From the IMG/VR virus record IMGVR_UViG_3300044624_000938, positions 1 to 64,000 of that record: a DNA stretch of 64,000 nt. The stretch is one strand, 5' to 3'. The DNA is from a virus. A program made the translations under genes and the position numbers. Shown piece by piece: positions 1-64,000 of this stretch (the first letter of the stretch is position 1; the number at the start of each line of letters is the position of its first letter). The notes beneath the pieces were generated by a model that did not search any database, was not told the DNA's origin, and saw nothing but the letters and a program-made list of their open reading frames with translations.

Positions 1-300
1 CCTAACCCGTTCCCCGGCTACCGAGGCAGCGTGTCCGGGACGTTCCCAATCCCAATGGGTGGCACACGAGCAGACACGCTGGAGGTAATTTTGGTTTGCG
101 AATGTACTGGTTGCCAGTATTGTATATATTACCGATGGGTAAACGATGATGCTTATCCTACCTGGCAAGTGGTTCCTTACACCATTCTCACTTGTGACTG
201 CCCCGCCGTCTTAGACGTGATCGGCGGTTTCACTGAAGGTAACGTATGGGGGTATCAGGTCAGTGATGTCATGATCTATGAGTTGGAGGACAACTGCTGA
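1..300 (+). CDS. Hypothetical protein, 5' end cut by window
   Basis: The reading frame is open from base 1 (first codons read PNPFPGYRGS) to TGA at 298-300, so the true start probably lies to the left. A GTG at 31 is possible but has no clear ribosome site. The visible 99 residues are rich in cysteine and aromatic residues (CECTGCQYC near the middle, TCDCP later), which suggests a small metal-binding or disulfide-bonded fold. It overlaps the next gene by one base (TGATG). I do not recognise a family. Confidence 0.6.
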   Translation, partial: PNPFPGYRGSVSGTFPIPMGGTRADTLEVILVCECTGCQYCIYYRWVNDDAYPTWQVVPYTILTCDCPAVLDVIGGFTEGNVWGYQVSDVMIYELEDNC

Positions 301-455
301 TGAGAAGGTTACTGATTGTTTTGCTGCTACCGGTCGTAGCACAGTTCGGTATTCATTACTTCCGGGTTTTCGCTGAGGCTGTGGGCGAAGCATCGGTGGA
401 CCACTGGGAGGAAGACCTCAACGCCCAGGTAGAGAAGGAATTCCCCCGTGGATAA
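300..455 (+). CDS. Small single-pass membrane protein
   Basis: This 51-codon frame starts at an ATG sharing its A with the preceding TGA. Residues 4-16 (LLIVLLLPVVAQF) form a hydrophobic N-terminal segment, followed by a charged, acidic tail (HWEEDLNAQVEKEF). This is an N-in anchor or signal-anchor layout, as in small phage lysis or spanin-type proteins, but nothing proves that role. It overlaps the next gene start by 8 bases, so the two are probably translationally coupled. Confidence 0.55.
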   Translation: MRRLLIVLLLPVVAQFGIHYFRVFAEAVGEASVDHWEEDLNAQVEKEFPRG

Positions 456-1638
456 GTGTCAATGCGAGGCATCCGGGTTTTGCACAGTACGAAACCTCGC
501 GATGAAGCCAACGCTTCAGATGATCTGTAAGGTCAACAAGAACCGCGTCGACCGGTTGCTTGACCCTACGGTCGAGAAGACTCCCCCCGACAAACCAACT
601 CGCCAAGCAAGACCTGCAGTCCTCCCGAAGGAACCGGTGGGGGACTGCCTGGAAGCACGCATCGAAGGTTTGATCAAAGTCAAGTCCTCAAAGGGGTGCG
701 GCTGCAGTACTCTGAAGTCAAAAATGAATAGCTGGGGGGTCAGAGGTTGTGAACGGAACCGACCCGAGATCGTATCGGCTCTTGTGGCCAACAGAGACGT
801 TCTCATGTCTGCAGTGGCTGACGGGTCGTTTATCTTCAAGACGGTACTCAAGAATACCCCTGACGACGTGCTGGCTGTGGGGGCCAACTGGTTGTTGGAT
901 GGTGCTATCGACGACGCCAAGGCTCAGAAGAACCCAGGATCTCGCAGTCCGCAGAAGCTCTCAGGGTATTGTTCGGCAGTTACGTCGATGAACCCGAACC
1001 CAGCACGAGCCGAACGTCAACTCCTGTGTCTACGATCCTGGCTACAGATCGGTCTCAACGTGGTCGTCGTGAACACTACGGAAGAACTCGACGGCATGGA
1101 TCTCCCAGCAGGAGTTACTACGGCACCATGCGATGACATGACGACGATATACGACCGCAAGACGCAGTTCGTGTCGTCACTGATACAAGCCGGGATAGAC
1201 ACCGGCCACCAGTTCATGCTGATCAACTCGGACATCGAGATTGATGGAAACGCCAGCCTGATAGACAGGGCGATGGATCACTCGGACTCCCTGACGATCG
1301 GTATCCGGCACAACTATTACGCAGGCCGAAGAGTCCAGGCTGTTCGAGAACCATCCGGGTTGGACGTCTTCCTGATGACTCCTGAACTGGCAAGGACTGT
1401 CCCCGACGCACCATTCGGGATCGGAAAGCCAGCTTGGGATTACTGGCTCCCGCTACATTTCAAGTTGGCCAACACCCCGTTCCACTGGATAAAGTCCCCA
1501 CTATTCTACCACGAGAAGCACCCGTTGGGGTGGAGCCGCAGCGAGTGGGAACTGGGCCGGGACTTCCTGATCGAATACTACGGAGTTGAGTTGGGATACG
1601 GGTCCGGCGAATTCCGTGCCAGTCTTGATACACACTGA
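448..1638 (+). CDS. Glycosyltransferase-like protein with Cys-rich N-terminus
   Basis: The 396-residue protein starts at GTG 448. The N-terminal part has two cysteine clusters (CQCEASGFC at residues 4-12 and GCGCS around residue 85). The region from about residue 175 onward resembles a GT-A glycosyltransferase: a beta-strand-rich start (GYCSAVTSMN), then FMLINSDIEID near residue 258, which looks like a DXD-type metal and nucleotide-sugar site, and a later PAWDYW/FYHEKHP segment. It would transfer a sugar to a virion protein or surface molecule; the acceptor is unknown. It sits just upstream of presumed virion proteins. The assignment rests on motifs, not alignment. Confidence 0.55.
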   Translation: MDKCQCEASGFCTVRNLAMKPTLQMICKVNKNRVDRLLDPTVEKTPPDKPTRQARPAVLPKEPVGDCLEARIEGLIKVKSSKGCGCSTLKSKMNSWGVRGCERNRPEIVSALVANRDVLMSAVADGSFIFKTVLKNTPDDVLAVGANWLLDGAIDDAKAQKNPGSRSPQKLSGYCSAVTSMNPNPARAERQLLCLRSWLQIGLNVVVVNTTEELDGMDLPAGVTTAPCDDMTTIYDRKTQFVSSLIQAGIDTGHQFMLINSDIEIDGNASLIDRAMDHSDSLTIGIRHNYYAGRRVQAVREPSGLDVFLMTPELARTVPDAPFGIGKPAWDYWLPLHFKLANTPFHWIKSPLFYHEKHPLGWSRSEWELGRDFLIEYYGVELGYGSGEFRASLDTH

Positions 1639-1703
1639 AAGCATAGTTACGGTCGGGTGTCCGGTGGATAAATAGCTGGACCCCACAACGTGGCCTGGGA
1701 AGG

Positions 1704-1725
1704 CCCTGCCCCGATCGGGGCAGGG
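1704..1725 (+). terminator. GC-rich perfect palindrome after glycosyltransferase gene
   Basis: CCCTGCCCC and GGGGCAGGG pair perfectly around GATC, forming a 9-bp stem (11 bp as a continuous DNA palindrome). No U-run follows, so an efficient intrinsic terminator is doubtful. It lies 66 bases after the glycosyltransferase stop and 16 bases before a promoter-like sequence, as expected of a transcript end or processing site. Confidence 0.45.
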
Positions 1726-1740
1726 TCGCCATGTTTCCAC

Positions 1741-1769
1741 TAGACAGCCCTTGTCAAGCCCGATACAAT
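1741..1769 (+). promoter_or_regulatory. Sigma70-like promoter for virion protein operon
   Basis: TAGACA (1741-1746) and TACAAT (1764-1769) are separated by exactly 17 bases and each matches the consensus at five of six positions. Transcription would start near 1776, giving a short leader with GGAGAG just before the ATG at 1802. The small palindrome CTTGTCAAG lies in the spacer. Confidence 0.65.
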
Positions 1770-1801
1770 CCCGGCTCAACATTTTCCTGACGGAGAGAAT
1801 C

Positions 1802-3994
1802 ATGGCAGACATATTTCGGAAGCGACGTACCTTGACCCCCCGGTCAACAGCACCAACGGCACCGGCCCGGCCAGCCATGCACAAGGCTATGAGGTACTAC
1901 CCGGGGCACCCTGACTACGTGCCACCTCCACCACCCACCTTCCAGCAGCAGTGGCGGATAGATCACGGCCAGGACCCCAACACCTTAGACTTCATCAAGG
2001 GCGTGGACGACCTTGATGAAAACGGTAACCCGTACCCCGAAGGGTACAACGGGATGCAGTACGCCGCCAACCAGCCACAGGCACAGTCGTTTAACCCTCA
2101 GAACCAGGATGTACTAGACCGGGCAGCAGCCGCGTTGGACGCTATCAGGCAGGACCGTACCAACCCGATGTACGGTGGTCAGCAGAGTTACGCGGCTCCC
2201 GGGGCTAACGGTCAACCTATCGGCGGAACGTCTCCAATACCTGGCCTCATCGGTCGAGGTTTGGGGGCGATGAGTGACGGGCTTAACTTCGCTCAGGACA
2301 ACATCGAGCAGTACCACCGAGACCGTCCGGGTGTTCCGCAGGTGCCTCCTGCTCAACGGGCGGGGTTCGCAGCTCCCGGCCAGAATGCAGCAATCCAGGG
2401 GTCCCCCGGTCTACGCGGGTTCATCAACAGCGTCGGACAGGGGTTGAACGGGTTGGTTACCAGCATCGGCGGTAGCCTGTCTCAGATGCTGCAACCGAGC
2501 GGGGGTCCTAGACGTCAGCCGATGTACGGTGGAGCCCAGGGGTACGCGGCCCCGGGTGCCAACAACCCACTGTACACGTACGACGGGCCGAACACGCCCA
2601 GCACTGGCAACCCGATGCGACCGATACCCGGCGGCGACCCCCATATCGCTGCTCTGCAAGCCGAGATTGATCGGGGCAACCGGCAGGAGGACATCATGCT
2701 TGAGCCGGGAGCTACTTCGTCTGGTGGGGCTACGAAGAACTTCCGGAAGATCCAGCCGGAGGACCTTAACGGGGTAACTGCCCCAACAGTGGCTGGGTAC
2801 AACGGCAACGTAGGGTATGTTGCTGATCCGAACCGAGCCTCTGCTGAGAGAAACATCGCCTCTTCTCAGGCGAACGCCCAGCGACTCGCTGAAGGGGGTG
2901 CTGCAGCCGATCCGACTAACGGTCGTGGCAGGTTCGGAGGGGCGTATGGAGCCGGGCTGGACGCGGATGCTACCGCCCTCGCAGAAGGCCGGGCTGTACG
3001 TACAGCCGACGGTAAGGTCGTGTACTTCACTGGTACGCAGGAGTCTGCTCGCCAAGCACAGACAGCAGGCAAGGCCGAACGTGAAGCGTTGCGAGACCGT
3101 AACAACCTGAACGTACCTGAGGCTGAGCTGAAACGCCGTGCTGCTGCCGACGCACAAGCCGCAGCACGGGCCGCCAAGCACCAAGCCTTTAAGGACGCCA
3201 ACGGTGGTATGAGCTACAAGCAATACGACCGGATGACAGGTAGCAGCAATGGCAATAACGCTTTGACGATGAAGGCCGTCCGAGAGGGCAGGCTGAGCCC
3301 AATGGAAGCTAACTACCGGATGCAGCTACGGGCTGAAAAAGCTCTACGCCGATCGGGTAACCCGATAACGGGCGGCACCTCTATGGCCGGAAGTTTGTAC
3401 CCGAACATGATGCCCCCGCAGAGTAGCAAAGCCCCGGCCCCAGAGAACCCGATGTCTGCAGCGACTGATAGGTTTCGGCCGGGTGGGGTCGTGACACCGC
3501 AAAGTAGTCAAGCCGCACGAGACACGTTGAAGGTGATGGCCGAAGGCGGAAAGACACCGGACGGTGCCGCCATACCACCGGACCCAATGTTTGCTGCGGG
3601 TCTTGCCGAATCCCCGGACAACATCCAAGGCGTCCACTTTGGAATCCAGCAGATGGTTCAGGACGGGAAGGACCTTGGCGATAACGAACTCCAGAGCCTT
3701 CACGCTGCTGCCGTAGCTATGCAGGCTGGCCACGGTACGTCAAGCTACGACCCGTTCGACATGACGTACGGGTTTGAAGGGCTATCCGGGGCGGACGCGG
3801 CACACACTGAAACATTCGGTCCGATGTACAAAGAACTTGCAGGTATGGCAACACCGACCCCACAGCAGTTGAGGAGTTGGTGGGCGAAGTTCAAAGGACA
3901 CATTCGACCGGACACCAGCATGTGGTCGAGCGTTGGTGAGGACGCCCCATCAATCGGGGGAACTGAGTTTCCTAGAAACCCAATGAAGCCATAA
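1802..3994 (+). CDS. Gly/Gln/Ala-rich presumed virion protein
   Basis: I chose the ATG at 1802 because GGAGAG precedes it and a promoter ends just upstream; an in-frame codon at 1751 would overlap that promoter. The 730-residue protein is low-complexity, rich in Gly, Ala, Pro and Gln. It contains an imperfect internal repeat (PMYGGQQSYAAPGAN and PMYGGAQGYAAPGAN, about 120 residues apart) and a basic Ala-rich stretch near residues 430-470. It directly precedes, by one base, a 1623-residue presumed virion protein. No enzyme motif is visible. A structural role is inferred from composition and position. Confidence 0.6.
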   Translation: MADIFRKRRTLTPRSTAPTAPARPAMHKAMRYYPGHPDYVPPPPPTFQQQWRIDHGQDPNTLDFIKGVDDLDENGNPYPEGYNGMQYAANQPQAQSFNPQNQDVLDRAAAALDAIRQDRTNPMYGGQQSYAAPGANGQPIGGTSPIPGLIGRGLGAMSDGLNFAQDNIEQYHRDRPGVPQVPPAQRAGFAAPGQNAAIQGSPGLRGFINSVGQGLNGLVTSIGGSLSQMLQPSGGPRRQPMYGGAQGYAAPGANNPLYTYDGPNTPSTGNPMRPIPGGDPHIAALQAEIDRGNRQEDIMLEPGATSSGGATKNFRKIQPEDLNGVTAPTVAGYNGNVGYVADPNRASAERNIASSQANAQRLAEGGAAADPTNGRGRFGGAYGAGLDADATALAEGRAVRTADGKVVYFTGTQESARQAQTAGKAEREALRDRNNLNVPEAELKRRAAADAQAAARAAKHQAFKDANGGMSYKQYDRMTGSSNGNNALTMKAVREGRLSPMEANYRMQLRAEKALRRSGNPITGGTSMAGSLYPNMMPPQSSKAPAPENPMSAATDRFRPGGVVTPQSSQAARDTLKVMAEGGKTPDGAAIPPDPMFAAGLAESPDNIQGVHFGIQQMVQDGKDLGDNELQSLHAAAVAMQAGHGTSSYDPFDMTYGFEGLSGADAAHTETFGPMYKELAGMATPTPQQLRSWWAKFKGHIRPDTSMWSSVGEDAPSIGGTEFPRNPMKP

Positions 3995-3995
3995 T

Positions 3996-6900
3996 ATGCC
4001 TACCATCTCCCAGCTCCTCAACGCTGTACCGCAGAACCAGCTCCAGCCTCAGCAAACTCAGCAGCCACAGTCCGAAGACATAGGACTGATGGATACGTTG
4101 AGTGCGGTGGGTGGGGCTAGTCTCGGGGCCGTCGCGTCCGTAGGTAACTTCCTCGACCTACCGGGCTCGTCGATCCGAGACATCCTCGCCGGGCAGAACC
4201 CGTTCGACCAGTGGATGTCCCCTCTTACGGACAAGAACCGCACATCGGGCAGACAACTGCTTGAGAAGTACGGCATGAGAGCCAACCGTGAGACTGGCAT
4301 GTCCGGTTGGTTGTCAGACCCCGGTGAAGGTCTACGCGACCTCGCTGGTTTCGCCACTGAGGTACTGCTTGACCCATTCGGCCCGTTGACCAAGGGCACG
4401 AAGATGGCTACCGGTGCGGCCAGCCTGGTTGACCGGGCTCACCCCCTTGTGAAAGGTTTGGCCAACGGAGCTGTCAACGTCTTCGACAAGCTGCCGGGTA
4501 AGATCGGGCAGGTCACGAAGGACCGGGTTACTGGTTGGGCTAAGAACGCCAACCGTGGTGTCAAGGCATTGTTCAACGCACCGAGCGGTGGCGTCACCGA
4601 TGTGTACGCTCAAGGTATCAAAGAACGGGCTACCGTCACAGCAGACGCGGCCCGGGAATTGGCCAACACGATGAGCATTGACATCGTTGAGACCGCCAAC
4701 CGGAGCGGGTTCAACCTGAACCGGAACAACGATCTTGACATGACCGATCCGGCTAACTGGTTGGCCGATGATTCACCCCTCGTGACACGGGCTCGGGAAG
4801 ATCAACTCACCCGGTTCTGGGAAGGCACGTACGACCCGGCCAATGCTGGTATGAAGCAGGGAGACCTCGTCACCCCGGCGGGTTCAGACGGGTTTAAGGA
4901 GGTTGAGTGGATCGACCGGTCGTCCACTGGCACGAAGGTCAAGCTGGTCAACGACGATACCATCTACAACGACTTCGACTTTGATCCAAAGAAGCAGTGG
5001 CTGAGTCAGGGTGTGGAGATCCCACAAGAAGTCCAGGACGTCATGCTGCAGATGAAGGGGTTCCGCGATACGCTGAAGGATGAGGTACATGAACTCGGTG
5101 GTAACATCGGGGACCTGATGGACCCGTACATCGACTTCACTCACCGTCGTAAAGGTGTTGACCTCGCCCGAGCTGAACAGATCGGCGGACTGGCCCATCA
5201 CTCCTGGGTGAGAAACAAGTACGCCAGTCTTGCGTCGACGTTGCAGGCAACTGGTGGTCGTGAGATGCTGTACAAGGCATTTAAGGATGGTACGACTGGA
5301 GTCACGGACTTGTACCGTGACAACAAGTGGCAGAACCTCGTACGTAGCATCAACGATCTGGCTACTGGAGTTGGTGCCGACGATGGCCCCAACTACATAC
5401 CGAACTACGTTGGTATGCGGCACATCCAGGAGTTCGCTGAGGCCCTTGGTAAGACTCCGGAGGACGTCTTCAAAGAGATGCAGCAGATGCGTCCAGTCAA
5501 CGCGACAGACACCCGAGCGTACAGCACACAGCCGGGGGTATACACGGTTGCTAGAGATGGAGCTGTTGTCGGAGAAATACGGGCTAACGTACTGGACGGC
5601 GTAGCCGACATCGACGCCAGTAGACTGTCGGACACGAGCCTACTTCCAGACGCCCTACACGACGTGGCTCAGCATCTTGCCAAGACTGGTGCGGCCGGTA
5701 GGGTCCGGGTCAGTGCAGCTCAGGACATTGCCGACGCTCTCAAACCACACCGATATGTTCCGGACGGGTTGAACCCTGACGGCACCGAACGGTTGGTGCG
5801 AGACATCTTCAAGGCCGAGGATACGTACACGTCGTTCGACAAGTTCATGCCCAAGGACGAGTTCATTGCTCGGTTCAATGCGTACGTCGACCACCTTGCG
5901 TCTCAGGTCAAGCAGGGCGACATGCCGGGGGTACAACCCGGTCGCGGGTGGTGGAAGTCTTACACGAGCTACACCCCGAACGCTGACGGTACGGAGCGGG
6001 TACTTAACCTCGACCCAGCGAACCTGACGTTCGTTGACAGCAACAACATCCTCGACCCAAACATCCGCAAGATGTTTACCTTCCGCAACGAGTACGATCA
6101 GGCTATCGCCCACGTTCAGGATGGCAAAGAACTCTACATCGGTATCAAGCAGGACAAGGGTAAGAAGGCCGAGCTGTTAATGCTCAAGCCGACTCAACGG
6201 CACCAGATCGAAATGCGGCACAAACAACTGCTTAGCAAACTCGATGATATGCTGGTCAAGAGCCCGCTACTCCAGGCTGAGGCTATCACTGACGCTGTGC
6301 ATGGTGCCATCACTCGGAACTACTCGGACAAGGTAGACCGATGGATGCCAAAGATCGACAAGGTCGACGGTACAGATGTGGGTGAGATTACGGCGATGAA
6401 TGCTGCCGGGGACTTCTCCCGCAAGGCAGGACTGAAGCAGTGGCACAAGACGTTCGAGGAACTCAGCGAAGGGGTAGACTTTGTTAAACCCCAGTCCGCA
6501 CAGGAAGCCCTGCTGCGGTTGGATGAGGACAGCCTGCAGGCGTTGATGTTTACACCAGCTCAGCGAACCCGACTCAACCAGATCCGGGGAGAGATCGCGG
6601 ACAAGGCGGATGTGATCCAAGACGACGCGGCCCGTGAAGCTGCCAAGATTAACCAGGACATGTCAATCGAACTGGTAGACCGGCACCGAGGGCTGGCTGA
6701 GGATATCTCTCAGAACATCGAACGTCGGTTCAACAACATGTACGAGGGTTCGTCTGTATCCAGCAACTTGGAGTACTTACGGAAGAACACAGCGTTCAAG
6801 AGTTTGCTACAGTCACAGCGGGACTTCATCGGTAAGGCCGTAGTCGACGCACGTACGAACCCAGACGCTTTCGGCACACGTAGCCCCCGAGGTAATGTTG

Positions 6901-8867
6901 ACGTCGAGTACGACCTCGCCAACAAACGTGGTATGACGTTTGAGCAGGCGATTGAGGACAAGTTCTTCGGGGACGGGATCAGCGACACACGGTTCATCGA
7001 GTCGGTACGACAGTACCTGATCAGAAACAAGTCGATGAAGTCCACCAACACGGCGGACGCCTTGATCGCTAAGCTGGAGGCTGGCGGACTCACTGATGCT
7101 GAGGTGGCTAACCTGAAGGCCGCTGCTAAGTCCGCCAAGATGGTTGACGCTGATGAGCTGGCCAAGCAGATCAACGAAATCAAATCGCTACGCCTTATGT
7201 CTGACACTTGGGGACAGATGAAGACCCTCAACGAAGGGGCGGGCATGTCGATGATGCCGGAGCTGGAAGGTCCTTTCCGGTGGGCACAGAACCTGATGGC
7301 TGCAACGAAGGCCGGTCAGCTTAGCACGTCGTTCGCTACCGGCGTACGAGACGGCATGTCATCGTTCTTCAACGGTGTCATCATGGGTGACATGAACCCG
7401 ATGGCTTTGACCCGACACTGGAAGGCCGCAACGTCATTCACCAAGGGCATGGCGATAGACCCCGGCGAAGGTATCGCAGACATCGAGCGGTACCTTGCGG
7501 CGAAAGGAATTGCGTCTACCGCTGAGACAAGAGGCCAGGTATTCCAGAACATGTGGAACGCACACCACATGCACGGTTCACCGAACCCGGACATCATCAC
7601 AGCCGATGCGTTCCGGCTGGCTGAAGCCGACTCGTCAATGGCACTACTGCGTAACCGAGCAGGCAGCCAGCCGGGCGAGGCTCTTGCCGGTCTTAAACGA
7701 ACAGTGCAGAAGCCTTGGCAAGCCTTGGACCCACGAGTACAAGGTACGTGGACCACGGATGAACTCGGTCGGCAAGTTCAGCGGTCTGAAGGTAAGAACC
7801 CCCTCGTCAACATGATGAATGGGTTCCGGGGGATGATCGACACAACGGTACGTACAACTTTTGTTCTCGACCGGTTGAAGAAGACCGGGTCGGTGGCTCA
7901 GGCATTGGCCGACGCGGACAGGATCTTGTTGAACGCGGACCCGAAGAACTTCACACGCTTCGAACACAAGTTCATGAAGTCGGCGGTACCGTACTACTCC
8001 TTCATCCGGCAGAGTCTTCCCCTCTTCATCACAGAGATGATGGCTAACCCCGGTGGTAAACTTGGGATGACCATCCGAGCAACAAGACTCGGTCAGGGTG
8101 GTGAGGATGACTACGTTCCGTACCAGTACCTCGACTCAGCGGCTATCCCTCTTGGCGAGACAGACGAAGGTCAGCTCAAATATCTGACGTCTCTCGGGCT
8201 CATGCACGAAGACGCGATCAAGTACGCAGGCAATGCTTTGCAGGGTGACCTGCGAGGTTTGATGCAGCACGCCCTCAGCTCGTCCAACCCGGCAATGAAG
8301 TGGCTGATCGAGTACAGCACCAACACGTCTCTGTTCAGCCAAGGGCCGATGGGTGGTAGAAGACTTGACGACCTCGACCCAACGATGGGACGTATCGCAG
8401 CTAACCTTGGACTACAGAGCGGTGATGCTTCAGGTCGGCCGATCCCGGTTGGTGGTCCGATTGCCGAGTCAGTAGCAGCGATGAGTCCTATCTCCCGCTT
8501 GCTATCAAGTACAAAGATTGCCACGGACAAACGGCTGAGTCCCGGTGAGAAGGTAGCCCGGCTTGTGTCGGGGTTCCGCATGGAGACCATCGAGAAAGAG
8601 CAGATCACCCGAGACCTGCGTGACCGGCTGAACGCCCTGCAGATCAAGCTGGGTGCCCGCCCACTTACGATCGTTAGTGGAGCCGACAAGTTGAGAGAGT
8701 TCGCGTTGGCTCAGGGCGACGAGGAGACCGCAGTACAGCTCGCCCAGATCGAGAAGGCACTGGCTATCCAGAAAAAGTTGGACCGGGACTCCGAGAAAAC
8801 CACCAAAGGAACACCGAAAAAAGATTCTCGTAAAGCCCTGATTGACAAGCTCATGGGGTTACGTTAA
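3996..8867 (+). CDS. Very large presumed virion-associated protein
   Basis: This 1623-residue protein is the longest in the window. Its N-terminus is Gln-rich, then comes a Gly/Ala-rich stretch (SAVGGASLGAVASVG near residue 33). The middle is mostly charged helix, including likely coiled coil (about residues 870-930), and the C-terminal part has YYSFIRQSLPLFITEMM near residue 1335 followed by a basic tail. Size and helix content fit an internal or ejected virion protein, or a tape-measure-like protein. No catalytic motif was recognised. It follows the previous gene by one base, so the two are probably co-expressed. Confidence 0.55.
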   Translation: MPTISQLLNAVPQNQLQPQQTQQPQSEDIGLMDTLSAVGGASLGAVASVGNFLDLPGSSIRDILAGQNPFDQWMSPLTDKNRTSGRQLLEKYGMRANRETGMSGWLSDPGEGLRDLAGFATEVLLDPFGPLTKGTKMATGAASLVDRAHPLVKGLANGAVNVFDKLPGKIGQVTKDRVTGWAKNANRGVKALFNAPSGGVTDVYAQGIKERATVTADAARELANTMSIDIVETANRSGFNLNRNNDLDMTDPANWLADDSPLVTRAREDQLTRFWEGTYDPANAGMKQGDLVTPAGSDGFKEVEWIDRSSTGTKVKLVNDDTIYNDFDFDPKKQWLSQGVEIPQEVQDVMLQMKGFRDTLKDEVHELGGNIGDLMDPYIDFTHRRKGVDLARAEQIGGLAHHSWVRNKYASLASTLQATGGREMLYKAFKDGTTGVTDLYRDNKWQNLVRSINDLATGVGADDGPNYIPNYVGMRHIQEFAEALGKTPEDVFKEMQQMRPVNATDTRAYSTQPGVYTVARDGAVVGEIRANVLDGVADIDASRLSDTSLLPDALHDVAQHLAKTGAAGRVRVSAAQDIADALKPHRYVPDGLNPDGTERLVRDIFKAEDTYTSFDKFMPKDEFIARFNAYVDHLASQVKQGDMPGVQPGRGWWKSYTSYTPNADGTERVLNLDPANLTFVDSNNILDPNIRKMFTFRNEYDQAIAHVQDGKELYIGIKQDKGKKAELLMLKPTQRHQIEMRHKQLLSKLDDMLVKSPLLQAEAITDAVHGAITRNYSDKVDRWMPKIDKVDGTDVGEITAMNAAGDFSRKAGLKQWHKTFEELSEGVDFVKPQSAQEALLRLDEDSLQALMFTPAQRTRLNQIRGEIADKADVIQDDAAREAAKINQDMSIELVDRHRGLAEDISQNIERRFNNMYEGSSVSSNLEYLRKNTAFKSLLQSQRDFIGKAVVDARTNPDAFGTRSPRGNVDVEYDLANKRGMTFEQAIEDKFFGDGISDTRFIESVRQYLIRNKSMKSTNTADALIAKLEAGGLTDAEVANLKAAAKSAKMVDADELAKQINEIKSLRLMSDTWGQMKTLNEGAGMSMMPELEGPFRWAQNLMAATKAGQLSTSFATGVRDGMSSFFNGVIMGDMNPMALTRHWKAATSFTKGMAIDPGEGIADIERYLAAKGIASTAETRGQVFQNMWNAHHMHGSPNPDIITADAFRLAEADSSMALLRNRAGSQPGEALAGLKRTVQKPWQALDPRVQGTWTTDELGRQVQRSEGKNPLVNMMNGFRGMIDTTVRTTFVLDRLKKTGSVAQALADADRILLNADPKNFTRFEHKFMKSAVPYYSFIRQSLPLFITEMMANPGGKLGMTIRATRLGQGGEDDYVPYQYLDSAAIPLGETDEGQLKYLTSLGLMHEDAIKYAGNALQGDLRGLMQHALSSSNPAMKWLIEYSTNTSLFSQGPMGGRRLDDLDPTMGRIAANLGLQSGDASGRPIPVGGPIAESVAAMSPISRLLSSTKIATDKRLSPGEKVARLVSGFRMETIEKEQITRDLRDRLNALQIKLGARPLTIVSGADKLREFALAQGDEETAVQLAQIEKALAIQKKLDRDSEKTTKGTPKKDSRKALIDKLMGLR

Positions 8868-8925
8868 TCTTTTCCTGAAGTTGAGAATTTTCCGGTATAG
8901 GAAAACACCGCGTAGGAGGAAAATC

Positions 8926-9267
8926 ATGTTGACAGGTGCTGTTGTACGAGACGTCACGAAGAAGCTGAACGACGCAACGGACATCCCGTTCGTTAGCGAG
9001 GCTATCGAGGGTTTGGTTATTGAGAAGTTGGTTGTCCTGATCGACAGCCACCTCCCGCCCTGGGTCGCTCAGTTCATGGCCAGTGCCGCTGACGGATTGA
9101 CCGTTGAGGAGCTGAAGGTCCACGAAGACGTAATCGTGGTTGACCTCTGCAAGCGAATCAACATGAGCAAACTCCTGCCCGACTTCGTTGAGGCAAAGCT
9201 CATCCGCTACGTTGTCAACGCGGTGCTGGAATACGCCCGAGTTGGTTTCATGGCACCGGGGGTGTGA
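8926..9267 (+). CDS. Hypothetical protein, 113 aa
   Basis: Translation most likely begins at the ATG at 8926, which is preceded by GTAGGAGGAAAATC, a very strong ribosome site; in-frame codons further upstream lack one. The product is a compact helical protein of mixed charge ending in a hydrophobic helix (ELIRYVV-like, then VGFMAPGV). It heads a run of small genes leading to the cysteine protease. I do not recognise a family. Confidence 0.65.
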   Translation: MLTGAVVRDVTKKLNDATDIPFVSEAIEGLVIEKLVVLIDSHLPPWVAQFMASAADGLTVEELKVHEDVIVVDLCKRINMSKLLPDFVEAKLIRYVVNAVLEYARVGFMAPGV

Positions 9268-9268
9268 A

Positions 9269-9556
9269 TTGAGCACGATTCAAATTGCAGGGGCCTTCCT
9301 CCTTCTGTTCGGCGGTTTGACCGGAGCTGGTACGTTTCTGTACGGTAAGCTCCGCAAGCCCGCGACCCCACCCGGTCTCCAAGTAGACTCTGACGCACCG
9401 GCTCCACTTCGTATCTCTGAGTACCTGGCATTGATCGAGGCTGCCAGCCCGACTGCTTCTGCCGGTACTCGGTGGGAGTATGCAGCCTGCGGATGCACCG
9501 AGGCTGACGTGCTTCGACGTGAGGTGATCAGACTTGGTGGAGAGAAGAAGTCATGA
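9269..9556 (+). CDS. Small membrane protein with TTG start
   Basis: I place the start at TTG 9269, one base after the preceding stop and behind a GGGGGTG sequence. It yields a 95-residue protein opening with a transmembrane segment (IQIAGAFLLLFGGLTGAGTFLYG) followed by a basic KLRKP stop-transfer and a soluble tail with two cysteines (ACGCTE). This single-anchor topology fits holin-like or membrane adaptor proteins. Another start is possible because TTG is a weak initiator. It overlaps the next gene as ATGA. Confidence 0.5.
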   Translation: MSTIQIAGAFLLLFGGLTGAGTFLYGKLRKPATPPGLQVDSDAPAPLRISEYLALIEAASPTASAGTRWEYAACGCTEADVLRREVIRLGGEKKS

Positions 9557-9858
9557 AGTACCTACCAACAATCCTGATGATTATCGGTGGGTCACTTCTA
9601 CTGGTTCCGGGGGGCGACACGGACGTTGCCTTTTCAGATACGCTTGCCACCGCGTACAAAGCGGACCGGCAGTTCAAGGTCGAGAACCTTCTGCGATTGT
9701 CCCAGATGACGGGGTCGACCGTTGAAGCCCGAGCTACGGCTTGGGAAGAACTCGACCGGGCGTCATTCGGCAAAGCCTTTGACGCAGTCGGCAACGATGT
9801 GTCAGTGGCCATCGAGAAGAACACAGAGGCTGACCTGGCCAAAGCGTGGAGTAAGTGA
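9553..9858 (+). CDS. Exported or membrane-anchored small protein
   Basis: The ATG overlaps the preceding stop as ATGA. The 101-residue product opens with a signal-like or anchor helix (YLPTILMIIGGSLLLVP) and continues as an acidic, helical domain. It lies directly before the papain-type protease (sharing one base), so it may act in the same envelope-associated process. No family was recognised. Confidence 0.6.
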   Translation: MKYLPTILMIIGGSLLLVPGGDTDVAFSDTLATAYKADRQFKVENLLRLSQMTGSTVEARATAWEELDRASFGKAFDAVGNDVSVAIEKNTEADLAKAWSK

Positions 9859-10694
9859 TGCCTAAGCTAAACGGCTGGCGTATCGACCTTGAGAACTTCG
9901 ACTCCTTGTTCGCGATGGGAGGGGAAGATGAGGTCATGGCCCTGTGCGGGACATACAAGGAAGTGTCTTTTGACCCAAGAGAACTCCTGGTTGTCGAGAA
10001 CCAAGGGAGCATGGGGTCCTGCCAGGGCAACAGCATCTCGTCTGGGTGCGAGTGGTTGTACATCCTTGCCACGGGCAAGACCGATGTCCAGCTCAGCCGG
10101 GCATACGGCTACTACCGGTCTCAGATGAAGGACGGACTGCTCGGCCGGGACGCCGGGTCAACGATCGAATCAGGGATCTGGGTTGCCACACAGTGCGGCA
10201 TTCCACTTGAGTCTGAGTGGAAGTACAGCGACCGGTACAACCCAAAACCACCAAAGCCTTGGGATGTAATGGATACCCTTGGGGGCAACTTCAAGATCGG
10301 TAAGTCGATTCGGCTCACGACATACGAAGCGATTCGTACGTTCCTCGGTGCCGGTATCGGCATGGTTCACATCGGCATTCCCTGGAACTCAAGCACAGAC
10401 CGAGCGGTAGTAGACAGCTTCAACCCGAATGGTGGGGGAGGTCACTCGGTCGGACTGTACTCTTTGTCGACACGCATGGATAGCCAAGGCCGACCGTATA
10501 TCTGGATGATGAACTCCTGGGGTAAGACTTGGGGTACCGAAGGTTGGGCCGAGTGGTCGCCACGAGCGGTCGAGCAGATGCTTCAAGCGAGGTTCTCGGT
10601 GTTCATTGCCATCTCGGAGATGGCAAATGTGAAGCCGAGGGAGTGGAAGTTGGACGACATCAAGAAGAAGGTTAAATGGTGGCTGCAAGCATGA
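9858..10694 (+). CDS. Papain-family (C1-type) cysteine protease
   Basis: The 278-residue protein shows the full catalytic set of the papain clan: Gln49 and Cys55 in ENQGSMGSCQG, His196 in GGGGHSVGL and Asn219 in MMNSWGKTWG. The NSWG motif and spacing are typical of C1A peptidases, which hydrolyse peptide bonds through a thiolate nucleophile. No signal peptide or propeptide is visible, so it would be made in the cytoplasm or carried in the particle. Neighbours are two small membrane proteins upstream and a lipoprotein with a CGPC motif downstream (ATGA overlap). Its role could be virion maturation, host takeover or envelope attack; the sequence does not decide. Confidence 0.85.
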   Translation: MPKLNGWRIDLENFDSLFAMGGEDEVMALCGTYKEVSFDPRELLVVENQGSMGSCQGNSISSGCEWLYILATGKTDVQLSRAYGYYRSQMKDGLLGRDAGSTIESGIWVATQCGIPLESEWKYSDRYNPKPPKPWDVMDTLGGNFKIGKSIRLTTYEAIRTFLGAGIGMVHIGIPWNSSTDRAVVDSFNPNGGGGHSVGLYSLSTRMDSQGRPYIWMMNSWGKTWGTEGWAEWSPRAVEQMLQARFSVFIAISEMANVKPREWKLDDIKKKVKWWLQA

Positions 10695-11227
10695 AAAACA
10701 TTATGCACCTGTTTCTATTGGTCATGGTTCTGACTGGGTGCGGTCAGGAAGCCAAACCAACAATCGAAGTAACACCAGCCTACGTGAACTTAATCACCAC
10801 GGCGGCTACGGACACCACCAAACAGGTTGGCGAGGTAAAAGCTGTATTGCAGGAGAACACCCGGCTCCTGATACAGATCAAAGACCTTGTCCAGAACCCT
10901 CCCACCGATGGGGTTGAAGCTCAGGAGACGCCCTCCTCTCCTACGTTGCTCACCCCATCGGTGAATAAACTCTACGTGTCCAGCATCCCGGGCTGCGGCC
11001 CCTGCGTACAGCTAAAGCTGGACGACGAGGCTGGGAAGTTTGCTGAGGCAGGGTTCGAGGTCGTGTACGCGGACGATCCTACCTGGGATGGTGGCTACCC
11101 GATCATCCGGTGGCTCGACAGCGAGGGTCAGTGGAAAGCCATGATGTACAAAGATCGAAGGGGTAAGTACCGGTCGTCCGGGTACGGACCCAACACAATC
11201 TCTGAACTGGTCGGGCTGGTGAAATGA
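10691..11227 (+). CDS. Thioredoxin-like lipoprotein
   Basis: The start at 10691 overlaps the protease stop as ATGA. Residues 1-17 are a lipoprotein signal peptide with lipobox LTGC (Cys17 would be lipidated). A helical linker follows, then a C-terminal thioredoxin-fold segment: KLYVSSIPGCGPC (CGPC at 102-105), a VVYADD strand and GGYPIIRWLD with the cis-proline. The protein would sit on a membrane facing outside the cytoplasm and exchange disulfides. Its placement next to a cysteine protease is notable. The CGPC active site is the same as that of classical thioredoxins. Confidence 0.75.
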   Translation: MKNIMHLFLLVMVLTGCGQEAKPTIEVTPAYVNLITTAATDTTKQVGEVKAVLQENTRLLIQIKDLVQNPPTDGVEAQETPSSPTLLTPSVNKLYVSSIPGCGPCVQLKLDDEAGKFAEAGFEVVYADDPTWDGGYPIIRWLDSEGQWKAMMYKDRRGKYRSSGYGPNTISELVGLVK

Positions 11228-11532
11228 ACGACTACCTACGCACCCAGCTATACAAGCACCTCCACTGCGACACCGCGTCGGCGGTGGCATCCGGAGTTTC
11301 CCGGGGTATCGGGTACGAACGAGCCTTTGGCCTGCAAGCCAAGGCCGACCGTGTCGTTGGCTACTACGAGAAACACAGGGTCTTCTGTACCAGCCAGAAG
11401 GAACTGATCGGTCGGATAAAGAACGAATGGACGGCAGGGCTTGGCCCGATTGCGTCTTGGTTAATGTGGATGGCCATAAAAACTTTGGTAACACAGGTTG
11501 TACGGTGGTTGTGGAACCGGTACACTCCTTGA
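11224..11532 (+). CDS. Small protein with C-terminal membrane helix
   Basis: The ATG overlaps the lipoprotein stop as ATGA. The 102-residue product is basic and helical, ending in a hydrophobic segment (GPIASWLMWMAIKTLVTQVVRWLW) that probably inserts into the membrane as a tail anchor. It closes the protease cluster. A holin or other lysis role is possible from size and topology but unproven. Confidence 0.6.
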   Translation: MNDYLRTQLYKHLHCDTASAVASGVSRGIGYERAFGLQAKADRVVGYYEKHRVFCTSQKELIGRIKNEWTAGLGPIASWLMWMAIKTLVTQVVRWLWNRYTP

Positions 11533-11547
11533 TCTAAACCCCCAGAC

Positions 11548-11591
11548 GAGTAGCGTTTCGCCTTTTGTCCTCCTGTGAAGGAAACGTACTC
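11548..11591 (+). promoter_or_regulatory. Leader hairpin abutting a start codon
   Basis: GAGTA-G-CGTTTC (11548-11559) pairs with GAAACG-TACTC (11581-11591), giving an 11-bp stem with one bulged G. The loop holds the purine-rich AAGG ribosome site region and the stem ends flush with the ATG at 11592. Such a fold could sequester or present the ribosome site and so control translation of this structural gene. Confidence 0.4.
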
Positions 11592-12059
11592 ATGACTCGT
11601 GCAACACTGATCTCCGGTAATAACCAACTCGTATCGTCCCCTACTCGGCTGAGAAACCTGTTCCTGTCATGTGACGCGAACTTCTTGGAGCTGTACAACA
11701 CGGTCCTCGTGAACATCAACATTCCGGCTCATGCCAGTAAGTTGATCTACAACGTCTTCACCGCCGACCAGACCTACGTGGTCCGGTCACTCCGAGTTGT
11801 ACCTGACGTGGCCCAAGGTGCTGCCTTGACAGCCACGCTCAACAAGGCCACCGGCACCGCCACTCCGGCGACAGGTACCACTCCTCTCCACACAGGTACG
11901 ATGAACCTCAACGCCACTGCCCACACGGTGCAGACCCTGACGTTGACCAGTACCACAGCCGACCTCTCGTTGGCTGCAGGTGACCGTATCGCACTGGTGC
12001 TGTCTGGTGCTCTCAGCACCGGCAGTGCAAACGTGTCGATCCGTCTCGGCAAGGCTTGA
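11592..12059 (+). CDS. Presumed virion surface protein, 155 aa
   Basis: I chose the ATG at 11592 because GAAGGAAAC precedes it; a codon at 11565 in the same frame has no ribosome site and lies in the leader hairpin. The protein is beta-strand-rich with many Thr, Ala and Ser and regular hydrophobic spacing (HTGTMNLNATAHTVQTL, SLAAGDRIALVLSG). This looks like a jelly-roll or head/tail decoration domain. It is followed by a terminator-type hairpin. The specific family was not recognised. Confidence 0.55.
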   Translation: MTRATLISGNNQLVSSPTRLRNLFLSCDANFLELYNTVLVNINIPAHASKLIYNVFTADQTYVVRSLRVVPDVAQGAALTATLNKATGTATPATGTTPLHTGTMNLNATAHTVQTLTLTSTTADLSLAAGDRIALVLSGALSTGSANVSIRLGKA

Positions 12060-12068
12060 TATTCATGT

Positions 12069-12096
12069 GTAGCCCGGCCTGCTTCGGCCGGGCTAC
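12069..12096 (+). terminator. Terminator-type hairpin
   Basis: GTAGCCCGGCC (12069-12079) pairs perfectly with GGCCGGGCTAC (12086-12096) around a TGCTTC loop, and CTCTTT follows. The same core (AGCCCGGCC) is used in the hairpin after the major capsid gene. Pyrimidines rather than a true U-run suggest partial read-through. Confidence 0.65.
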
Positions 12097-12116
12097 CTCT
12101 TTGAGGGAGAGTAATC

Positions 12117-12413
12117 GTGCCAGACACCGACAGGGAGCCTTGGTGGGGCCGGGTCATTGAGAGCTTGACCAAGTATATCACCGCTCAGACGTTCAACAAC
12201 GCACTGCTGCTGACAATCATATTCGGCGGGGCGTACGTTTGTATCAAGCTCGTCCCGATCCATCTCACCCAGATCCAGAGCGGGTATGAGAGAGAAGGTG
12301 CCGCCAACCGAGCATTGATTGAACGACTTGATGAGTACCACCGTGAAGAACGAATGCAAACCTTCGAGTATTTGCGGGAGATGTGGGGTAATAAGAAAGT
12401 AGCGAGTCACTAA
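12117..12413 (+). CDS. Holin-like single-pass membrane protein
   Basis: Translation starts at GTG 12117 behind GAGGGAGAGTAATC. The 98-residue protein has a polar N-terminus, one membrane segment (about residues 29-46, LLLTIIFGGAYVCIKLVP) and a charged helical C-terminal tail that could form a coiled coil. Class III-like holins and other phage membrane adaptors share this plan. It lies between two presumed surface proteins, so the lysis role is only a suggestion. Confidence 0.5.
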   Translation: MPDTDREPWWGRVIESLTKYITAQTFNNALLLTIIFGGAYVCIKLVPIHLTQIQSGYEREGAANRALIERLDEYHREERMQTFEYLREMWGNKKVASH

Positions 12414-12446
12414 CGCTCCTGTCGTAGGGGCGAGGGAGCACGTCGT

Positions 12447-15041
12447 GTGTCTATCGCAGCAACTGTTGTAGATCTGATTCTCGATGCAACCGCAGCAGGC
12501 AAGGCGATGCTGCTTGCGGCAAATGCTTCCGCACAGAAGGCACTGCTGTCTTTGGTGAAGGCGGACGTTGGCCTTGACAACGTAGACAACACCAGCGATG
12601 CCGCCAAGCCCGTCAGCACCGCTCAGCAGACAGCCCTTGATGCGAAGGTCACAGCCAACACCACTATCGTTGGTGCGACTAAGACCAAGATCACCTACGA
12701 CTCCAAAGGTCTGGTGACTGTAGGGGCGGATGCTACAACTGCGGATATCGCTGACTCAGCAAACCGTCGATACGTGACCGATGCACAACAGACTGTGATC
12801 GGTAACACCAGTGGGACAAACTCCGGCGACAACGCGGTCAACACTTTGTACTCTGGCCTTGTCACCAACGCTACCCACACTGGCGATGCCACGGGTGCAA
12901 CCGCGTTGACCTTGGCGACAGTCAACTCCAACGTCGGTTCCTTCGGGTCAGCAACCCAGTCAGCGGCCGTTACCGTCAACGCCAAAGGTTTGGTTACCGC
13001 AGCCAGTGCCACGACGATCACTCCCGCTATCGGATCGGTGACTGGACTTGGAACCGGGGTAGGTGCTGCCCTCGTAACAGCGGTAGGGTCAGCAGGTGCT
13101 CCCGTCGTTAACGGTGGATCCCTCGGCACGCCTGCTTCAGGCACTCTCACCAACTGCACAGGATACCCAACGACCGGGCTCGGGCTGACATCAGGCAACC
13201 TGTCACAGTTCGCAGCCACAACATCGTTGCAGTTGGCAGGGGTGATCAGCGATGAGACGGGCAGTGGCTCCCTCGTGTTTGCCAACACCCCGACGTTGGT
13301 CACTCCTGTGTTGGGTGTGGCCACTGCCACCAGCGTAAACAAAGTTGCCATCACGGCACCAACCACGTCGGCTACGCTCACGATCGCCAACGGTGCGACA
13401 CTCACTGCATCCGCGACAGCGACTGTCAGCGGGACCAACACCGGGGACAATGCGGTTAACGCCCTGTACTCAGGGCTGGTCACCAACGCGACACATACCG
13501 GAGACGCAACAGGTGCGACCGCCCTGACCTTGGCAACAGTAAACGCCAACGTCGGTTCCTTCGGGTCAGCAACACAATCGGTTGCTTTCACGGTGAACGC
13601 CAAAGGGCTGGTGACAGCAGCCAGTGCAACCACGATCACACCCGCTATCGGGTCTGTGACTGGCTTGGGCACAGGGGTTGGTGCTGCTCTCGTAACAGCG
13701 ATAGGGTCCGCAGGATCGCCCGTGCTAAACGGTGGTGCCCTTGGCACGCCAGCAAGTGGGGTTGCGACTAACCTTACCGGCACCGCGTCGGGCTTGACGG
13801 CAGGTACGGTGACGACCAACGCGAACCTGACCGGCGATGTCACGTCTGTTGGTAACGCCACGACCCTGGCTAACTCAGGTGTGACCGCTGGCGTATACTC
13901 GATGGCGAACATAGTGGTAGATGCCAAGGGTCGCATCACTATGGCGGGTAACAGTTCGTTGGGGAACTCCTTGGTCGCCATTCAGAACATCCCGTCGATG
14001 GCTGCGGACGAGAGTATATACTACACCAGCAGTACAGTAGCAGCAGCCTACTCCCTCACTGCAGCCGCTCGTACCGTGCTTGATGATGCGACCGTTGGTG
14101 ACATGGTCAACACGTTGGGTGGGGCCACTAGCACGGGCACTGGCGGACTTGTTCGCCTGAACGCACCAACGCTTCAGGGCGGGATGCTTGTCGAAGCTGG
14201 AGGGAACTTTACTACGAACTACGGAGCCCCGGCACAACTTCGTGTACGGCGAGCCCAAGGTACGCAAGGTGCCCCAGCACAGGCAACGTCCGGCATTCAA
14301 CTCGGGATCATCGGGGCACAGGGCATGAACGATGCTCTGGCCTTTGCCGGGTACACGAGCTACATCAGCTTTAACGCAGCACAGAACATCACGACGACTG
14401 GATGCGGTGGCTACTTCAACTTCTACACCACCCCGATCGGTTCTTTGACTGAAGTCATGCGGACATGGGTCGGAGCGGCAGGCAACTTCGGTATCGGAGT
14501 GTTCGCAGCGGAACCATCGGCCCGACTCCACGTCATCCACACTACAGAGCAGTTACGGCTTGCGTATGACGCTTCGAACTACCTCTCGGCCACGGTGGGC
14601 TCAACGGGTGCGGTCACGTTCGACGCGGTCGGTGCAGGGGCTGCGTTCAATTTCTCGGATTCAGTCACAGTGGCAGGTTCGTTAGTCTCTGCCTCTGGTG
14701 GGGTTGGGTATGCGACGGGAGCAGGTGGCACGGTCACGCAAGCCACATCGAAAACAACCGGAGTCACCTTGAACAAGACCACCGGCACGATTACGATGAA
14801 CGCTGCGGCAATGACGTACAACACCAAAGTCGCGTTTACCTTGACCAATAGTACGATTGCGGCAACTGACTTTGTACTGGTACAACATGAGTCCGGAGGT
14901 ACAGTGGGATACTACTTCTGCACGGCAACTCCGGCAGCAGGGTCAGCAACGATCAACGTCTACCTTGAAGGATTCACAGCAGGTACACTATCAGAGGCGA
15001 TAGTACTAAGGTTCGTGGTTATCAAAAGTGTCAATGCTTAA
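12447..15041 (+). CDS. Tail fibre-like repeat protein
   Basis: The 864-residue protein starts at GTG 12447 after GAGGGAGCACGTC. Its N-terminal half is an Ala/Thr/Gly/Val-rich beta repeat array containing VGLDNVDNTSD, LGTPASGTLTN and GLVTAASATTI motifs common in tail fibre and appendage proteins. One block of about 110 residues occurs twice. The C-terminal part (from about residue 590) differs and contains the segment SARLHVIH, which recalls intramolecular-chaperone or fibre-tip regions. It most likely forms a trimeric fibre used for host recognition. The next gene follows 23 bases later. Confidence 0.75.
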   Translation: MSIAATVVDLILDATAAGKAMLLAANASAQKALLSLVKADVGLDNVDNTSDAAKPVSTAQQTALDAKVTANTTIVGATKTKITYDSKGLVTVGADATTADIADSANRRYVTDAQQTVIGNTSGTNSGDNAVNTLYSGLVTNATHTGDATGATALTLATVNSNVGSFGSATQSAAVTVNAKGLVTAASATTITPAIGSVTGLGTGVGAALVTAVGSAGAPVVNGGSLGTPASGTLTNCTGYPTTGLGLTSGNLSQFAATTSLQLAGVISDETGSGSLVFANTPTLVTPVLGVATATSVNKVAITAPTTSATLTIANGATLTASATATVSGTNTGDNAVNALYSGLVTNATHTGDATGATALTLATVNANVGSFGSATQSVAFTVNAKGLVTAASATTITPAIGSVTGLGTGVGAALVTAIGSAGSPVLNGGALGTPASGVATNLTGTASGLTAGTVTTNANLTGDVTSVGNATTLANSGVTAGVYSMANIVVDAKGRITMAGNSSLGNSLVAIQNIPSMAADESIYYTSSTVAAAYSLTAAARTVLDDATVGDMVNTLGGATSTGTGGLVRLNAPTLQGGMLVEAGGNFTTNYGAPAQLRVRRAQGTQGAPAQATSGIQLGIIGAQGMNDALAFAGYTSYISFNAAQNITTTGCGGYFNFYTTPIGSLTEVMRTWVGAAGNFGIGVFAAEPSARLHVIHTTEQLRLAYDASNYLSATVGSTGAVTFDAVGAGAAFNFSDSVTVAGSLVSASGGVGYATGAGGTVTQATSKTTGVTLNKTTGTITMNAAAMTYNTKVAFTLTNSTIAATDFVLVQHESGGTVGYYFCTATPAAGSATINVYLEGFTAGTLSEAIVLRFVVIKSVNA
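12810..13140 (+). repeat. First copy of 331-bp repeat in fibre gene
   Basis: This stretch and 13428-13758 encode nearly identical blocks (each begins SGTN-GDNAVN and ends GTPASG). The offset of 618 bases is constant, so no gaps separate the copies. Many differences are silent, which suggests an old duplication held under protein-level selection. Confidence 0.75.
13428..13758 (+). repeat. Second copy of 331-bp repeat in fibre gene
   Basis: It matches 12810-13140 at a constant offset of 618 bases. Recombination between the copies would remove 206 residues in frame and shorten the fibre. Confidence 0.75.
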
Positions 15042-15064
15042 CACCCCCTTTAGGAGATTGATCA

Positions 15065-15283
15065 GTGATCTTTACCCCAGCCGAGTTGGCCGACTTCACC
15101 ACCCTGTGCGAGATCGGAGCGAAGACTATCTCACAGGACAAACCTTTGGCAGAGTCAGCCAACGTCCAGAATACAGCGTTGAGGCTGATCCGTAAGTTGA
15201 AGGAGGCTAACGCGAAGCCACCCGCAGAAGTTCCAGAGATTCCCGAGGTAGAAAAACATGGGTCTGCAGACGATTCAGTTTGA
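15065..15283 (+). CDS. Hypothetical protein, 72 aa
   Basis: Translation starts at GTG 15065 preceded by TAGGAGATTGATCA. The product is acidic and helical with a proline-rich tail (KPPAEVPEIPEVE). It overlaps the next gene by 26 bases in a different frame. It may be a small partner of the neighbouring surface proteins. No family was recognised. Confidence 0.6.
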   Translation: MIFTPAELADFTTLCEIGAKTISQDKPLAESANVQNTALRLIRKLKEANAKPPAEVPEIPEVEKHGSADDSV

Positions 15284-16019
15284 GACGATTTCCCTTGCTG
15301 AGGTAGGCAGCGGCACGGTCACTGCCTTCCTTTACTCGGGTACTACTCTCGTAGCTACACTCTCCAGCATCACCGAGAATGGGACGCTGCGGGGCAGGTA
15401 TACCGGCACGACTTTGGATGTGCCCGCCGCCACGTACCGTGTGGTCATCAAGTTCAACGGCATCACCATCAGCGAGCCCACTCAGCAGGTCGTGTTGCTG
15501 TTGGCAACAGGCACCTACGTCGTGTCGAGTGGAGTGGCGGGCGATGCTACCGCTGCCAACCAAGACACTATCATCGGCCTCATCAACAACTACGCATCTT
15601 CGGCCTTGGCCGGAATTGAATTCACGCCAGGAGTAATCATGAACTTTCCAACCACGTTGAACATCGGGGATAGTTACACCGACGCGACCAACTCATCCAT
15701 CCACGTTTTCATCCGGGATGCAAACGATGTTCCTATCACATCGGTTGGAGACTTCGACTTTCTGGACGCCGAGTTCGAGCCCGAGGTGGTGATAACTCAG
15801 TCAGGAACAGTCGGCCGGGTGAAGGCAACCGTGTCTTACGTGGACCCCGGAGCGACCGAGTCGTACCTGAACGTGGAAATTCCGTCCAGCCAGTCTCGGC
15901 GGGCGTCACCTGGTGCCGCGACCGTTCAGTGTATCCTGCGATGGGTAGACACTGATGGTAAAGTTCTTGCTCAGAAGACGCTGTCCATGCAGGCTGTTAC
16001 CTGGAATGAGATGGTCTGA
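15258..16019 (+). CDS. Beta-rich presumed virion protein, 253 aa
   Basis: The ATG at 15258 follows GAGGTAGAAAAAC. Two domains can be seen. Residues 1-95 form an immunoglobulin-like beta domain (GTVTAFLYSGTTLVATL, AATYRVVIKFNG), and residues 115-253 form a second beta domain with SYTDATNSSIHVFIRDANDVP. Ig-like domains are frequent on phage tails and capsids. It is the last gene before the replication operon promoter. Confidence 0.6.
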   Translation: MGLQTIQFETISLAEVGSGTVTAFLYSGTTLVATLSSITENGTLRGRYTGTTLDVPAATYRVVIKFNGITISEPTQQVVLLLATGTYVVSSGVAGDATAANQDTIIGLINNYASSALAGIEFTPGVIMNFPTTLNIGDSYTDATNSSIHVFIRDANDVPITSVGDFDFLDAEFEPEVVITQSGTVGRVKATVSYVDPGATESYLNVEIPSSQSRRASPGAATVQCILRWVDTDGKVLAQKTLSMQAVTWNEMV

Positions 16020-16027
16020 GAAAGTTT

Positions 16028-16051
16028 ACAAAATCTGTTGACAGGTTTTGT
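16028..16051. promoter_or_regulatory. Operator-like palindrome on the -35 box
   Basis: ACAAAA-T-CTGT-TG-ACAG-G-TTTTGT is a 24-bp palindrome broken only by a T/G pair and the TG centre. It is centred on the TTGACA box of the replication operon promoter, so a dimeric repressor bound here would block polymerase. The XRE-type regulator encoded within the same operon (18850-19086) is a natural candidate binder. Confidence 0.5.
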
Positions 16052-16066
16052 GGACTCAGCTAGAGT
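16038..16066 (+). promoter_or_regulatory. Sigma70-type promoter of replication operon
   Basis: TTGACA (16038-16043) is a perfect -35 box and TAGAGT (16061-16066) a fair -10 box with 17 bases between. It lies 31 bases before the ATG at 16098, with GGAGGT in the leader. It is the strongest host-type promoter in the window. Confidence 0.75.
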
Positions 16067-16097
16067 ACCTCCGTCCCGATTTCACTGGAGGTGCTTT

Positions 16098-16772
16098 ATG
16101 CAAGTGACTATCACGTTGGGACTGGAGGAGTTGAAACTCCTGCCGGAAGAACTCCGGCAGAAGATCCAATCGTCATTGGGTCTACCAGTCGTTACCCCGC
16201 AGCAAGTTACGCAGGCGTACGTTCAACAAGCCGTACCGGAGATCCTGCAACCCGCTGTCACAGTTGTGCCGGGCCAGTACCCAGCTCCGGCTTTCACGCC
16301 ACCGGCTCAGCAGGCGATGCCTACCTTCGCACCACCAGTGCAGCAGGTAGCCCCGCCTCAGTCCATGCCAGCCCCGCCTATCAAACAAGCGGTGGTACAG
16401 AATGGCATTCCGACATTCACTGCTAGCAGAGGTGGTCTCGACCAGCAATCTGTTGCCATTGATGTCCTGAGCAACCAACCGGTTTCTCCGGCGACACCAT
16501 CATCGGCCCCGGTCATGCCTCAGTTCAACCAGGCTCCACTCACTGTGGCTCCTGTGACAACTGGTGTAGCGGCTATGGCGTCAATGCCTAGTGTTACCAT
16601 CGACCCCGGTACGGTACGAGCTGCCGCCATCCGTACGCATAACAACGTACCGAACGGTAAACAGATCGTGGCCGCAGCTCAGACGGCGAGTGGTGTGTCA
16701 ATCGCTGGGCTTGATGCCAGCAATGCTCACCTGTTGGCGAACGCTCTCCGTCAGCAGGGAGTTGAGGTATGA
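16098..16772 (+). CDS. Pro/Gln-rich protein heading replication operon
   Basis: The ATG at 16098 is chosen because CTGGAGGTGCTTT precedes it; an upstream in-frame codon would start inside the promoter. The 224-residue protein has a short helical N-terminus (LGLEELKLLPEELRQKI), a long disordered Pro/Gln/Ala region (about residues 40-165) and a conserved-looking C-terminal helical domain (ASGVSIAGLDASNAHLLANALRQQG). It may be a recombination or single-strand-binding accessory protein given its place in the operon. No family was recognised. Confidence 0.55.
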   Translation: MQVTITLGLEELKLLPEELRQKIQSSLGLPVVTPQQVTQAYVQQAVPEILQPAVTVVPGQYPAPAFTPPAQQAMPTFAPPVQQVAPPQSMPAPPIKQAVVQNGIPTFTASRGGLDQQSVAIDVLSNQPVSPATPSSAPVMPQFNQAPLTVAPVTTGVAAMASMPSVTIDPGTVRAAAIRTHNNVPNGKQIVAAAQTASGVSIAGLDASNAHLLANALRQQGVEV

Positions 16773-17989
16773 GTGGCAAGCACTACCTGCTGGGACCGTC
16801 AAGTCTCCCTCGCATTCTGAACTGCATGGGTTCGCTGTACGGTCCGTATGTTCCAGACAAGCCGTCTTCTGCGGCCGAGGAGGGAACAACCTGCCACTCG
16901 TTGCTGGAGTTCTGCCTGACGTGGGGAGCTAACCCTCGTGATATGTTGGGCAGCAAAGACTTCGATGAGCGGTACCCTATCACAATCGAAATGATTGAAG
17001 GGGTTGAGCTGTTCATTGACACCGCACGGGCGGTCTGTACCGAGTTCGGTATTGACCCCACAGCCATCGTGTCCGAGCAGAAGCTGGTCCACCAGTCTAT
17101 CCCGAATGAAATGTTCGGTGGTACGTCTGACTGCATCATCCCCGGCGACGACACGTTGGTCATCATGGACCTGAAGTACGGACACAAGCCAGTGTTCGCA
17201 GACTCAGTCCAGTTGACGGCGTACTCACTGCTTGCGTTGGCGTCACTCGGCCGTACGTTCGGGAGGGTGGTACAGATCATCGTTCAGCCACGGTGTAACC
17301 CACCAGTGAGCCGGTACGAACCGGGTGCTGACGAGTTGACGAAGGTCTGGGGTCAGATCACAACGGCAGCCCAGTTCGTTCTTGACAACCCGGACATGAC
17401 TGTACCTAAGCCCGACATGTTGAAGGCGGGTGACTGGTGTAAGTACTGCCGACGTAAGGACGGCTGCAAAGCCCGAGAAGAACTTGTCACTGACTTCGTG
17501 GAGATTTCAACCTTCACGAATCCGAATGACATGACGTTGCTGGCCACGCCGACCACCGATCTGGCTACTGACCAACTGGTCAAGTACATGCAGATGTTCG
17601 ACGTGGTCAAGGACTTCATGAAAGGTGTCGTGGTCGACCTGGTTAACCGTGCGTCGAAAGGCGAAGCGATACCCGGCCACAAGCTGATCCTGAAGTACAG
17701 TAACCGAGAGTACGTTGAAGACGAAGAGGCTATCCGTAAGAAGGTACCACGAGTCTTCAAGGGAATCGCAGCCAAAGATATTACGGAGCAGTCCGTGGTA
17801 TCGGTGGCGAAGTTGGAGAAACTCCTCAAAGAGAAAGGTCTCTGGGCGGAGTACAAGGACAAGTTCAACAAACTTGTCAGGTCAAAACCCGTGGGCGTCA
17901 AATTGGTTGATGCCCGTGCTCGTGGTGAAGAAGTTCGTCCCGAGACAGCTACAGAGTTGATTCAAGCAATGGAGTCGTCAGATGAGTAA
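16769..17989 (+). CDS. DUF2800-type PD-(D/E)XK nuclease
   Basis: The 406-residue protein has the Cas4/RecB-like nuclease core: EEGTTCHSLLE (about residues 37-47), GGTSDCII with the catalytic Asp, and VIMDLKYG with the DXK pair near residue 133. A CKYCRRKDGC cluster (about residue 225) plus Cys19 could bind an iron-sulfur centre as in Cas4-like exonucleases. In many phages DUF2800 proteins are encoded next to DUF2815, PolA, VRR-NUC and SNF2 genes, exactly as here. It probably processes DNA ends during replication or recombination. It overlaps the upstream gene as ATGA. Confidence 0.8.
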   Translation: MSGKHYLLGPSSLPRILNCMGSLYGPYVPDKPSSAAEEGTTCHSLLEFCLTWGANPRDMLGSKDFDERYPITIEMIEGVELFIDTARAVCTEFGIDPTAIVSEQKLVHQSIPNEMFGGTSDCIIPGDDTLVIMDLKYGHKPVFADSVQLTAYSLLALASLGRTFGRVVQIIVQPRCNPPVSRYEPGADELTKVWGQITTAAQFVLDNPDMTVPKPDMLKAGDWCKYCRRKDGCKAREELVTDFVEISTFTNPNDMTLLATPTTDLATDQLVKYMQMFDVVKDFMKGVVVDLVNRASKGEAIPGHKLILKYSNREYVEDEEAIRKKVPRVFKGIAAKDITEQSVVSVAKLEKLLKEKGLWAEYKDKFNKLVRSKPVGVKLVDARARGEEVRPETATELIQAMESSDE

Positions 17990-18797
17990 CACGTTCGGTC
18001 CCCCACCTGGAGTTAACCCAGCTATGCCAGCAGCCAGCAGTGCCCCACAACAGCCTGCTACTATGGCCGTAGATCCGACCCGGGTAACGGTTGGTCCCTT
18101 GGTTATCAGTTACCCCAACCTGTTCATCCCTCGCCGGAAGGACGCGAAGGACCCCAACAGTCCGTTGATGTACTCTGCTGAGTTCATCTGCTTCGCTGAG
18201 AACCCAGCGTACCCGGTGATCGCACAGAAACTGATGGCTGCTGCCGAGGCTGTCTGTCAGGAGAAGTTCAAGAAGTCCATCAACACGATGGAGAAGCAAC
18301 CACTTCGGTCTATCAAGATCCGACCGGGTCACGAGAACCGGGATGGTTTCTTCTTCGGAGCCAACAGCAACGCCCAGTACGGAAAGCCGAACGTGTTCGT
18401 CGGCAACCCCGCTGTACCTGTTGTTGACCCGGACCTGATCTACCCGGGTGCCATCGTATACGTCAGCGTCAAAGCTGGTGCGTACGAGTCCAACGGCAAC
18501 AAGGGTGTCAAGTTCTACTTGAACTCGGTTCTGAAGTGTGCCGATGGTACGCCTCTGGTCGCCCCACGAGACGCTACGAAGGACTTTGCTGACGTCATGG
18601 GCGAGATCCCAGCGTCCGCATTCGCCCCTCCAGCGGCACCGCAGGGGTACGCCATGCCACCGGCCGCACCGCCGATGCCGGGCTACCCACCGGCCGCTGC
18701 GGGTTTCCCGCAGGGGTACGCAGCTCCTCCGGTTCACCCGGGGTATCCGCCAGCGGCACCGCCGATGCCGGGCTACGCTTACCCACCTCAGCACTAA
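17982..18797 (+). CDS. DUF2815-family DNA-binding protein
   Basis: The 271-residue protein starts at an ATG overlapping the nuclease gene by 8 bases, with GGAG upstream. Its core (about residues 28-205: VGPLVISYPNLFIPR, MYSAEFICF, GVKFYLNSVLK) matches the DUF2815 pattern, an OB-like fold thought to bind single-stranded DNA. The final 60 residues are a disordered Pro/Ala/Gly/Tyr tail with imperfect repeats (PPMPGY, PQGYA), recalling SSB tails but without an acidic tip. It probably serves as the phage single-strand-binding protein. A strong hairpin follows. Confidence 0.75.
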   Translation: MSNTFGPPPGVNPAMPAASSAPQQPATMAVDPTRVTVGPLVISYPNLFIPRRKDAKDPNSPLMYSAEFICFAENPAYPVIAQKLMAAAEAVCQEKFKKSINTMEKQPLRSIKIRPGHENRDGFFFGANSNAQYGKPNVFVGNPAVPVVDPDLIYPGAIVYVSVKAGAYESNGNKGVKFYLNSVLKCADGTPLVAPRDATKDFADVMGEIPASAFAPPAAPQGYAMPPAAPPMPGYPPAAAGFPQGYAAPPVHPGYPPAAPPMPGYAYPPQH

Positions 18798-18805
18798 TGA
18801 CTCAG

Positions 18806-18833
18806 GGTGTGGCCGGGTTCGCCCGGCCACGCC
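18806..18833 (+). terminator. Terminator hairpin with UUCG loop
   Basis: A 12-bp stem (GGTGTGGCCGGG with CCCGGCCACGCC, one G-U pair) is closed by the tetraloop TTCG and followed by TTCTT. It lies 9 bases after the DUF2815 stop and just before the AGGAGGT ribosome site of the next gene. It would reduce expression of the regulator and polymerase relative to the abundant ssDNA-binding protein. Confidence 0.7.
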
Positions 18834-18849
18834 TTCTTAGGAGGTCGAG

Positions 18850-19086
18850 ATGGAGCTGATACGAACCGAGGTAACCATCACGGTTATTGACCACGAAGAG
18901 ACCGGCAAACTTATCCGCACCTGCAGGCGGGCTTACGAGCTGAACGCAGACGTGGTATCGAAAGCAGCCGGTATCTCCAAGTCATACCTGATGATGCTGG
19001 AGTGCGGCGATAGACCTTGGACAGACCCTCTGTTCAAGAAAGTGTTCAAGGCTTTACAGAAGTTGACAGGAAAAAAGAATCCATGA
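18850..19086 (+). CDS. XRE-like helix-turn-helix regulator
   Basis: The 78-residue protein follows an AGGAGGTCGAG ribosome site. Residues 17-72 form a Cro/CI-type domain: GKLIRTCRRAYELNADVVSK, AAGISKSYLMMLECG with the recognition helix, then FKKVFKALQKL. It probably binds DNA as a dimer and could regulate the operon it sits in; the palindrome at the operon promoter is a candidate target. It overlaps the DNA polymerase gene as ATGA. Confidence 0.75.
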   Translation: MELIRTEVTITVIDHEETGKLIRTCRRAYELNADVVSKAAGISKSYLMMLECGDRPWTDPLFKKVFKALQKLTGKKNP

Positions 19087-21158
19087 GTTGGTCCCCCAGA
19101 TATCTGATCATGGACTTCGAGACCCGGTCTCCGATTGATCTCAAGGCATACTCCACTGTCAGGTATGCGAGTCACCCGGAGACCGGTATTCTTTGCGTGG
19201 GTCTGAAGTGGAACGACCGCCCAGCTACAGCACTGGCCCCGAACAAGGGCAAGTGGGTACTCGACGGGACCGAAAGACCAATCGAGTTGATGCACGCAAT
19301 CGAACACAACATACCGATCGTAGTTCACAACCTGTCGTTTGAGAAGCGGATGTACCACCACGTCTGCGTCAAGCGATGGGGGTGGCCAGCGATACCTGAT
19401 AGGCTGTGGCATGACACCGCAGCTATCTGCAGGTACTACGCCGTACCAGCGAGACTGGTCGAGGCTGCCAAGGCACTTGGCCTTGACGCACAGAAAGACA
19501 TGGAGGGTAACCGGATCATGCTTCAACTGAGCAAGCCGCGTAAGCCCCGCAAGAAAGAAATATCCGATTGGTTGAAGCACAACCCGTCGATCGACAACAT
19601 GCCAACCCTGTGGTGGGAAGACCAGGCCAAGCTGGACCGGGTCGTTGAGTACTGCCAGCAGGACTTGGTTACGCAGGAGGAACTGTACCTTCGGCTGGGA
19701 CCACTACCTCCCCAACGTGAGGCTGAGTGGCGGTTCGACGACATGGTCAATGAGCGTGGTGTACCCGTCGACTGGGGCGGCCTTGTCACTGCGATGGATC
19801 TCATCGACAGATCAATGGCTGAGTACAACAACGAGTTGCGAACCATCACAGCCACACCCGCGTACCCTGACGGCGTAGTCCAGGCCGTTACCCAGCGTAA
19901 GAAGATCCTTGACTTCTGCGACCTGATGGGGTGGGCGATGGTGTCAACAAACAAAGAATCGGTGGAGGACGCATTAGCCTCCCCGAGTCTGCCTGTCAAG
20001 GTGCGTCAGGTCTTGCAGATTGTACAAGCCGCAGGCAAGTCCTCGCTCGGTAAGGTCGAGACGATGATTGACTTGACCGATGACGACTCACGTATCAGAG
20101 ACAGCCTGGCGTGGCATGGTGCCGCGACCGGACGTAAGGCTGGCCGAGGTATGCAACCTCAGAACTTTCCGAGGGATGTGCTCGATGAAAAAGAAGCAGA
20201 CATCTTCCATGAATCATTACGAGAGGTGGACCCTTACTCCCACGTTTCTGCGTTGGCTGCGTTCGCGGACACGTCCGTACCCGACATGGTGTCGTCAGCT
20301 CTACGCTCATTCATTTGTGCTGAACCCGGCAAGAAACTTTTCGTCTCCGACTTCAGTAACATCGAAACCAGAAACCTTGCCTGGGTAGCCAACTGCAAAC
20401 TGCTGAACGAGGCTTTCTCCACAGGCAAGTGTCCCTATAGGCAGTTCGCCAGTCGTGTGTACAACATCCGGCCTGACGACATCGCCAAGGGGTCACAGGA
20501 AAGACAACTGGGCAAGGTGGCAGTGCTTGGTCTGGGGTATGGTATGGGCCACCAGAAGTTCAGAGACACAGCAGGGGCTCCACCATACAACATCGAGCTG
20601 CCAGAAGACCGAGCTAAAGAGATCGTCAAGCTGTACCGTGAGACGTACCCGGAGGTACCTACTTTCTGGCGGCTCTGCGAAGACGCATTCACCAAGGCTA
20701 TCAACGAGAAGTCTTCAGTACCTGTCGGCCGCGTAACCTTCGGGGCCACAGCCGAATGGGGTTGGATCGTTCTGCCTTCTAGCCGAGCTATCTGGATGAG
20801 GGAGCCACGAGTTGGTCGTGTACCTGATCGTTGGCGAGAGGGTAAGACCAGGCTTGAGATATCCTACATGGGTATCGACAGCAAGACGAAGCAGTGGGTC
20901 CGCAGGTCTACGTACGGAGGATCACTGGTCGAGTCCATCTGTCAAGCCATCGCTGCTGACCTGTTGCAGGAGGCGATGCACCGGATGGAAGCCAATGGGT
21001 TCCCGATGATCTTGTCAGTGCATGACGAGTTGGTCGGTGAAGCACCAGAGCATGAGAGCGTGGACCGGTTCCACGAGTTGATGAGGGTACGACCGGGTTG
21101 GGCACATGACCTGCCGGTCGAGTGTGAGAGCCATGCGAGCAGGAGGTACGGAAAGTAA
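19083..21158 (+). CDS. Family A DNA polymerase with 3'-5' exonuclease
   Basis: The ATG at 19083 overlaps the regulator stop, giving 691 residues. The N-terminal exonuclease has LIMDFETRSP (Asp11, Glu13), a VVHNLSFEK motif and VEYCQQDL. The polymerase domain has motif A FVSDFSNIETR, motif B in GKVAVLGLGYGMG and motif C LSVHDELVGE. All catalytic residues appear present, so it should be an active, proofreading replicative polymerase. Gene order with DUF2800, DUF2815, VRR-NUC and SNF2 genes is a known phage replication module. It shares the TAATG junction with the next gene. Confidence 0.92.
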   Translation: MSWSPRYLIMDFETRSPIDLKAYSTVRYASHPETGILCVGLKWNDRPATALAPNKGKWVLDGTERPIELMHAIEHNIPIVVHNLSFEKRMYHHVCVKRWGWPAIPDRLWHDTAAICRYYAVPARLVEAAKALGLDAQKDMEGNRIMLQLSKPRKPRKKEISDWLKHNPSIDNMPTLWWEDQAKLDRVVEYCQQDLVTQEELYLRLGPLPPQREAEWRFDDMVNERGVPVDWGGLVTAMDLIDRSMAEYNNELRTITATPAYPDGVVQAVTQRKKILDFCDLMGWAMVSTNKESVEDALASPSLPVKVRQVLQIVQAAGKSSLGKVETMIDLTDDDSRIRDSLAWHGAATGRKAGRGMQPQNFPRDVLDEKEADIFHESLREVDPYSHVSALAAFADTSVPDMVSSALRSFICAEPGKKLFVSDFSNIETRNLAWVANCKLLNEAFSTGKCPYRQFASRVYNIRPDDIAKGSQERQLGKVAVLGLGYGMGHQKFRDTAGAPPYNIELPEDRAKEIVKLYRETYPEVPTFWRLCEDAFTKAINEKSSVPVGRVTFGATAEWGWIVLPSSRAIWMREPRVGRVPDRWREGKTRLEISYMGIDSKTKQWVRRSTYGGSLVESICQAIAADLLQEAMHRMEANGFPMILSVHDELVGEAPEHESVDRFHELMRVRPGWAHDLPVECESHASRRYGK

Positions 21159-21547
21159 TGGCCGGACCCGAGAAACGAATTGAAGCTGCCTTCGCCAAGT
21201 GGGGACGAGACCAAGGACTGTTCGTCCTGAAGCTGGCAGCCCAAGGTGTCACCGGCTTTCCAGACAGGACGGTCATTCTGCCGGGCGGCAGGCTGATCTG
21301 CATTGAGTTCAAGTCCCCGACAGGTAAGACCAGCAAAGTTCAAGACCAACGTATCGCAGCACTGCGTGCGTTAGGCGTGCCAGTTCTGGTTACGAGTGAG
21401 TTGACCGTAGCTAAAGATTTTGTAAAAGGGTATGTCGATGAAGTTAGGAGCGGACAAGGAAGCCCCAAAGCTGTGGGTTCCACACAAGTACCAGCAAACC
21501 GCAGTGCAGTTCCTCCACGAAAGGACAAGCCTCAACCCAGACGGTGA
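21158..21547 (+). CDS. VRR-NUC domain nuclease
   Basis: This 129-residue protein carries the VRR-NUC fold: EKRIEAAFAKW at the start, GVTGFPDRTVILPGG with the catalytic Asp, CIEFKSPTG with the E-x-K pair, and QDQRIAALRALGVPVLV. VRR-NUC proteins are Holliday-junction or flap-type nucleases. It begins on the polymerase stop (TAATG). Its last 116 bases overlap the helicase gene in another frame, and the tail encoded there is basic and low-complexity. Confidence 0.85.
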   Translation: MAGPEKRIEAAFAKWGRDQGLFVLKLAAQGVTGFPDRTVILPGGRLICIEFKSPTGKTSKVQDQRIAALRALGVPVLVTSELTVAKDFVKGYVDEVRSGQGSPKAVGSTQVPANRSAVPPRKDKPQPRR

Positions 21548-22883
21548 AGGTGGAGCCGCGTTGTTCCTCGACCCGGGTCTTGGTAAGACATCGTCCACGC
21601 TGGAGTGGATGATGCAGATGAAAGAGTTCGGCCTTGCCAATCGCTTTCTCATCGTGGCCCCGCTGCGTGTATGTTGGCAGGTGTGGCCGCAGGAGATCAC
21701 AGGCTGGACTAACTTCAGGTCACTATCCTACTCGGTGGTACATGGCAGTGCCTCGGTACGCAGGAAGCGGCTGGCCACACAGGTCAACGTCCACATCATC
21801 AACCGAGACGGTATCGGCTGGCTGGCTAACCAGCTCAAGGGTAGAGACAGGTTACCTTGGCAGGCTATCATCGTCGACGAGTCCACGTCCTTCAAGAACT
21901 GGTCCGCGAAGAGATCACAGGCTGTACGTGACCTCGCCAAGCGTATCCCGTACCGTGTGATCCTGACAGGTACACCAGCACCGAGAAACCTGGCAGACCT
22001 GTACCCACAGTGCTGGGTTCTGGACCAAGGTAAAGCCCTCGGCAAGAACGTCACCGCTTTCCGGTCGGAGTACTGCTTTCAGGCCGGGTCTCGGGAGATG
22101 AACAACTTCCAGGTACGTGATGACAAGCACACCGCGATTCATGACGCAGTGAAGCACCTGGTCCTGCGGCTTGACGCGGCGGACCACCTATCCATGCCAC
22201 CCATCACATACCATGACGTGCCGGTAGAACTACCACCAGACGCACGGGCTGCATACGACGACATGGAGCGGCAGATGTTTATCGAGCTGCAGGATGGCTC
22301 ACAACGCGGTGCTGTGAACGCCGGGGCAAAGTACAATGCGTGCCGACAGATCGCGGCAGGCGGCATCTACGGGCACGACAGGACGGTTCACCACCTACAC
22401 AGTGCGATGACCGATGCGTATGCTGACTTGGTTGACGAGCTTGGAGGCAAGCCAGTCTTCGCAGCTTACCAGTTTGACCACGACGTACAGCGGATGGAGA
22501 AGGCAGTCAAGGGCCTTCACATCATCCGGGGAGGGGTCAAGGAAGCTCATGTCTCCGACCTGATCGACAGGTGGAACAATGACACTCTGGAGCCGCCTTA
22601 CCTGGCGGTCCAGCCGCAGGCTATGTCATACGGTATCAACGCCCAGAAAGGATCGTGCCGTGACATCGTGTGGTATGGCCCAACGGACAACCTAGACACG
22701 TACATCCAGTTCAACGCCCGTATCTACCGGCAGGGTGTTGGTGGACCTGTGAGAGTCCACAGATTGTACGCCAAGAACACCATTCACGAGGTGATCTGGG
22801 CTCGCATAGACGACAAAGAGGACGTCCAGTCAAAGCTACTGGACGTCCTCCGGGATTACGCGAAACAGAAGGGCAAGATTTAG
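21432..22883 (+). CDS. SNF2-type DNA helicase/ATPase
   Basis: The 483-residue protein has the superfamily 2 motifs: Q-like HKYQQTAVQFL, Walker A DPGLGKTSST, DEAH-type IVDESTSFKNW, motif III LTGTPAPRN, and a C-terminal RecA lobe with QPQAMSYGINAQ and FNARIYRQGV. This pattern is typical of phage SNF2-family ATPases that remodel DNA in recombination-dependent replication. A second in-frame ATG lies 6 bases downstream. It is the last gene of the operon, and its stop overlaps the stop of the convergent minus gene. Confidence 0.85.
   Translation: MSMKLGADKEAPKLWVPHKYQQTAVQFLHERTSLNPDGEGGAALFLDPGLGKTSSTLEWMMQMKEFGLANRFLIVAPLRVCWQVWPQEITGWTNFRSLSYSVVHGSASVRRKRLATQVNVHIINRDGIGWLANQLKGRDRLPWQAIIVDESTSFKNWSAKRSQAVRDLAKRIPYRVILTGTPAPRNLADLYPQCWVLDQGKALGKNVTAFRSEYCFQAGSREMNNFQVRDDKHTAIHDAVKHLVLRLDAADHLSMPPITYHDVPVELPPDARAAYDDMERQMFIELQDGSQRGAVNAGAKYNACRQIAAGGIYGHDRTVHHLHSAMTDAYADLVDELGGKPVFAAYQFDHDVQRMEKAVKGLHIIRGGVKEAHVSDLIDRWNNDTLEPPYLAVQPQAMSYGINAQKGSCRDIVWYGPTDNLDTYIQFNARIYRQGVGGPVRVHRLYAKNTIHEVIWARIDDKEDVQSKLLDVLRDYAKQKGKI
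22818..22850. terminator. Perfect 13-bp inverted repeat at convergent junction
   Basis: GAGGACGTCCAGT and ACTGGACGTCCTC pair perfectly around a 7-base loop, all inside the final codons of the helicase gene. It sits 30 bases before the point where the plus and minus operons meet tail to tail. It could end transcription from both sides, although no U-run follows. Confidence 0.45.
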
Positions 22884-23047
22884 ACCGGTCGCAACCGGCA
22901 CGAGTGGACCAACCACTCCCTGCCACTCTCGGTACGCACCTCCCACTCGGCAGTGCATTTTGGGTGACGACGAATGATTGTCACAATCTTACCGTGAAGT
23001 GGACACTCGTCGTCGATAACTCGAACCTGTTGGCCTTCTGTGAACAT
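22880..23047 (-). CDS. Small basic protein, 55 aa
   Basis: I use the ATG at 23047, preceded by GGGGGTAACA; a longer frame would translate the hairpin cassette upstream. The product has FTEGQQVRVIDDECPLHGKIV, a beta-barrel-like pattern reminiscent of KOW or SH3-type folds, and two more cysteines. It is the last minus-strand gene of this operon; its TAA overlaps the helicase stop on the other strand. Confidence 0.6.
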   Translation of the reverse strand: MFTEGQQVRVIDDECPLHGKIVTIIRRHPKCTAEWEVRTESGREWLVHSCRLRPV

Positions 23048-23078
23048 TGTTACCCCCAGTCTAGTGAATAAACACAAT

Positions 23079-23102
23079 GCTGATCCTCCGCAGAGAACCA
23101 GC
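23079..23102 (-). repeat. Hairpin cassette copy J
   Basis: On the minus strand a 10-bp stem (with G-U pairs) carries the loop UGCG. Upstream is GAGTGATCGTAACG and downstream ATTGTGTTTATTCAC. This matches the other copies listed between 23 and 34 kb and lies in the leader of 22880-23047. Confidence 0.7.
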
Positions 23103-23113
23103 GTTACGATCAC

Positions 23114-23440
23114 TCAGGTGTCCTGCCAATGTTTGAACCCCAGCTCGTCCAACTTGGTAGCGATCTCCAGTCCTGCCTGTACACCAATCCCCCGGATGAA
23201 GGACTCTGTAAAATGCCGGAACCCGATATCCACCAAGTCCTCGCAGGTAAGTGGCCACGTCATGTTTGCAAAATCACGTAGGCCAAAGTTTTCGACAGCG
23301 TACCGTACTCGGATGCGAACCCGTCCTGACACTTGGTTCCAAGGAAAAGGAGTACCATCTTTGCTGCAGTCTTGGCTAGCCACGAGCTTTTCCAAGGCCA
23401 CCGCGACCCGGGTAAGGACTTCGACTATCGGGTCTGTCAT
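23114..23440 (-). CDS. Hypothetical protein, 108 aa
   Basis: The ATG at 23440 overlaps the preceding gene stop as ATGA. The N-terminus is helical (DPIVEVLTRVAVALEKLVAS), with a central basic beta stretch (RVRIRVRYAVENFGL). There is no recognisable family. It ends 12 bases before the hairpin of cassette J. Confidence 0.6.
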   Translation of the reverse strand: MTDPIVEVLTRVAVALEKLVASQDCSKDGTPFPWNQVSGRVRIRVRYAVENFGLRDFANMTWPLTCEDLVDIGFRHFTESFIRGIGVQAGLEIATKLDELGFKHWQDT

Positions 23441-23733
23441 ACCGGCCACCCCATTTCTCGCATCTTGTCGTCCACGGACGTGTCAACAAGATGATCCTCT
23501 GGGTAAAACTTCGTACCATCGGGCAGCAGGACGTGGTCACCATCCCACCCACCGCACTCTCGCTCGCCGTACAGACATGAAGCGAGCTGATGCTTGAGTT
23601 CGCTTTCACTCCGGAACTCACACTCCAACGGCCAAGGGACAACGTCAATGTCCCCGGCCCGGTAACGATAGATCAGCATGTCGCCGTTCAGCAAAAGCTG
23701 ACCATGATTGTGCGTCAGTTGTGTTACGCTCAT
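23437..23733 (-). CDS. Hypothetical protein, 98 aa
   Basis: The ATG at 23733 follows GAGGTGAGTAGC. The product mixes beta strands with acidic loops (RYRAGDIDVVPWPLECEF) and has three cysteines in the centre (ASCLYGERECGG). It overlaps the next minus gene as ATGA. Family unknown. Confidence 0.6.
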   Translation of the reverse strand: MSVTQLTHNHGQLLLNGDMLIYRYRAGDIDVVPWPLECEFRSESELKHQLASCLYGERECGGWDGDHVLLPDGTKFYPEDHLVDTSVDDKMREMGWPV

Positions 23734-23734
23734 G

Positions 23735-24079
23735 CTACTCACCTCGCTTTCCGTTTGCCAAAGATCGCAGCTCAACAGCAACACCCTCAGCGGGTATGTA
23801 CCCCAGGTGTTTGTGCAGGTCTGCCAAGATGGTCTCGATTACAATCACAACCCGTTTAATACGGTCTGACCCGTTAGAGAAGTTTGCACCTCTCGGGTCC
23901 GTCACCGTCACCTTCGGATCTTTCAGAAGGTTTGCGAAAGAACTCTTTGGAACGGGTCGCCCCAACACACCAGACATGGCTGTTTGCAGTTTAGCCATCG
24001 TCATGGTGATGGGTTGTGGCTGGTCCCGCAACCAGTCAGAGAGTACCCGGAACTCTTCGTTTGTAGTCTTGCGTCTCAT
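23735..24079 (-). CDS. Hypothetical protein, possibly DNA-binding, 114 aa
   Basis: The start overlaps the upstream stop as ATGA. Residues 8-60 could form a winged-helix-like unit (EEFRVLSDWLRDQ, MAKLQTAMSGVLGRPVPKSSFANLLKD), and a helical C-terminal half follows. The resemblance to a DNA-binding fold is weak. Confidence 0.55.
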   Translation of the reverse strand: MRRKTTNEEFRVLSDWLRDQPQPITMTMAKLQTAMSGVLGRPVPKSSFANLLKDPKVTVTDPRGANFSNGSDRIKRVVIVIETILADLHKHLGYIPAEGVAVELRSLANGKRGE

Positions 24080-24321
24080 ACGTCCAACTCCTCACACTTG
24101 GCACAGTAGATGGCCCCACCGTCAGTCGGCCGAACCTGAATGATGGGGACGCCACGAACGACGGACATACCCATGAAGTCGACCATCTGGTCGTTCTTCT
24201 TGTCGTAAGCTGGCTTCTGCGTCAGCTTGTCGAACTGTCTCATCACGGACAACATGCGTGTCTGCCACGATATGTTGAGCGTTGAAAGTTGCTGATCGTC
24301 CATCGGTTGCTCACCCGACAT
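24076..24321 (-). CDS. Hypothetical protein, 81 aa
   Basis: The helical N-terminal half (LNISWQTRMLSVMRQFDKL) is followed by a beta-rich end with a CAKCEE pair that could bind metal. It overlaps the upstream gene by 11 bases and the downstream gene as ATGA. Family unknown. Confidence 0.55.
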   Translation of the reverse strand: MSGEQPMDDQQLSTLNISWQTRMLSVMRQFDKLTQKPAYDKKNDQMVDFMGMSVVRGVPIIQVRPTDGGAIYCAKCEELDV

Positions 24322-24631
24322 CTCGTGCCTCCAGATTGATAAAGCCGCTTTGATACTCGGGCGGATACATATCTCGCCCTTCTTCGTTTACGTTGGTCCA
24401 CTGCGGACGGAGCTTGTAGAAGAAGTACTTCCCCTGAGACTCCGGAACTTCTACGCTGACGGTGTAGTGGATCTTCCCACCGTCGGGCCACACCTCGGTA
24501 CGTGTGAGCCAGATACGACCCTCATCCTCGTGAGTCCGCCGAACCTGGTGTCTGTACCGGGTGCCGTCTTTCGCGATACTGGACCAGAACGTGGACCAGA
24601 TGCGGAAGTTACTATCACTTCTGCTCGCCAT
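24311..24631 (-). CDS. Hypothetical protein, 106 aa
   Basis: This aromatic, beta-rich protein (RIWLTRTEVWPDGGKIHYTV) starts within the end of the small membrane-protein gene. It has no recognised domain and lies in a chain of overlapping genes read as one minus transcript. Confidence 0.55.
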   Translation of the reverse strand: MASRSDSNFRIWSTFWSSIAKDGTRYRHQVRRTHEDEGRIWLTRTEVWPDGGKIHYTVSVEVPESQGKYFFYKLRPQWTNVNEEGRDMYPPEYQSGFINLEARDVG

Positions 24632-24782
24632 CTTTGAACACCTCGTTAATACGGTGGTTGTGGTCTGCCTGTGACTCAGTGTACGACAGAATAAAATCCG
24701 TCACGCACAGGAGCCCCAGCATCAGAAGAAACATGATGGCCCCGAACGGTATGGGACCGAGGTAGTGAATCAGCCAGAGCAT
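24615..24782 (-). CDS. Small membrane protein, 55 aa
   Basis: This short frame starts at the ATG read from 24782 behind GGAGGACGTTTC. It opens with a membrane helix (IPFGAIMFLLMLGLLCVTDFIL) and ends in a polar, acidic tail. It overlaps genes on both sides by 13-17 bases, which fits the packing of this operon. The role is unknown; small phage membrane proteins often act in exclusion or lysis control. Confidence 0.6.
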   Translation of the reverse strand: MLWLIHYLGPIPFGAIMFLLMLGLLCVTDFILSYTESQADHNHRINEVFKDGEQK

Positions 24783-25108
24783 GAAACGTCCTCCGGTACG
24801 TAGTGTGCTGCGAACAACTCCATTGCCCGCTCGTCTGTCATGTCTTCCCGAATAACAACGCTGTTAATGACGAGTGTCACGTCGTCTTTGGTGAGTGCTG
24901 ACAGTGGCACAAACGCTGTCAGGTCGTTAGCATCGTACCGGAAGTGCCGCCGAGCGAAGGCTTCTGCCACTTCGAACCAACAGGTGGTGCGTTTGCGACT
25001 GACGTATAAAGTGCTGTCATCTGGCAGACCCAGACGACGACGTTCGTCAAGAGCACACAGACCAGTCAGAGCAGCCGCTTCAGCAATCTGCAAATCAATT
25101 CGAAACAT
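24770..25108 (-). CDS. Hypothetical protein, 112 aa
   Basis: I chose the ATG at 25108, behind AGAGAGGTATTGACT. A longer frame would overlap the whole zinc-ribbon gene in another frame. The product is helical and arginine-rich (ALDERRRLGLPDDSTLYVSRKR) and ends in DVSCSG. Family unknown. Confidence 0.55.
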   Translation of the reverse strand: MFRIDLQIAEAAALTGLCALDERRRLGLPDDSTLYVSRKRTTCWFEVAEAFARRHFRYDANDLTAFVPLSALTKDDVTLVINSVVIREDMTDERAMELFAAHYVPEDVSCSG

Positions 25109-25343
25109 AGTCAATACCTCTCTCAACAGCTTCAAACTCGGTATGACACACCACGCACTCAAGCTGGGTGTTGTCATTGATCCACCGAACCACTCGGCAG
25201 TCACAGACAGGGCATGGTCGCCTTCCGGGCGGCTCGGGACTACGCTTGCAGGAGCCTTCCTCCATGCCGCAGCCTTTACACCGATGTGTCTTCGGGTCGA
25301 CAGGTCTAACCCCATCGCAAAATTTACAGTCAACAGTCTTCAT
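25095..25343 (-). CDS. Zinc-ribbon protein, 82 aa
   Basis: The ATG at 25343 follows GAGAGGAGGACAC. Three CxxC-type knuckles are visible: CKFC, CKGC and CPVC, with CVVC as a fourth. This indicates one or two zinc ribbons, which probably bind nucleic acid or protein. It overlaps the upstream gene as ATGA. Confidence 0.7.
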   Translation of the reverse strand: MKTVDCKFCDGVRPVDPKTHRCKGCGMEEGSCKRSPEPPGRRPCPVCDCRVVRWINDNTQLECVVCHTEFEAVERGIDYVSN

Positions 25344-25717
25344 GTGTCCTCCTCTCGGACAAACAGTGACCGGTCCCGACTGAACACCAGCGGGAACTCG
25401 GCACCGTCCAGGTTTGTATTGTCTTCTGAGGATGTCCAATAGGGCTTCACCCTCGGGTTGTAGATCAACTGTCTCTGGAGTCCACGGTGGTAGATGCGGT
25501 CTTCAACAGACACGCTTTCACACTCAACCCAGGCACAGACAGTCTTGTCTTCCCCAGCGAATATCTTGTTGGCAGTTCCTCGCTGGTTCCGCAGTCGGCA
25601 GTTGGTCATCCGAAGACTGACCCTGACAGGGTCAGCGTAGAAGACCTGCTCTGGCCCCCGGATCTGCCACATCCGGTAGTTCTCACCAAGGGCCAGGTGA
25701 AACCTCACTCTGTACAT
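25340..25717 (-). CDS. Hypothetical protein, 125 aa
   Basis: This basic, beta-rich protein (MYRVRFHLALGENYRMWQIRG) has no identifiable motif. Its start lies 12 bases after the upstream stop and its own stop overlaps the zinc-ribbon gene start. The C-terminus ends in an acidic VREEDT. Confidence 0.6.
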   Translation of the reverse strand: MYRVRFHLALGENYRMWQIRGPEQVFYADPVRVSLRMTNCRLRNQRGTANKIFAGEDKTVCAWVECESVSVEDRIYHRGLQRQLIYNPRVKPYWTSSEDNTNLDGAEFPLVFSRDRSLFVREEDT

Positions 25718-25729
25718 GGCAGACTCCTG

Positions 25730-26146
25730 TTATTCGAACTCAGGACCGACACAGTAAAGCTGAGCCAACTCCTCGGCTTGGTCCATCGGCACTGGGCGTT
25801 TGGCCCCGTCGAACCAGTCCCGATAGAAGTACTCACACTCGATCAACTCACCTTCATTGTTGAACACGAAGTCAAACCCGTCTGATGGGCCCCCCCATGA
25901 CAGCAGGACACGGTACGACTTGCGTACGTCGACAGACAGCACACCTTCCAATGCTCGGTCACGGTGCTTCTCTTGGATCTCCTGTTTAAGGTCATCCAAT
26001 GACGAATGGTCCTCCGGGTCGATACCCAGGTCAGAGGCCCACTCAAGGGCTGTGAGCACCTCCATACCGTCCCACTCAGGCAGCAGGTCTTCAAGCCGAC
26101 CAGCCAGACGGTCACCAACCAACTCTTCACATTTCTTGTCGGACAT
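25730..26146 (-). CDS. Acidic hypothetical protein, 138 aa
   Basis: The ATG at 26146 follows GGAGGTGATAC. The protein is strongly acidic: an N-terminal helical region (CEELVGDRLAGRLEDLLPEW) and a beta-containing middle. Such acidic early proteins often bind host proteins or mimic DNA. It is the first gene after hairpin cassette E. Confidence 0.6.
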   Translation of the reverse strand: MSDKKCEELVGDRLAGRLEDLLPEWDGMEVLTALEWASDLGIDPEDHSSLDDLKQEIQEKHRDRALEGVLSVDVRKSYRVLLSWGGPSDGFDFVFNNEGELIECEYFYRDWFDGAKRPVPMDQAEELAQLYCVGPEFE

Positions 26147-26169
26147 GTATCACCTCCAAAATGGTTTGA

Positions 26170-26237
26170 GAGAACACGATCGGGGGCCACCGCAGTGGCC
26201 CCCTGTCACAGTCTCACACCGTCACCAACTGTACTTA
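26170..26237 (-). repeat. Hairpin cassette copy E
   Basis: Read on the minus strand, AAGTACAGTTGGTGACGGTG follows the upstream stop, then a 9-bp perfect hairpin (26182-26203) with loop UGCG, then GATCGTGTTCTCTCA. It lies between the genes at 26235-26666 and 25730-26146. Confidence 0.75.
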
Positions 26238-26666
26238 GAAGCTATACTTCCTCAGCGTGGTAATCAGCTCCTCAAGCTCAGCGATCTCAGAGCCAAGGCT
26301 GTCGCACTCTTCGATGTTCTCCGCCTCGGACGGGTCCAAGTCTTCGAGCTGCCCTTCCAGGTCGTCGATCTCATCCTGAAGCTCGTCGATCAGAGCGTCT
26401 TTGACCCGCTCAAGGTCCCGAAGGTAGAAGTTCCCGCTGCCGAACTCATACAGGTTCTCACTGTCGAGCCAGTCGGAAAACCCGCAGCGGTATGCGACCG
26501 GATCGCATTCTTCGAGAACCTTGCTCGGCATCATGTGGCTGAAAGGCCCTCCGACTGATGACATGCTGTAACACTCATTGAGCATCTCGTCGTAGAGGGT
26601 ATCAACGTCAACCTCAGTCAAGTCGTCCTGAACCTTGTCGTGCAATTCTTTGATGATGTCTCTCAT
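26235..26666 (-). CDS. Acidic coiled-coil protein, 143 aa
   Basis: The ATG at 26666 follows GAAGGAGATGGACGCTAT. The N-terminal part holds DTLYDEMLNECY and a cysteine-containing middle. The last 60 residues are a continuous, very acidic coiled coil (DELQDEIDDLEGQLEDLD). The TAA stop is the first codon of cassette E. Possible roles include DNA mimicry or binding of host enzymes; none is shown. Confidence 0.65.
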   Translation of the reverse strand: MRDIIKELHDKVQDDLTEVDVDTLYDEMLNECYSMSSVGGPFSHMMPSKVLEECDPVAYRCGFSDWLDSENLYEFGSGNFYLRDLERVKDALIDELQDEIDDLEGQLEDLDPSEAENIEECDSLGSEIAELEELITTLRKYSF

Positions 26667-26914
26667 ATAGCGTCCATCTCCTTCTCGATGGTAACTTTTC
26701 GAACCCAAACCACCTCGTGCCACTCTGCGATTCTGTCCGTCATACACTCGCCATTGGAACCTTCCCAGCTAGCGTTGATAACGCCTGTCTCCAAGTTCAA
26801 AGCCGCAACAGCGGGGCATAGCTCTCGCCGCACAACCATGTGGGCTACGCCGTCCACAGTGAAGCAGTCCCCCGGAATCCAATCACTACAATCTTCACAC
26901 GTAACTTTGTTCAA
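26663..26914 (-). CDS. Cys-containing hypothetical protein, TTG start
   Basis: The start is probably TTG 26914, overlapping the upstream TGA as TTGA behind GGGGAGAATAAA. The 83 residues hold four cysteines (CEDCSDW, ELCPA, GECM) and a beta-rich core (GVAHMVVRRELC). A small zinc-binding or KOW-like fold is possible. Confidence 0.55.
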   Translation of the reverse strand: MNKVTCEDCSDWIPGDCFTVDGVAHMVVRRELCPAVAALNLETGVINASWEGSNGECMTDRIAEWHEVVWVRKVTIEKEMDAI

Positions 26915-27285
26915 TTTATTCTCCCCATAAGTCTACGGACAATCTCGTCGTGAGACAGGTTAGACATCAACGCTTCGACTTCTTGCTGTTGTTCCAGCTC
27001 CAACTTCTCAGCGGCTTCCTGCCTGGCCCGCCAAGCGGTTCGCCATTCAGAGAGAGCCAGCTTGCCGATTGAGGTGTCTGACGGGTCCACATAGACGTAG
27101 ACCGAGACCTCCCGACCCTGCTTGTCAACGAACACTGGCGAGCCACTGGCTTTCACGACAACAGTGAAGTTGTGCTTGGCCAACCGCTCGACGGTCTCTT
27201 GGTCGTACGTCCCACCGAAGGTCCCTCCGGTGGCCTTCCGGTCGTTCCCGGATAGCCGGGTGTGATAGCAAATGCTCTTGTGCAT
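26911..27285 (-). CDS. Hypothetical protein, 124 aa
   Basis: I place the start at 27285, overlapping the upstream TGA region with GGGAG further up. The protein has a beta-rich first half (FTVVVKASGSPVFVDKQG) and a long charged helix (AWRARQEAAEKLELEQQQEVE) ending in a short helical tail. Family unknown. Confidence 0.55.
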   Translation of the reverse strand: MHKSICYHTRLSGNDRKATGGTFGGTYDQETVERLAKHNFTVVVKASGSPVFVDKQGREVSVYVYVDPSDTSIGKLALSEWRTAWRARQEAAEKLELEQQQEVEALMSNLSHDEIVRRLMGRIN

Positions 27286-27286
27286 G

Positions 27287-27673
27287 TCAGGACGATCTCC
27301 CGTCTTGAGGTAAGTGTGAAAAGTCGCTGTACGTGTCCGGGGCATCGCACTCCGCGTCTGTGTCGTTGGCCCAAGTCCAAAGGTCGTCAGCCTCCACCTC
27401 AACAGCCTCGATACACTGACTCAGTAGATCCGCTGTCAGTTCTGGCCACCCGATGCGGTACGTTGCAGTACCGAAGTTGCAGCCCTCTACGATTGATCCG
27501 ATGGATATACCTCCGTCATCAATCGAGATCCAAGCACCGCATGATGTGTGCTTATACATCCGTCTTGCGATTAAGTCGTAGTCTCGGTTGTCATGCTCAA
27601 GGCAGAAGAACTCGTTGAGCAGGACCATACCGTCCTCGTACTCTTGCGAGTATGGAGCGTCTTGTGGGTTCAA
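27287..27673 (-). CDS. Acidic hypothetical protein, TTG start, 128 aa
   Basis: TTG 27673 overlaps the upstream stop as TTGA with GAGAGGGAGAACAC before it. The product is acidic, especially at the C-terminal end (EVEADDLWTWANDTDAECD). It has no family match that I can see. TTG starts in this coupled form recur in the operon. Confidence 0.55.
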   Translation of the reverse strand: MNPQDAPYSQEYEDGMVLLNEFFCLEHDNRDYDLIARRMYKHTSCGAWISIDDGGISIGSIVEGCNFGTATYRIGWPELTADLLSQCIEAVEVEADDLWTWANDTDAECDAPDTYSDFSHLPQDGRSS

Positions 27674-27894
27674 GTGTTCTCCCTCTCGTCAAGTTGGTCT
27701 TTCAAGTCATACATCTCGGACCGTAAGTCCCTCATTTCATCACACTTGTTGTGGTACCACTGCAGATAGGTATCTGCCTCCACCCGAATCATCTTGCATT
27801 CGGTCTCCAAACCCCGGGCGAAGTCGGCATCGACTACTTCCGAGGTCAAAAGGCCCTTCAGCACCTCCGCGTCTGTTCTGGGTGTACCAGACAT
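27670..27894 (-). CDS. Coiled-coil small protein, 74 aa
   Basis: The ATG at 27894 follows GGAGGGCTGAGA. From residue 40 the chain is a helical, heptad-like stretch (CDEMRDLRSEMYDLKDQLDE). A strong hairpin lies just upstream of the ribosome site. Function unknown. Confidence 0.6.
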   Translation of the reverse strand: MSGTPRTDAEVLKGLLTSEVVDADFARGLETECKMIRVEADTYLQWYHNKCDEMRDLRSEMYDLKDQLDERENT

Positions 27895-27914
27895 TCTCAG
27901 CCCTCCAAAGAAAG

Positions 27915-27961
27915 ACCGCTTGGCGACGGGGGCTAGTCTCCCCCATAAGTCGCCAAGCGGT
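27915..27961 (-). terminator. Long intrinsic-type hairpin in leader
   Basis: On the minus strand ACCGCTTGGCGAC pairs with GTCGCCAAGCGGT (13 bp), with an inner GGGGG/CCCCC stem, and CTTTCTTT follows. This has the shape of an intrinsic terminator. However, the ribosome site of the next gene begins only about 13 bases later, so it may act as a leader or read-through element. Confidence 0.6.
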
Positions 27962-28033
27962 GCGTGTTGTAAAGTACTGCAGTAGAACCTCTGGACGCTG
28001 CAGCCCGTCCTCTCGTCTCGTTATGTGCGGCTC

Positions 28034-28055
28034 CCCCTGTCTGGCAAGACAGGGG
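28034..28055 (-). terminator. Hairpin after 50-aa gene
   Basis: CCCCTGTCT pairs with AGACAGGGG around a four-base loop (UGCC in the minus RNA), 5 bases after the stop of the small gene at 28061. No U-run follows. From here to 27962 I see no gene. Confidence 0.5.
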
Positions 28056-28060
28056 CATAC

Positions 28061-28213
28061 CTAACGAAAACCTGCGGGGTAACGCCCACAGACGGTTGTC
28101 CGTTCAGCGACTTCAACAACCGGCTTTCCGCAGACAATCAGCCACAGGGTATTGCCGACCCATGTGACGTCGAGAGCTGCCGGTTGAAGAGTCACCGGAT
28201 CTATGAGTATCAT
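28061..28213 (-). CDS. Small hypothetical protein, 50 aa
   Basis: This short frame starts at the ATG read from 28213, preceded by GAGGAGGGAGT, one of the best ribosome sites in the region. The product is compact and hydrophobic in the middle (VTWVGNTLWLIVCGKPVVEV), which suggests a small beta fold rather than a membrane helix. It follows hairpin cassette K and is itself followed by a hairpin. Confidence 0.6.
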   Translation of the reverse strand: MILIDPVTLQPAALDVTWVGNTLWLIVCGKPVVEVAERTTVCGRYPAGFR

Positions 28214-28240
28214 ACTCCCTCCTCAGTAAAACCTACGAAC

Positions 28241-28262
28241 GAGGACCACCGCAGTGGCCCTC
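28241..28262 (-). repeat. Hairpin cassette copy K
   Basis: The minus RNA forms a 9-bp stem with one G-U pair and loop UGCG, then CGTTCGTAGG. The upstream box seen in other copies is poorly conserved here. It lies between genes 28274-28678 and 28061-28213. Confidence 0.6.
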
Positions 28263-28273
28263 TATCTTAGGAT

Positions 28274-28678
28274 CTACGAGCAAAAGATCAAGTACAGTTT
28301 ACCATCGGACATGAACAGGTTCCCAGAGACGCGACCACGATGAGACTCCTTCTCGTACTCATCCCAGTCGATGCACCAGTTGGTGTCGTCCCAAGCCACG
28401 CTTTCCGCCTCACGGTAATCCCCGGCAGCGGACTGGATGATCAACGCCTTGGTCTCGTTGTCCGGCCTGCCGTCGATCTCTTCATCCTCCCAGGCTCCCC
28501 ATGTCCTGATGTAATCCTTAGCCTCAAGTATCTCTTCAGGCGTCAGAGAAATCAAGTCACAAGCCCCAAGGGCGTTTGCCCATGTGATCTTACCAGCGTT
28601 TGGTCCCAACTCCATCTGTGACGCTGAGAACAGGCTGGCGTCCAACTCTAACAGGAAACTCACGTCAATGTCAACCAT
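28274..28678 (-). CDS. Acidic hypothetical protein, 134 aa
   Basis: The ATG at 28678 follows GAGGAGAAAACCG. The chain is Trp- and acid-rich (WGAWEDEEIDGRPDNE, WDDTNWCIDWDEYE) and ends in a hydrophobic strand (GKLYLIFCS). It overlaps the preceding gene by 8 bases. Family unknown. Confidence 0.6.
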   Translation of the reverse strand: MVDIDVSFLLELDASLFSASQMELGPNAGKITWANALGACDLISLTPEEILEAKDYIRTWGAWEDEEIDGRPDNETKALIIQSAAGDYREAESVAWDDTNWCIDWDEYEKESHRGRVSGNLFMSDGKLYLIFCS

Positions 28679-28889
28679 CGGTTTTCTCCTCAAAGAAATC
28701 CAGGACAACACCACGCTTCAAACACTCACGGCATTCACAATAGCTGAAGTCGTCCCAAGTCATATCCCCGATTGGGGTATCAGTACCTTCATCGGTGACC
28801 AGCATGACAACGTCAACCGCAATGCCGAACGGACCGTAGCTGTCACAACATGGACAACGCATACCCTTCAGGCAATTCTCGTTGGTCAT
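28671..28889 (-). CDS. Zinc-ribbon-like protein, 72 aa
   Basis: Two cysteine pairs (CPCC near residue 12 and CECREC near residue 51) suggest a zinc-binding fold around a beta core (GIAVDVVMLVTDE). It starts as ATGA on the upstream stop. Its role may be nucleic-acid or protein binding. Confidence 0.6.
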   Translation of the reverse strand: MTNENCLKGMRCPCCDSYGPFGIAVDVVMLVTDEGTDTPIGDMTWDDFSYCECRECLKRGVVLDFFEEKTDG

Positions 28890-29098
28890 ATCTCCTCCTC
28901 AGTAACACAGATTGTGCGTTCAGCAACTGCCTGGATCTTGTCTAGCTGACTGTCCAACAGCAAAACACCTCTCGTCTGGGACAGGCCAGCAGTGAACATC
29001 AACCGCTTCAACAGGAAGTAGTCGTAGTTCCTATCCGGCCTCAGGTACCCACCACGTTGAACCAGACGCAACTCTGTCTCATCTTCGCTACCAAACAT
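28886..29098 (-). CDS. Hypothetical protein, 70 aa
   Basis: The ATG at 29098 comes after cassette F with a GAAAGGAGAAACC ribosome site. The product is basic in the middle and helical (YFLLKRLMFTAGLSQ). It overlaps the next minus gene as ATGA. Confidence 0.6.
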   Translation of the reverse strand: MFGSEDETELRLVQRGGYLRPDRNYDYFLLKRLMFTAGLSQTRGVLLLDSQLDKIQAVAERTICVTEEEI

Positions 29099-29115
29099 GG
29101 TTTCTCCTTTCTGCT

Positions 29116-29186
29116 AGAGAACACGAGTGACGAGCCCCGCAGGACTCGTCGGTCACACTCTCTGACACCGGGGCCAACTGTACTTA
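29116..29186 (-). repeat. Hairpin cassette copy F
   Basis: Minus strand: TAAGTACAGTTGGCCCCGG begins with the stop codon of the upstream gene. It is followed by a 9-bp hairpin (29129-29150, one G-U) with loop UGCG and then CTCGTGTTCTCT. Confidence 0.75.
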
Positions 29187-29330
29187 ATCTTTCACTTCCC
29201 AGACGTACTCACCGTCTTCAGATGAACTTGGGAACCGGACCAGTCTGACGTGGCTGTACTTGTCGTACAGTCTTGACTGGAACATCTCGGCCATGACAGA
29301 CGTCAGGAAGTTCTTAGAAATTCGCTTCAT
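29184..29330 (-). CDS. Small basic protein, 48 aa
   Basis: This short frame starts at the ATG read from 29330 behind AAGGAGTTGTG. It is basic at the start (KRISKNFL) with a helical first half and a beta-like second half (HVRLVRFPSSSEDGEYVWEV). Its TAA is the first codon of cassette F. Confidence 0.6.
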   Translation of the reverse strand: MKRISKNFLTSVMAEMFQSRLYDKYSHVRLVRFPSSSEDGEYVWEVKD

Positions 29331-29898
29331 CACAACTCCTTATGTCATCAATACTGTCTTCGAACCATGCGTACGGTACGACTGCAAACCAGCACGCATC
29401 AGTGGCTTGGTACGTCTCGAACGTGTCAAACGTCTCAGGCCGGTAGATGCTACCGATGCAGAAGTCACTACGTGGGTTTTCCCGCTCGGCCAGTACCAAC
29501 TCTCGAACCTGTTCGTCTTCGCAACCAAGCTCCTCAGCGAAAGCCCCGACGTCGCATTGGTTTTCGACTTCTTCGACGCTGGTGGACCACACTTGGCAAC
29601 CAGCTTTTTCCTCGTCGATATCGGAGTTCTTACGACCACTGAAACGGTGGCCAGGCTCCATGTCGAACGACCATGTGTCAAACTCATCTACGACCATTCT
29701 GGTCTCGTCTGGTGTCCAGTCGGGGAAGTTTGCCTGGATGTACTCTTTCAGGGCTTCATTGACCCGTCGTAAGTCCTCCACGACGCAGTAGGTGTAGGCA
29801 TCGCCTGCGTCACCGTGCTTCTCTTCGTACTCAAGGTGTGACTCGTCACACCGTTGCAGCAACTCACGAAAGCGTTGCTGTAGTTCCGGGTCGATCAT
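29314..29898 (-). CDS. Acidic hypothetical protein, 194 aa
   Basis: The ATG at 29898 follows GGAGGACTAGCA. The product is highly acidic throughout (EEVENQCDVGAFAEELGCEDEQ) and has several cysteines and aromatic residues. No domain was recognised. It overlaps the next gene by 17 bases. Confidence 0.6.
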   Translation of the reverse strand: MIDPELQQRFRELLQRCDESHLEYEEKHGDAGDAYTYCVVEDLRRVNEALKEYIQANFPDWTPDETRMVVDEFDTWSFDMEPGHRFSGRKNSDIDEEKAGCQVWSTSVEEVENQCDVGAFAEELGCEDEQVRELVLAERENPRSDFCIGSIYRPETFDTFETYQATDACWFAVVPYAWFEDSIDDIRSCDEANF

Positions 29899-29918
29899 TG
29901 CTAGTCCTCCAAAAGTAA

Positions 29919-30149
29919 TCACGGTAGTCCCAAGACCAACTTGTCAACTTCGTTCAACTTACCAACGGCTTTCTTGTAGGCCACGTCCACGTCGATAATC
30001 TTCTCCTCGGTGGAGTACCAGTTTCGGTTCTTCGACGTTTTGACAAACTCGTCCCGCTCACCTTCACTGAAGAAGGCTGCAACCTGTGACGTCGGTTCTC
30101 GACCGTCGACACCGTTCTGTGTAACCAGATACACAATCTGCTTTGCCAT
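29919..30149 (-). CDS. Hypothetical protein, 76 aa
   Basis: I use the ATG at 30149 because ATGGAGGTAGAT precedes it; the longer frame would read through cassette I. The chain begins with a beta strand (KQIVYLVTQNG) and continues as a basic, helical segment. Proteins with this short start are common in phage early regions, but I cannot name the family. Confidence 0.6.
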   Translation of the reverse strand: MAKQIVYLVTQNGVDGREPTSQVAAFFSEGERDEFVKTSKNRNWYSTEEKIIDVDVAYKKAVGKLNEVDKLVLGLP

Positions 30150-30181
30150 ATCTACCTCCATAGGTTTGAATGAACACAATA

Positions 30182-30203
30182 CCGGGCCACCGCAATGGCC
30201 CGG
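30182..30203 (-). repeat. Hairpin cassette copy I
   Basis: Minus RNA: GAGTGATCGTAACG, a 9-bp hairpin with loop UGCG, then TATTGTGTTCATTCA. The upstream box overlaps the 3' end of the gene at 30212. Confidence 0.7.
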
Positions 30204-30211
30204 CGTTACGA

Positions 30212-30874
30212 TCACTCTGGACTGCCGTTCTCGTCAAACTCGTATCCGTTGGCGATGATGTTCTCGGCAACAACTTCATCGCTGGTCAACCAGTCATAAT
30301 CTTTCTCAAGTCGAGTGTATAACCAATCGGCCAACCACCGCAGGTTGTTCTCCACGACCGTTTCACGACCACGGTCCTCCATCTGTTCCCATTCGCCCTC
30401 CGAATTCTCGAAGTCGTTGAACTCGAACCGCATGGTGTGGGAGTGTGAGTATCGACCAGTGGTCGAGATGTCCACCCGGCACGTCGCGTTGTACGGCTCA
30501 ACAAAGTCTACATACAGACATGCAGCGATGTTGTGCAGGTCTTCGTCCAACGGAGCGTACTCTTTGATCTTCTCAACCATGTCGAGTTTGCCACGGAAGC
30601 AACCCTCGAAGCTGGCCCCATCACCTTGTGATCCGAACCCGCTGAAGGCTATGCGAGGTTTATACCTCACACCACCTCCCATGAGTCTGACCGGATCGTC
30701 TGCCAGCTCAACCCCGAGGATCTTGCAGACCTCTACGAAGTCATCGTAGACACTGTCCCACCACTCGTAGTCAAGCCCACCATCCATGCCGAGATACCAC
30801 TCACGGGCTTTCTGTTTTGCACTGTCCGACAGTTCTTCGTACTTGAAGACCTCTGTCACTTTGTTACGCGGCAT
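30212..30874 (-). CDS. Phage protein resembling 'antitoxin of toxin-antitoxin stability system' family
   Basis: The 220-residue protein opens with EVFKYEELSDSAKQKAREWY and has DYEWWDSVYDDFVEV, IAFSGFGSQGDGASFEG and a long acidic C-terminal helical part. This order is typical of a widespread phage and plasmid family that databases label as an antitoxin of a toxin-antitoxin stability system. I know of no firm evidence for that label, and no toxin gene is visible beside it. The family recognition is from memory of the motif layout. Confidence 0.6.
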   Translation of the reverse strand: MPRNKVTEVFKYEELSDSAKQKAREWYLGMDGGLDYEWWDSVYDDFVEVCKILGVELADDPVRLMGGGVRYKPRIAFSGFGSQGDGASFEGCFRGKLDMVEKIKEYAPLDEDLHNIAACLYVDFVEPYNATCRVDISTTGRYSHSHTMRFEFNDFENSEGEWEQMEDRGRETVVENNLRWLADWLYTRLEKDYDWLTSDEVVAENIIANGYEFDENGSPE

Positions 30875-31053
30875 TTTGTCCTCCTCGTAATAAACATCTT
30901 GGCGGCTCGTAGGGTCACCGCCGGTTTAACCAAGTACGTCTCAGGATCTTGGACCGTGACCACCTCTCGGCTGGAGACTCCAGGTACTCGCTCATGATGA
31001 ACGTGAATCCAGTAGCCCTTGTACCGAATGGTGTAGAAACATTCTTTGACCAT
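30856..31053 (-). CDS. Small basic protein, 65 aa
   Basis: The ATG at 31053 follows AGGAGGTTCACA, the same leader as the neighbouring gene at 31363. The product is basic (YKGYWIHVHHERVPG, then a KMFITRRTKCR tail), perhaps nucleic-acid binding. It overlaps the next gene by 19 bases. Confidence 0.6.
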   Translation of the reverse strand: MVKECFYTIRYKGYWIHVHHERVPGVSSREVVTVQDPETYLVKPAVTLRAAKMFITRRTKCRVTK

Positions 31054-31063
31054 TGTGAACCTC

Positions 31064-31363
31064 CTACGCTGAGTACCGGTGGCCTGAAGTTCGAACAGCA
31101 CCTCCACGCATGATGTGCATCAAAGCTGGACCGTTCAAGCTGTGCTGGGAACAGGCCACGCCTGGACACTCAGGTCTGTCAATGAAGAACGGAATGTGCC
31201 CGGAGCCTGCCTCGAAGTACAGGGCAGGTGGCATAACCTTGTTGCCAATCATAACCCGGATCGCACGGTTCGGCTCTATGACGTTACACCGCACACCATC
31301 AACACAGATTGACGTTGTGGAGTACACTTCCACTTCAGGCTTGTTTGCCAAGCTCCAGACCAT
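31064..31363 (-). CDS. Hypothetical protein, 99 aa
   Basis: It starts at an ATG with GAAAGGAGGTTCACA, a leader almost identical to that of the next gene. The protein is beta-rich with several cysteines (SICVDGVRCNV, CPGVACSQ). It is the first gene after cassette G. Family unknown. Confidence 0.6.
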   Translation of the reverse strand: MVWSLANKPEVEVYSTTSICVDGVRCNVIEPNRAIRVMIGNKVMPPALYFEAGSGHIPFFIDRPECPGVACSQHSLNGPALMHIMRGGAVRTSGHRYSA

Positions 31364-31380
31364 TGTGAACCTCCTTTCTG

Positions 31381-31450
31381 AGAGAACACGATCGACGAGC
31401 CTCGCAAGGCTCGTCTGTCACACACTCTCACCGGGGTCAACTGTACTTAC
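31381..31450 (-). repeat. Hairpin cassette copy G
   Basis: Minus strand: TAAGTACAGTTGACCCCGG starts at the stop codon of the upstream gene. It is followed by a perfect 9-bp hairpin (31394-31415) with loop UGCG and GATCGTGTTCTCTCA. Confidence 0.75.
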
Positions 31451-31980
31451 TCTTCTACGTCTTCAACCTTGTAGATTGGGTATGGTGCCTCACCGTCTTC
31501 AAACCAGTCTGGACCCAGACAATACGTCTTAGGCCCGGTTGGACAAGGATTGCCAAGATGACCGGCTCCGGGAGCACACGGACTGCAGAACTGAGCGTGA
31601 GTGTAGAAGGGACTCTTCAACACCCACACATCACCATCCTGAGCCAGCTTGAGGAAGTACCCGTCGCCTTCAAACTCCCACGGGCCACCCTCCTGACAGT
31701 CGTGCCACTCCACGTTGCCGATGATCTCAGCAGCCAGCTCGTCAGGATCACCAACCTGACCGTACGGGTCAATGGCCGCTGCAATGGCTCGTGCCAGCTC
31801 GTCTTTGGCCTGGTCACGCATGTTCTCAAAGCCGACATCAGTACCTTGTGTAATGAGGTCATCAAGTGCTTCGGGCATCACGTCGTGCTGACTGATGACC
31901 CCATAGCGTATTCCGGTCACATGATCTCGGTTCGTCTGGCCAAGACCGTAGTCAATGCCAGTGTAGCTGGTCTCTTCCAA
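31447..31980 (-). CDS. Acidic hypothetical protein, TTG start, 177 aa
   Basis: I place the start at TTG 31980, behind GGAGGAGATTACA; a longer frame reads into cassette H. The protein has a helical middle (DQAKDELARAIAAAIDP) and a Cys-rich C-terminal region (FCSPCAPGAGH, NPCPTG, YCLG). It probably binds metal. The TAA stop begins cassette G. Confidence 0.55.
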   Translation of the reverse strand: MEETSYTGIDYGLGQTNRDHVTGIRYGVISQHDVMPEALDDLITQGTDVGFENMRDQAKDELARAIAAAIDPYGQVGDPDELAAEIIGNVEWHDCQEGGPWEFEGDGYFLKLAQDGDVWVLKSPFYTHAQFCSPCAPGAGHLGNPCPTGPKTYCLGPDWFEDGEAPYPIYKVEDVEE

Positions 31981-32002
31981 TGTAATCTCCTCCAAAGGTT
32001 CG

Positions 32003-32070
32003 AAAGTACACGATTGGGAACCACCGCAATGGCTCCCTGTCACACACTCTCAACCGGGGTCAACTGTGTT
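32003..32070 (-). repeat. Hairpin cassette copy H
   Basis: Minus strand: ACACAGTTGACCCCGGTTGAG, then a 9-bp hairpin (32016-32037, with G-U pairs) with loop UGCG, then AATCGTGTACTTTCG. It lies between genes 32072-32503 and 31447-31980. Confidence 0.7.
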
Positions 32071-32071
32071 T

Positions 32072-32503
32072 TCAATTACTCCCGTCAAGGTTATGTCCAC
32101 AATGCTCACACTTAGTGGTGTTCCACTGCTGGCCTTCTTCCATAACGTGGAAGTGACCACAGTACCCACAGCGAACAGCGTTGAACTGCTCAAACACCCA
32201 ACGCTCCTGCTCCTCGTACCAGTCACCCCACGTTGTGACGACCAGCTTGACCCCGTTGACGTAGTCATCGGTCAGCATCAGTGTCGTTGAGTACGTGTCA
32301 CCGGTGTTCAGGTATGCGGCTGTCGGACCTTCACTGAACGAGCTACACAGGTCCGCGTAGTTGTCCAGTTCAATGTACTCGATACCGAAGTGGTCCGCCT
32401 TCATCAGCTTGGCGATACGGCGAAACGCATCGTCCTTACTGGTGTTGAGCGAGTTGGCCCACTCGACCATTCGTTCGAGTTGGGCGTCAAAATGGTCACA
32501 CAC
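32072..32503 (-). CDS. Zinc-ribbon-terminated protein, 143 aa
   Basis: The start is probably GTG 32503, with AGGTGAAAT before it. A helical N-terminal half and a beta middle end in a classical zinc ribbon (CGYCGHFH...CEHCGHN) over the last 33 residues. It could bind nucleic acid or a host protein. Confidence 0.65.
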   Translation of the reverse strand: MCDHFDAQLERMVEWANSLNTSKDDAFRRIAKLMKADHFGIEYIELDNYADLCSSFSEGPTAAYLNTGDTYSTTLMLTDDYVNGVKLVVTTWGDWYEEQERWVFEQFNAVRCGYCGHFHVMEEGQQWNTTKCEHCGHNLDGSN

Positions 32504-32511
32504 ATTTCACC

Positions 32512-32727
32512 TCACTTTGCAAGGCATTCAGGTAGTTCGTTCTTAATGGCATCAACGCAGACTTGGGCCAACCTCCCAGCGTCCTCGCCAGACAGGACAA
32601 AACGATGATTGGTATCGTCCAGTTCACGGAACACTGCTGTCCATACGTTGGACAGCATGATCTCAGCTACTGTGTCGATCCCGGCCTTCAGCCTGTCATC
32701 ACAGGCGTCGTAGTTGGGCCGCTTCAT
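32512..32727 (-). CDS. Hypothetical protein, 71 aa
   Basis: The ATG at 32727 follows TTGGAGGTTGTAACA. The product is a small helical protein (DDRLKAGIDTVAEIML, DAGRLAQVCVDAIKNEL). The upstream gene ends 2 bases before this start. No family was recognised. Confidence 0.6.
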   Translation of the reverse strand: MKRPNYDACDDRLKAGIDTVAEIMLSNVWTAVFRELDDTNHRFVLSGEDAGRLAQVCVDAIKNELPECLAK

Positions 32728-32729
32728 TG

Positions 32730-33032
32730 TTACAACCTCCAAACTTGAGCCATGAGACATTGCGAGGCATAAGCCACACTTTCCCGGTCCGTCATGAAGA
32801 CGAATAGCCCCCGGTGAGTCCGGTACCCGTCGATCCACGAAAAGCAGGCCGCTTTCCGTGTCTCGCCTTCTTTGTTCGTCAGCAGGACGAATGACCTGCC
32901 AACCGGGGGAACCCAGTCGTCAGGGCACACTGGTATGTCATGCTGAAGAAAGGTGTCGGCATCCCCATGTGCGTAGTGCCACGACGGGTTGTACGGACAG
33001 CCTTCCTTGTAATAGTGAAACAGCTCCTTCAT
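32730..33032 (-). CDS. Hypothetical protein, 100 aa
   Basis: The ATG at 33032 follows GTGGAGTTAAACC. It is aromatic- and His-rich at the start (LFHYYKEGCPYNPSWHYAHG), with a beta-rich centre (RSFVLLTNKEGETRKAACF). It follows element D. Family unknown. Confidence 0.6.
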   Translation of the reverse strand: MKELFHYYKEGCPYNPSWHYAHGDADTFLQHDIPVCPDDWVPPVGRSFVLLTNKEGETRKAACFSWIDGYRTHRGLFVFMTDRESVAYASQCLMAQVWRL

Positions 33033-33066
33033 GGTTTAACTCCACAAGCGGAATTGCTTGAACGAA

Positions 33067-33110
33067 TGCCGGTGACCCCGGCACTCTATCGAACAATCAC
33101 TCCTCGCGTC
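33067..33110 (-). repeat. Cassette-like element D
   Basis: Minus strand: GAGGAGTGATTGTTCG precedes a hairpin (33067-33083) whose loop is not UGCG, then ATTCGTTCA. It shares the GTGATTGT core with elements A-C but not the tetraloop, so it is a divergent copy. Confidence 0.5.
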
Positions 33111-33384
33111 TCCACTCAAGGTAACACGTACCCCTGTAGTTGTTATTCTTCATGGACCACACCTCTTCCACGTATGACTCGTCACCGACAATCAGCAGCA
33201 CTCTGCGTCCGCTGGCCATCGTAATAGCCGTACAAGGATAGAACTGGTCGAGCCACTGACGAGCTTCGAAGTACTCTTTGTTCTTCAAGGCGTAGTCGTC
33301 CTCACCTGCTTCAGGCTCAACGAACACCTGACTGTACGGCACCTTGTCAGCCGTAGTCTTCTTGGTTGACTTTCTCAGAGCCAC
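33097..33384 (-). CDS. Small basic protein, GTG start, 95 aa
   Basis: It begins at GTG 33384 after GGAGGTGAGCT. The N-terminus is lysine-rich (ALRKSTKKTTADK), then comes an acidic patch and a beta core (CTAITMASGRRVLLIVGDE). This could be a small DNA-binding protein. Family unknown. Confidence 0.6.
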   Translation of the reverse strand: MALRKSTKKTTADKVPYSQVFVEPEAGEDDYALKNKEYFEARQWLDQFYPCTAITMASGRRVLLIVGDESYVEEVWSMKNNNYRGTCYLEWRREE

Positions 33385-33401
33385 AGCTCACCTCCGCTTT
33401 C

Positions 33402-33632
33402 TTATTCCATGTAGAACGGGTCAGGCACCACAGGACGAACTCGTGTTGAAACGTCCAAGATGGTATCGGCCACCAGCTCAGGTGAGCTGTATGTCTTGAT
33501 CTCACTGGTAGGACCATCGTCAAGCCAGCACGCAGTCTCTGCGTGAGGCATATCAGAAGTACCCCATCGCACTGACACGGTCCACCCATTACTAAATGTA
33601 ATGTGGAAGCCGTTGCTATTCAGTCTGAACAT
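33402..33632 (-). CDS. First gene of leftward operon, 76 aa
   Basis: The ATG at 33632 follows GCGGAGGGTGT. The product is a beta-rich, aromatic protein (FHITFSNGWTVSVRWG) with no known domain. It is the first gene after the divergent region, so it should be the earliest or most expressed of the leftward operon. Element A lies 35 bases upstream of its start. Confidence 0.6.
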   Translation of the reverse strand: MFRLNSNGFHITFSNGWTVSVRWGTSDMPHAETACWLDDGPTSEIKTYSSPELVADTILDVSTRVRPVVPDPFYME

Positions 33633-33666
33633 ACACCCTCCGCTTTCTGTCGGCATCGTCGCCGGA

Positions 33667-33697
33667 CACAATCAATCACCGCTCCCAACTGTACTTA
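33667..33697 (-). promoter_or_regulatory. Element A: head of leftward operon
   Basis: Minus strand reads AAGTACAGTTGGGAGCGGTG followed by ATTGATTGTG. No minus-strand gene lies upstream, so this copy of the conserved box cannot be a terminator for one. It is therefore the best evidence that the box acts as a promoter or promoter-proximal signal. Confidence 0.5.
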
Positions 33698-33768
33698 CCC
33701 TTTCCGCTTTCTTAGTACTACGGTCAGGGGGAGAATTCATATCCTTACAATGTGTAATTTTCAATGGA

Positions 33769-33857
33769 AAGAACAGTTCAGAATGGTGAGTGATTGTAGA
33801 CACCGACAACCAAACGTCGATACACTGGACAGCCCCGACAGGCGTCTGTCGGGACTG
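33769..33857 (+). promoter_or_regulatory. Element B: head of rightward operon
   Basis: Plus strand reads AAGAACAGTTCAGAATGGTG then AGTGATTGTAG, mirroring element A about 100 bases away on the other strand. A 12-pair hairpin with one mismatch (33830-33857) follows, 30 bases before the ATG at 33888. Between A and B (33698-33768) I see no gene; the sequence is AT-richer than its surroundings. Confidence 0.5.
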
Positions 33858-33887
33858 ACGAACAACACTGGAACGAAAGACAGAACA

Positions 33888-34616
33888 ATGATTGGAACCG
33901 CAGTAGATGATAGAACATTCACGGAACGCCCCGCCCCGATCCATCTGGGACACTACCGAACCAGGCCGACAAATGCTGCAATACTGGTAGCAATCGCTGC
34001 TGCTCGAAAAATGCCAGGTGGGATCGGCAAGGCGATTGCGAACGTCTCAGGGACTCGCCAGTTGACTTGCCGAGTGTTTCCGGACGTTGAACCGGATCGA
34101 GACGAACAGCCCCGCCTGGAGGACGTGGAAACCCCTGGACAGCATGACGGACCGGCCCCGACTGTAGACTACAGCGGACGCCCAACAACAAGGCAGGCCG
34201 ATAGACCGTATCTCATCTGGTGGGCAATGTTGCAACAACCAGCAAAAGATATGATTGCAGAACTACAACCGCACGACAGAGACGACATCAGACAAGACCT
34301 TGCGATAAAATACTGGAGGCAGGCAGTAAAACAGGAAGCTGCGGGGAACCGCATCACAAACCCAGTCCCATTCGTCGCAAAGGCAGTTTCGGCCTGGATA
34401 GGCCGGAATACTGGGATTGCCGAAGTAAACCCGCTAACGCAGCAGCAGAGAGAAGACGCCGTCGACGCACTTGACGCACAGAGGAAAGCGGCGGAAGAAT
34501 CCCGACTGCAAGCACTTGACGCAGAATTGGCAATCGTACAAGCACGATTCCACGCAGCAACAATTGCTAAACTGGACGCAAAGAAACCGGAATCAGTATT
34601 CTGCTTCAAATGGTAA
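33888..34616 (+). CDS. Hypothetical protein, possible sigma-like region, 242 aa
   Basis: The ATG at 33888 is chosen because upstream codons in this frame read through element B. No good ribosome site is visible (AAAGACAGAACA). Residues 125-200 (DRDDIRQDLAIKYWRQ, then FVAKAVSAWIGRN) recall sigma-70 region 2, where an acidic D-x-x-Q/E helix is followed by a WL-x-x-I-A-R helix, but there is no region 4. The C-terminal 60 residues are an Ala/Gln/Glu coiled coil. The sigma comparison is weak and could be chance. Confidence 0.5.
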   Translation: MIGTAVDDRTFTERPAPIHLGHYRTRPTNAAILVAIAAARKMPGGIGKAIANVSGTRQLTCRVFPDVEPDRDEQPRLEDVETPGQHDGPAPTVDYSGRPTTRQADRPYLIWWAMLQQPAKDMIAELQPHDRDDIRQDLAIKYWRQAVKQEAAGNRITNPVPFVAKAVSAWIGRNTGIAEVNPLTQQQREDAVDALDAQRKAAEESRLQALDAELAIVQARFHAATIAKLDAKKPESVFCFKW

Positions 34617-34673
34617 GAACAGTTGCCGACGGTGAATGATTGTAGAGTCCCGGTCTCAATGTGAGACCGGGAC
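34614..34673 (+). promoter_or_regulatory. Element C with 12-bp leader hairpin
   Basis: TAAGAACAGTTGCCGACGGTG begins at the stop codon of the preceding gene, followed by AATGATTGTAG. A perfect 12-bp hairpin (34647-34673) with loop ATG then precedes the gene at 34707. It is the plus-strand counterpart of the leftward cassettes. Confidence 0.6.
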
Positions 34674-34706
34674 CAACACGACAAACAAACAGTAAAGGTT
34701 AATACG

Positions 34707-35240
34707 ATGACATTCGAACAACTACGGGATTCTCTGATCGCAGACGGACTTTCCCCCGATATGGCTTCCCAAATTGCTGCAAAGCAATTGGGACGACTCC
34801 AGGCCGAACTGGCGGCCGTCCAGGAACAAGCCCGTAAACAGGCAGAAGAAGCAGCAGGGATTGCGGACTGGTGCGGACTCCGGGTGACAAAACTTGGCTC
34901 AAATGGTAGGCCGACATCCTACACGATTGCGGCGGAAAACGGTGTCGCAGCAGAACCGCCTAAACTTGGAACCGATGAAAACGGAGCGGGTACGTTCTTT
35001 CCGGGATACCTTTGGATCGCTCGAAACAAGGAGAAACTACAGAACATCCCGCAATCGGTATGCAATACCATCCACAACCTGCTCCAAAGCGAGCAGGGAA
35101 TTGAAGTGTTGAAACATGCTACCTCGTTTGCGTCCAATGCAGGACTGGCGGCCTACGCCACCAAACGGAAAGAACTAATTGCAGCCGGAACCGTAGCGGA
35201 CTGGAACCGCAGCGGAAAGAAAGCCAAAGCAAAAGCCTAG
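34707..35240 (+). CDS. Hypothetical protein, 177 aa
   Basis: The ATG at 34707 follows GTAAAGGTTAATACG. The N-terminal 55 residues form an Ala/Gln/Glu coiled coil (AELAAVQEQARKQAEEAAG). A middle region follows that contains GTFFPGYLWIARNK, and the C-terminus is lysine-rich (RSGKKAKAKA). It could bind DNA or the host nucleoid. Family unknown. Confidence 0.6.
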   Translation: MTFEQLRDSLIADGLSPDMASQIAAKQLGRLQAELAAVQEQARKQAEEAAGIADWCGLRVTKLGSNGRPTSYTIAAENGVAAEPPKLGTDENGAGTFFPGYLWIARNKEKLQNIPQSVCNTIHNLLQSEQGIEVLKHATSFASNAGLAAYATKRKELIAAGTVADWNRSGKKAKAKA

Positions 35241-35262
35241 ACAGACCCCACGCCACGCCTCG

Positions 35263-35296
35263 CAGGGTATCACCGGTGAAAACTGGTGATACCCTG
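35263..35296 (+). terminator. Strong hairpin with GAAA loop
   Basis: CAGGGTATCACC pairs with GGTGATACCCTG (12 bp) and the stem continues by three pairs (one G-U) to a GAAA tetraloop. It begins 23 bases after the stop of the gene ending at 35240. No U-run follows, so it may protect the transcript end more than terminate. Confidence 0.55.
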
Positions 35297-35619
35297 TTCG
35301 CATTGGTAGACAGGGATTGCAAGCATTACCAGGCGGACCAGGTAAGCAAACAAATGGACCTGGACAAACATCGGGTAGGCCGCATACGTCGGCTGTGCTG
35401 TGCTGTGCTTTTTCTCTTATATTACACGCCATTTCCAGTATATTGGAGGTGGCTGGACGGTAACCCGCTACGTCAGTCCCGTTAAAACCTAGGATTGCCA
35501 GTGTTTTCCGCTCTTTCCTGCCATCCGGGGCAATGCCAGGGAAGTTAAGCCCAAATTCAGACCGGGGCATCCTGGTCCTTACAGGGTCCTCTAGGCTATT
35601 TGGTAACCCAGCCACCTTT

Positions 35620-35666
35620 TTCACGTTTTTCCAAATCCTTACAAGTGACCCTTGGTAAAAGTTTTG
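35620..35666 (+). repeat. 47-bp direct repeat, copy 1
   Basis: TTCACGTTTTTCCAAATCC and the bases after it recur at 35701-35747 with one difference (AAAAG versus AGAAG). The period is 81 bases. Confidence 0.8.
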
Positions 35667-35678
35667 CGTACCGGTACC
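35654..35678 (+). repeat. 25-bp motif, copy 1
   Basis: GGTAAAAGTTTTGCG and the following TACCGGTACC are repeated exactly at 35767-35791. A partial copy (GTTTTGCATACCGG) is at 35854-35867, and an inverted relative lies near 43570. Confidence 0.8.
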
Positions 35679-35700
35679 CCCAGCACAGCCGTATATCCGC

Positions 35701-35747
35701 TTCACGTTTTTCCAAATCCTTACAAGTGACCCTTGGTAGAAGTTTTG
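35701..35747 (+). repeat. 47-bp direct repeat, copy 2
   Basis: Second copy of the repeat at 35620-35666. After it the sequence diverges (TCCAACC instead of CGTACCGG). Confidence 0.8.
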
Positions 35748-35766
35748 TCCAACCTACGTCTCACCC

Positions 35767-35791
35767 GGTAAAAGTTTTGCGTACCGGTACC
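35767..35791 (+). repeat. 25-bp motif, copy 2
   Basis: Exact repeat of 35654-35678, ending in the palindrome GGTACC. Confidence 0.8.
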
Positions 35792-35950
35792 TCCAGACTG
35801 GCTGCCTGCCGCCACGTCCTGTGACTGCCTGTTGAAGGTGAGACCTTGTTGGGGTTTTGCATACCGGCTCCACACGTCTGGCCGGGCCTTGACAGGCCCG
35901 ACCGAGCTGGCGATGATGGCAGCGGCTTATCCCCTCAACGGAGACCAGAT

Positions 35951-36274
35951 ATGACCCCGAGAGCAAAGACCCTCTACTACCTTGGCTTTACCTCCTACAA
36001 AGCCTACCTACGGTCTGCATTGTGGAAATGGATCAGGGAGAAGGTTTTCAAGCAGAAGGGCCGTACGTGTGCCCTGTGCAGCCGTAGAGCCACTCAGATC
36101 CACCATCGGTCTTATGACCGTCTAACGCTCAGAGGGATCATCCTGGACTATCTGGAGCCCATGTGCAGCGGTTGCCACCGTATGATCGAGGTGACACCAT
36201 CAGGCCGCAAGAGGAAGCGGGCGGCTGTGGAGCGGATGTTCGTCAGGCTTAAACGAAAAAAGCTGGCCCGTTGA
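35951..36274 (+). CDS. HNH endonuclease-like protein
   Basis: The ATG at 35951 follows GGAGACCAGAT. The 107-residue basic protein holds a zinc-type HNH core: CALCSRRATQIHHRSYD (Cys pair, tandem His) and LEPMCSGCHRMIE (second Cys pair and final His). HNH enzymes cut DNA with a metal ion. It could be a homing-type nuclease or a packaging or repair partner. The terminator hairpin overlaps its stop codon. Confidence 0.75.
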   Translation: MTPRAKTLYYLGFTSYKAYLRSALWKWIREKVFKQKGRTCALCSRRATQIHHRSYDRLTLRGIILDYLEPMCSGCHRMIEVTPSGRKRKRAAVERMFVRLKRKKLAR

Positions 36275-36284
36275 GGCCAGCTTT
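36259..36284. terminator. Terminator hairpin at HNH gene end
   Basis: AAAGCTGGCC pairs with GGCCAGCTTT (10 bp) around CGTTGA, with A-rich sequence before and ACTTAA after. The A-tract/T-tract symmetry suits a bidirectional intrinsic terminator between the HNH gene and the convergent minus operon. Confidence 0.7.
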
Positions 36285-36323
36285 ACTTAATGCAGATACT
36301 TGTAGAGAAGTGTTTACTTATCG

Positions 36324-36407
36324 TCACTCAACGCACACCTCCGCTTCGACAAACTCGCCCGGGCCACCGATGTCGCCCGAGCTGCGTACCACGTTAAACC
36401 ACTGCAT
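36324..36407 (-). CDS. Tiny hypothetical protein, 27 aa
   Basis: This 28-codon frame starts at the ATG read from 36407 behind AAAGGTTGACG and overlaps the upstream gene by 14 bases. It is acidic (GPGEFVEAEVCVE). Support is only the ribosome site and position as last gene of the operon, so it may not be real. Confidence 0.3.
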   Translation of the reverse strand: MQWFNVVRSSGDIGGPGEFVEAEVCVE

Positions 36408-36549
36408 CGTCAACCTTTCGTATGTAAGCGTCATTGACCACGACACACTCAACAGTCTGTCTCACCGCGATCCAGACGTAGCAGCCGAGGTAGAATGGGA
36501 CGAACCCGACGTTGAAAAGTCTCAACATCCAAATCGGTATCCATTGCAT
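36394..36549 (-). CDS. Small membrane protein, 51 aa
   Basis: I use the ATG at 36549; a longer frame would overlap the neighbouring gene. The product has one membrane helix (VGFVPFYLGCYVWIAV) after a basic, aromatic N-terminus. The ribosome site is poor, so the start is uncertain. Function unknown. Confidence 0.45.
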   Translation of the reverse strand: MQWIPIWMLRLFNVGFVPFYLGCYVWIAVRQTVECVVVNDAYIRKVDDAVV

Positions 36550-36562
36550 GTTGGGGTGGAGA

Positions 36563-37366
36563 CTACTTCTGCACAACTGGCACCTCGAATTCTTCGGTCT
36601 TGAGAACGATGCAGTACTTCCAGTTCTTTCGTATCTGCTCGACGTCGTTGGGGTTGATAGTGGTAGATGAGAAAGTGGGGGGTAATGAATCGCCGTACGC
36701 AAACGTCGTAAGAGACAACTTCATTGTCTTCTTCTGCTTCGGTCGGCGGAAGACGATAGTGTAGTACTTGTTCGCCCGGTACCAACCAACAGTGCGTCCG
36801 GGTTCGAACCACACACAACCAGAGGACTTCCGCCAGCCGGTGTTACAGTCCGTGTAGTTATGCTCGGAGTTAATGTCCGGTACATCGGATGCGTCCATCA
36901 ACTCGTGGTCAGGACCAGTTGGGAGGGTTGGTATTGGTTCGGCAACAGTCTTGTGTCTAAGAACCCTCGCAAGAGCCTGCTCCTCGGTGAGCTTCACCCG
37001 CTTACGGACAGCAGCAATACTGGGCATTGCCGCACTGCTGGATTCTACGCTCCCATCATGTTTGATGAAGCTCAAGAGCTTTGGACTGTCCACACGCACG
37101 TAAGCGTACACGTCTGGTACCGTCGTCTCGAAGTACTGTGGGTACACCACCGGTACCCAGTCCCAACCGTCGCAGTCCACAAGACGCTCTTTGTTCCGCA
37201 GCATGTAGTCAACCGGCAACCCATACACGCAGCCATCCATGCTCTCGCAGATAATCCGGCCACCAACTGCCATGCCGTGAACCAGGATGCGGTGCCGCTT
37301 GTCCGTGTGGTTCTTCTCTGTCCACCACTGACCCTTTTCAATCTTAACTGACTCGACGTTTGACAT
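36563..37366 (-). CDS. Hypothetical protein, 267 aa
   Basis: It begins with a GGGAGAGGGTT ribosome site inside the sigma-factor gene end. The protein opens with a beta-rich domain (HRILVHGMAVGGRIICESM), followed by a helical basic segment (IAAVRKRVKLTEEQALARVLR) and another beta-rich end. No domain was recognised. It is downstream of the sigma-like factor and could act with it. Confidence 0.6.
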   Translation of the reverse strand: MSNVESVKIEKGQWWTEKNHTDKRHRILVHGMAVGGRIICESMDGCVYGLPVDYMLRNKERLVDCDGWDWVPVVYPQYFETTVPDVYAYVRVDSPKLLSFIKHDGSVESSSAAMPSIAAVRKRVKLTEEQALARVLRHKTVAEPIPTLPTGPDHELMDASDVPDINSEHNYTDCNTGWRKSSGCVWFEPGRTVGWYRANKYYTIVFRRPKQKKTMKLSLTTFAYGDSLPPTFSSTTINPNDVEQIRKNWKYCIVLKTEEFEVPVVQK

Positions 37367-37865
37367 AACCCTCTCCCGTAAGAAAAAAGTGAATAGCTCG
37401 TGAAGGCCCGATGAGATGCTTCAGCATCCTGAGCCAAGTTTGAATTCTGGTGTGGATCACCGACTGATGAACTCCACACCGTTTAGCGATGGAACCTTGT
37501 GTCTCTCCGTGGAAGTACCTGAAGAGAACCTCGTACGCAGACGGTAGCTCTTTCCGGATAACGTCCCATAGCTCCTCCAGGTTCTCCTCACAAACCTCGG
37601 GCCTGTTACGAAACAGCCCGGCCGGTCTAACCGGCCTGTGCTTAGCCAACATCCTCTTTAGAGTGTAGCTGGCCGTCCAGTAGCATCCGTTGCTCAGCAG
37701 GACGTCCTTCTTCGGTGGGTACCGCAGGAGGTTAACCATCGTCTCCTGGACTACATCATCCAGACCAAGGGACCGGGCCTGTCTGGCCCGGCCGAGGTTG
37801 CAAGTGAAGTAGTACCGAACAGACTTCTCGATCTCTTCAGCACTGTACCGTTTGAAGAAACTCAT
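37344..37865 (-). CDS. Sigma-70-family RNA polymerase sigma factor
   Basis: The 173-residue protein matches a small sigma factor with regions 2 and 4: a region 2 core LGLDDVVQETMVNLLRY (33-49), an aromatic helix CYWTASYTLKRML, and a region 4 helix-turn-helix ETQGSIAKRCGVHQSVIHTRI (121-141). The layout resembles ECF and other group 3/4 sigmas. It probably redirects host RNA polymerase to phage promoters lacking -35/-10 host boxes, most likely those of middle or late genes. It overlaps the genes on both sides. Confidence 0.7.
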   Translation of the reverse strand: MSFFKRYSAEEIEKSVRYYFTCNLGRARQARSLGLDDVVQETMVNLLRYPPKKDVLLSNGCYWTASYTLKRMLAKHRPVRPAGLFRNRPEVCEENLEELWDVIRKELPSAYEVLFRYFHGETQGSIAKRCGVHQSVIHTRIQTWLRMLKHLIGPSRAIHFFLTGEGYVKRRVS

Positions 37866-38263
37866 GGCTGGTTAGCGACCTTGATAAACTCATCAGCAAC
37901 GGCAAAGGCTTCTCTGGCCACGATAGCCCACTGCTCTGCGGACTCACCGACATCGGCCTTGACACTACCAATACGTACGTCCTTCAGGAAGTCCGAGATC
38001 AGGGCTGGAAACACCGACAGAGCGATTCCTTCGCGGTACTGCTTAGCTGCAATCACTTCCTGCAGGTTGACGGCTCCACCCTGAGCAGGACACTCCTCAA
38101 CAAGGTCACAAGGGTCCTCCACATAGGTGTGGTACCGACCACCGTGGGTGTATGTATAGTCGCCACACACGAATGGATACTCACGGTCACTACCGTTGGC
38201 CGTAGTTGGTCCCACGATTTCTCCGTCTCTTCTCTTGTAATACTTACCGATTTCAATCTCCAC
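37862..38263 (-). CDS. Hypothetical protein, GTG start, 133 aa
   Basis: Translation starts at GTG 38263 behind GGAGGTGCGTT. The N-terminal part opens EIEIGKYYKRRDGEIVGPT, a pattern shared with small SH3-like phage proteins. The C-terminal half is helical (AIVAREAFAVADEFIKVANQ). It overlaps the sigma gene as ATGA. Confidence 0.6.
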   Translation of the reverse strand: MEIEIGKYYKRRDGEIVGPTTANGSDREYPFVCGDYTYTHGGRYHTYVEDPCDLVEECPAQGGAVNLQEVIAAKQYREGIALSVFPALISDFLKDVRIGSVKADVGESAEQWAIVAREAFAVADEFIKVANQP

Positions 38264-38294
38264 AACGCACCTCCAGTTAAACAGTGAGCTGTAA

Positions 38295-38642
38295 TTAGTC
38301 TACTTTCATTTTCTCGTCGATGAGATCCAGCGTGTCTTTGAACACCCGGTCGATCATGTCTGCGGCTTGCATCTTGGAGAAGTAGGGATCGGCTTGGTCC
38401 CTGATCCAGAACTTCACGTCATACCTGCCGTCCCGAAGCTTCGCCCGGATGTCGCTGTACAACTTGTGCAGAATCTCCTCCTTGAGACGCATCTCCATCC
38501 ACTCAACGGACATGGCCCCTTCGTAGATGTCAGGGTCCCGCACAGTTCCCACCGCTCGGAGTAAGACATCGGCCTGCACCTCAGTGGCACGAGTCTCCTT
38601 TCGGTAATAGGACTTTATCTCAATGTCTTTTGCTGTGATCAT
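38295..38642 (-). CDS. Hypothetical protein, 115 aa
   Basis: The ATG at 38642 shares its A with the stop of the HAD gene (TGATG). The product is a helical, highly charged protein (RLKEEILHKLYSDIRAKLRD) with a beta hairpin in the middle. Family unknown. Confidence 0.6.
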   Translation of the reverse strand: MITAKDIEIKSYYRKETRATEVQADVLLRAVGTVRDPDIYEGAMSVEWMEMRLKEEILHKLYSDIRAKLRDGRYDVKFWIRDQADPYFSKMQAADMIDRVFKDTLDLIDEKMKVD

Positions 38643-39211
38643 CACACACCTCCAACTTTACAATGTGGTTTCCAACAGTTATACCCAATATCGTCCACCT
38701 GATCAGCAACACTCACAGAACGATGGCTAATCGCATATCCCATTTCGTTCCACTTCTGAGGGAAGATCACTGAAGCCCCGCCGCTCAGGTCAAACGACCG
38801 GCACTGCTGGTCACTGTCATCCACCAGAATCCTGTCCCGCCCGGCAAGCAACCACTTGTAGTGCGTGAGCACGTAGTTCTTGCTGTGCTTGCTCAGGAAG
38901 CCGTGCCTGCGGAGCCAGTTCAACTTGCCCGTCGCGGCCTCATCGTGGTTCCCCGGCGATGAGCAGTACACGATGTCGCCCTTGGTCTTCAGGTAGTCAA
39001 CAAGCTCGTGTGCCCAGGGATAGACTGGCAGGTCGTCCCAGAAGTACATCGTGTCGTTGATCCGCTTCGTGAACTCGTCATCGTCCATGTAATCCTCGAA
39101 GAAGTTCCAGTGCTCTACCTGATCGGCTGTGATCGGCAGTTCAGCCGCTGCGATGGCACCCGACACGAAGTCGGCCAGTACGCCATCAAGGTCTAAGAAA
39201 ATGGTTGTCAC
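38642..39211 (-). CDS. HAD-family 5'-nucleotidase-like phosphatase
   Basis: I choose GTG 39211, eight bases after GGAGGAG and overlapping the upstream TGA. The 189-residue protein has HAD motif I FLDLDGVLADF (the two catalytic Asp), motif II near IVYCSSPGNH and a motif III/IV segment ILVDDSDQQCRSF. The pattern is that of 5'(3')-deoxyribonucleotidases, which remove phosphate from (d)NMPs. Together with the MazG-like and DUF5664-like proteins of this operon it suggests control of the nucleotide pool. Confidence 0.75.
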   Translation of the reverse strand: MTTIFLDLDGVLADFVSGAIAAAELPITADQVEHWNFFEDYMDDDEFTKRINDTMYFWDDLPVYPWAHELVDYLKTKGDIVYCSSPGNHDEAATGKLNWLRRHGFLSKHSKNYVLTHYKWLLAGRDRILVDDSDQQCRSFDLSGGASVIFPQKWNEMGYAISHRSVSVADQVDDIGYNCWKPHCKVGGV

Positions 39212-39381
39212 AGTGAGCACTCCTCCCCGATAGTGATTTCATCATAGCCGTACCGGTCAAACTGGTACTGACCCTCTCTCAGACTACGGACCCTGCGATC
39301 TGCCTCAATCTCTGTCAGATACACGCCCAGAATGCGTGACCCCTCGCAGTCCCAATACCCCCGCACAATGTAGACTATCAT
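39208..39381 (-). CDS. Small hypothetical protein, 57 aa
   Basis: The ATG at 39381 follows GGAGGTGCTTT. The sequence (IVYIVRGYWDCEGSRILGVY, then TEIEADRRVRSL) looks like a small phage family with an N-terminal strand pair and one helix. It ends in GTGA overlap with the HAD gene. Function unknown. Confidence 0.6.
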   Translation of the reverse strand: MIVYIVRGYWDCEGSRILGVYLTEIEADRRVRSLREGQYQFDRYGYDEITIGEECSL

Positions 39382-39420
39382 AAAGCACCTCCTGCCCAAC
39401 AGTATTGCCGAAACGAAAAT

Positions 39421-39441
39421 GCCCGGCAAGAGGTGCCGGGC
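39421..39441 (-). terminator. Intrinsic terminator on minus strand
   Basis: In the minus RNA GCCCGGCA pairs with TGCCGGGC around CCTCT, and ATTTTCGTTT follows. It ends the upstream part of the leftward operon 18 bases after the stop at 39460. Confidence 0.7.
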
Positions 39442-39459
39442 AGATTCTCATGGGCGAGA

Positions 39460-39672
39460 TTACTTGGGGTAGAAGATCATCCCTCCGTGCCCATCCCTTC
39501 CCTCTCCGGCACTACACACCGGGCAGACCTCCCAAGCCCATCTACCCTCCCTTTGACAGGTCTCGATCTTCTTCAGTTCTGCTTGGGTAGCCTCCGCTTC
39601 AGAACCACAGTTGCCGCAGCTACCGACCCACAGGTTATCGCTCGGCTTGGTTCCGACTTTAGTAATCTTCAC
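39460..39672 (-). CDS. Zinc-binding small protein, 70 aa
   Basis: The chain contains two cysteine pairs (CGNCGS near residue 19 and CPVCSAGE near residue 50), giving a zinc ribbon separated by a charged helix. It starts as ATGA on the upstream stop. A regulatory or nucleic-acid role is possible. Confidence 0.65.
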   Translation of the reverse strand: MKITKVGTKPSDNLWVGSCGNCGSEAEATQAELKKIETCQREGRWAWEVCPVCSAGEGRDGHGGMIFYPK

Positions 39673-39836
39673 CAGTCACCTCCTTGGTAAAGTAGTGGGT
39701 CAGGAGACCTCATAACGATAGCTGGTTTAGCCGGGTCAAACTGCCAAGCCGGTGTAGGACCAAACGATCGTTGTACGTAACACTGCCAGTTCATGTTCAG
39801 CAACCAAGTATCTGCCCACATCCGAGTAAACACCAT
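39669..39836 (-). CDS. Hypothetical protein, 55 aa
   Basis: The ATG at 39836 follows GGAGAAGTGAG. It is Trp-rich (MWADTWLLNMNWQCYVQRSF) and ends DPLLYQGGDW. No family was recognised. The next upstream gene ends 36 bases away. Confidence 0.55.
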   Translation of the reverse strand: MVFTRMWADTWLLNMNWQCYVQRSFGPTPAWQFDPAKPAIVMRSPDPLLYQGGDW

Positions 39837-39872
39837 CTCACTTCTCCTCCAGGAACACGTTAACGTCATTCA

Positions 39873-40406
39873 TCAGTCCACCAACCTTTCTGCCCTCGAC
39901 AGAAACACTGGAACACATTGGCTGGCCATGATAGGCCGTACCGCCAGAACTTTAATACCCCGTTGATCAGCGGAGTCTGAGATACGAACCTTTATCGTAT
40001 TGCAGATGCTCCACACACCTCGGGTTTTGATCTCGTCAGCCGTAAGCTGGCTGATGATCTTTACTAACCCGGAGCCGCCGATGAGTTCAAGATGGTTCTG
40101 CCCACTGAACTGCATTGTCTCGTACTTGAGAATGTCACTGATCTCATACTCGATACCGATCCTCCACTGCCACGTCTTATCGTCTGAAGACGTGACAGCG
40201 ATGATTGCCGTCTCGCATATCTGGCTGACAACAGTGTGGACCCTCCAGTACTGAATGAGCGGCCAGATGATGTACAGCCCCGGACCCTTGGCCCGGCCGT
40301 ATCTACCGAACCAGTAACAGGCCGCTTCTTCGGTTGGTGCCACGATCGTCGGTCGGGGCATCAACTCCCAGAGGAACTGCACTATTTGGGTCAGTAGATC
40401 AAGCAC
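39873..40406 (-). CDS. SPFH/Band 7 (stomatin-like) membrane protein
   Basis: Translation starts at GTG 40406 behind GGAGAGAAAAA. A hydrophobic N-terminal segment (LLTQIVQFLWELM) is followed by an SPFH-like domain: GPGLYIIWPLIQYWRVHTV, ETAIIAVTSSDDKTW and IGIEYEISDI. Stomatin/prohibitin proteins assemble into rings on membranes and modulate proteases or channels. In phage they are uncommon; it could protect the replicating phage from membrane stress or proteolysis. At 177 residues it lacks the long C-terminal coiled coil. Confidence 0.65.
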   Translation of the reverse strand: MLDLLTQIVQFLWELMPRPTIVAPTEEAACYWFGRYGRAKGPGLYIIWPLIQYWRVHTVVSQICETAIIAVTSSDDKTWQWRIGIEYEISDILKYETMQFSGQNHLELIGGSGLVKIISQLTADEIKTRGVWSICNTIKVRISDSADQRGIKVLAVRPIMASQCVPVFLSRAERLVD

Positions 40407-40455
40407 TTTTTCTCTCCATCCGCCTATGTGGGTATTGCTTCAGTTCAGCGGTCAT
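40399..40455 (-). CDS. Possible 18-aa leader peptide
   Basis: A 19-codon frame from the ATG read from 40455, behind AGGAGCTTGAC, ends inside the start of the SPFH gene. It is basic. It may couple translation between the phosphoesterase and SPFH genes or be meaningless. Confidence 0.25.
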   Translation of the reverse strand: MTAELKQYPHRRMERKSA

Positions 40456-40456
40456 G

Positions 40457-41341
40457 TCAAGCTCCTGACGTTGGTGTTAGCTCGATGTGGGTTACGACAC
40501 GTCGCTGTTTCTTGACGGTGAACATGTCATACGTAAGTTTCAGCCACCAGGCTCCGAGTGGTTTCGGCGGCTTGCCGGTTCCAACGTGCCACCCACCTAC
40601 CCCGGAACCGTATTCTTCTTTGTACGTCGACGTCTTGACGTACCATGAGCTACGCTGCTTGACCTCACCGTAACTATCGAGGTACACCTTCATGTTCTCC
40701 TGTACCCACCGCTGGTGGACGTGACCACTCAGCATGATATCGGCCCCATCGACGTAGGCGTTCTGTCGTTGTGCCTGGATGGTGTCCTGTGTGACGGGAC
40801 CGCCACCTCCGTACCCGTGCATGTGCCAGAGAACTCGTGAGGTCCTGTGGCCCGACCCATCATCCAGCAGGAACTTGATCCAACCTGTGTAGCCCGTCAC
40901 AGGAACTACAGCTCCAGTCTTCGTCCTGAGGGCCTGAGCGAGACGTTCGGTCAGGTTGGTCTCGTGTCGACCGAGGATGCTCGTCTCGTGGTTGCCGTAC
41001 CCGAGAGCAACGATGTTCTTGGCGTACGGCTCATAGAAGTCGGCAGCGGTGTTTACCAGTGAGTCGAGGTACTCACCGTTCTGGTGTTCGGGTCGAATGT
41101 CAGACTTGTTTGACCGTTTGTCGTACTTGCCTTGCATTGCACAGAACAAGTCTCCTATGTCAATGATCCCGGCCTCACGTTCGAGGGCCTCGTCCAGGTG
41201 TCTCTTCTCAAGTTCATGGTTACAGTGTGGGTTGTCGTGGTGCCGGTCTCCAGATAGCAGGAACCAGTGCTCTTTCTTTTTGCTACAGTCGAGAGCTACT
41301 TTTACGACGTTAGGACTTACACCTTTTTCCAACGTGAACAT
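40457..41341 (-). CDS. Calcineurin-like metallophosphoesterase
   Basis: The ATG at 41341 follows CTGGAGCCCAGC. The 294 residues show the metallophosphatase signature: LLSGDRHHD, IIDIGDLFC, ALGYGNHET, a WHMHGYGGGG motif and LSGHVHQRW. These bind two metal ions and hydrolyse phosphoesters; phage members are often nucleic-acid or cyclic nucleotide phosphodiesterases. It lies between the MazG-like block and the SPFH gene. Confidence 0.8.
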   Translation of the reverse strand: MFTLEKGVSPNVVKVALDCSKKKEHWFLLSGDRHHDNPHCNHELEKRHLDEALEREAGIIDIGDLFCAMQGKYDKRSNKSDIRPEHQNGEYLDSLVNTAADFYEPYAKNIVALGYGNHETSILGRHETNLTERLAQALRTKTGAVVPVTGYTGWIKFLLDDGSGHRTSRVLWHMHGYGGGGPVTQDTIQAQRQNAYVDGADIMLSGHVHQRWVQENMKVYLDSYGEVKQRSSWYVKTSTYKEEYGSGVGGWHVGTGKPPKPLGAWWLKLTYDMFTVKKQRRVVTHIELTPTSGA

Positions 41342-41415
41342 GCTGGGCTCCAGAAAACAAAGTTGGTGAACCGGAGTAATCCTACCGAAAGGAATACCCC
41401 GGCACAACCCGTTTC

Positions 41416-41727
41416 CTACTCCTGAGAAGATGTATCCGACGATTCATGGACACGAAGCACGAACGTGCGGGCCTCACACGCCGTAACCTTACACCGCCTG
41501 AAACCTATTTCCATCAGGGGGCCGTTATCGACAGCCGCAAGAGCCATAACCCGCTTCCTGGCTGTCTCCATGTTCCCCCCGTATATCTCGACAACAGTCC
41601 TGGCGATCTCGTTAGCCGTACGGGGGTTCTCGTCTGTGCAGGCCACAACACGCTCGTTGACCTTCAGTACCTGCAGCTTTGACGCAGTCGACCCCCAATA
41701 CTTCTCACGGGCAACCTCATTCTTCAC
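41416..41727 (-). CDS. Hypothetical HTH-like protein, 103 aa
   Basis: The start is GTG 41727 with GGAGGCGAACC. Residues 35-70 (PRTANEIARTVVEIYGG, ETARKRVMALAA) could be a winged helix-turn-helix. It overlaps the preceding gene by 11 bases. A regulatory role is suggested only by this segment. Confidence 0.5.
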   Translation of the reverse strand: MKNEVAREKYWGSTASKLQVLKVNERVVACTDENPRTANEIARTVVEIYGGNMETARKRVMALAAVDNGPLMEIGFRRCKVTACEARTFVLRVHESSDTSSQE

Positions 41728-42523
41728 GGTTCGCCTCCTTCTTCAGCGTTTCGTGCATCATCCCCTGGACGTTGAACAGCATTGCGTTGAGAGCCTCAAC
41801 GATGTCAACCTGCTCGCCGCTGTCCGGAGAAATCGCCGTGCCGCCACGATGGATAGTCCATACGTCCATGAAGTGGCGGAACATCGACTTCATGTAGACG
41901 TCAATCGGGATTCCCTTCTGCCAGTTGTCGCTATCCCGCGTCGTACCGTCCTTCTGCTTGCGGTGAGACGTCATGTAGTCCCCAAAGGCTTTGATCACGG
42001 TTGGTGACAAGAACCCCTCGTAATCGTTCTTTGAGCTGTCGAGGTTACGTGTCGCCCCAGTCTCGAAGGTTCGGATCTCTCCGATAGTCGGTTCGGGTGC
42101 GGCGGATTCCTCGACCAGATCAAACCAGAGGTTAGACATCTCCGGGGCAACACCTTGGACACGTAGTATTTGTGTCGTGGTCGAATTACCGTATTCAAGG
42201 GCCACGTCGCGGACCTTGAATACGTCCCGGACAGTCTCTGTAGACCCCCAGTCCCGTCCTAAAGTTATTTCCGTGCCGTACGCAAGTTTACGAAGTCGGA
42301 CCTTGTCTCCCGCCTTGAACTTCCTCCGGGGTTGTACTACGTTTGTAGTAGCAGCCGGTTCCTCTGGCGGCTTTTCGGGTATGACTTCGAACCAAATACC
42401 CGGCATAATGTCTCGACATTTCCGGTCGTCATACACCCCGAAGTATCCGGACGGGGTTACATCAACCTCGTACACTTTGCCGGTCGTCATGTCCCGATGG
42501 GTATAGATGAATCTCGCTTTCAC
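41717..42523 (-). CDS. DUF5664-like (d)NTP diphosphohydrolase
   Basis: Two parts are visible. The N-terminal 140 residues form beta domains of unknown role (YEVDVTPSGYFGVYDDRK, KFKAGDKVRLRKLAYG). The C-terminal part matches the phage DUF5664 (dATP/dGTP diphosphohydrolase) layout: SSKNDYEGFLSP, DNWQKGIP, SMFRHFMDVW and VEALNAMLFNVQGM. Members cleave dNTPs to dNMP and pyrophosphate, and one group (MazZ) supports 2-aminoadenine DNA. The neighbouring MazG-like gene follows directly (stop/start overlap). Confidence 0.65.
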   Translation of the reverse strand: MKARFIYTHRDMTTGKVYEVDVTPSGYFGVYDDRKCRDIMPGIWFEVIPEKPPEEPAATTNVVQPRRKFKAGDKVRLRKLAYGTEITLGRDWGSTETVRDVFKVRDVALEYGNSTTTQILRVQGVAPEMSNLWFDLVEESAAPEPTIGEIRTFETGATRNLDSSKNDYEGFLSPTVIKAFGDYMTSHRKQKDGTTRDSDNWQKGIPIDVYMKSMFRHFMDVWTIHRGGTAISPDSGEQVDIVEALNAMLFNVQGMMHETLKKEANREE

Positions 42524-43074
42524 TACACTTCCTCCTTCACAAAGATGCCTTCTGCCGTCAGGTGCCCCTTCCGGTCCTTGATCTGATCATAAGCCTGCTT
42601 GACGCAGTCCACAAGAGTTGTACCAGCTTCTTCCGCAATCTGAGAAATGTAGGCCACCATAAGCAGCCAGGTCATCCAGTACGAGCCTTGACCTTTACAA
42701 GCGGCCCCAAGTGGGATCAGAGCCTTCTGCAGTCTGTCGACGGGGTTGGGCACCGATGAAGGTACTACTGATGACCTCTGAGACGTAGGTGTCACCAGAT
42801 CGCAGTACTCCTCGTCGTAGAGTGTGCTACCGACGATCAACGTGACGTAGATGTCTCCGATAGCGTCCATGATCTGCTCGTGAGTCCGTTCGTGTTGGTA
42901 GTCCCAGTCCGAGACCTTGTAAGCCATTAGATATCGCATTAGATACAAGGCTTCCACCAGCTCCTTCACCTCCTCTGCTGTCTTAAACGCCTGAGCGTAA
43001 GCCGAGCTGTGTGCCAGAATCTTCCGATCGTCTGCCCACTTAACGATCGCCAAGTTCAGTTCGTGCAACGTCAT
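42523..43074 (-). CDS. MazG-like nucleotide pyrophosphohydrolase
   Basis: I use the ATG at 43074 behind CGGAGGTTGAT; the longer frame would start in the promoter region. Residues 1-90 show the MazG pattern: FKTAEEVKELVEALYLM (E-x-x-E), then MDAIGDIYVTLIV (the EExxD-type second half). A C-terminal extension repeats this style (ISQIAEEAGTTLVDCV). It should hydrolyse NTPs or dNTPs to monophosphates and may lower ppGpp or modified nucleotides during infection. Confidence 0.7.
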   Translation of the reverse strand: MTLHELNLAIVKWADDRKILAHSSAYAQAFKTAEEVKELVEALYLMRYLMAYKVSDWDYQHERTHEQIMDAIGDIYVTLIVGSTLYDEEYCDLVTPTSQRSSVVPSSVPNPVDRLQKALIPLGAACKGQGSYWMTWLLMVAYISQIAEEAGTTLVDCVKQAYDQIKDRKGHLTAEGIFVKEEV

Positions 43075-43102
43075 ATCAACCTCCGAATAAAATGTGAATG
43101 TC

Positions 43103-43139
43103 ACCGGGCGTATCATCGCCCCGGTAAGACTTTTGTCAA
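43103..43139 (-). promoter_or_regulatory. Leftward promoter and leader hairpin
   Basis: On the minus strand TTGACA (43139-43134) is a perfect -35 box, but the -10 is poor (TGATAC at 18-base spacing). A hairpin ACCGGGGCG/CGCCCGGT (43103-43125) overlaps the spacer and start site, so a protein could regulate here. It precedes the MazG-like gene. Confidence 0.4.
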
Positions 43140-43197
43140 ACCATCGTTGGTAAGATTCTTTACCATAGGAACTGGTGTACAAACGTCTGGTGCAGCT

Positions 43198-43238
43198 ACT
43201 GCATCTTGGTGCCCGGGCACCAGCTTTCCGGATGCAGT
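43198..43238. repeat. Cruciform-like inverted repeat
   Basis: ACTGCATC and GATGCAGT flank a perfect 16-bp palindrome TGGTGCCCGGGCACCA (43207-43222). Both arms fit one extrusion structure. Confidence 0.6.
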
Positions 43239-43312
43239 TGACGATTGTACACTGTAGACTGGTAAAGATTTTTACTGTCCGGTACTGGTCTAACCTGGTA
43301 TTACCGTCTACG

Positions 43313-43339
43313 GTTTAACCGGGCTTTGGCCCGGTAAAC
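43313..43339. repeat. Hairpin with GTTT/AAAC and ACCGGGC/GCCCGGT stems
   Basis: The two stems stack with one bulged A around a TTTG loop. It is one of a series of hairpins in this region. Confidence 0.5.
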
Positions 43340-43401
43340 GTGGATGGGAGTTATTTAGAACCTTTCTCTGACAAATTTTTAGTATGGATTTGACAGGCCA
43401 G

Positions 43402-43448
43402 CCTGGTAGACCTACTATGCCCGCATCGCGGGCTAGTGGTCTACCAGG
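43402..43448. repeat. 47-bp near-perfect inverted repeat
   Basis: CCTGGTAGACC pairs with GGTCTACCAGG (11 bp), then ACTA/TAGT and GCCCGC/GCGGGC continue the stem with two bulged Ts to an ATC loop. It is the strongest secondary structure in the non-coding region and could be an origin cruciform or bidirectional terminator. Confidence 0.65.
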
Positions 43449-43569
43449 TCTCGCTGGTTAAACCGGCTTAAAGTTTTACCAGTGATTAGGTTTCTAACGA
43501 AACCCTTCAGGCTAGCCTGGCCTAACCTCGGGTATAACGTATAAGGTCTAACTGGTTTAACCTGTCTAC

Positions 43570-43594
43570 CCGGTATGCAAAAAACCAAGGGTCC
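43570..43594 (-). repeat. Inverted copy of the 35.6-kb motif
   Basis: The minus strand reads GGACCCTTGGTT, then TTTTGCATACCGG, matching the GACCCTTGGT ... GTTTTGCGTACCGG arrangement at 35645-35673 with a shorter spacer. It points toward the 36-43 kb operon, as do the copies at the other end. Confidence 0.6.
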
Positions 43595-43599
43595 CCGCG

Positions 43600-43613
43600 A
43601 TACCGATCGGTAT
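43600..43613. repeat. 14-bp palindrome
   Basis: ATACCGATCGGTAT is perfectly palindromic; its core CCGATCGGTA occurs again at 43653-43662. This could be a binding site for a dimeric protein. Confidence 0.5.
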
Positions 43614-43668
43614 TGAAACCAAGGTTCCGGCGACTGAGGAACCCTCTGTGTCCCGATCGGTAACATTC

Positions 43669-43701
43669 TCAAGTCTTGGCATCGCTGAAACCGAGACTTG
43701 A
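43669..43701. promoter_or_regulatory. Inverted repeat overlapping a -35 box
   Basis: TCAAGTCT (43669-43676) is the exact inverse of AGACTTGA (43694-43701), and the right arm covers the TTGACA of the rightward promoter. It is a candidate operator. Confidence 0.45.
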
Positions 43702-43726
43702 CAACCCCGCCATCTGAATAGACACT
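43698..43726 (+). promoter_or_regulatory. Promoter of primase operon
   Basis: TTGACA (43698-43703) is followed 17 bases later by GACACT (43721-43726). The -35 is perfect and the -10 weak, so an activator or another sigma may be needed. The leader then carries CCGGAGATAG before the ATG at 43761. Confidence 0.5.
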
Positions 43727-43760
43727 ATCTCCGTCCGACTTCCCCCGGAGATAGATAAAG

Positions 43761-46028
43761 ATGAATGAATTGCAAGAGCACCGCCAGGCGGCGTTGCGAA
43801 CGGCTGGGCACCTCTGTCGCCACGGCATCCGTGTATTCCCACTCAGGTATGGCTACAAAGATAAGTACCTTCACGAAGGCGACTGGGACGCCTACGCGAC
43901 GAACAACATCAACACGTTCGTAACGCTCGTACCATCTGGACAGTTCAACCTCGCCATCTCATTCGGACCGGAGTCTAATCTCTGTGACGTTGAGCCGGAC
44001 GATGCAAACGCTGTTAAGATCCTTGACGAGATGATCAAGGAGTCCGGCGTCAAGACGATCATGTACGCCACGTCTCGACGTGGTACGCATCATCTCTTCA
44101 AGTACGAACCTCGGCTGGCCGTATTCAACAAGGCCAACCTGAAGGTCAGCAACATCGAGTGCCGTCTCGGTCTCTACAACGAGAAGAACAAGCGACGACA
44201 GTATTCGGTAACGCCACCGTCGTTGCACCCGGATACTGGAGAGTTTTACAACTGGATAGAGGGGCACGCACCCTGGGACGTTGACCCAGCACCGATGCCA
44301 GAGAACATCATCCAGTTCTTCCTTACCAACTACACGGACAAGGACTACTCAAAGGCCGATGTCGTGTCAACCGGTGAAGGGTTTATTCCCGGCGAAGGCT
44401 ACCGTCACGACTGGTTGCTGAAGTTCTCCAAGGAGCTTTACACCAAGTGGATGCTACCCCGCAACCATGTCGAAGACTTGTGCCGGTACATGTCACAAGC
44501 CATCGGTTCATACGAGATGGAGGGCCGAGGCGAGCATGAGATTAAGAACCTCTTCAACAACCTCCAGCGGCCGGTAGATCCGCTGAAAGAGTTAACCGCC
44601 GAGATCAGCATGGAGGACGTCAACGACGTTCTGGAAACCATGAGGTCCATGCAGGCAGCAACCAATGCTGGCCAGTCACCAGAGATCCCGTCACACATCT
44701 TCCCAGCCGTCATTGAGGAAGCCAGTCAGAACGCAAAGCTAGCGGGCTACCCGAGGAATCTATTTCTACATGCGGTCCTGTGCGTCACGTCGCACGCACT
44801 GGGGCAGGCCGTACGAGTCAGAGTTAGTCCAGACCACAGTACAATGGGTCTGCAGATGTTTTCATTCGGAGTGGGAGGTTCCGGGACGGGGAAGAGTAAG
44901 ACCTTATCGGCCTTGCTAGGACCGGTCTCCCACTCCGAAAGTGTTACAACAGAGGGGAGCCCCGAAGGGCTTGTCTCCCTCATGAGTCGGTTCCAGCGGG
45001 GGATCATGCTGGAGTTCACCGAGGGTAAAGAGTTCTTCAAGATGCTCGGCAAGTATGGACCCAACGCTGGGCAGGGATCAGACAACAGTCTGTTCCACAA
45101 ATGTTGGTCCGGTGACAAGATCAAGAGGACTCTGCAGAAGGGCACCTTCGGGGTACAGAGCCCGTTCCTCACAGTCTGTGCAGCCATCCAGAAGATTAAC
45201 CTGAACCAGATGCCGATCAACGATTGTATGGACGGGCTCCTACCGAGAATGTTCGTCTATCCAATCGGTGACGTGCCAGCCAAAGAAGATCCCGCAGCCA
45301 TAGCCAAGGTTCAGGAGTTCTTACAGCAGTGGTACGAGATCGTAGGGAGACTGGAGTCGGTGAAGCCGTCCATCGGCCTGCCATCAATCTCAGGTCTCCT
45401 CGCCGGTGCGGGCGTGGCTGTCAAGCCACTCACGATGACACTGGACCCTCAAGCCCGAGAATTGTGGCGAGAGTATGCTGCCCATAAGAAGTCTCCGCAG
45501 ACGCTCAGCCAGTGGCCAGAGGATCATCCGTACCGAGCAGACGTGGTTAGACATGCTGAGATCGCGTTACGTACGTCAGCGGACCTTGTGATACTGGACT
45601 GCGGGTGTGATAAGCGGTTCTGGGAGTTGAACCAGGTTGGCAACCAGGATCACGGTAACATCAACAAGGATTGGATGCAGAAGTCCATCGACTTCATGGA
45701 GCACAACTGGTACCAGAAGCAGAAGCTGGTCGACGGCATCGTTGAGTCAGCTTTCGCGGTAGCCAGCGGTAACTACATGCTGGGTCGAGAAGAATCGGTA
45801 CCAGCTCGGTTCGCCGTACAAGCGGCCGACCGGCGTCGACGTGTCGAGAAGTCATTCGGGGAGGTGTGGACCCTGAGAGAGTACTACAGTGTTCTCAAGT
45901 TGAAGAAAGATGAAGCCAGGAAGGAACTGGACATGTTTCTTCGAGAGGGCACTGTCGTAGAATTGCCAATGCAGGACGGACAGAAAGCCGCCCGATTCAA
46001 ATTTTTAGGAGAGATAGATGACAAGTGA
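43761..46028 (+). CDS. Primase-polymerase/AAA-type ATPase fusion
   Basis: The 755-residue protein has an N-terminal bifunctional primase-polymerase-like domain (about residues 15-190): GIRVFPLRY, SFGPESNLCDVEPDD with acidic metal-site residues, and RGTHHLFKY. After a helical linker it has an ATPase domain (about residue 370) with Walker A GVGGSGTGKSKTL and Walker B-like GIMLEFTEGKEF, similar to DUF3987/D5-like helicases. It should prime and unwind DNA at the phage fork, together with the polymerase at 19.1 kb. It is the first gene of its operon. Confidence 0.75.
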   Translation: MNELQEHRQAALRTAGHLCRHGIRVFPLRYGYKDKYLHEGDWDAYATNNINTFVTLVPSGQFNLAISFGPESNLCDVEPDDANAVKILDEMIKESGVKTIMYATSRRGTHHLFKYEPRLAVFNKANLKVSNIECRLGLYNEKNKRRQYSVTPPSLHPDTGEFYNWIEGHAPWDVDPAPMPENIIQFFLTNYTDKDYSKADVVSTGEGFIPGEGYRHDWLLKFSKELYTKWMLPRNHVEDLCRYMSQAIGSYEMEGRGEHEIKNLFNNLQRPVDPLKELTAEISMEDVNDVLETMRSMQAATNAGQSPEIPSHIFPAVIEEASQNAKLAGYPRNLFLHAVLCVTSHALGQAVRVRVSPDHSTMGLQMFSFGVGGSGTGKSKTLSALLGPVSHSESVTTEGSPEGLVSLMSRFQRGIMLEFTEGKEFFKMLGKYGPNAGQGSDNSLFHKCWSGDKIKRTLQKGTFGVQSPFLTVCAAIQKINLNQMPINDCMDGLLPRMFVYPIGDVPAKEDPAAIAKVQEFLQQWYEIVGRLESVKPSIGLPSISGLLAGAGVAVKPLTMTLDPQARELWREYAAHKKSPQTLSQWPEDHPYRADVVRHAEIALRTSADLVILDCGCDKRFWELNQVGNQDHGNINKDWMQKSIDFMEHNWYQKQKLVDGIVESAFAVASGNYMLGREESVPARFAVQAADRRRRVEKSFGEVWTLREYYSVLKLKKDEARKELDMFLREGTVVELPMQDGQKAARFKFLGEIDDK

Positions 46029-46281
46029 CGGTACGCATACGTTGCACCGGATTGACGTGAAGGACCATTTGCCGAGAGAAGGATCTTACGTGCTGTGTTG
46101 GGGGCACAACAAGAACCTTGGCTGGCGATGGGTTGACGTGCTCTACTTCGACGGTGAGATTTTTGTCGATGAGGGTGCTGAGGAACCTGGAGAGTTCCAC
46201 TACATGGTCACCCACTGGGCACAACTTGAGCCGTTGAACTGGAACGACGGGGTACCACTGTTTCGGGGGTATATCCAATGA
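46018..46281 (+). CDS. DUF551-like small protein
   Basis: It overlaps the primase stop by 11 bases. The 87 residues (LPREGSYVLCWGHN, then a WVDVLYFDGEIF strand and VTHWAQLEP) follow the DUF551 layout, a small domain frequent in phage. Its function is not known. Confidence 0.6.
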   Translation: MTSDGTHTLHRIDVKDHLPREGSYVLCWGHNKNLGWRWVDVLYFDGEIFVDEGAEEPGEFHYMVTHWAQLEPLNWNDGVPLFRGYIQ

Positions 46282-46472
46282 CACTGATCGACGATATCGC
46301 ACGGATGGAGGCTGCGGCCAAGTCTCACTTCGTCAAACCCGAGGTGGCTGAAGAACCGACGAGGGAGTTGTCAACGGACAAGATCGTGCTTAACCCCAAG
46401 CTGGACCCTGACCCGTACAACCTCCACGGTATGTCTTTGTCGTACCGTCTCAAGTGTATGGGTTGGCCATGA
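46278..46472 (+). CDS. Small hypothetical protein, 64 aa
   Basis: It starts as ATGA on the preceding stop. It is acidic in the first half (LIDDIARMEAAAKSHFVKPEV) with a basic C-terminus. Family unknown. It in turn overlaps the next gene as ATGA. Confidence 0.55.
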   Translation: MTLIDDIARMEAAAKSHFVKPEVAEEPTRELSTDKIVLNPKLDPDPYNLHGMSLSYRLKCMGWP

Positions 46473-46657
46473 CCAAGGTCACGTTCTGTTTGATCGGTAG
46501 AGCCGGGTGCAACATCCACTTCGTGTGGGACGATGTTGGACCCGGCCTTTACGTTCAATGGTCTGACAGTGAAGAACTGACCGGCCGGATCGTGCGGGAA
46601 GGCGATGGTACTTTCCCGGACAAGTACTTTGCACATTTGACGGAGGTGTTAGCGTGA
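46469..46657 (+). CDS. Small hypothetical protein, 62 aa
   Basis: The ATG at 46469 overlaps the upstream TGA; an earlier codon in frame lacks this coupling. The product is beta-rich (TFCLIGRAGCNIHFVWDD) and short. The next gene starts as GTGA on its stop. Confidence 0.55.
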   Translation: MTKVTFCLIGRAGCNIHFVWDDVGPGLYVQWSDSEELTGRIVREGDGTFPDKYFAHLTEVLA

Positions 46658-47226
46658 ACGTGCTTGTTGCGTGTGAGTACAGCGGACGGGTGCGAGATGC
46701 CTTCCGCAAACTTGGCCATGATGCTTGGTCCTGCGATATCATCGACTCGGAGACACCGAGCGAGTACCACATCAAGGCCGATGTTCTCAGCGTTCTCAAC
46801 TGCGGCTGGGATCTGATCATCGCTCACCCACCTTGTACGTACCTCTGCAACAGCGGAGTCCGTTGGTTGTACACAGAAGAGGGGCGTCTCAAGAAGATGA
46901 CCGCTGCTGCCGGTTTCTTCAAAAGATTTCTCGAAGTTGACTGCCCGAGAGTCTGTATTGAGAATCCGATCATGCACAAGCACGCCAAGGTTATCATCGG
47001 TGTAGACTACACCCAGATCGTTCAACCGTGGCAGTATGGCCACGGGGAGACAAAGGCTACTTGCCTCTGGTTAAAGGGTTTGCCAAAGCTGGAACCGACA
47101 AACATCGTTGAAGGGCGTGAGGCCCGGATACATATGATGTCACCGGGGAAGGACCGGGGTAAGAAGCGGTCTGAGACGTATCAAGGTATTGCCGACGCGA
47201 TGGCGGCACAGTGGGGCAGTTTATGA
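46654..47226 (+). CDS. Short C5-cytosine methylase-like protein
   Basis: It starts at GTG 46654 behind GGAGGTGTTAGC. The 190 residues show the S-adenosylmethionine-dependent methylase fold: VLVACEYSGRVRDAF (motif I), IIAHPPCTYLCNSG with the catalytic Pro-Cys (58-61) and VCIENPIMHKH with ENP (103-105). At under 200 residues it has little room for a target-recognition domain. It may methylate phage DNA or have lost sequence specificity. It overlaps the recombinase gene as ATGA. Confidence 0.7.
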   Translation: MNVLVACEYSGRVRDAFRKLGHDAWSCDIIDSETPSEYHIKADVLSVLNCGWDLIIAHPPCTYLCNSGVRWLYTEEGRLKKMTAAAGFFKRFLEVDCPRVCIENPIMHKHAKVIIGVDYTQIVQPWQYGHGETKATCLWLKGLPKLEPTNIVEGREARIHMMSPGKDRGKKRSETYQGIADAMAAQWGSL

Positions 47227-48761
47227 GCACATGGGTCTACGCACGAGTATCAACCCTCGACCAGTACGTCAACGGGTACTCCATCGACCAACAGGTTCGG
47301 GTGTGCCTTGAGTACGCCAAGAACAACGACTACCTGCTTGGTCTTGAGACCAACTGCGACCTGCCCGGTGTCTTCATTGACGGCGGTAAGTCAGCCTTCA
47401 AGAAGAAGCTATGCCAACGGCCGGGTGGGCTCATGCTGCTCGGCAACGCTAAGCCCGGCGACGTCATCATCGCGTTGGCCACCCACCGTCTGTTCCGCCA
47501 GTTCAACGACATGGTTGCTGTGATGGACCAGTGGGTACAGAACGGCGTGACGGTGAAGTTCGTCGACTACCCGACGCTCAACACCGACACAGCCAATGGC
47601 AAGGCGATGCTTTACATGATGGCGGTCATGGCTCAGCTAAGATCCGAGTTGATCTCAGCCCGAGTCAAAGAGTCACGAGTCATCGCAAGGACGAAGGCCC
47701 CCGAGAGGCCAAAGCCCAAACCCGTCGAGACCATCTGCTCATCAAAAGATGTCGGTGCTATCCTACAGCAGATGCAGCGTGACCGTGAAGCGGACAAGTA
47801 CAAGTTCACGGGAAGGGTCCACGCATACGTCCGTGTATCCACGAACGACCAGACTGTTGAGCATCAAGTCAACCTGCTCACAAAGATGTTGCCCGACGAT
47901 CTGCGTGGAGCTGAGATTGTCTGGTACAAGGACGAAGGGGTGTCAGCCTTCAAGACCAAGTTCGAGAAGAGAAAGGCTGGGGGCGAGATGCTCAAGGCAC
48001 TGAAGCCCGGCGACATGGTTGTGGCGTGGCGACCAGACCGTCTCTTCAGGTCAATGGTCGACGCTAACCGAGTGGTCGATTCGATCCACAAGACCGGGGC
48101 GTCCCTGATGACCGTTGAGGGCGATCTGCGGACAGACAAACCACAGGGCAAGATGCTCATGCAGATGCTGGCCATGTTTGCCGAGATCGAGTCACAGGAC
48201 ATCTCACGCCTGACAAGACTCGGTAACTTCGGGGCCATTGGTATCAACCCGAAGATGCAGGCGATGCGTGTACCGAAGCTCCTGCGTGAGATGAAGAAAC
48301 ACTTCAACCAGAAGCACTACCACTTCGAGAACATTTTCACAGCCGACGAACGGTTCTACATGCACATCGAGCTTCACCTGACCGCGAAGAACTATCGTAG
48401 TCGGAAGGAGGCTTGCCGGGTCATCAGTAACAAGTGGCTGGCGAAGAAAGGTCTACCACCGGTACAGGGTGAGTACGGCGAACCTTGTAAGAACTACGCA
48501 AGAAGAATCCACAACATGCAGAAGGTGGAGTTCACCGAACGACGTCATCGGTTGTGTGAGCGGTTGAAGAAGCACCCGGACGAAGTGAGGTATCCGTTGA
48601 GTACAGAGACGGCTTGTCAGCTCGTGAGGAACCAGACAGAGTTCCTTCGTGTTGCGAAGATGTTTCCGGGGCGGCTGAAGGATAAGCAGTCACTGACGAT
48701 GCTGGCGTCATCGTGTACGTCACCAGAGGCTGCAGTAGATTTCATGGGGAGACTGGGATGA
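47223..48761 (+). CDS. Serine recombinase with two tandem catalytic domains
   Basis: The ATG at 47223 overlaps the methylase stop. The 512-residue protein has two resolvase/invertase N-terminal domains. Domain 1 (1-155) has YARVSTLDQ with Arg8 and Ser10, and ATHRLFR with Arg89 and Arg92; a His replaces the usual Asp before the Arg. Domain 2 (198-335) has YVRVSTNDQ with Arg204 and Ser206, and PDRLFRS. Both keep the nucleophilic Ser. The C-terminal 170 residues are helical and basic but show no clear zinc or recombinase DNA-binding domain. A single-chain dimer or one regulatory domain is possible. Confidence 0.8.
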   Translation: MSTWVYARVSTLDQYVNGYSIDQQVRVCLEYAKNNDYLLGLETNCDLPGVFIDGGKSAFKKKLCQRPGGLMLLGNAKPGDVIIALATHRLFRQFNDMVAVMDQWVQNGVTVKFVDYPTLNTDTANGKAMLYMMAVMAQLRSELISARVKESRVIARTKAPERPKPKPVETICSSKDVGAILQQMQRDREADKYKFTGRVHAYVRVSTNDQTVEHQVNLLTKMLPDDLRGAEIVWYKDEGVSAFKTKFEKRKAGGEMLKALKPGDMVVAWRPDRLFRSMVDANRVVDSIHKTGASLMTVEGDLRTDKPQGKMLMQMLAMFAEIESQDISRLTRLGNFGAIGINPKMQAMRVPKLLREMKKHFNQKHYHFENIFTADERFYMHIELHLTAKNYRSRKEACRVISNKWLAKKGLPPVQGEYGEPCKNYARRIHNMQKVEFTERRHRLCERLKKHPDEVRYPLSTETACQLVRNQTEFLRVAKMFPGRLKDKQSLTMLASSCTSPEAAVDFMGRLG

Positions 48762-49039
48762 CGCTGAAAGAAAAGATTCTTGAACTAAGCGGCGAGTATC
48801 TGTTGGTCCACAAGTCACACATCAGAACCATGCAGGTGTATGACATCGCTAAGAGCGGGTATCTGACCCGGGCTGACATCATGGCGATGGGCAGCGATAT
48901 ATGTCCTGACGTCGAGATCGTGTACTCCAAGCTCAGCATGGAGGACCTTCTGAAGCAGCACGAGGATTGGACTGTAGACGAACTGATCAGGTATCTTGAG
49001 GCACCAAAGCCTGAGCCCACACAATCAGATCCGTCCTGA
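48758..49039 (+). CDS. Hypothetical protein, 93 aa
   Basis: The ATG at 48758 overlaps the recombinase stop as ATGA. It is a helical, mostly acidic protein with a WTVDELIRYLEAPKPEP tail. Its last 53 bases overlap the antisense excisionase-like gene. It may work with the recombinase. Confidence 0.6.
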   Translation: MTLKEKILELSGEYLLVHKSHIRTMQVYDIAKSGYLTRADIMAMGSDICPDVEIVYSKLSMEDLLKQHEDWTVDELIRYLEAPKPEPTQSDPS

Positions 49040-49229
49040 ATATCTGAAGACGACCACCCAACCAGAATGACCCGAGGTAGCAACGCACCTCGGGTCTTTT
49101 TTTGTTCTGTACCCCTTTGAGGCACCAGTTGCGAACGGTATCCGTTGTCACCTCAATGCCACGTTGGCTGAGCCAAGCGACAACCTCTTTCGGGGATAGG
49201 TGCGGCGGTTCATTCTCTACATTCAACAC
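48987..49229 (-). CDS. Excisionase-like helix-turn-helix protein
   Basis: The 80-residue protein reads LSPKEVVAWLSQRGIEVTTD, then TVRNWCLKGV, then a wing GGRLQIFRTDLIVWAQAL, the classic MerR/excisionase (HTH_17) order. A recombinase gene lies next to it, so it could be a recombination directionality factor. It is read opposite to its neighbours, overlaps the previous gene by 53 bases, and contains an intrinsic terminator for the plus operon within its coding sequence. Confidence 0.65.
   Translation of the reverse strand: MLNVENEPPHLSPKEVVAWLSQRGIEVTTDTVRNWCLKGVQNKKRPEVRCYLGSFWLGGRLQIFRTDLIVWAQALVPQDT
49069..49103 (+). terminator. Strong intrinsic terminator
   Basis: GACCCGAGGT pairs with ACCTCGGGTC (10 bp) around AGCAACGC and is followed by seven Ts. 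It is the clearest rho-independent terminator in the window and closes the primase-recombinase operon 30 bases after its last stop. It lies inside the antisense gene at 48987-49229. Confidence 0.9.
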
Positions 49230-49296
49230 CTGTAACTCCGTCTGGGGGTAAAACCGAAGAAACCGAAAAAGCCGAATCTAGGTAGTTTGTAAACAT

Positions 49297-49315
49297 CTTG
49301 CTATTGCAATGCAAG
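49297..49315. promoter_or_regulatory. Palindrome upstream of morphogenesis operon
   Basis: CTTGC ... GCAAG flank the palindrome ATTGCAAT with one extra T. It is preceded by ACCGAAGAAACCGAA-type short repeats (49253-49275) and lies 55 bases before the scaffold start. A late promoter without a consensus -10 may sit here (TTGCTA at 49299, AAAGAT 17 bases later); the palindrome could bind its regulator. Confidence 0.35.
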
Positions 49316-49369
49316 TCTAAAAAGATTCTCATGCTTGGGAATGTTTCACCCCAGACATAAGGATCAGGC

Positions 49370-50416
49370 ATGACTACCCCAGCGTTACCGTCGTTTCAGA
49401 TGCTGCAGCAACAGGCTGCCACACCACAACCGAACATACCGAGTGCTCCGTCTGGGGGAGCGAACAACCCTCCCGTCCCGGTTCCACAACCGGGCGGGAT
49501 GGGTTTACCAACTCCCCAGCCACAAGCTCCTCAGTTCATACCACCTGTGGCTCCCGCACGGGACCCGTTTCTGATCCAACTTGAACAGTCGAACCGATTG
49601 CCACCTGGCCGGTTCAACACGGTGCAGGAAGCGTTCGACGCGATCTACACTCTGGCTGAACAACAGGAGTCAGAACTTGACCGATTCAAAGCCCAGCCCG
49701 TTGTAGCCCCGGCACCACCGGTAACACCTGCAGCTCCGGCTGAAGACCTCAACAAGATGGCAATGGCTTTCCAGCAGAACGGCTGGATGGCTCTTGAGAA
49801 CGGGCAGTGGGTCGCCAAGCAACCTGCTGCTGGACAACTGGCCCAGCAACTCAACCACCAAATCCTCGAAGCACAGGCTCGTCAGGCTGAACTGTCTGAC
49901 CCTTCTGCGTTCATCGCTAAGTACGGCAAGACGGCAATCGAGCAATACCTGACTCCACTCCAGAAAGAGATGGAAGCCCTGAGGCAGCAGAACCTGCAGC
50001 TCCAGATGGATATTGCGAAGAGTACTCCGAAACCACACGAAGCGTGGGTCAAGCAGAACGAGGCTGTGTTATGGACGACCGATCAGAGTGGGACACGTAC
50101 ACCATCCGCAGTGGGAAAAGTGTACGCCGATGCTTGGGACATGGCTGCGAGCTACAACCTGAGTGCCGAGGATGTTCACAAGTTCGCCATGACGGCGGCC
50201 ACCCCATACATAACAACTGTGACGCAGCAGGCTCCTCAGCCACAGCCGCCACAACCTTGGATGCAACAGGTTCTTCAGAACCCGCCAGCACAGAACCCGG
50301 CGTTTAATGCTCCGGGAACTTTCCTTAACAACAGCGTTTCACCCCAACAACGAGACGTAACCTTGGATAACGATGGGCTTCCATCGTTCGCCAGATTACA
50401 AGCCCTTCCGCAATAA
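49370..50416 (+). CDS. Head scaffold-like protein
   Basis: The ATG at 49370 follows ATAAGGATCAGGC. The 348 residues contain Pro/Gln/Ala-rich disordered ends and a central helical, coiled-coil region (EAQARQAELSDPSAF, LQKEMEALRQQNLQLQMD). This composition and the position directly before the major capsid gene are typical of phage scaffolds, which shape the procapsid and are then removed. No protease motif is visible. Confidence 0.7.
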   Translation: MTTPALPSFQMLQQQAATPQPNIPSAPSGGANNPPVPVPQPGGMGLPTPQPQAPQFIPPVAPARDPFLIQLEQSNRLPPGRFNTVQEAFDAIYTLAEQQESELDRFKAQPVVAPAPPVTPAAPAEDLNKMAMAFQQNGWMALENGQWVAKQPAAGQLAQQLNHQILEAQARQAELSDPSAFIAKYGKTAIEQYLTPLQKEMEALRQQNLQLQMDIAKSTPKPHEAWVKQNEAVLWTTDQSGTRTPSAVGKVYADAWDMAASYNLSAEDVHKFAMTAATPYITTVTQQAPQPQPPQPWMQQVLQNPPAQNPAFNAPGTFLNNSVSPQQRDVTLDNDGLPSFARLQALPQ

Positions 50417-50429
50417 CACGGAGTAGCAC

Positions 50430-51572
50430 ATGCCTGGTCATACACTTAATGCAGCAACCGTCAACGGACATATCAATCAAGTCCGTGACTTGGCTCCGAA
50501 GTACTGGAAGGGCGTTTCTGACTTGACAGTCCGAAACTACCTGACGTTCTTCAATCTGATGAAGTGGGGGAGCATCACATACAATGCTCGATCACACACT
50601 CAGATGTGGAATGCCCGAGTCCGACAGCCACAGGTTGTTCCGGCGATCGACGGTCAACCAATCGAGTTCGTCAACACCGACACCGATATTCAGTTCTACA
50701 TCGGCATGAAGGGGTACCGAGGTACCGACTACTTGCCGGAACTGGAGTACCTGCAGGCTCAGGGAGCACCTGAGCAGATCAGTGACCGGTACACCCGCAA
50801 GTCCAAAGAACTTGCTCAGGCGATGATGGAACGACTCAGCCATTCTTATTACAAGGATGGTAACCTGGCTGCCAACGTGTATGACTTCGTGGGCATGAAA
50901 ACCCCACTGTCTTACGCGGCCGGTACGGTGACTTCGGCCGACAAGGTTGCCCGACCAAACGGCAGCTACGCTGGCCAGTCTTGTGCTCTTGGCAACCTTG
51001 GTGGAACTTGGTCTGGCGACTTGGCTGTAAGCCCGAACGCTAACTTGGACAAGGACTGGCCTTTCGGTCAGGGTTCAAGCGAGTATGACGGCACGAGCCC
51101 ACTGATCGTCAACTACGCTTCAACCGCCTGGGGAACTGCTCAGACCGACTGGGCCTCAAACGCAATCGCTGCGACGAGCTACGCTCAGACGGCGATGCTG
51201 CACAGAGGTGGTCAGTCAATGGTCGGAGCCATGCCGAACGTGGTCATGGCATCTGAAATGTTCACGGACTTCAAAAACAGTTTCCGTGAGAACAACCGAC
51301 AGATGATGCCGTTCCGCGACGGTGACCTCGGCTACCCGGGCGAGACCCTGATGGTCGACGGAATGGTCTACAGCATGGACTACGCTGTCCCAACCGGCGA
51401 GGCTTACATGTACTTGCCGCAGTACGTGGAAGCGTTCTTCGTCCACAACCAGATTTACGGTGCTCAGGGTCCTGACTACTCAGTCAAGGACGTTGGATAC
51501 CTGTACTACGTAAGTTGCTACGGCAACTACAAGTTCCTGCCGAAGTACATGGCTCGCTTCATCGCAGTGTGA
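50430..51572 (+). CDS. Major capsid protein
   Basis: The ATG at 50430 follows ACGGAGTAGCAC. The 380-residue protein lies between a scaffold and a decoration-like protein, has a helical N-terminus (NGHINQVRDLAPKYWKGV) and a beta-rich body with VPAIDGQPIEF and PGETLMVDGMVYSMD, consistent with a capsid fold. It is the only gene here with its own strong hairpin directly after the stop, as expected for a highly expressed product. The family assignment rests on position and size. Confidence 0.75.
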   Translation: MPGHTLNAATVNGHINQVRDLAPKYWKGVSDLTVRNYLTFFNLMKWGSITYNARSHTQMWNARVRQPQVVPAIDGQPIEFVNTDTDIQFYIGMKGYRGTDYLPELEYLQAQGAPEQISDRYTRKSKELAQAMMERLSHSYYKDGNLAANVYDFVGMKTPLSYAAGTVTSADKVARPNGSYAGQSCALGNLGGTWSGDLAVSPNANLDKDWPFGQGSSEYDGTSPLIVNYASTAWGTAQTDWASNAIAATSYAQTAMLHRGGQSMVGAMPNVVMASEMFTDFKNSFRENNRQMMPFRDGDLGYPGETLMVDGMVYSMDYAVPTGEAYMYLPQYVEAFFVHNQIYGAQGPDYSVKDVGYLYYVSCYGNYKFLPKYMARFIAV

Positions 51573-51589
51573 TAGCTGGCTGAATTGAT

Positions 51590-51613
51590 AGCCCGGCCTT
51601 AACCGGCCGGGCT
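51590..51613 (+). terminator. Terminator hairpin after capsid gene
   Basis: AGCCCGGCC pairs with GGCCGGGCT (9 bp) around TTAACC, followed by CTTTCT. It resembles the hairpin at 12069 and probably acts as a partial terminator or stabiliser of the capsid transcript. Confidence 0.65.
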
Positions 51614-51655
51614 CTTTCTCCCTGATACCCTTCTCCACATTTCGGAGTGATTGAT

Positions 51656-52186
51656 ATGACCTGTAACATCCAGCAACAACTCGGTGAACTTGATATCGTC
51701 AAGGACGACAACGCCCTCGGTACGGTCAAGCATTTCCGCGACCTGAACATGACGTTCCCAAATTTCTGGACGCTCAACTCGCAGACGTCCGTGAAAGCCA
51801 TCTTCGTTCGAAACGATTCGGGCGGAACCTTGGGGAGTGGCCTTGGTGTCACTTACAAAAGTGGCGGGATTGGGAAGACCATTGGTTCTCTTAGCGGTGC
51901 CAACCTTCGCTGTGACGGCGTGGTTGACCCCTTCCTCGGTGTCGGTGTAACCGTCCCGGACCAGTCATACTTCTGGCTGATCATTGAAGGACCAATCGAC
52001 GTTGAGATCGGCGTGGGAGATATCACTGCTAACGCTGTCGTGCAGACCATCGCGTCCGGCAAGTTCGCTACAGGTACTGCCGGTACCAACCCACTCGGTC
52101 ACAGCGGGATCTGTCAGACGGCTGCGGTGTCCGGTGCTCGTGCCCGAGTTTACTTTCAGAATCCATTCTCCGTCGTCAAAGGTTGA
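51656..52186 (+). CDS. Capsid decoration-like protein
   Basis: The ATG at 51656 lies nine bases after CGGAG; an earlier in-frame codon lacks that spacing. The 176 residues are beta-rich with Gly/Thr-rich turns (GGTLGSGLGVTYKSGGIG, VPDQSYFWLIIEGP). Following the capsid gene, it most likely binds the capsid surface. No family was recognised. Confidence 0.6.
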   Translation: MTCNIQQQLGELDIVKDDNALGTVKHFRDLNMTFPNFWTLNSQTSVKAIFVRNDSGGTLGSGLGVTYKSGGIGKTIGSLSGANLRCDGVVDPFLGVGVTVPDQSYFWLIIEGPIDVEIGVGDITANAVVQTIASGKFATGTAGTNPLGHSGICQTAAVSGARARVYFQNPFSVVKG

Positions 52187-52192
52187 TAACAC

Positions 52193-52270
52193 ACCCGCCG
52201 CACCTCTCGCACGTCAACGTCAACGTACGTCCGTGCTGACGTGCATCTGGGCGGGTTCTCTCTTTCTCTT
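52193..52270 (+). terminator. Compound hairpin with pyrimidine tail
   Basis: ACCCGCC/GGCGGGT forms an outer stem and GCACGTCA/TGACGTGC an inner one, followed by TCTCTCTTTCTCTT. It follows the decoration gene by seven bases and should slow or end transcription. Confidence 0.6.
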
Positions 52271-52305
52271 CGCCCTCACCGGCTATGCAAGGTGGTGATC
52301 CTACT

Positions 52306-52413
52306 ATGCTACCGCTCAGTCCTCCACCCGCAATTCATGGTACGTCTACAGCTCAGCCTGTGAGTGCAGGGAACCCTATCCAGGTTCCCCTGACACCTGC
52401 GACTCAGAAGTGA
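52306..52413 (+). CDS. Small Pro-rich protein, 35 aa
   Basis: A 36-codon frame from the ATG at 52306 sits between two hairpins. It is proline- and serine-rich (LPLSPPPAIHG, VPLTPATQK), with only a moderate GGTGGTGATC ribosome site. It may be a small virion peptide or not expressed. Confidence 0.4.
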   Translation: MLPLSPPPAIHGTSTAQPVSAGNPIQVPLTPATQK

Positions 52414-52439
52414 CATGACCACTAACCAAGACCAAGCAG

Positions 52440-52470
52440 AGGGGCAGGCAGGTTCGACCTGTCTGCCCCT
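52440..52470 (+). terminator. 14-bp terminator upstream of terminase operon
   Basis: AGGGGCAGGCAGGT pairs with ACCTGTCTGCCCCT (one G-U) around TCG, followed by TTCTGTTTTC. It lies just before the ATG at 52490, which argues against translation starting further upstream. Confidence 0.7.
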
Positions 52471-52489
52471 TTCTGTTTTCCCAGGCCGC

Positions 52490-53092
52490 ATGATATGCAA
52501 AGGCATGTGCGGTATGCCGGTCAAGCAACTCTCCCCCAGAGGTTTCTGTATGTCCTGCGAAGATGAGGTAAAGACGGCAAGCACCATTGCTGTGCTGGCC
52601 ACGAGTACCCCGGCCAAACCCGGGCGAGGATTCAGGGAGGCATTAGCTGAGGTACGCCGCTCAGGCAGGCCACTCACGCTCGACATGGCTGAGGCCGCAG
52701 AAGAAGCTCTCGGCGGTGCGGGCAACCTCGCCAAAATGATCGTAGATGACCTCAAGCGGGTGAAGGGCGAACACCTTGACCCGGAGCTGCAGGTCTTCCA
52801 CGAGACCGACTGGAAGGTAGCCAAAGGTTTGACCGAGATGCTGGTCAACATCTTTCAGGCACGAGATAAGCTGGCCGGTGATACAGGGGACCCGCTGGCC
52901 GACGTCAGCGAAGCAGACCTCATGGCTATCGCAAGCCAAGCTGCGTTGCTTCAGATCGAGACCGACGCTGAGTTCAGGATAAAGATCCTCGACGCGATTA
53001 TCGAAGCAGACCCAGACGCTGTTGTGGCTGCGGCTGGTCGAGCCCTCGATAAGATTGAAGCCGGTCCGAGAGTGGAGGTCATCGACGTATGA
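52490..53092 (+). CDS. Cys-rich hypothetical protein before terminase
   Basis: I choose the ATG at 52490 because a terminator sits in the only upstream part of the frame. The 200-residue protein begins with cysteine pairs (ICKGMCGMP, FCMSCEDE) suggesting a zinc finger, followed by an acidic helical body (RGFREALAEVRRSGRP, AEEALGGAGNLAKMIVDD). Its place directly before the terminase large subunit (ATGA overlap) fits a terminase small subunit or packaging partner, but the motif for that family is not evident. Confidence 0.5.
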   Translation: MICKGMCGMPVKQLSPRGFCMSCEDEVKTASTIAVLATSTPAKPGRGFREALAEVRRSGRPLTLDMAEAAEEALGGAGNLAKMIVDDLKRVKGEHLDPELQVFHETDWKVAKGLTEMLVNIFQARDKLAGDTGDPLADVSEADLMAIASQAALLQIETDAEFRIKILDAIIEADPDAVVAAAGRALDKIEAGPRVEVIDV

Positions 53093-54858
53093 GCGACCTC
53101 ATCTCACGAATCAAAGCATCATTGAAAGACAGGCAGGACCTTCAACAAGGCGTTGCTGCAGCCGCCAAGCTGGTACGTCAGAAGGTCAACGCCCTTGAGA
53201 TGTTCCGGCCAACGAAGTACCAGGAGGAAGTTGTTCTTAGCGGGGCATCTGAGATCCTGGTCCAGGGGGCACCACGATCTGGTAAGTCTACTATCGTGGC
53301 GGCAATGGCAGCATCGTACCTCACCGGTATGCCTATCACGTTCTCAGACGGGTCTAAGCACTACGTGCGGGAGCCCGGCTGGATGGACCGACCGGTCAAC
53401 ATGTGGCTCATCGGTCTGCAGTTGAACCACATCGGACAGACGATCTACCGACTGCTTTGCAAACCGGGAGCGTTTGACATCGTCCGAGATAAGACAACAG
53501 GTATGTGGAGGTGTTGGCAGCCGGGCGTTGTACCGGGGGACGATGTCATTCCTGTCAACGAAAGGAAACCATCGCCACCTTTCATCCCGCCGTCCATGAT
53601 CGAGAAAGAGTCATGGGCCAACAAGGCCGCATTCCAGTTCGAGTCTTTGACGATGAAGGACGGATCGACCGTCTATGCGTTTGCGTCCTCCGGTGCCGTG
53701 AAGCGTGGCGACCCGGTCAACATGATATGGATCGACGAAGAAATCGAGAACAGCGGTCACTACGCGGAGTGGCAGTCACGACTGTCTGACCGTAAGGGTC
53801 GTATCTTCTGGACGTCATGGCCGGACGCTTCAACAGCGGCACTGCTTGACCTGTATCGACGATGCGAGAATCAACGTGAAGAGTTCAACGCCGGTATCCG
53901 AAAGAAGCTCGACGTAACTAACTTCAAGTTCACGTCGTTCAAGAACCCGTTCATCGACGAGGACGAAAAGCGTAAGCGTATCGAGGGTTGGTCTGAAGAT
54001 CAGATCACCGCCCGAGCGATGGGTGACTTCGTAGTCGGTAATATCCTTGCGTACCCGGAGTTCAACAAGCGTATCCACACAGTCGACTATGGCGACGGGC
54101 ACCCACTGAACGACAAGGTCACGGAGGCTATGCGGCGGCTTAACTGGAACGCTCCAGCCGACTGGTGCGTCGACATAATCCTCGACCCGGGTACCGCTCG
54201 GCCAGCACTGTTGTGGGTGGCGATACCTCCTGAGTCTTTCTGGGACGACGGGGAGCCGTACCACATAGTATTCAGGGAGATGGCGGTCCCACGCATACAC
54301 GCTGGGGAAATGGCTAGAAGGGCCAAAGCAGCCGACCCTTTCCGATGGTACGCCAGATTTATCGGGGACGCCAAGGCGGGCGACCAGACGCCGATGGGGC
54401 ACGCCCACACGGTATTCCAGAATTACGAGATGGAGTTCCGGAAGGCGGGCTTGCGTTGTCAACTGACGGGTGATATGTTTCTCAGGGGAGAGACTGTCTG
54501 GGTCAACCGTTCATTGAAGTTGCGTACACTCATGCAGGTACGAACGTCATGCGGCCGACCCCGGTTTCGGGTTGTAACCCACATGTGCCCCGTGCTTGTC
54601 AAACAGTTAGAGACAACGGTGAAAGCCGTTACGAAGGAGGATGTGCAGGACAAGTTAGCTCAGGGTCAGATTCACGACGTACTCGATACGGCTGAATACT
54701 ACGCCGGGTTCAACCCGAAGTTCCTCGCACCGCCCCCGAACCAGATCCCAAAGGACCCCGGTCTCCTCATGTGGGAGGCAGACCAGAAGTTTGTTCAGGA
54801 CCGTTTCCGCCGAGATAAAGACGACCGCAAGGACAAGATTGTTCTCGGTGCCCCATAG
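53089..54858 (+). CDS. Terminase large subunit
   Basis: The 589-residue protein overlaps the previous stop as ATGA. It has the packaging ATPase motifs: Walker A VQGAPRSGKSTI (58-69), Walker B NMIWIDEEIE (near residue 215) and a following coupling motif FWTSWPD. The nuclease domain shows DIILDPGTARPA and RFIGDAKAGDQ, giving the acidic metal-binding residues. It drives DNA into proheads through ATP hydrolysis and cuts concatemers. Confidence 0.88.
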   Translation: MSDLISRIKASLKDRQDLQQGVAAAAKLVRQKVNALEMFRPTKYQEEVVLSGASEILVQGAPRSGKSTIVAAMAASYLTGMPITFSDGSKHYVREPGWMDRPVNMWLIGLQLNHIGQTIYRLLCKPGAFDIVRDKTTGMWRCWQPGVVPGDDVIPVNERKPSPPFIPPSMIEKESWANKAAFQFESLTMKDGSTVYAFASSGAVKRGDPVNMIWIDEEIENSGHYAEWQSRLSDRKGRIFWTSWPDASTAALLDLYRRCENQREEFNAGIRKKLDVTNFKFTSFKNPFIDEDEKRKRIEGWSEDQITARAMGDFVVGNILAYPEFNKRIHTVDYGDGHPLNDKVTEAMRRLNWNAPADWCVDIILDPGTARPALLWVAIPPESFWDDGEPYHIVFREMAVPRIHAGEMARRAKAADPFRWYARFIGDAKAGDQTPMGHAHTVFQNYEMEFRKAGLRCQLTGDMFLRGETVWVNRSLKLRTLMQVRTSCGRPRFRVVTHMCPVLVKQLETTVKAVTKEDVQDKLAQGQIHDVLDTAEYYAGFNPKFLAPPPNQIPKDPGLLMWEADQKFVQDRFRRDKDDRKDKIVLGAP

Positions 54859-54875
54859 CCCCCCCAGGACGTAGT

Positions 54876-55190
54876 ATGAAATCATCAGAACTTGTACGGC
54901 AGTATGACATCGGTGAGAACTCACCGCCACACACGGTATGGCTCGGAGACACTGTCTGGTGGTTCGCCCAGAACGAAACCAGTGGTGTCCCCGCACCGGC
55001 CACGGTCTTAGCGTTCTGCGAAGACAACATGGTTAACCTGTCGTACCTGTCTGTCGTTGGTACGGGCAAGCAGGTTGTGATCACAGGCGTATGTCTCGTC
55101 GGAGATGAACGTCTGGGGAACAACAACTACCGCAAGAACGGGTCGTGGCTTCCACGAACAGCATTCGGCGTGTTACCGATTAAGGATTGA
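54876..55190 (+). CDS. Hypothetical protein between terminase and portal
   Basis: The ATG at 54876 follows CAGGACGTAGT. The 104 residues are beta-rich (NSPPHTVWLGDTVWWFAQN, VVITGVCLVGDERL). Its frame ends just before the portal start. No family was recognised; a packaging or head role fits its place. Confidence 0.55.
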   Translation: MKSSELVRQYDIGENSPPHTVWLGDTVWWFAQNETSGVPAPATVLAFCEDNMVNLSYLSVVGTGKQVVITGVCLVGDERLGNNNYRKNGSWLPRTAFGVLPIKD

Positions 55191-55192
55191 AG

Positions 55193-57373
55193 ATGCAACC
55201 GCTCGACATGGAACAACTGCAGCGATGGGTTCTGGGTCCACTGGTCAACCAGTGGTTCGCCCGGTTCGGTGCTGCAGAGAAGACGAAGGAGCGGTTCAAC
55301 GTAATGGCCAAGCTCTGCCGACAGTTCCTCGGCAGCTCGGCTAAGACCATGTGGGAGGACTCCTTTAGGAAGGAGTTCTACCCATCGGTGTCTCAACCGC
55401 AGTTCATGGTCAGCTTGAACAAAGCCTTCGAGCTGGTGGCCATCATTGGACCGAGCTTGTACTGGCAGAACCCGACCCGTGAAGTAAAGACTGCAGACAC
55501 ACCGGACCAAGTACAGATCGCTCAGATCCTTGGCCTGACGGACGAGATGCTACTTGAGCAAGTTAAGCAGCAGCAGGACCAGACTGAAGCTCAACGCACG
55601 ATGCGTAACAGTCTTGCCACGGTCGTGCTGGAGTACATCGGTCGCCAACACCCGGGCTCGGTGAAGTCTGACTATGAGATGATAGTTCAGGACGCTCTTG
55701 TGACTGGCCGAGGGTGCGGCTGGACCGAGACATACGAAGACAAGGCGACGGGTGCCGCCTGCGTTGGTACGTTCTACGACCCCGTTGATAACCTGTTGAT
55801 CGACCCGGATGCAAAAGATCCAATCCTACGAGACGTAAAGTGGATTGCCCGGCGACATCAGGAACCAGCGTGGGTCGTTGAACGTCGCTTTGGATACCCA
55901 CCGGGATACCTCTACGGACGGGGAACTCACACCAGCTTTGAGTTCGCCACAAAGGGTTCCGTACAGGCCGACACCCAGACCCTGTATCAAGACCAAGTCG
56001 AGTGGTACGAGGTCTGGTCAACAGGGGGTATCGGAGCCCGAGTTGCTGGAGTACACGGGGACTACGGTCAAGCCATCGACAGGTTGACCGGGGACAACTG
56101 CTACCTATGTCTATGTCGGACGGTGCCGCACCCGCTTAACATGCCTCCAGCCTTGATGGCACAGGGTACACCTGAGCAAATCCTTGAAGCCTTGAAGTGG
56201 AGAACAGCTCGGTACGGTTCGGTCTGTGAGTTGTGGAAGGACCGCAAGTGGCCTGTCGAGGTCATGGACTTCTACCCAGTCATCAACACTACGTGGCCTA
56301 TGGCTGTACTCGGCCCAGGCATCGGTTCGTTGCTGGCCATGAATATCCTGCTTGTCACCCATCTCGAAATGAGCTGGGATCGACGGCGAGATATCATCGC
56401 CATCTACAACGGGTATGAGCAGGAGGTTGAGCAGGCAATCAAGGGCGAGAACAACCCCGCCATTATCAAGATCAACCCCGTCTCGAACGTGCGAGTTCAG
56501 GACGTTGTGTCCTTCCTGCAGCGGCCTGACATCCAAGGCAACCTGTTGGATTGGCTGCAGTACCTCGACAATCAGTTCCAGATGGCAACGGGGCTCGACG
56601 ACATTCACTACGGGGTTAGCCAGAAGCAGGCCCGCGTTAGTGCCGACGTAAACGCCAAGCAGAACGCAGCCAACGTCCGGCCAGAGAAGATGGCAACCGA
56701 TGTCCACAAGTTCGTAGTCAACGTCTCCACGAAGGAGCTGTGGCTTGCGGCTATGTACATGAAGGGCGAACAGCTCAGGGGCCTACTCGGCCCTTGGGGG
56801 TCTATGGCGTGGGACACGATGCTGGGGGCCATGCCCTTCGAAGAGTTGTGCCGTGAGGTAGAGGTGTGGGTCGAGGCGACCGACATGAGACGACCTAACC
56901 GTGACAAGGACATGTCAGACCTGCAGCAGATCAGTCAGTTCCTCATCCCGGCAGCACAGCAGTATGCAACGGACACGGGCGATAGCAAGCCGATGAATGC
57001 TATCATCGCTCGGTTCGGTGAGGCTGCCCAGATACGTGACATTCAGGACTTCTTCTTCGGAGACTGGAGACCCCAGCAAGATCCGGCTATGCTTCAGGCT
57101 CAGCAACAGGCTGCTGCCCTTGAGTCTCAGAAAACTGCGGCTCAAACTGAAGAGATTAAAGCGAAGACAGTTGCAAGACTGGTTGATGCTCAGTACAAAC
57201 AAGGAGGAGCGGCGGCTCCCGCACAGCAGAAGATGCAGTGGAATGACCTGTTCAACCGCCAGAAAGTTCGTATGCAGGAGGAGGCTCACCTGCAGAAAAT
57301 GGTTCACCTGCAAGAGCAGCAGGATATCCAGGCAGCGGCTGCAGAGCAGGCTGCGAAGAATAGAGGTAAGTGA
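55193..57373 (+). CDS. Portal protein
   Basis: I place the start at the ATG at 55193, with TTAAGGATTGAAG upstream. The 726-residue protein sits between terminase and head-tail genes, as portals do. Long helical regions (LEQVKQQQDQTEAQRTMRN) and the segment IIGPSLYWQNPTREV fit a portal. The last 110 residues are a Gln/Ala/Glu-rich helix. It forms the dodecameric ring through which DNA is packaged. Confidence 0.75.
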   Translation: MQPLDMEQLQRWVLGPLVNQWFARFGAAEKTKERFNVMAKLCRQFLGSSAKTMWEDSFRKEFYPSVSQPQFMVSLNKAFELVAIIGPSLYWQNPTREVKTADTPDQVQIAQILGLTDEMLLEQVKQQQDQTEAQRTMRNSLATVVLEYIGRQHPGSVKSDYEMIVQDALVTGRGCGWTETYEDKATGAACVGTFYDPVDNLLIDPDAKDPILRDVKWIARRHQEPAWVVERRFGYPPGYLYGRGTHTSFEFATKGSVQADTQTLYQDQVEWYEVWSTGGIGARVAGVHGDYGQAIDRLTGDNCYLCLCRTVPHPLNMPPALMAQGTPEQILEALKWRTARYGSVCELWKDRKWPVEVMDFYPVINTTWPMAVLGPGIGSLLAMNILLVTHLEMSWDRRRDIIAIYNGYEQEVEQAIKGENNPAIIKINPVSNVRVQDVVSFLQRPDIQGNLLDWLQYLDNQFQMATGLDDIHYGVSQKQARVSADVNAKQNAANVRPEKMATDVHKFVVNVSTKELWLAAMYMKGEQLRGLLGPWGSMAWDTMLGAMPFEELCREVEVWVEATDMRRPNRDKDMSDLQQISQFLIPAAQQYATDTGDSKPMNAIIARFGEAAQIRDIQDFFFGDWRPQQDPAMLQAQQQAAALESQKTAAQTEEIKAKTVARLVDAQYKQGGAAAPAQQKMQWNDLFNRQKVRMQEEAHLQKMVHLQEQQDIQAAAAEQAAKNRGK

Positions 57374-57639
57374 TGCTTACGTTAACTGTTGTTTCCGATG
57401 GTTCCCCGGCAGATACCCAGACTGCGATCTCGCTGGCGTACAACTCGGGCCTGGCTGTCAAGGTTCTTGGGCTTGACGGTAAGGAGCTGGGCACTGTCTC
57501 AGCATCCCTTGCTATCCCCGAACCGGTCGAGGTGGACGAACCGCACCCGGTGCTTGAGCGAGAGGTCGCCCCCGAAGTCGCCCCCGAACCAACCGGGGAA
57601 GTCACCGGGGAAGTTGTAGTATCGGAATCGAGCCCATGA
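57373..57639 (+). CDS. Small hypothetical protein, 88 aa
   Basis: The ATG at 57373 overlaps the portal stop. The first half is beta-rich (LTLTVVSDGSPADTQTA) and the second is a Pro/Glu/Val repeat (EVAPEVAPEPTGEVTGEV), probably disordered. It could bind the head surface. Confidence 0.55.
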   Translation: MLTLTVVSDGSPADTQTAISLAYNSGLAVKVLGLDGKELGTVSASLAIPEPVEVDEPHPVLEREVAPEVAPEPTGEVTGEVVVSESSP

Positions 57640-58271
57640 GTCGCTTCGCAACCCTGAGAGATAACCTCGCGTATGACGCTGTCGTAGCTGCAGGACCTCA
57701 TGCGGTCGAGGCGTTCGAACGTATGCTGGTTAATGGTGAGTCCGTATCTATGGCGACAACGCTTGCGACCCGGACTCCACCGAGAACTGGCGTGGATGAC
57801 CGAGTCCTCCAGGCCAACACGAAGTCCGTCTCTGATCAGTTCAAAGGTTGCGAGCCCATGCTCGACCTGTACCGTAAGAACTACAAGATGAAGACGGGTG
57901 AGAACCTTCCGGAAGACGCCGTGGTTTACAGAGGCTTAGCCAAGTACCCCGGGGACCCGGACTGTATCGTGACCCACAAGAATACTTTGTCGGACGTTAA
58001 GCGTGCGATGAAGAATCGTAACGAGTGGGTCGAAGGTGACTGGGAGAACCATCCAGAGCAGCAGTGCCCTGAAGGTCAGAAGGTCGCCATGAACGACGTG
58101 GCAATGGCCCGGTATAAGTCAGAGTACCGGGCACTGCCCGCGTACGAAGGTGTTGACGATCGGGACCTTGAAGCTGAGATTCTTCACAACCACTCTCGAC
58201 CAATGTCGGGCGAGGATTTGATGAACGCAGCGACGAGCCTTGACCAAGTTCACAAGGAGACGTTCGGGTGA
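57636..58271 (+). CDS. Hypothetical structural protein, 211 aa
   Basis: It starts as ATGA on the preceding stop. The chain is helical and basic (NAATSLDQVHKETFG at the end; YRKNYKMKTGENLPED in the middle). It lies between portal and connector genes; a head completion role is likely from position alone. Confidence 0.6.
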   Translation: MSRFATLRDNLAYDAVVAAGPHAVEAFERMLVNGESVSMATTLATRTPPRTGVDDRVLQANTKSVSDQFKGCEPMLDLYRKNYKMKTGENLPEDAVVYRGLAKYPGDPDCIVTHKNTLSDVKRAMKNRNEWVEGDWENHPEQQCPEGQKVAMNDVAMARYKSEYRALPAYEGVDDRDLEAEILHNHSRPMSGEDLMNAATSLDQVHKETFG

Positions 58272-59431
58272 TCACAGTTGACGACATGATGTCCCATATG
58301 TCAGTAGCGATTAACCAACCACTCTCTGGCTGGCTGGAGGGAAAGGTTCGTAATGCGGTACTGTCAGCGTGGGCACGCCTGATGACCCTGCACGAGTGGG
58401 CGTACTTCCATCGGATGGGTACTCTCCTGACTTACGCAGGACAAACCACGGGCACCGTCGACTTCAGTGTTTCAACTCGGCAAGTAACCCTGACCGGTGG
58501 GACGTGGCCGACAAACGCCACGTCTCGCCACATCAGGTTGAACGATAACTGGTACCCGATCTACAAGAGAACGAGCAGCACAGTCATCGAGCTATACGCT
58601 GGCAAACACCCAGTCGAGAATCTCGATGACGAGTCCTACCTGATCCAACAGGTGGTGTACCCACTCCCGCAGGACGTGGGAGATGTGCTGCAAGTTATCG
58701 AGGGTATCCAGAACATACAGATGCTGCGGCTAAACCTCGTCGAAGCGTTCCAGCTTCAGGAAGGTTTAGCCTGGTCACCAATGCTGCCAACCAGCTACGC
58801 CTTGGTTGCAGACTCGAATAACCCCCAGTGTTGGAACATGTGGATTCCAACGGAGCAAACGCAGGACGTTGTTCTGCAGTACATGTACAAGGCACGGAGA
58901 CCCAACGATGTCCTTACACGAGAGAGTCGTGGAACAGTTACGGTGGCTTCTGGAGTGGCGACGTTTTCTGAAGAAGTGGTTACGGCCCTATGGGCCGGTG
59001 CCAACGTACTGCTGAGAATCGCCAACAACGATACGCAGACGCCGACAGGTAACTGGGGCGATACACAGGCCGGTGACATCCGGTACAACAGAGATTGTAC
59101 TGAGGTCCGAGTTGTTGAGCGGTTAACGTCTACCACCTGCCGGGTGTCCAATGCGACGTTAGCGGTTACTGGAGTGTCATACACGGCGTCAAGTCTCATC
59201 GACACAGCCGATGCGACGATGGAGATTCTTGTTGCACGATTAGCGGAGGACGAGTACGGTGCGAAACCTGTTGGCAATCATTCTGAAATGCTTACGTCCA
59301 AAACGCGGCTTGCAGCAGCCTACCTCGAAGCTAAATCCGCTGACGCTAGACGTGTCAGACCAAAGTCGTCGATCTCTCAATGGTATGGACTTCGCCTACA
59401 AGACCTTGGACATGCCTCAGCAAGTTCCTGA
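58268..59431 (+). CDS. Head-tail connector/adaptor-like protein, 387 aa
   Basis: Translation starts at GTG 58268 behind AAGGAGACGTTCGG. The N-terminal 80 residues are helical (VRNAVLSAWARLMTLHEWAY); the remaining 300 are beta-rich with TVDFSVSTRQVTLTGG and GVATFSEEVVTALW. Helical base plus beta body and the position after portal fit an adaptor or tail-tube-base protein. No family name is certain. Confidence 0.6.
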   Translation: MITVDDMMSHMSVAINQPLSGWLEGKVRNAVLSAWARLMTLHEWAYFHRMGTLLTYAGQTTGTVDFSVSTRQVTLTGGTWPTNATSRHIRLNDNWYPIYKRTSSTVIELYAGKHPVENLDDESYLIQQVVYPLPQDVGDVLQVIEGIQNIQMLRLNLVEAFQLQEGLAWSPMLPTSYALVADSNNPQCWNMWIPTEQTQDVVLQYMYKARRPNDVLTRESRGTVTVASGVATFSEEVVTALWAGANVLLRIANNDTQTPTGNWGDTQAGDIRYNRDCTEVRVVERLTSTTCRVSNATLAVTGVSYTASSLIDTADATMEILVARLAEDEYGAKPVGNHSEMLTSKTRLAAAYLEAKSADARRVRPKSSISQWYGLRLQDLGHASASS

Positions 59432-59627
59432 CCTTGAGTGGGTAACGACCGCTGATCTTGCCGTCGAGATTCTCAGACGGTGTGAGATCGGGGTGATTAC
59501 GATCGGGAAGCAGAAGACAGATCATAAGCACTCGATAGAAGTGTTTACCAAGGGTGCTTTCGCAAAGAAGATGGTAGTGCTTGAGCAGACCAGAGACTTA
59601 CTTACAGACGTAGGGGCCGACGAGTAA
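59385..59627 (+). CDS. Small tail or connector protein, 80 aa
   Basis: I use the ATG at 59385, overlapping the previous gene by 47 bases; 59412 is another option and neither has a strong ribosome site. The product has VPDLEWVTTADLAVEIL and a beta-strand pair (GVITIGKQKTDHKHSI). It ends at the TAATG junction with the next gene. Confidence 0.5.
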   Translation: MDFAYKTLDMPQQVPDLEWVTTADLAVEILRRCEIGVITIGKQKTDHKHSIEVFTKGAFAKKMVVLEQTRDLLTDVGADE

Positions 59628-60148
59628 TGGCAGCTCCAGAGTGGAACATCCTGAACCGTACAAAGCTCGTCCTGAAAGGTATGGCTGCCAACCGGCAGTT
59701 CGTGGCCAGTCAGGGTGAGGTTGTACGGACTATCAATCCGGGAACCATCCAGGTCTGGAAAGCGGTTGAACAAGGTAGAGGGGAGAACGGTCTCCAGAAC
59801 ATTGCCCTCCCAGCCATACGCATAACATCGCTCCCGGTAGAGTCTACCATAGGTGCCGGACTGAACTGTGCGGACGATGAGGTCGTACGTATCGCCATTC
59901 AGATTCTTGACATGTCAAACTACGAAACGTCGGGTCCACTTCGAACGTACATGGACTGGATGGACGCCATCCGAACCCAGCTTCTCGCAATACCCAATCC
60001 GTTCTTGCAGGACGCTGACGTAGAAGTGTACGATCCCTACGTCGTACACATCATCAAACGGTTGTCTGCGGAAGCCCAGAGTCTTATCAGACACGACCAA
60101 CAGGTTGCGTTGTTTACATTCCAAGTTATGGTGAGGCACCACAGATGA
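59627..60148 (+). CDS. Tail completion/terminator-like protein
   Basis: It begins on the preceding stop (TAATG). The 173-residue protein has an alpha-beta pattern with conserved-looking ALPAIRITSLPVEST, EVVRIAIQILDMSNY and a final strand QVALFTFQVMVRHHR. Size and position just before the tail tube gene match tail terminator (completion) proteins. Confidence 0.6.
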   Translation: MAAPEWNILNRTKLVLKGMAANRQFVASQGEVVRTINPGTIQVWKAVEQGRGENGLQNIALPAIRITSLPVESTIGAGLNCADDEVVRIAIQILDMSNYETSGPLRTYMDWMDAIRTQLLAIPNPFLQDADVEVYDPYVVHIIKRLSAEAQSLIRHDQQVALFTFQVMVRHHR

Positions 60149-61011
60149 CAATCTCAGTTCCTGTTAACGCCCGTATGATGGTCAACGGGAAGAAGTTCTG
60201 CTTCGCCAAGTTCCTGAATCAGTCTTCAGTTGAACGTGTGCAGAACCCTGACGCCAACTGCGGTAACCGAGACCCGCTCCTGCAGCGGACAGCTTCCGGT
60301 CGACGCAAGTTCGCGTTCACGACGTACCACGATATCACGTACCCGATCTTGGTGGAGTTACTGCCGTTGGCGGGACTGACCAACGTATCGGGTACGTACA
60401 CTGCGAACCAAGCCGACCCAACGACGATTAACATCGACGTCGACGCGGTCGGGGCGATCCACAGCTTCACCGGATGCCGGGTCAATCGGTTCATCCTGCG
60501 GGGTCAGACGGGTACCCTTCCGATCTCTCTGGAGATCCAATGGGTCGCCACAAACGAAACCCAAGGCACCCCAACGTGGGTAGACGGTACCGTCGACAAC
60601 ATCTTTGCGTTCCCGGGTGCAACGTACACCATCAACGCAACGGCAGTTGACTTCGACAGGTTTGCTTTTGTCATTGACAACAAGCTCATCCCATCGTGGA
60701 ACTCGTCTGTCACAGTGACAGACGTTGGCAACGGTCCTCGCCAGACTTTGCTCGCCACAAGCATCCCATACACGTCAGCTACCAAAGCCCTGTACTGGAC
60801 TAACCGAGACGCAGTCAACTCTGGAGACGACCACGTACTGGTTCTCAACAACGGTACCGATACGGTGACGATCACGTTCCCTAATGCGGTGTTCATTCCG
60901 GAAGGTGTATCCATCGAAGGCTCGCTTGAAGAGATTCGACTGCCCATGACTTGGGAAGCCCACCGCACATCCGCTGTCGCAGCCTTCAATGTTGTACTGA
61001 CTAACGCATGA
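60145..61011 (+). CDS. Major tail tube-like protein
   Basis: The ATG overlaps the previous stop with GAGGCACCACAG upstream. The 288 residues are almost all beta strands (HDITYPILVELLPLAGL, ALYWTNRDAVNSGDDHV, VFIPEGVSIEGSLEEIRLP), as expected of a tube subunit. Its order after the completion protein supports the call. It probably stacks as rings around the tape measure. Confidence 0.65.
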   Translation: MTISVPVNARMMVNGKKFCFAKFLNQSSVERVQNPDANCGNRDPLLQRTASGRRKFAFTTYHDITYPILVELLPLAGLTNVSGTYTANQADPTTINIDVDAVGAIHSFTGCRVNRFILRGQTGTLPISLEIQWVATNETQGTPTWVDGTVDNIFAFPGATYTINATAVDFDRFAFVIDNKLIPSWNSSVTVTDVGNGPRQTLLATSIPYTSATKALYWTNRDAVNSGDDHVLVLNNGTDTVTITFPNAVFIPEGVSIEGSLEEIRLPMTWEAHRTSAVAAFNVVLTNA

Positions 61012-61697
61012 TACCAGCATACCTTGATGACGGGTTCACACAGGAAGCAGCACCGGGCGTCTTCTGCCGCCCGATGTTGTGGCCCGAGAAACGTGACTGG
61101 AAACAGTACGCCACAGAGAATCCCGGTAAGGCGTGGGACAGGCTTGCCCAGAGCCATGTCTATGGCGACCTGTCCGAAGCGGAGAACCACAAAAATGAAG
61201 TGGTCAATGTTATTCTTGGGTACACGTCGAAAGACGAGTCCCGGGACTTTCAGGACCTCAGCGATAGCATCCAGCTCCACACTACCAACCCCGGTCTCAG
61301 TGTGATGTCCTGTTCAACGTGCCGGAAGTACTGCGTGAACCATGACGACGGTTCCCTGTACATCGGACCGAGCGGGGAGCCTACTCTACTCCCGTTCGGC
61401 ATGAAGGTGCCGTGTGAGACTCAGAGCGGGTGCCTCAAGGGCCACTGGTCAGAACCTAACGGACTGTCGAACGGACGTTGGTCGAAGACGTGGCGGCACT
61501 ACTGGAGGTACAGGTACGACTGCCCAATGCAGGACGAGCTGTGGAACCGCAACAGAATGCTGATTGAATGGGTGGTGCTGTATGGACGAGATAAGCGATT
61601 TGATCCGTTTGTTGGCCGAGGCTCCGATGGAGGAGCCGCCGATGTCCCGGCCGAAGGATCTGTTGGAAAGGATATCCCTGGAGCGAGTTGTATCTGA
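61008..61697 (+). CDS. Cys-containing tail assembly-position protein, 229 aa
   Basis: It starts as ATGA on the tail tube stop. The chain has a CSTCRKYCVNHDDG cluster (near residue 103) and CETQSGCLKG, suggesting zinc binding, then a basic aromatic stretch (RWSKTWRHYWRYRYDC). It occupies the place of tail assembly chaperones. The 3' 116 bases overlap the next gene in the +1 frame. Confidence 0.55.
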   Translation: MIPAYLDDGFTQEAAPGVFCRPMLWPEKRDWKQYATENPGKAWDRLAQSHVYGDLSEAENHKNEVVNVILGYTSKDESRDFQDLSDSIQLHTTNPGLSVMSCSTCRKYCVNHDDGSLYIGPSGEPTLLPFGMKVPCETQSGCLKGHWSEPNGLSNGRWSKTWRHYWRYRYDCPMQDELWNRNRMLIEWVVLYGRDKRFDPFVGRGSDGGAADVPAEGSVGKDIPGASCI

Positions 61698-62286
61698 GGG
61701 GGTACAGCACGTCGGCCAAGTAGCTCCGGACGCCGTACCCGCCCAACAGCAGACACAGGTCGGTGGGTTGGCAAACCCTAAGACGGGCGTGCCCGACATA
61801 CCACTTCAGGTAGACGTAGCTCAACTGGAAGAGATACCGGGAAGACCGGCAACCCCGAACAAGTCCGAGGTCGTAGCCGGACGATCGGTAACACCAAAGC
61901 CCCAGCAACCGATGAAGGTCGGGGAGGCAAGGGTGTTTTCACCAGAGACTATGGCCGGTCGGGTTGCTACCCCGAAGATACTCGATACAATCGCTGGCCT
62001 ACCTGCGGCACTGCGGGAGAAACAGACGTCGACCGGGCAGGCACAGGTAACGCCGAGAGCACAGGTAACTGTAACTGTTCCACCGAACTTCCCACTGAAC
62101 CCCAAAGACATCTTCACAGTCGTAGACGACCTGATACAATTACCCCCCAGACAGGACGTATCTGGTGCCCGAGACTTGCGGGTATCCAAAGCAAGTAGTG
62201 ACCTTGAGTCGACAGAAGCATACGTCGCCAGGTCTTTCATGGACAATGAAGGCAACACGTCAGACTTCGAGCGGTGGCACTTATGA
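61582..62286 (+). CDS. Pro/Thr-rich protein with GRxxTP repeats, 234 aa
   Basis: I use the ATG at 61582 behind GGTGGTGCTGT. Three copies of an AGR-(S/V/P)-x-TPK-like motif lie between residues 95 and 145 (GRPATPN, AGRSVTPK, AGRVATPK). The rest is disordered and Gln/Pro-rich, ending in a helical acidic tail. It could be a frame-shifted extension of the upstream gene or an independent tail protein. Confidence 0.55.
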   Translation: MDEISDLIRLLAEAPMEEPPMSRPKDLLERISLERVVSEGVQHVGQVAPDAVPAQQQTQVGGLANPKTGVPDIPLQVDVAQLEEIPGRPATPNKSEVVAGRSVTPKPQQPMKVGEARVFSPETMAGRVATPKILDTIAGLPAALREKQTSTGQAQVTPRAQVTVTVPPNFPLNPKDIFTVVDDLIQLPPRQDVSGARDLRVSKASSDLESTEAYVARSFMDNEGNTSDFERWHL

Positions 62287-63050
62287 TCTTCACGTACGGC
62301 AGCTACTCACATGACCCAGACGAGGTGATGGTACGCACCTCGATACAGTGGATTGTCGACAAGTTCAACAGACGCATGGGCGAGATCATTGAGTACACAA
62401 TCGTCGGGGTCAAGAAGGTCGCTGATGACCCGGACCCGGAGATCACCAAGCAGAACCTGACCGATGCCCTGTTCGACCTGACCGAGGCGTACAACGTCGA
62501 CTACCAGGACTTCGGCATGTACCACGACGATGGTGTTACACCAACGCGACACATCGTCTTCAACGAAGAAACATTCGGCGGCACGAAGGTCGTCGTCCCA
62601 CCGTCGTTCATCAACGGACCGTGGGGTGGTCGGGTAGAGTACACCAACACCCGAACTTTCTTTCTCGTGCTGCGAGCCGAGATACGGGTCGGTGACGGGC
62701 TATATGCACTGAAGCAGAAGCTGACGGTAAAGGGTACTGGCGGACCGAAGTGGAGATACTCTCCCAAGATGGTTGGCTCACCAGACGCTCAGATCCTGCA
62801 GACCGCCACATCGTTCTGGTACATTCAGGAGGGCGAGGCTATCGGCCGGTCAACATTCCCAGTACCTGCGGATGTCCTGTACCCGTCGATCGAGCACGGA
62901 GAGATGCGTACCGTCGAGTACACAGACGCCCAGGACATTGTTGTCGGCGGAGCTGAGATGTACGGTACCGCCTGGTCGTACGCTATGGAGGCAACAGTAG
63001 CTCAAGGGTTCAGTGCGTTCGTTGTGCCTACCGTGGAGGCACTGGCATGA
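62283..63050 (+). CDS. Presumed tail protein, 255 aa
   Basis: The ATG at 62283 overlaps the previous TGA, with GGTGG upstream; a GTG nine bases earlier is possible. The sequence is beta-rich with aromatic strands (FTYGSYSHDPDEVMVRTS, TRTFFLVLRAEIRVGDGL). Position after the tail tube suggests a distal tail or baseplate component. No family was recognised. Confidence 0.6.
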   Translation: MIFTYGSYSHDPDEVMVRTSIQWIVDKFNRRMGEIIEYTIVGVKKVADDPDPEITKQNLTDALFDLTEAYNVDYQDFGMYHDDGVTPTRHIVFNEETFGGTKVVVPPSFINGPWGGRVEYTNTRTFFLVLRAEIRVGDGLYALKQKLTVKGTGGPKWRYSPKMVGSPDAQILQTATSFWYIQEGEAIGRSTFPVPADVLYPSIEHGEMRTVEYTDAQDIVVGGAEMYGTAWSYAMEATVAQGFSAFVVPTVEALA

Positions 63051-64000
63051 CGTGGTCATTCACTGGAGTGGTTGATCCGGTTCAAGCTGAGTACAACCAG
63101 GGCTTAGGCTTCAGCCCAGACGTGGCTGTACTCCGGTTCAACCCGCAAGTCACTGCGTTGCCAACATCAGGCACCTTGACACTTACATGGGACGTGACAA
63201 CGATTACGTTACCGAACTGTGTTGTCGATCTCGGATCAATGCGGTACACTGACGATGGGTTCTACATGATGCTCAAGGTCCTCGACCGACGTGAGCGGTG
63301 GACCCGAGCAGCACCGATATCAGGCGAGTACAACACGATACGAGTGGGTACAAAGGCCCGGGCAAGGACATTACGCCAACTTGCCACGCTTCTGTTCACC
63401 GCTCTCGGGGAGGCTACGGCTAACGTATCAGCCCTACCAACAGATATCTATCCTCCCGTTTCGTGGCGATGCGACGACGTGGTTGAGGTATTGGAAGCAC
63501 TCTTGACTGAGTATGGATACTCGGTCGCCCTTGGGTTTGGCTCTGAGTCTGTCACTGTGGTGAAGCTCGGCACCGGGGCGACCCTTTCTACGACGGACAT
63601 GTTCGTAGGGTCGGCTACGATTGATCCGAAACTTGCTCCCCGCTACATGCGTAACTGCTTCGGGGACTCGGTAGCTCAGGTACGGTTGAAGATGGAAGCC
63701 GTTGGGCTGGACACCGATGGGTCCTGGAAACTGATTGACAGTCTGTCATTCAAACCAGCGGCTGGCTGGGAACGAGTAGCCCCCTACAGCCTGAATGAGG
63801 CCACGGTCGCCCTCACTGCAGACCAGAAGGTCGAGGCGGCAGCATACGTCCGGTCGGCTTACCGAGTGAAAGGTTTTGCCGACGGTACTTGGGACGTACC
63901 CGACGGGTCTGAGACGCTGACATCCCTCGATCAGATCCTACCGATCGAAGGCAGGCTCCTCAGCACAGAAGACTTCCGACCAGACGAGACGTACGAGAAT
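63047..64000 (+). CDS. Presumed tail protein, 3' end cut by window
   Basis: The ATG at 63047 overlaps the previous stop and follows GTGGAGGCACTGGC. The frame stays open for 318 codons to the last base, so the gene continues to the right. The visible part is beta-rich with a helical insert (ARTLRQLATLLFTALGEATA, DDVVEVLEALLTEYGYSV), like tail hub or baseplate proteins. No family can be named yet. Confidence 0.65.
   Translation, partial: MTWSFTGVVDPVQAEYNQGLGFSPDVAVLRFNPQVTALPTSGTLTLTWDVTTITLPNCVVDLGSMRYTDDGFYMMLKVLDRRERWTRAAPISGEYNTIRVGTKARARTLRQLATLLFTALGEATANVSALPTDIYPPVSWRCDDVVEVLEALLTEYGYSVALGFGSESVTVVKLGTGATLSTTDMFVGSATIDPKLAPRYMRNCFGDSVAQVRLKMEAVGLDTDGSWKLIDSLSFKPAAGWERVAPYSLNEATVALTADQKVEAAAYVRSAYRVKGFADGTWDVPDGSETLTSLDQILPIEGRLLSTEDFRPDETYEN

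Follow-up and report, generated by a model that had tools for sequence, protein, structure and literature searches.

Serine recombinases normally place two subunits at each site, and four subunits cut both sites before rotation takes place. To our knowledge, each chain of a known serine recombinase holds a single catalytic domain, and in all characterised members the four identical catalytic domains come from four chains. In the large serine integrases (phiC31, Bxb1, TP901-1 and A118 type; PHROG 95), the N-terminal catalytic domain is followed by the RD and a zinc ribbon. The small serine recombinases (Gin, Fin, Tn3/gamma-delta; PHROG 125) act as dimers or tetramers of separate chains; invertases and small resolvases are about 180-200 aa long and consist of a single catalytic domain followed by a short helix-turn-helix (HTH) at the C-terminus. 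IS607-type serine transposases also carry the catalytic domain in a variant architecture, in which a DNA-binding domain is found at the N-terminus.

The enzyme considered here is encoded in a window of 64,000 nucleotides (the whole stretch of DNA analysed) from the IMG/VR virus record IMGVR_UViG_3300044624_000938. Its catalytic fold and residues are shared with both the large and the small enzymes. It is similar in total length to the large serine integrases and is likely the only integrase of its phage; however, a second catalytic domain lies where those enzymes have the RD and zinc ribbon. In contrast to the invertases and small resolvases, its single chain of 512 aa holds two catalytic domains and ends in an unrelated C-terminal region of 172 aa. 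Unlike the IS607 enzymes, it has no domain upstream of a catalytic domain that starts at about residue 4.

Domain organization, active sites and predicted fold

The recombinase open reading frame (ORF) runs on the plus strand from an ATG at 47223 to a stop at 48761. The Pfam Resolvase family (PF00239) matched its 512-aa product in two stretches, with E 1.1e-54 for the entire protein, and the two domains can be aligned with one another (34% identity across 140 aa, E 4e-18). The original prediction that one chain contains two complete catalytic domains was thus borne out. Catalytic domain 1 (D1; aa 1-155, 47223..47687, plus strand) was placed by its Pfam match (about aa 4-155), a residue table and an AlphaFold2 model. 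It has a resolvase fold with the nucleophile Ser10, a helix E at about 124-154 and a GYS-type extra segment after Gln14, as found in the large serine integrases. A linker of 41 aa follows (aa 156-196, 47688..47810, plus strand), which is fast evolving and is predicted to be mostly disordered with one short helix. Catalytic domain 2 (D2; aa 197-340, 47811..48242, plus strand), placed by Pfam and the residue table, contains the nucleophile Ser206, Asp272-Arg273-Arg276, Glu323 and a helix E at about 307-337. The C-terminal region (aa 341-512, 48243..48758, plus strand) is all-helical in the model and presumed to be DNA-binding, and its core is conserved across all lineages of the recombinase family. 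The nucleophile motifs (YARVS at 6-10, YVRVS at 202-206) and the Arg-x-x-Arg motif (HRLFR at 88-92 in D1, DRLFR at 272-276 in D2) were found as predicted.

For the residue table, D1 and D2 were aligned with 9 single-domain enzymes (Gin, Fin and other phage or plasmid proteins), 5 of which are of integrase type. Tyr6, Arg8, Ser10, Gln14, Gln19, Asp36, Arg45, Arg68 and Arg71 (resolvase numbering) are kept in both domains in all lineages. Based on the Pfam cut-off, the presence of Ser with Arg8, Arg45, Arg68 and Arg71, and their fold matches, both domains belong to the PF00239 superfamily. Asp67 is replaced in D1 only, by His (His88) in the window and in the related record L033 and by Thr in L027. 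The His before Arg89 had been singled out in advance, and it is specific to D1, as D2 and each of the 9 single-domain enzymes have Asp at this position. The helix-E residue Glu118 is likewise replaced in D1 only, by Arg or Lys; D2 and almost every single-domain enzyme in the comparison keep it. Conversely, Arg125 is lost in D2 (Leu, Met or Ala) and present in D1 and in 8 of the 9 single-domain enzymes. These domain-specific substitutions at Asp67, Glu118 and Arg125 are stable across three lineages. In resolvase, docking before re-ligation has been proposed to involve a charged patch that includes R121 and R125 (PMC11607074). The complementary changes in D1 and D2 may mark an asymmetric pair. 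It had been suggested that the fused domains form a covalent dimer or that one of them is specialised; the lineage-stable loss of different residues in D1 and D2 supports a division of labour between the domains, while the covalent dimer is something we infer.

AlphaFold2 gave an unusable model from near-identical sequences (pLDDT 43.8) and a usable one from five diverse sequences (mean pLDDT 59.5, pTM 0.35). In the latter, the catalytic domains mostly have pLDDT 70-90 (D1 over aa 21-120), and each is followed by a long helix E. Values fall below 50 over aa 141-191 (the linker), and the C-terminal region is modelled as helices, at low-to-medium confidence. The monomer prediction therefore shows the resolvase fold in both halves with moderate confidence, and it does not indicate how D1 and D2 pack. 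Foldseek and profile searches of the PDB matched gamma-delta and Tn3 resolvase, Gin, TP901-1, Sin and Bxb1.

At the level of profiles, the C-terminal region lacks a standard recombinase DNA-binding domain, as had been predicted: Pfam, PHROGs and hhalign gave no credible match, and no HTH family scored above threshold. Resolvase was the only Pfam family above cut-off in the 512-aa protein, and PF07508 (RD) was not detected. When the region was compared with six large serine integrases, the hhalign probability was 0.3%; this comparison gives no support to kinship with their RD, which was rejected. A zinc ribbon was sought as well, and the translation contains no CxxC and matches no zinc-ribbon family. 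No match to the region was found in a set of 50,697 phage genomes. Sphingomonad recombinases have extended C-termini, and kinship with these was considered, since a tblastn alignment against plasmids continued into the region, but on direct comparison only an NPKM stretch is alike. A PDB match to falcilysin (E 5e-4) was judged to have arisen by chance from a shallow profile.

Relatives, selection and origin of the tandem

Further IMG/VR records carry relatives of the enzyme. Five are 92-100% identical to the window recombinase; DNA pattern searches with the motif pair and with a family motif retrieved L033 and L034 (69% identity) as well as L022 and L027 (37-38% identity, near full length, E 1.7e-99). 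The search for homologues and their domain architecture returned the same two-domain layout throughout: both PF00239 domains lie in one uninterrupted frame in the window and in 8 of 8 related records, each copy above the curated Pfam cut-off. In L003, a contig edge cuts the recombinase inside D1. Such agreement is well outside what chance or one single assembly would give. Neither a frameshift, nor an assembly duplication, nor many homologues already described were found in the collections searched. The tandem-catalytic-domain architecture is real, conserved and uncommon, and belongs to a family of uncultivated phages.

Among close variants, D1 has a dN/dS (Nei-Gojobori) of 0.017-0.032 and D2 one of 0.028-0.039; values are higher in the linker (0.10-0.13) and in the C-terminal region (0.07-0.11). 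Between L027 and the window, identity is 16% in the linker, 46% in D1 and 49% in D2, and the linker is also the lowest in more distant pairs. Since dN/dS is low in both catalytic domains and the linker is the least conserved part, D1 and D2 are both kept by selection. As a separate observation, dS between the window gene (47223-48758) and L002 is patchy (0.31 in D1, 0.95 in D2, 0.11 in the C-terminal region), which appears to be a sign of intragenic recombination among phage variants.

Searches beyond the family returned no second example. Among the best 40 matches in each of the lists from 50,697 phage genomes and 72,556 plasmids, none covers 80% of the protein; the two-piece matches listed span only about 420-600 bases and are therefore one domain aligned twice. 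Within IMG/VR, spacing-specific patterns (gaps of 501-561 nt and 440-500 nt, covering some codons and motifs) revealed no tandem serine recombinase outside the family. Viral predicted-structure matches of 300-340 aa exist, which may or may not be tandem proteins. The open literature yielded no paper on serine recombinases with tandem or double catalytic domains, which is weak evidence of absence. Within the phage and plasmid collections, the searches are consistent with the contrast, drawn in the original prediction, to enzymes that have a single catalytic domain in each chain. Two scans of bacterial genome contigs gave no relative of the recombinase, and no attP/attB pair, provirus or host was found in them.

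Across the lineages of the window and L004, of L033 and of L027, D1 forms one clade and D2 another (support 100/97 and 100/96). As each domain is monophyletic, the tandem predates the split of these lineages. The tree joins D1 with D2 weakly (87/79, with long branches flagged), and a grouping of D1 with integrases gave a p-AU of 0.09 and was not rejected. Among the phage matches listed, D1 is closest to serine integrases of Gram-positive phages and D2 to DNA invertases such as Fin and Gin. Moreover, the integrase-type segment after Gln14 is present in D1 alone and absent from D2. D1 and D2 may have arisen by internal duplication or by fusion of an integrase-type with an invertase-type domain, two histories that these sequence comparisons both allow.

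Proposed mechanism and competing readings

The preferred reading, to which we give slightly less than an even chance, is that of a single-chain pseudo-dimer that most likely acts as the integrase of the phage, with a small HTH-like gene as candidate directionality factor. D1 and D2 of one chain would pair via their helices E, giving in cis the dimer that is normally made from two subunits, and the variable, flexible linker of 41 aa would let D1 fold back onto D2. One chain would then serve each site, and two chains would supply the four catalytic domains for synapsis and subunit rotation, while the C-terminal helical region would hold the DNA. One candidate DNA-binding region for two catalytic domains is awkward for the simple model of one chain per site. 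D1 would be the specialised partner, with Asp67 and Glu118 replaced and Arg125 kept, and D2 would be the other half, with the reverse pattern. Because the domains differ at these three positions, asymmetry is probable both at the interface and in the strand cleavages. A more specific proposal, about which we are more doubtful, is an obligate intramolecular heterodimer in which each synapse contains 2 chains, the strands are cut by chemically different domains, and the C-terminal region represents a new helical type of DNA-binding region. In a natural enzyme that brings its own pair of catalytic domains, subunit rotation, half-site asymmetry and the division of labour between domains could be tested directly with single-domain mutants. 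Such an enzyme would also offer a basis for developing simpler DNA integration tools with an orientation bias.

Within the phage, the enzyme would most likely serve to integrate the phage DNA and to excise it, because no other recombinase was recognised in the genome and an HTH-like gene adjoins the recombinase gene on the opposite strand in three lineages, as might be expected of a directionality factor. No second serine recombinase was found, nor was a tyrosine integrase in the two largest records searched. In these two records, there was also neither an HTH_3/CI repressor above cut-off nor ParA, and lysogeny is for this reason unproven.

The main rival to the pseudo-dimer holds that D2 carries out the chemistry and that D1 is a regulatory or architectural module, which has kept the fold and most active-site residues. 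Accessory-site-bound resolvase subunits regulate catalysis in Tn3 and Sin, and a regulatory D1 would be their analogue fused in cis. The loss from D1 of Asp67 and Glu118, two residues that D2 shares with almost all of the single-domain enzymes in the comparison, points in this direction. However, D1 has kept Ser10, Arg8, Arg45, Arg68 and Arg71 in all lineages, and constraint on D1 is not below that on D2, whereas nothing would keep a domain with only a regulatory role from losing its nucleophile. We consider this rival unlikely.

The next rival is that the enzyme is no integrase and acts as a DNA invertase or resolvase within the phage genome, in tail-fibre switching or in multimer resolution of a plasmid-like prophage. 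It would fit the resemblance of D2 to invertases among the phage matches listed, the lack of a recognised repressor and the failure to find an integrated copy in bacterial genome contigs. On the other hand, the window genome is colinear with the related genome G004 (67,861 bases) except for circular permutation and strand, with no inverted segment. No credible inverted repeats flank a gene segment in the window, and no invertible segment with inverted crossover sites was seen there. The recombinase gene is also not adjacent to tail genes, and ParA was not found in the two largest records searched. We consider this role somewhat less likely still. Finally, a stop lost between two neighbouring recombinase genes would give such an ORF, but the chance that two adjacent genes were joined by frameshift, readthrough or assembly is negligible, and such an artefact was ruled out by the uninterrupted frame in contigs from 8 IMG/VR samples, by 4 further variants that are 37-96% identical, and by strong purifying selection on the gene.

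Genome neighbourhood and other observations

The virus record, of which the window covers most, has 67,127 bases and is probably closed, since its first and last 127 bases are identical. The genes around the recombinase are ordered as methyltransferase-like gene, recombinase, small ORF, hairpin, opposite-strand ORF, a 140-base gap, scaffold-like gene, capsid-like gene, terminase and portal; the scaffold-like and capsid-like genes were named by position and by eye from their sequence, without a family match. The upstream gene (46654..47226, plus strand) belongs to the PHROG 'DNA methyltransferase' family phrog_757 and lies in the same apparent operon; its stop overlaps the recombinase ATG (ATGA), and it is found upstream in L033 as well. 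Downstream, a small ORF of about 93 aa (48758..49039, plus strand), whose ATG overlaps the recombinase stop, is largely missing in L004. A hairpin followed by a T run (GACCCGAGGT...ACCTCGGGTCTTTTTTT; 49066..49110, plus strand) is an inverted repeat conserved in L004 and is likely the terminator of the recombinase operon.

On the opposite strand, an ORF of 80 aa (48987..49229, minus strand) occupies the same place in L004, L033 and L027. It looks HTH- or excisionase-like by eye, is under selection (dN/dS about 0.21) and had no significant family match in profile searches; by its position, it is a candidate recombination directionality factor or regulator. Between this ORF and the capsid-scaffold-like gene, an alignment of three lineages revealed a conserved non-coding stretch of 140 bases (TTTGTA...TATTGCAATRCAAG; 49230..49369), a candidate attP or promoter/operator. 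The order of recombinase, opposite-strand ORF and scaffold-like gene is kept in three lineages, including L033 and L027.

The scaffold-like, capsid-like and neighbouring genes (49370-54858) have no PHROG match, and the terminase has no tblastn match in the 50,697 phage genomes; the phage lineage is therefore far from cultured ones. Elsewhere in the window, a phage-encoded SPFH/Band 7 domain protein was found on the minus strand at 39873-40406 (Pfam E 3.5e-6). Repeated elements occur at 26167-26237, 28235-28266, 29116-29198, 30167-30220, 31379-31461, 32001-32071, 33667-33709 and 23065-23118. Their layout is AGAGAACACGA, a G+C-rich hairpin (variable stem, constant CCGCA) and then TGTCACAC...CAACTGTACTTA, and some are conserved in G004; they are perhaps terminator-plus-promoter units of the small-gene region. 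At 35608-35800, two 47-nt copies (98% identical, 81 nt apart) are accompanied by related 30-nt copies 113 nt apart, which are possible iterons or a replication origin. Lastly, an 864-aa ORF (12447-15041) contains a 300-nt repeat (12809-13108 and 13427-13726; 80% identical, 618 nt apart) that is probably a duplicated domain.
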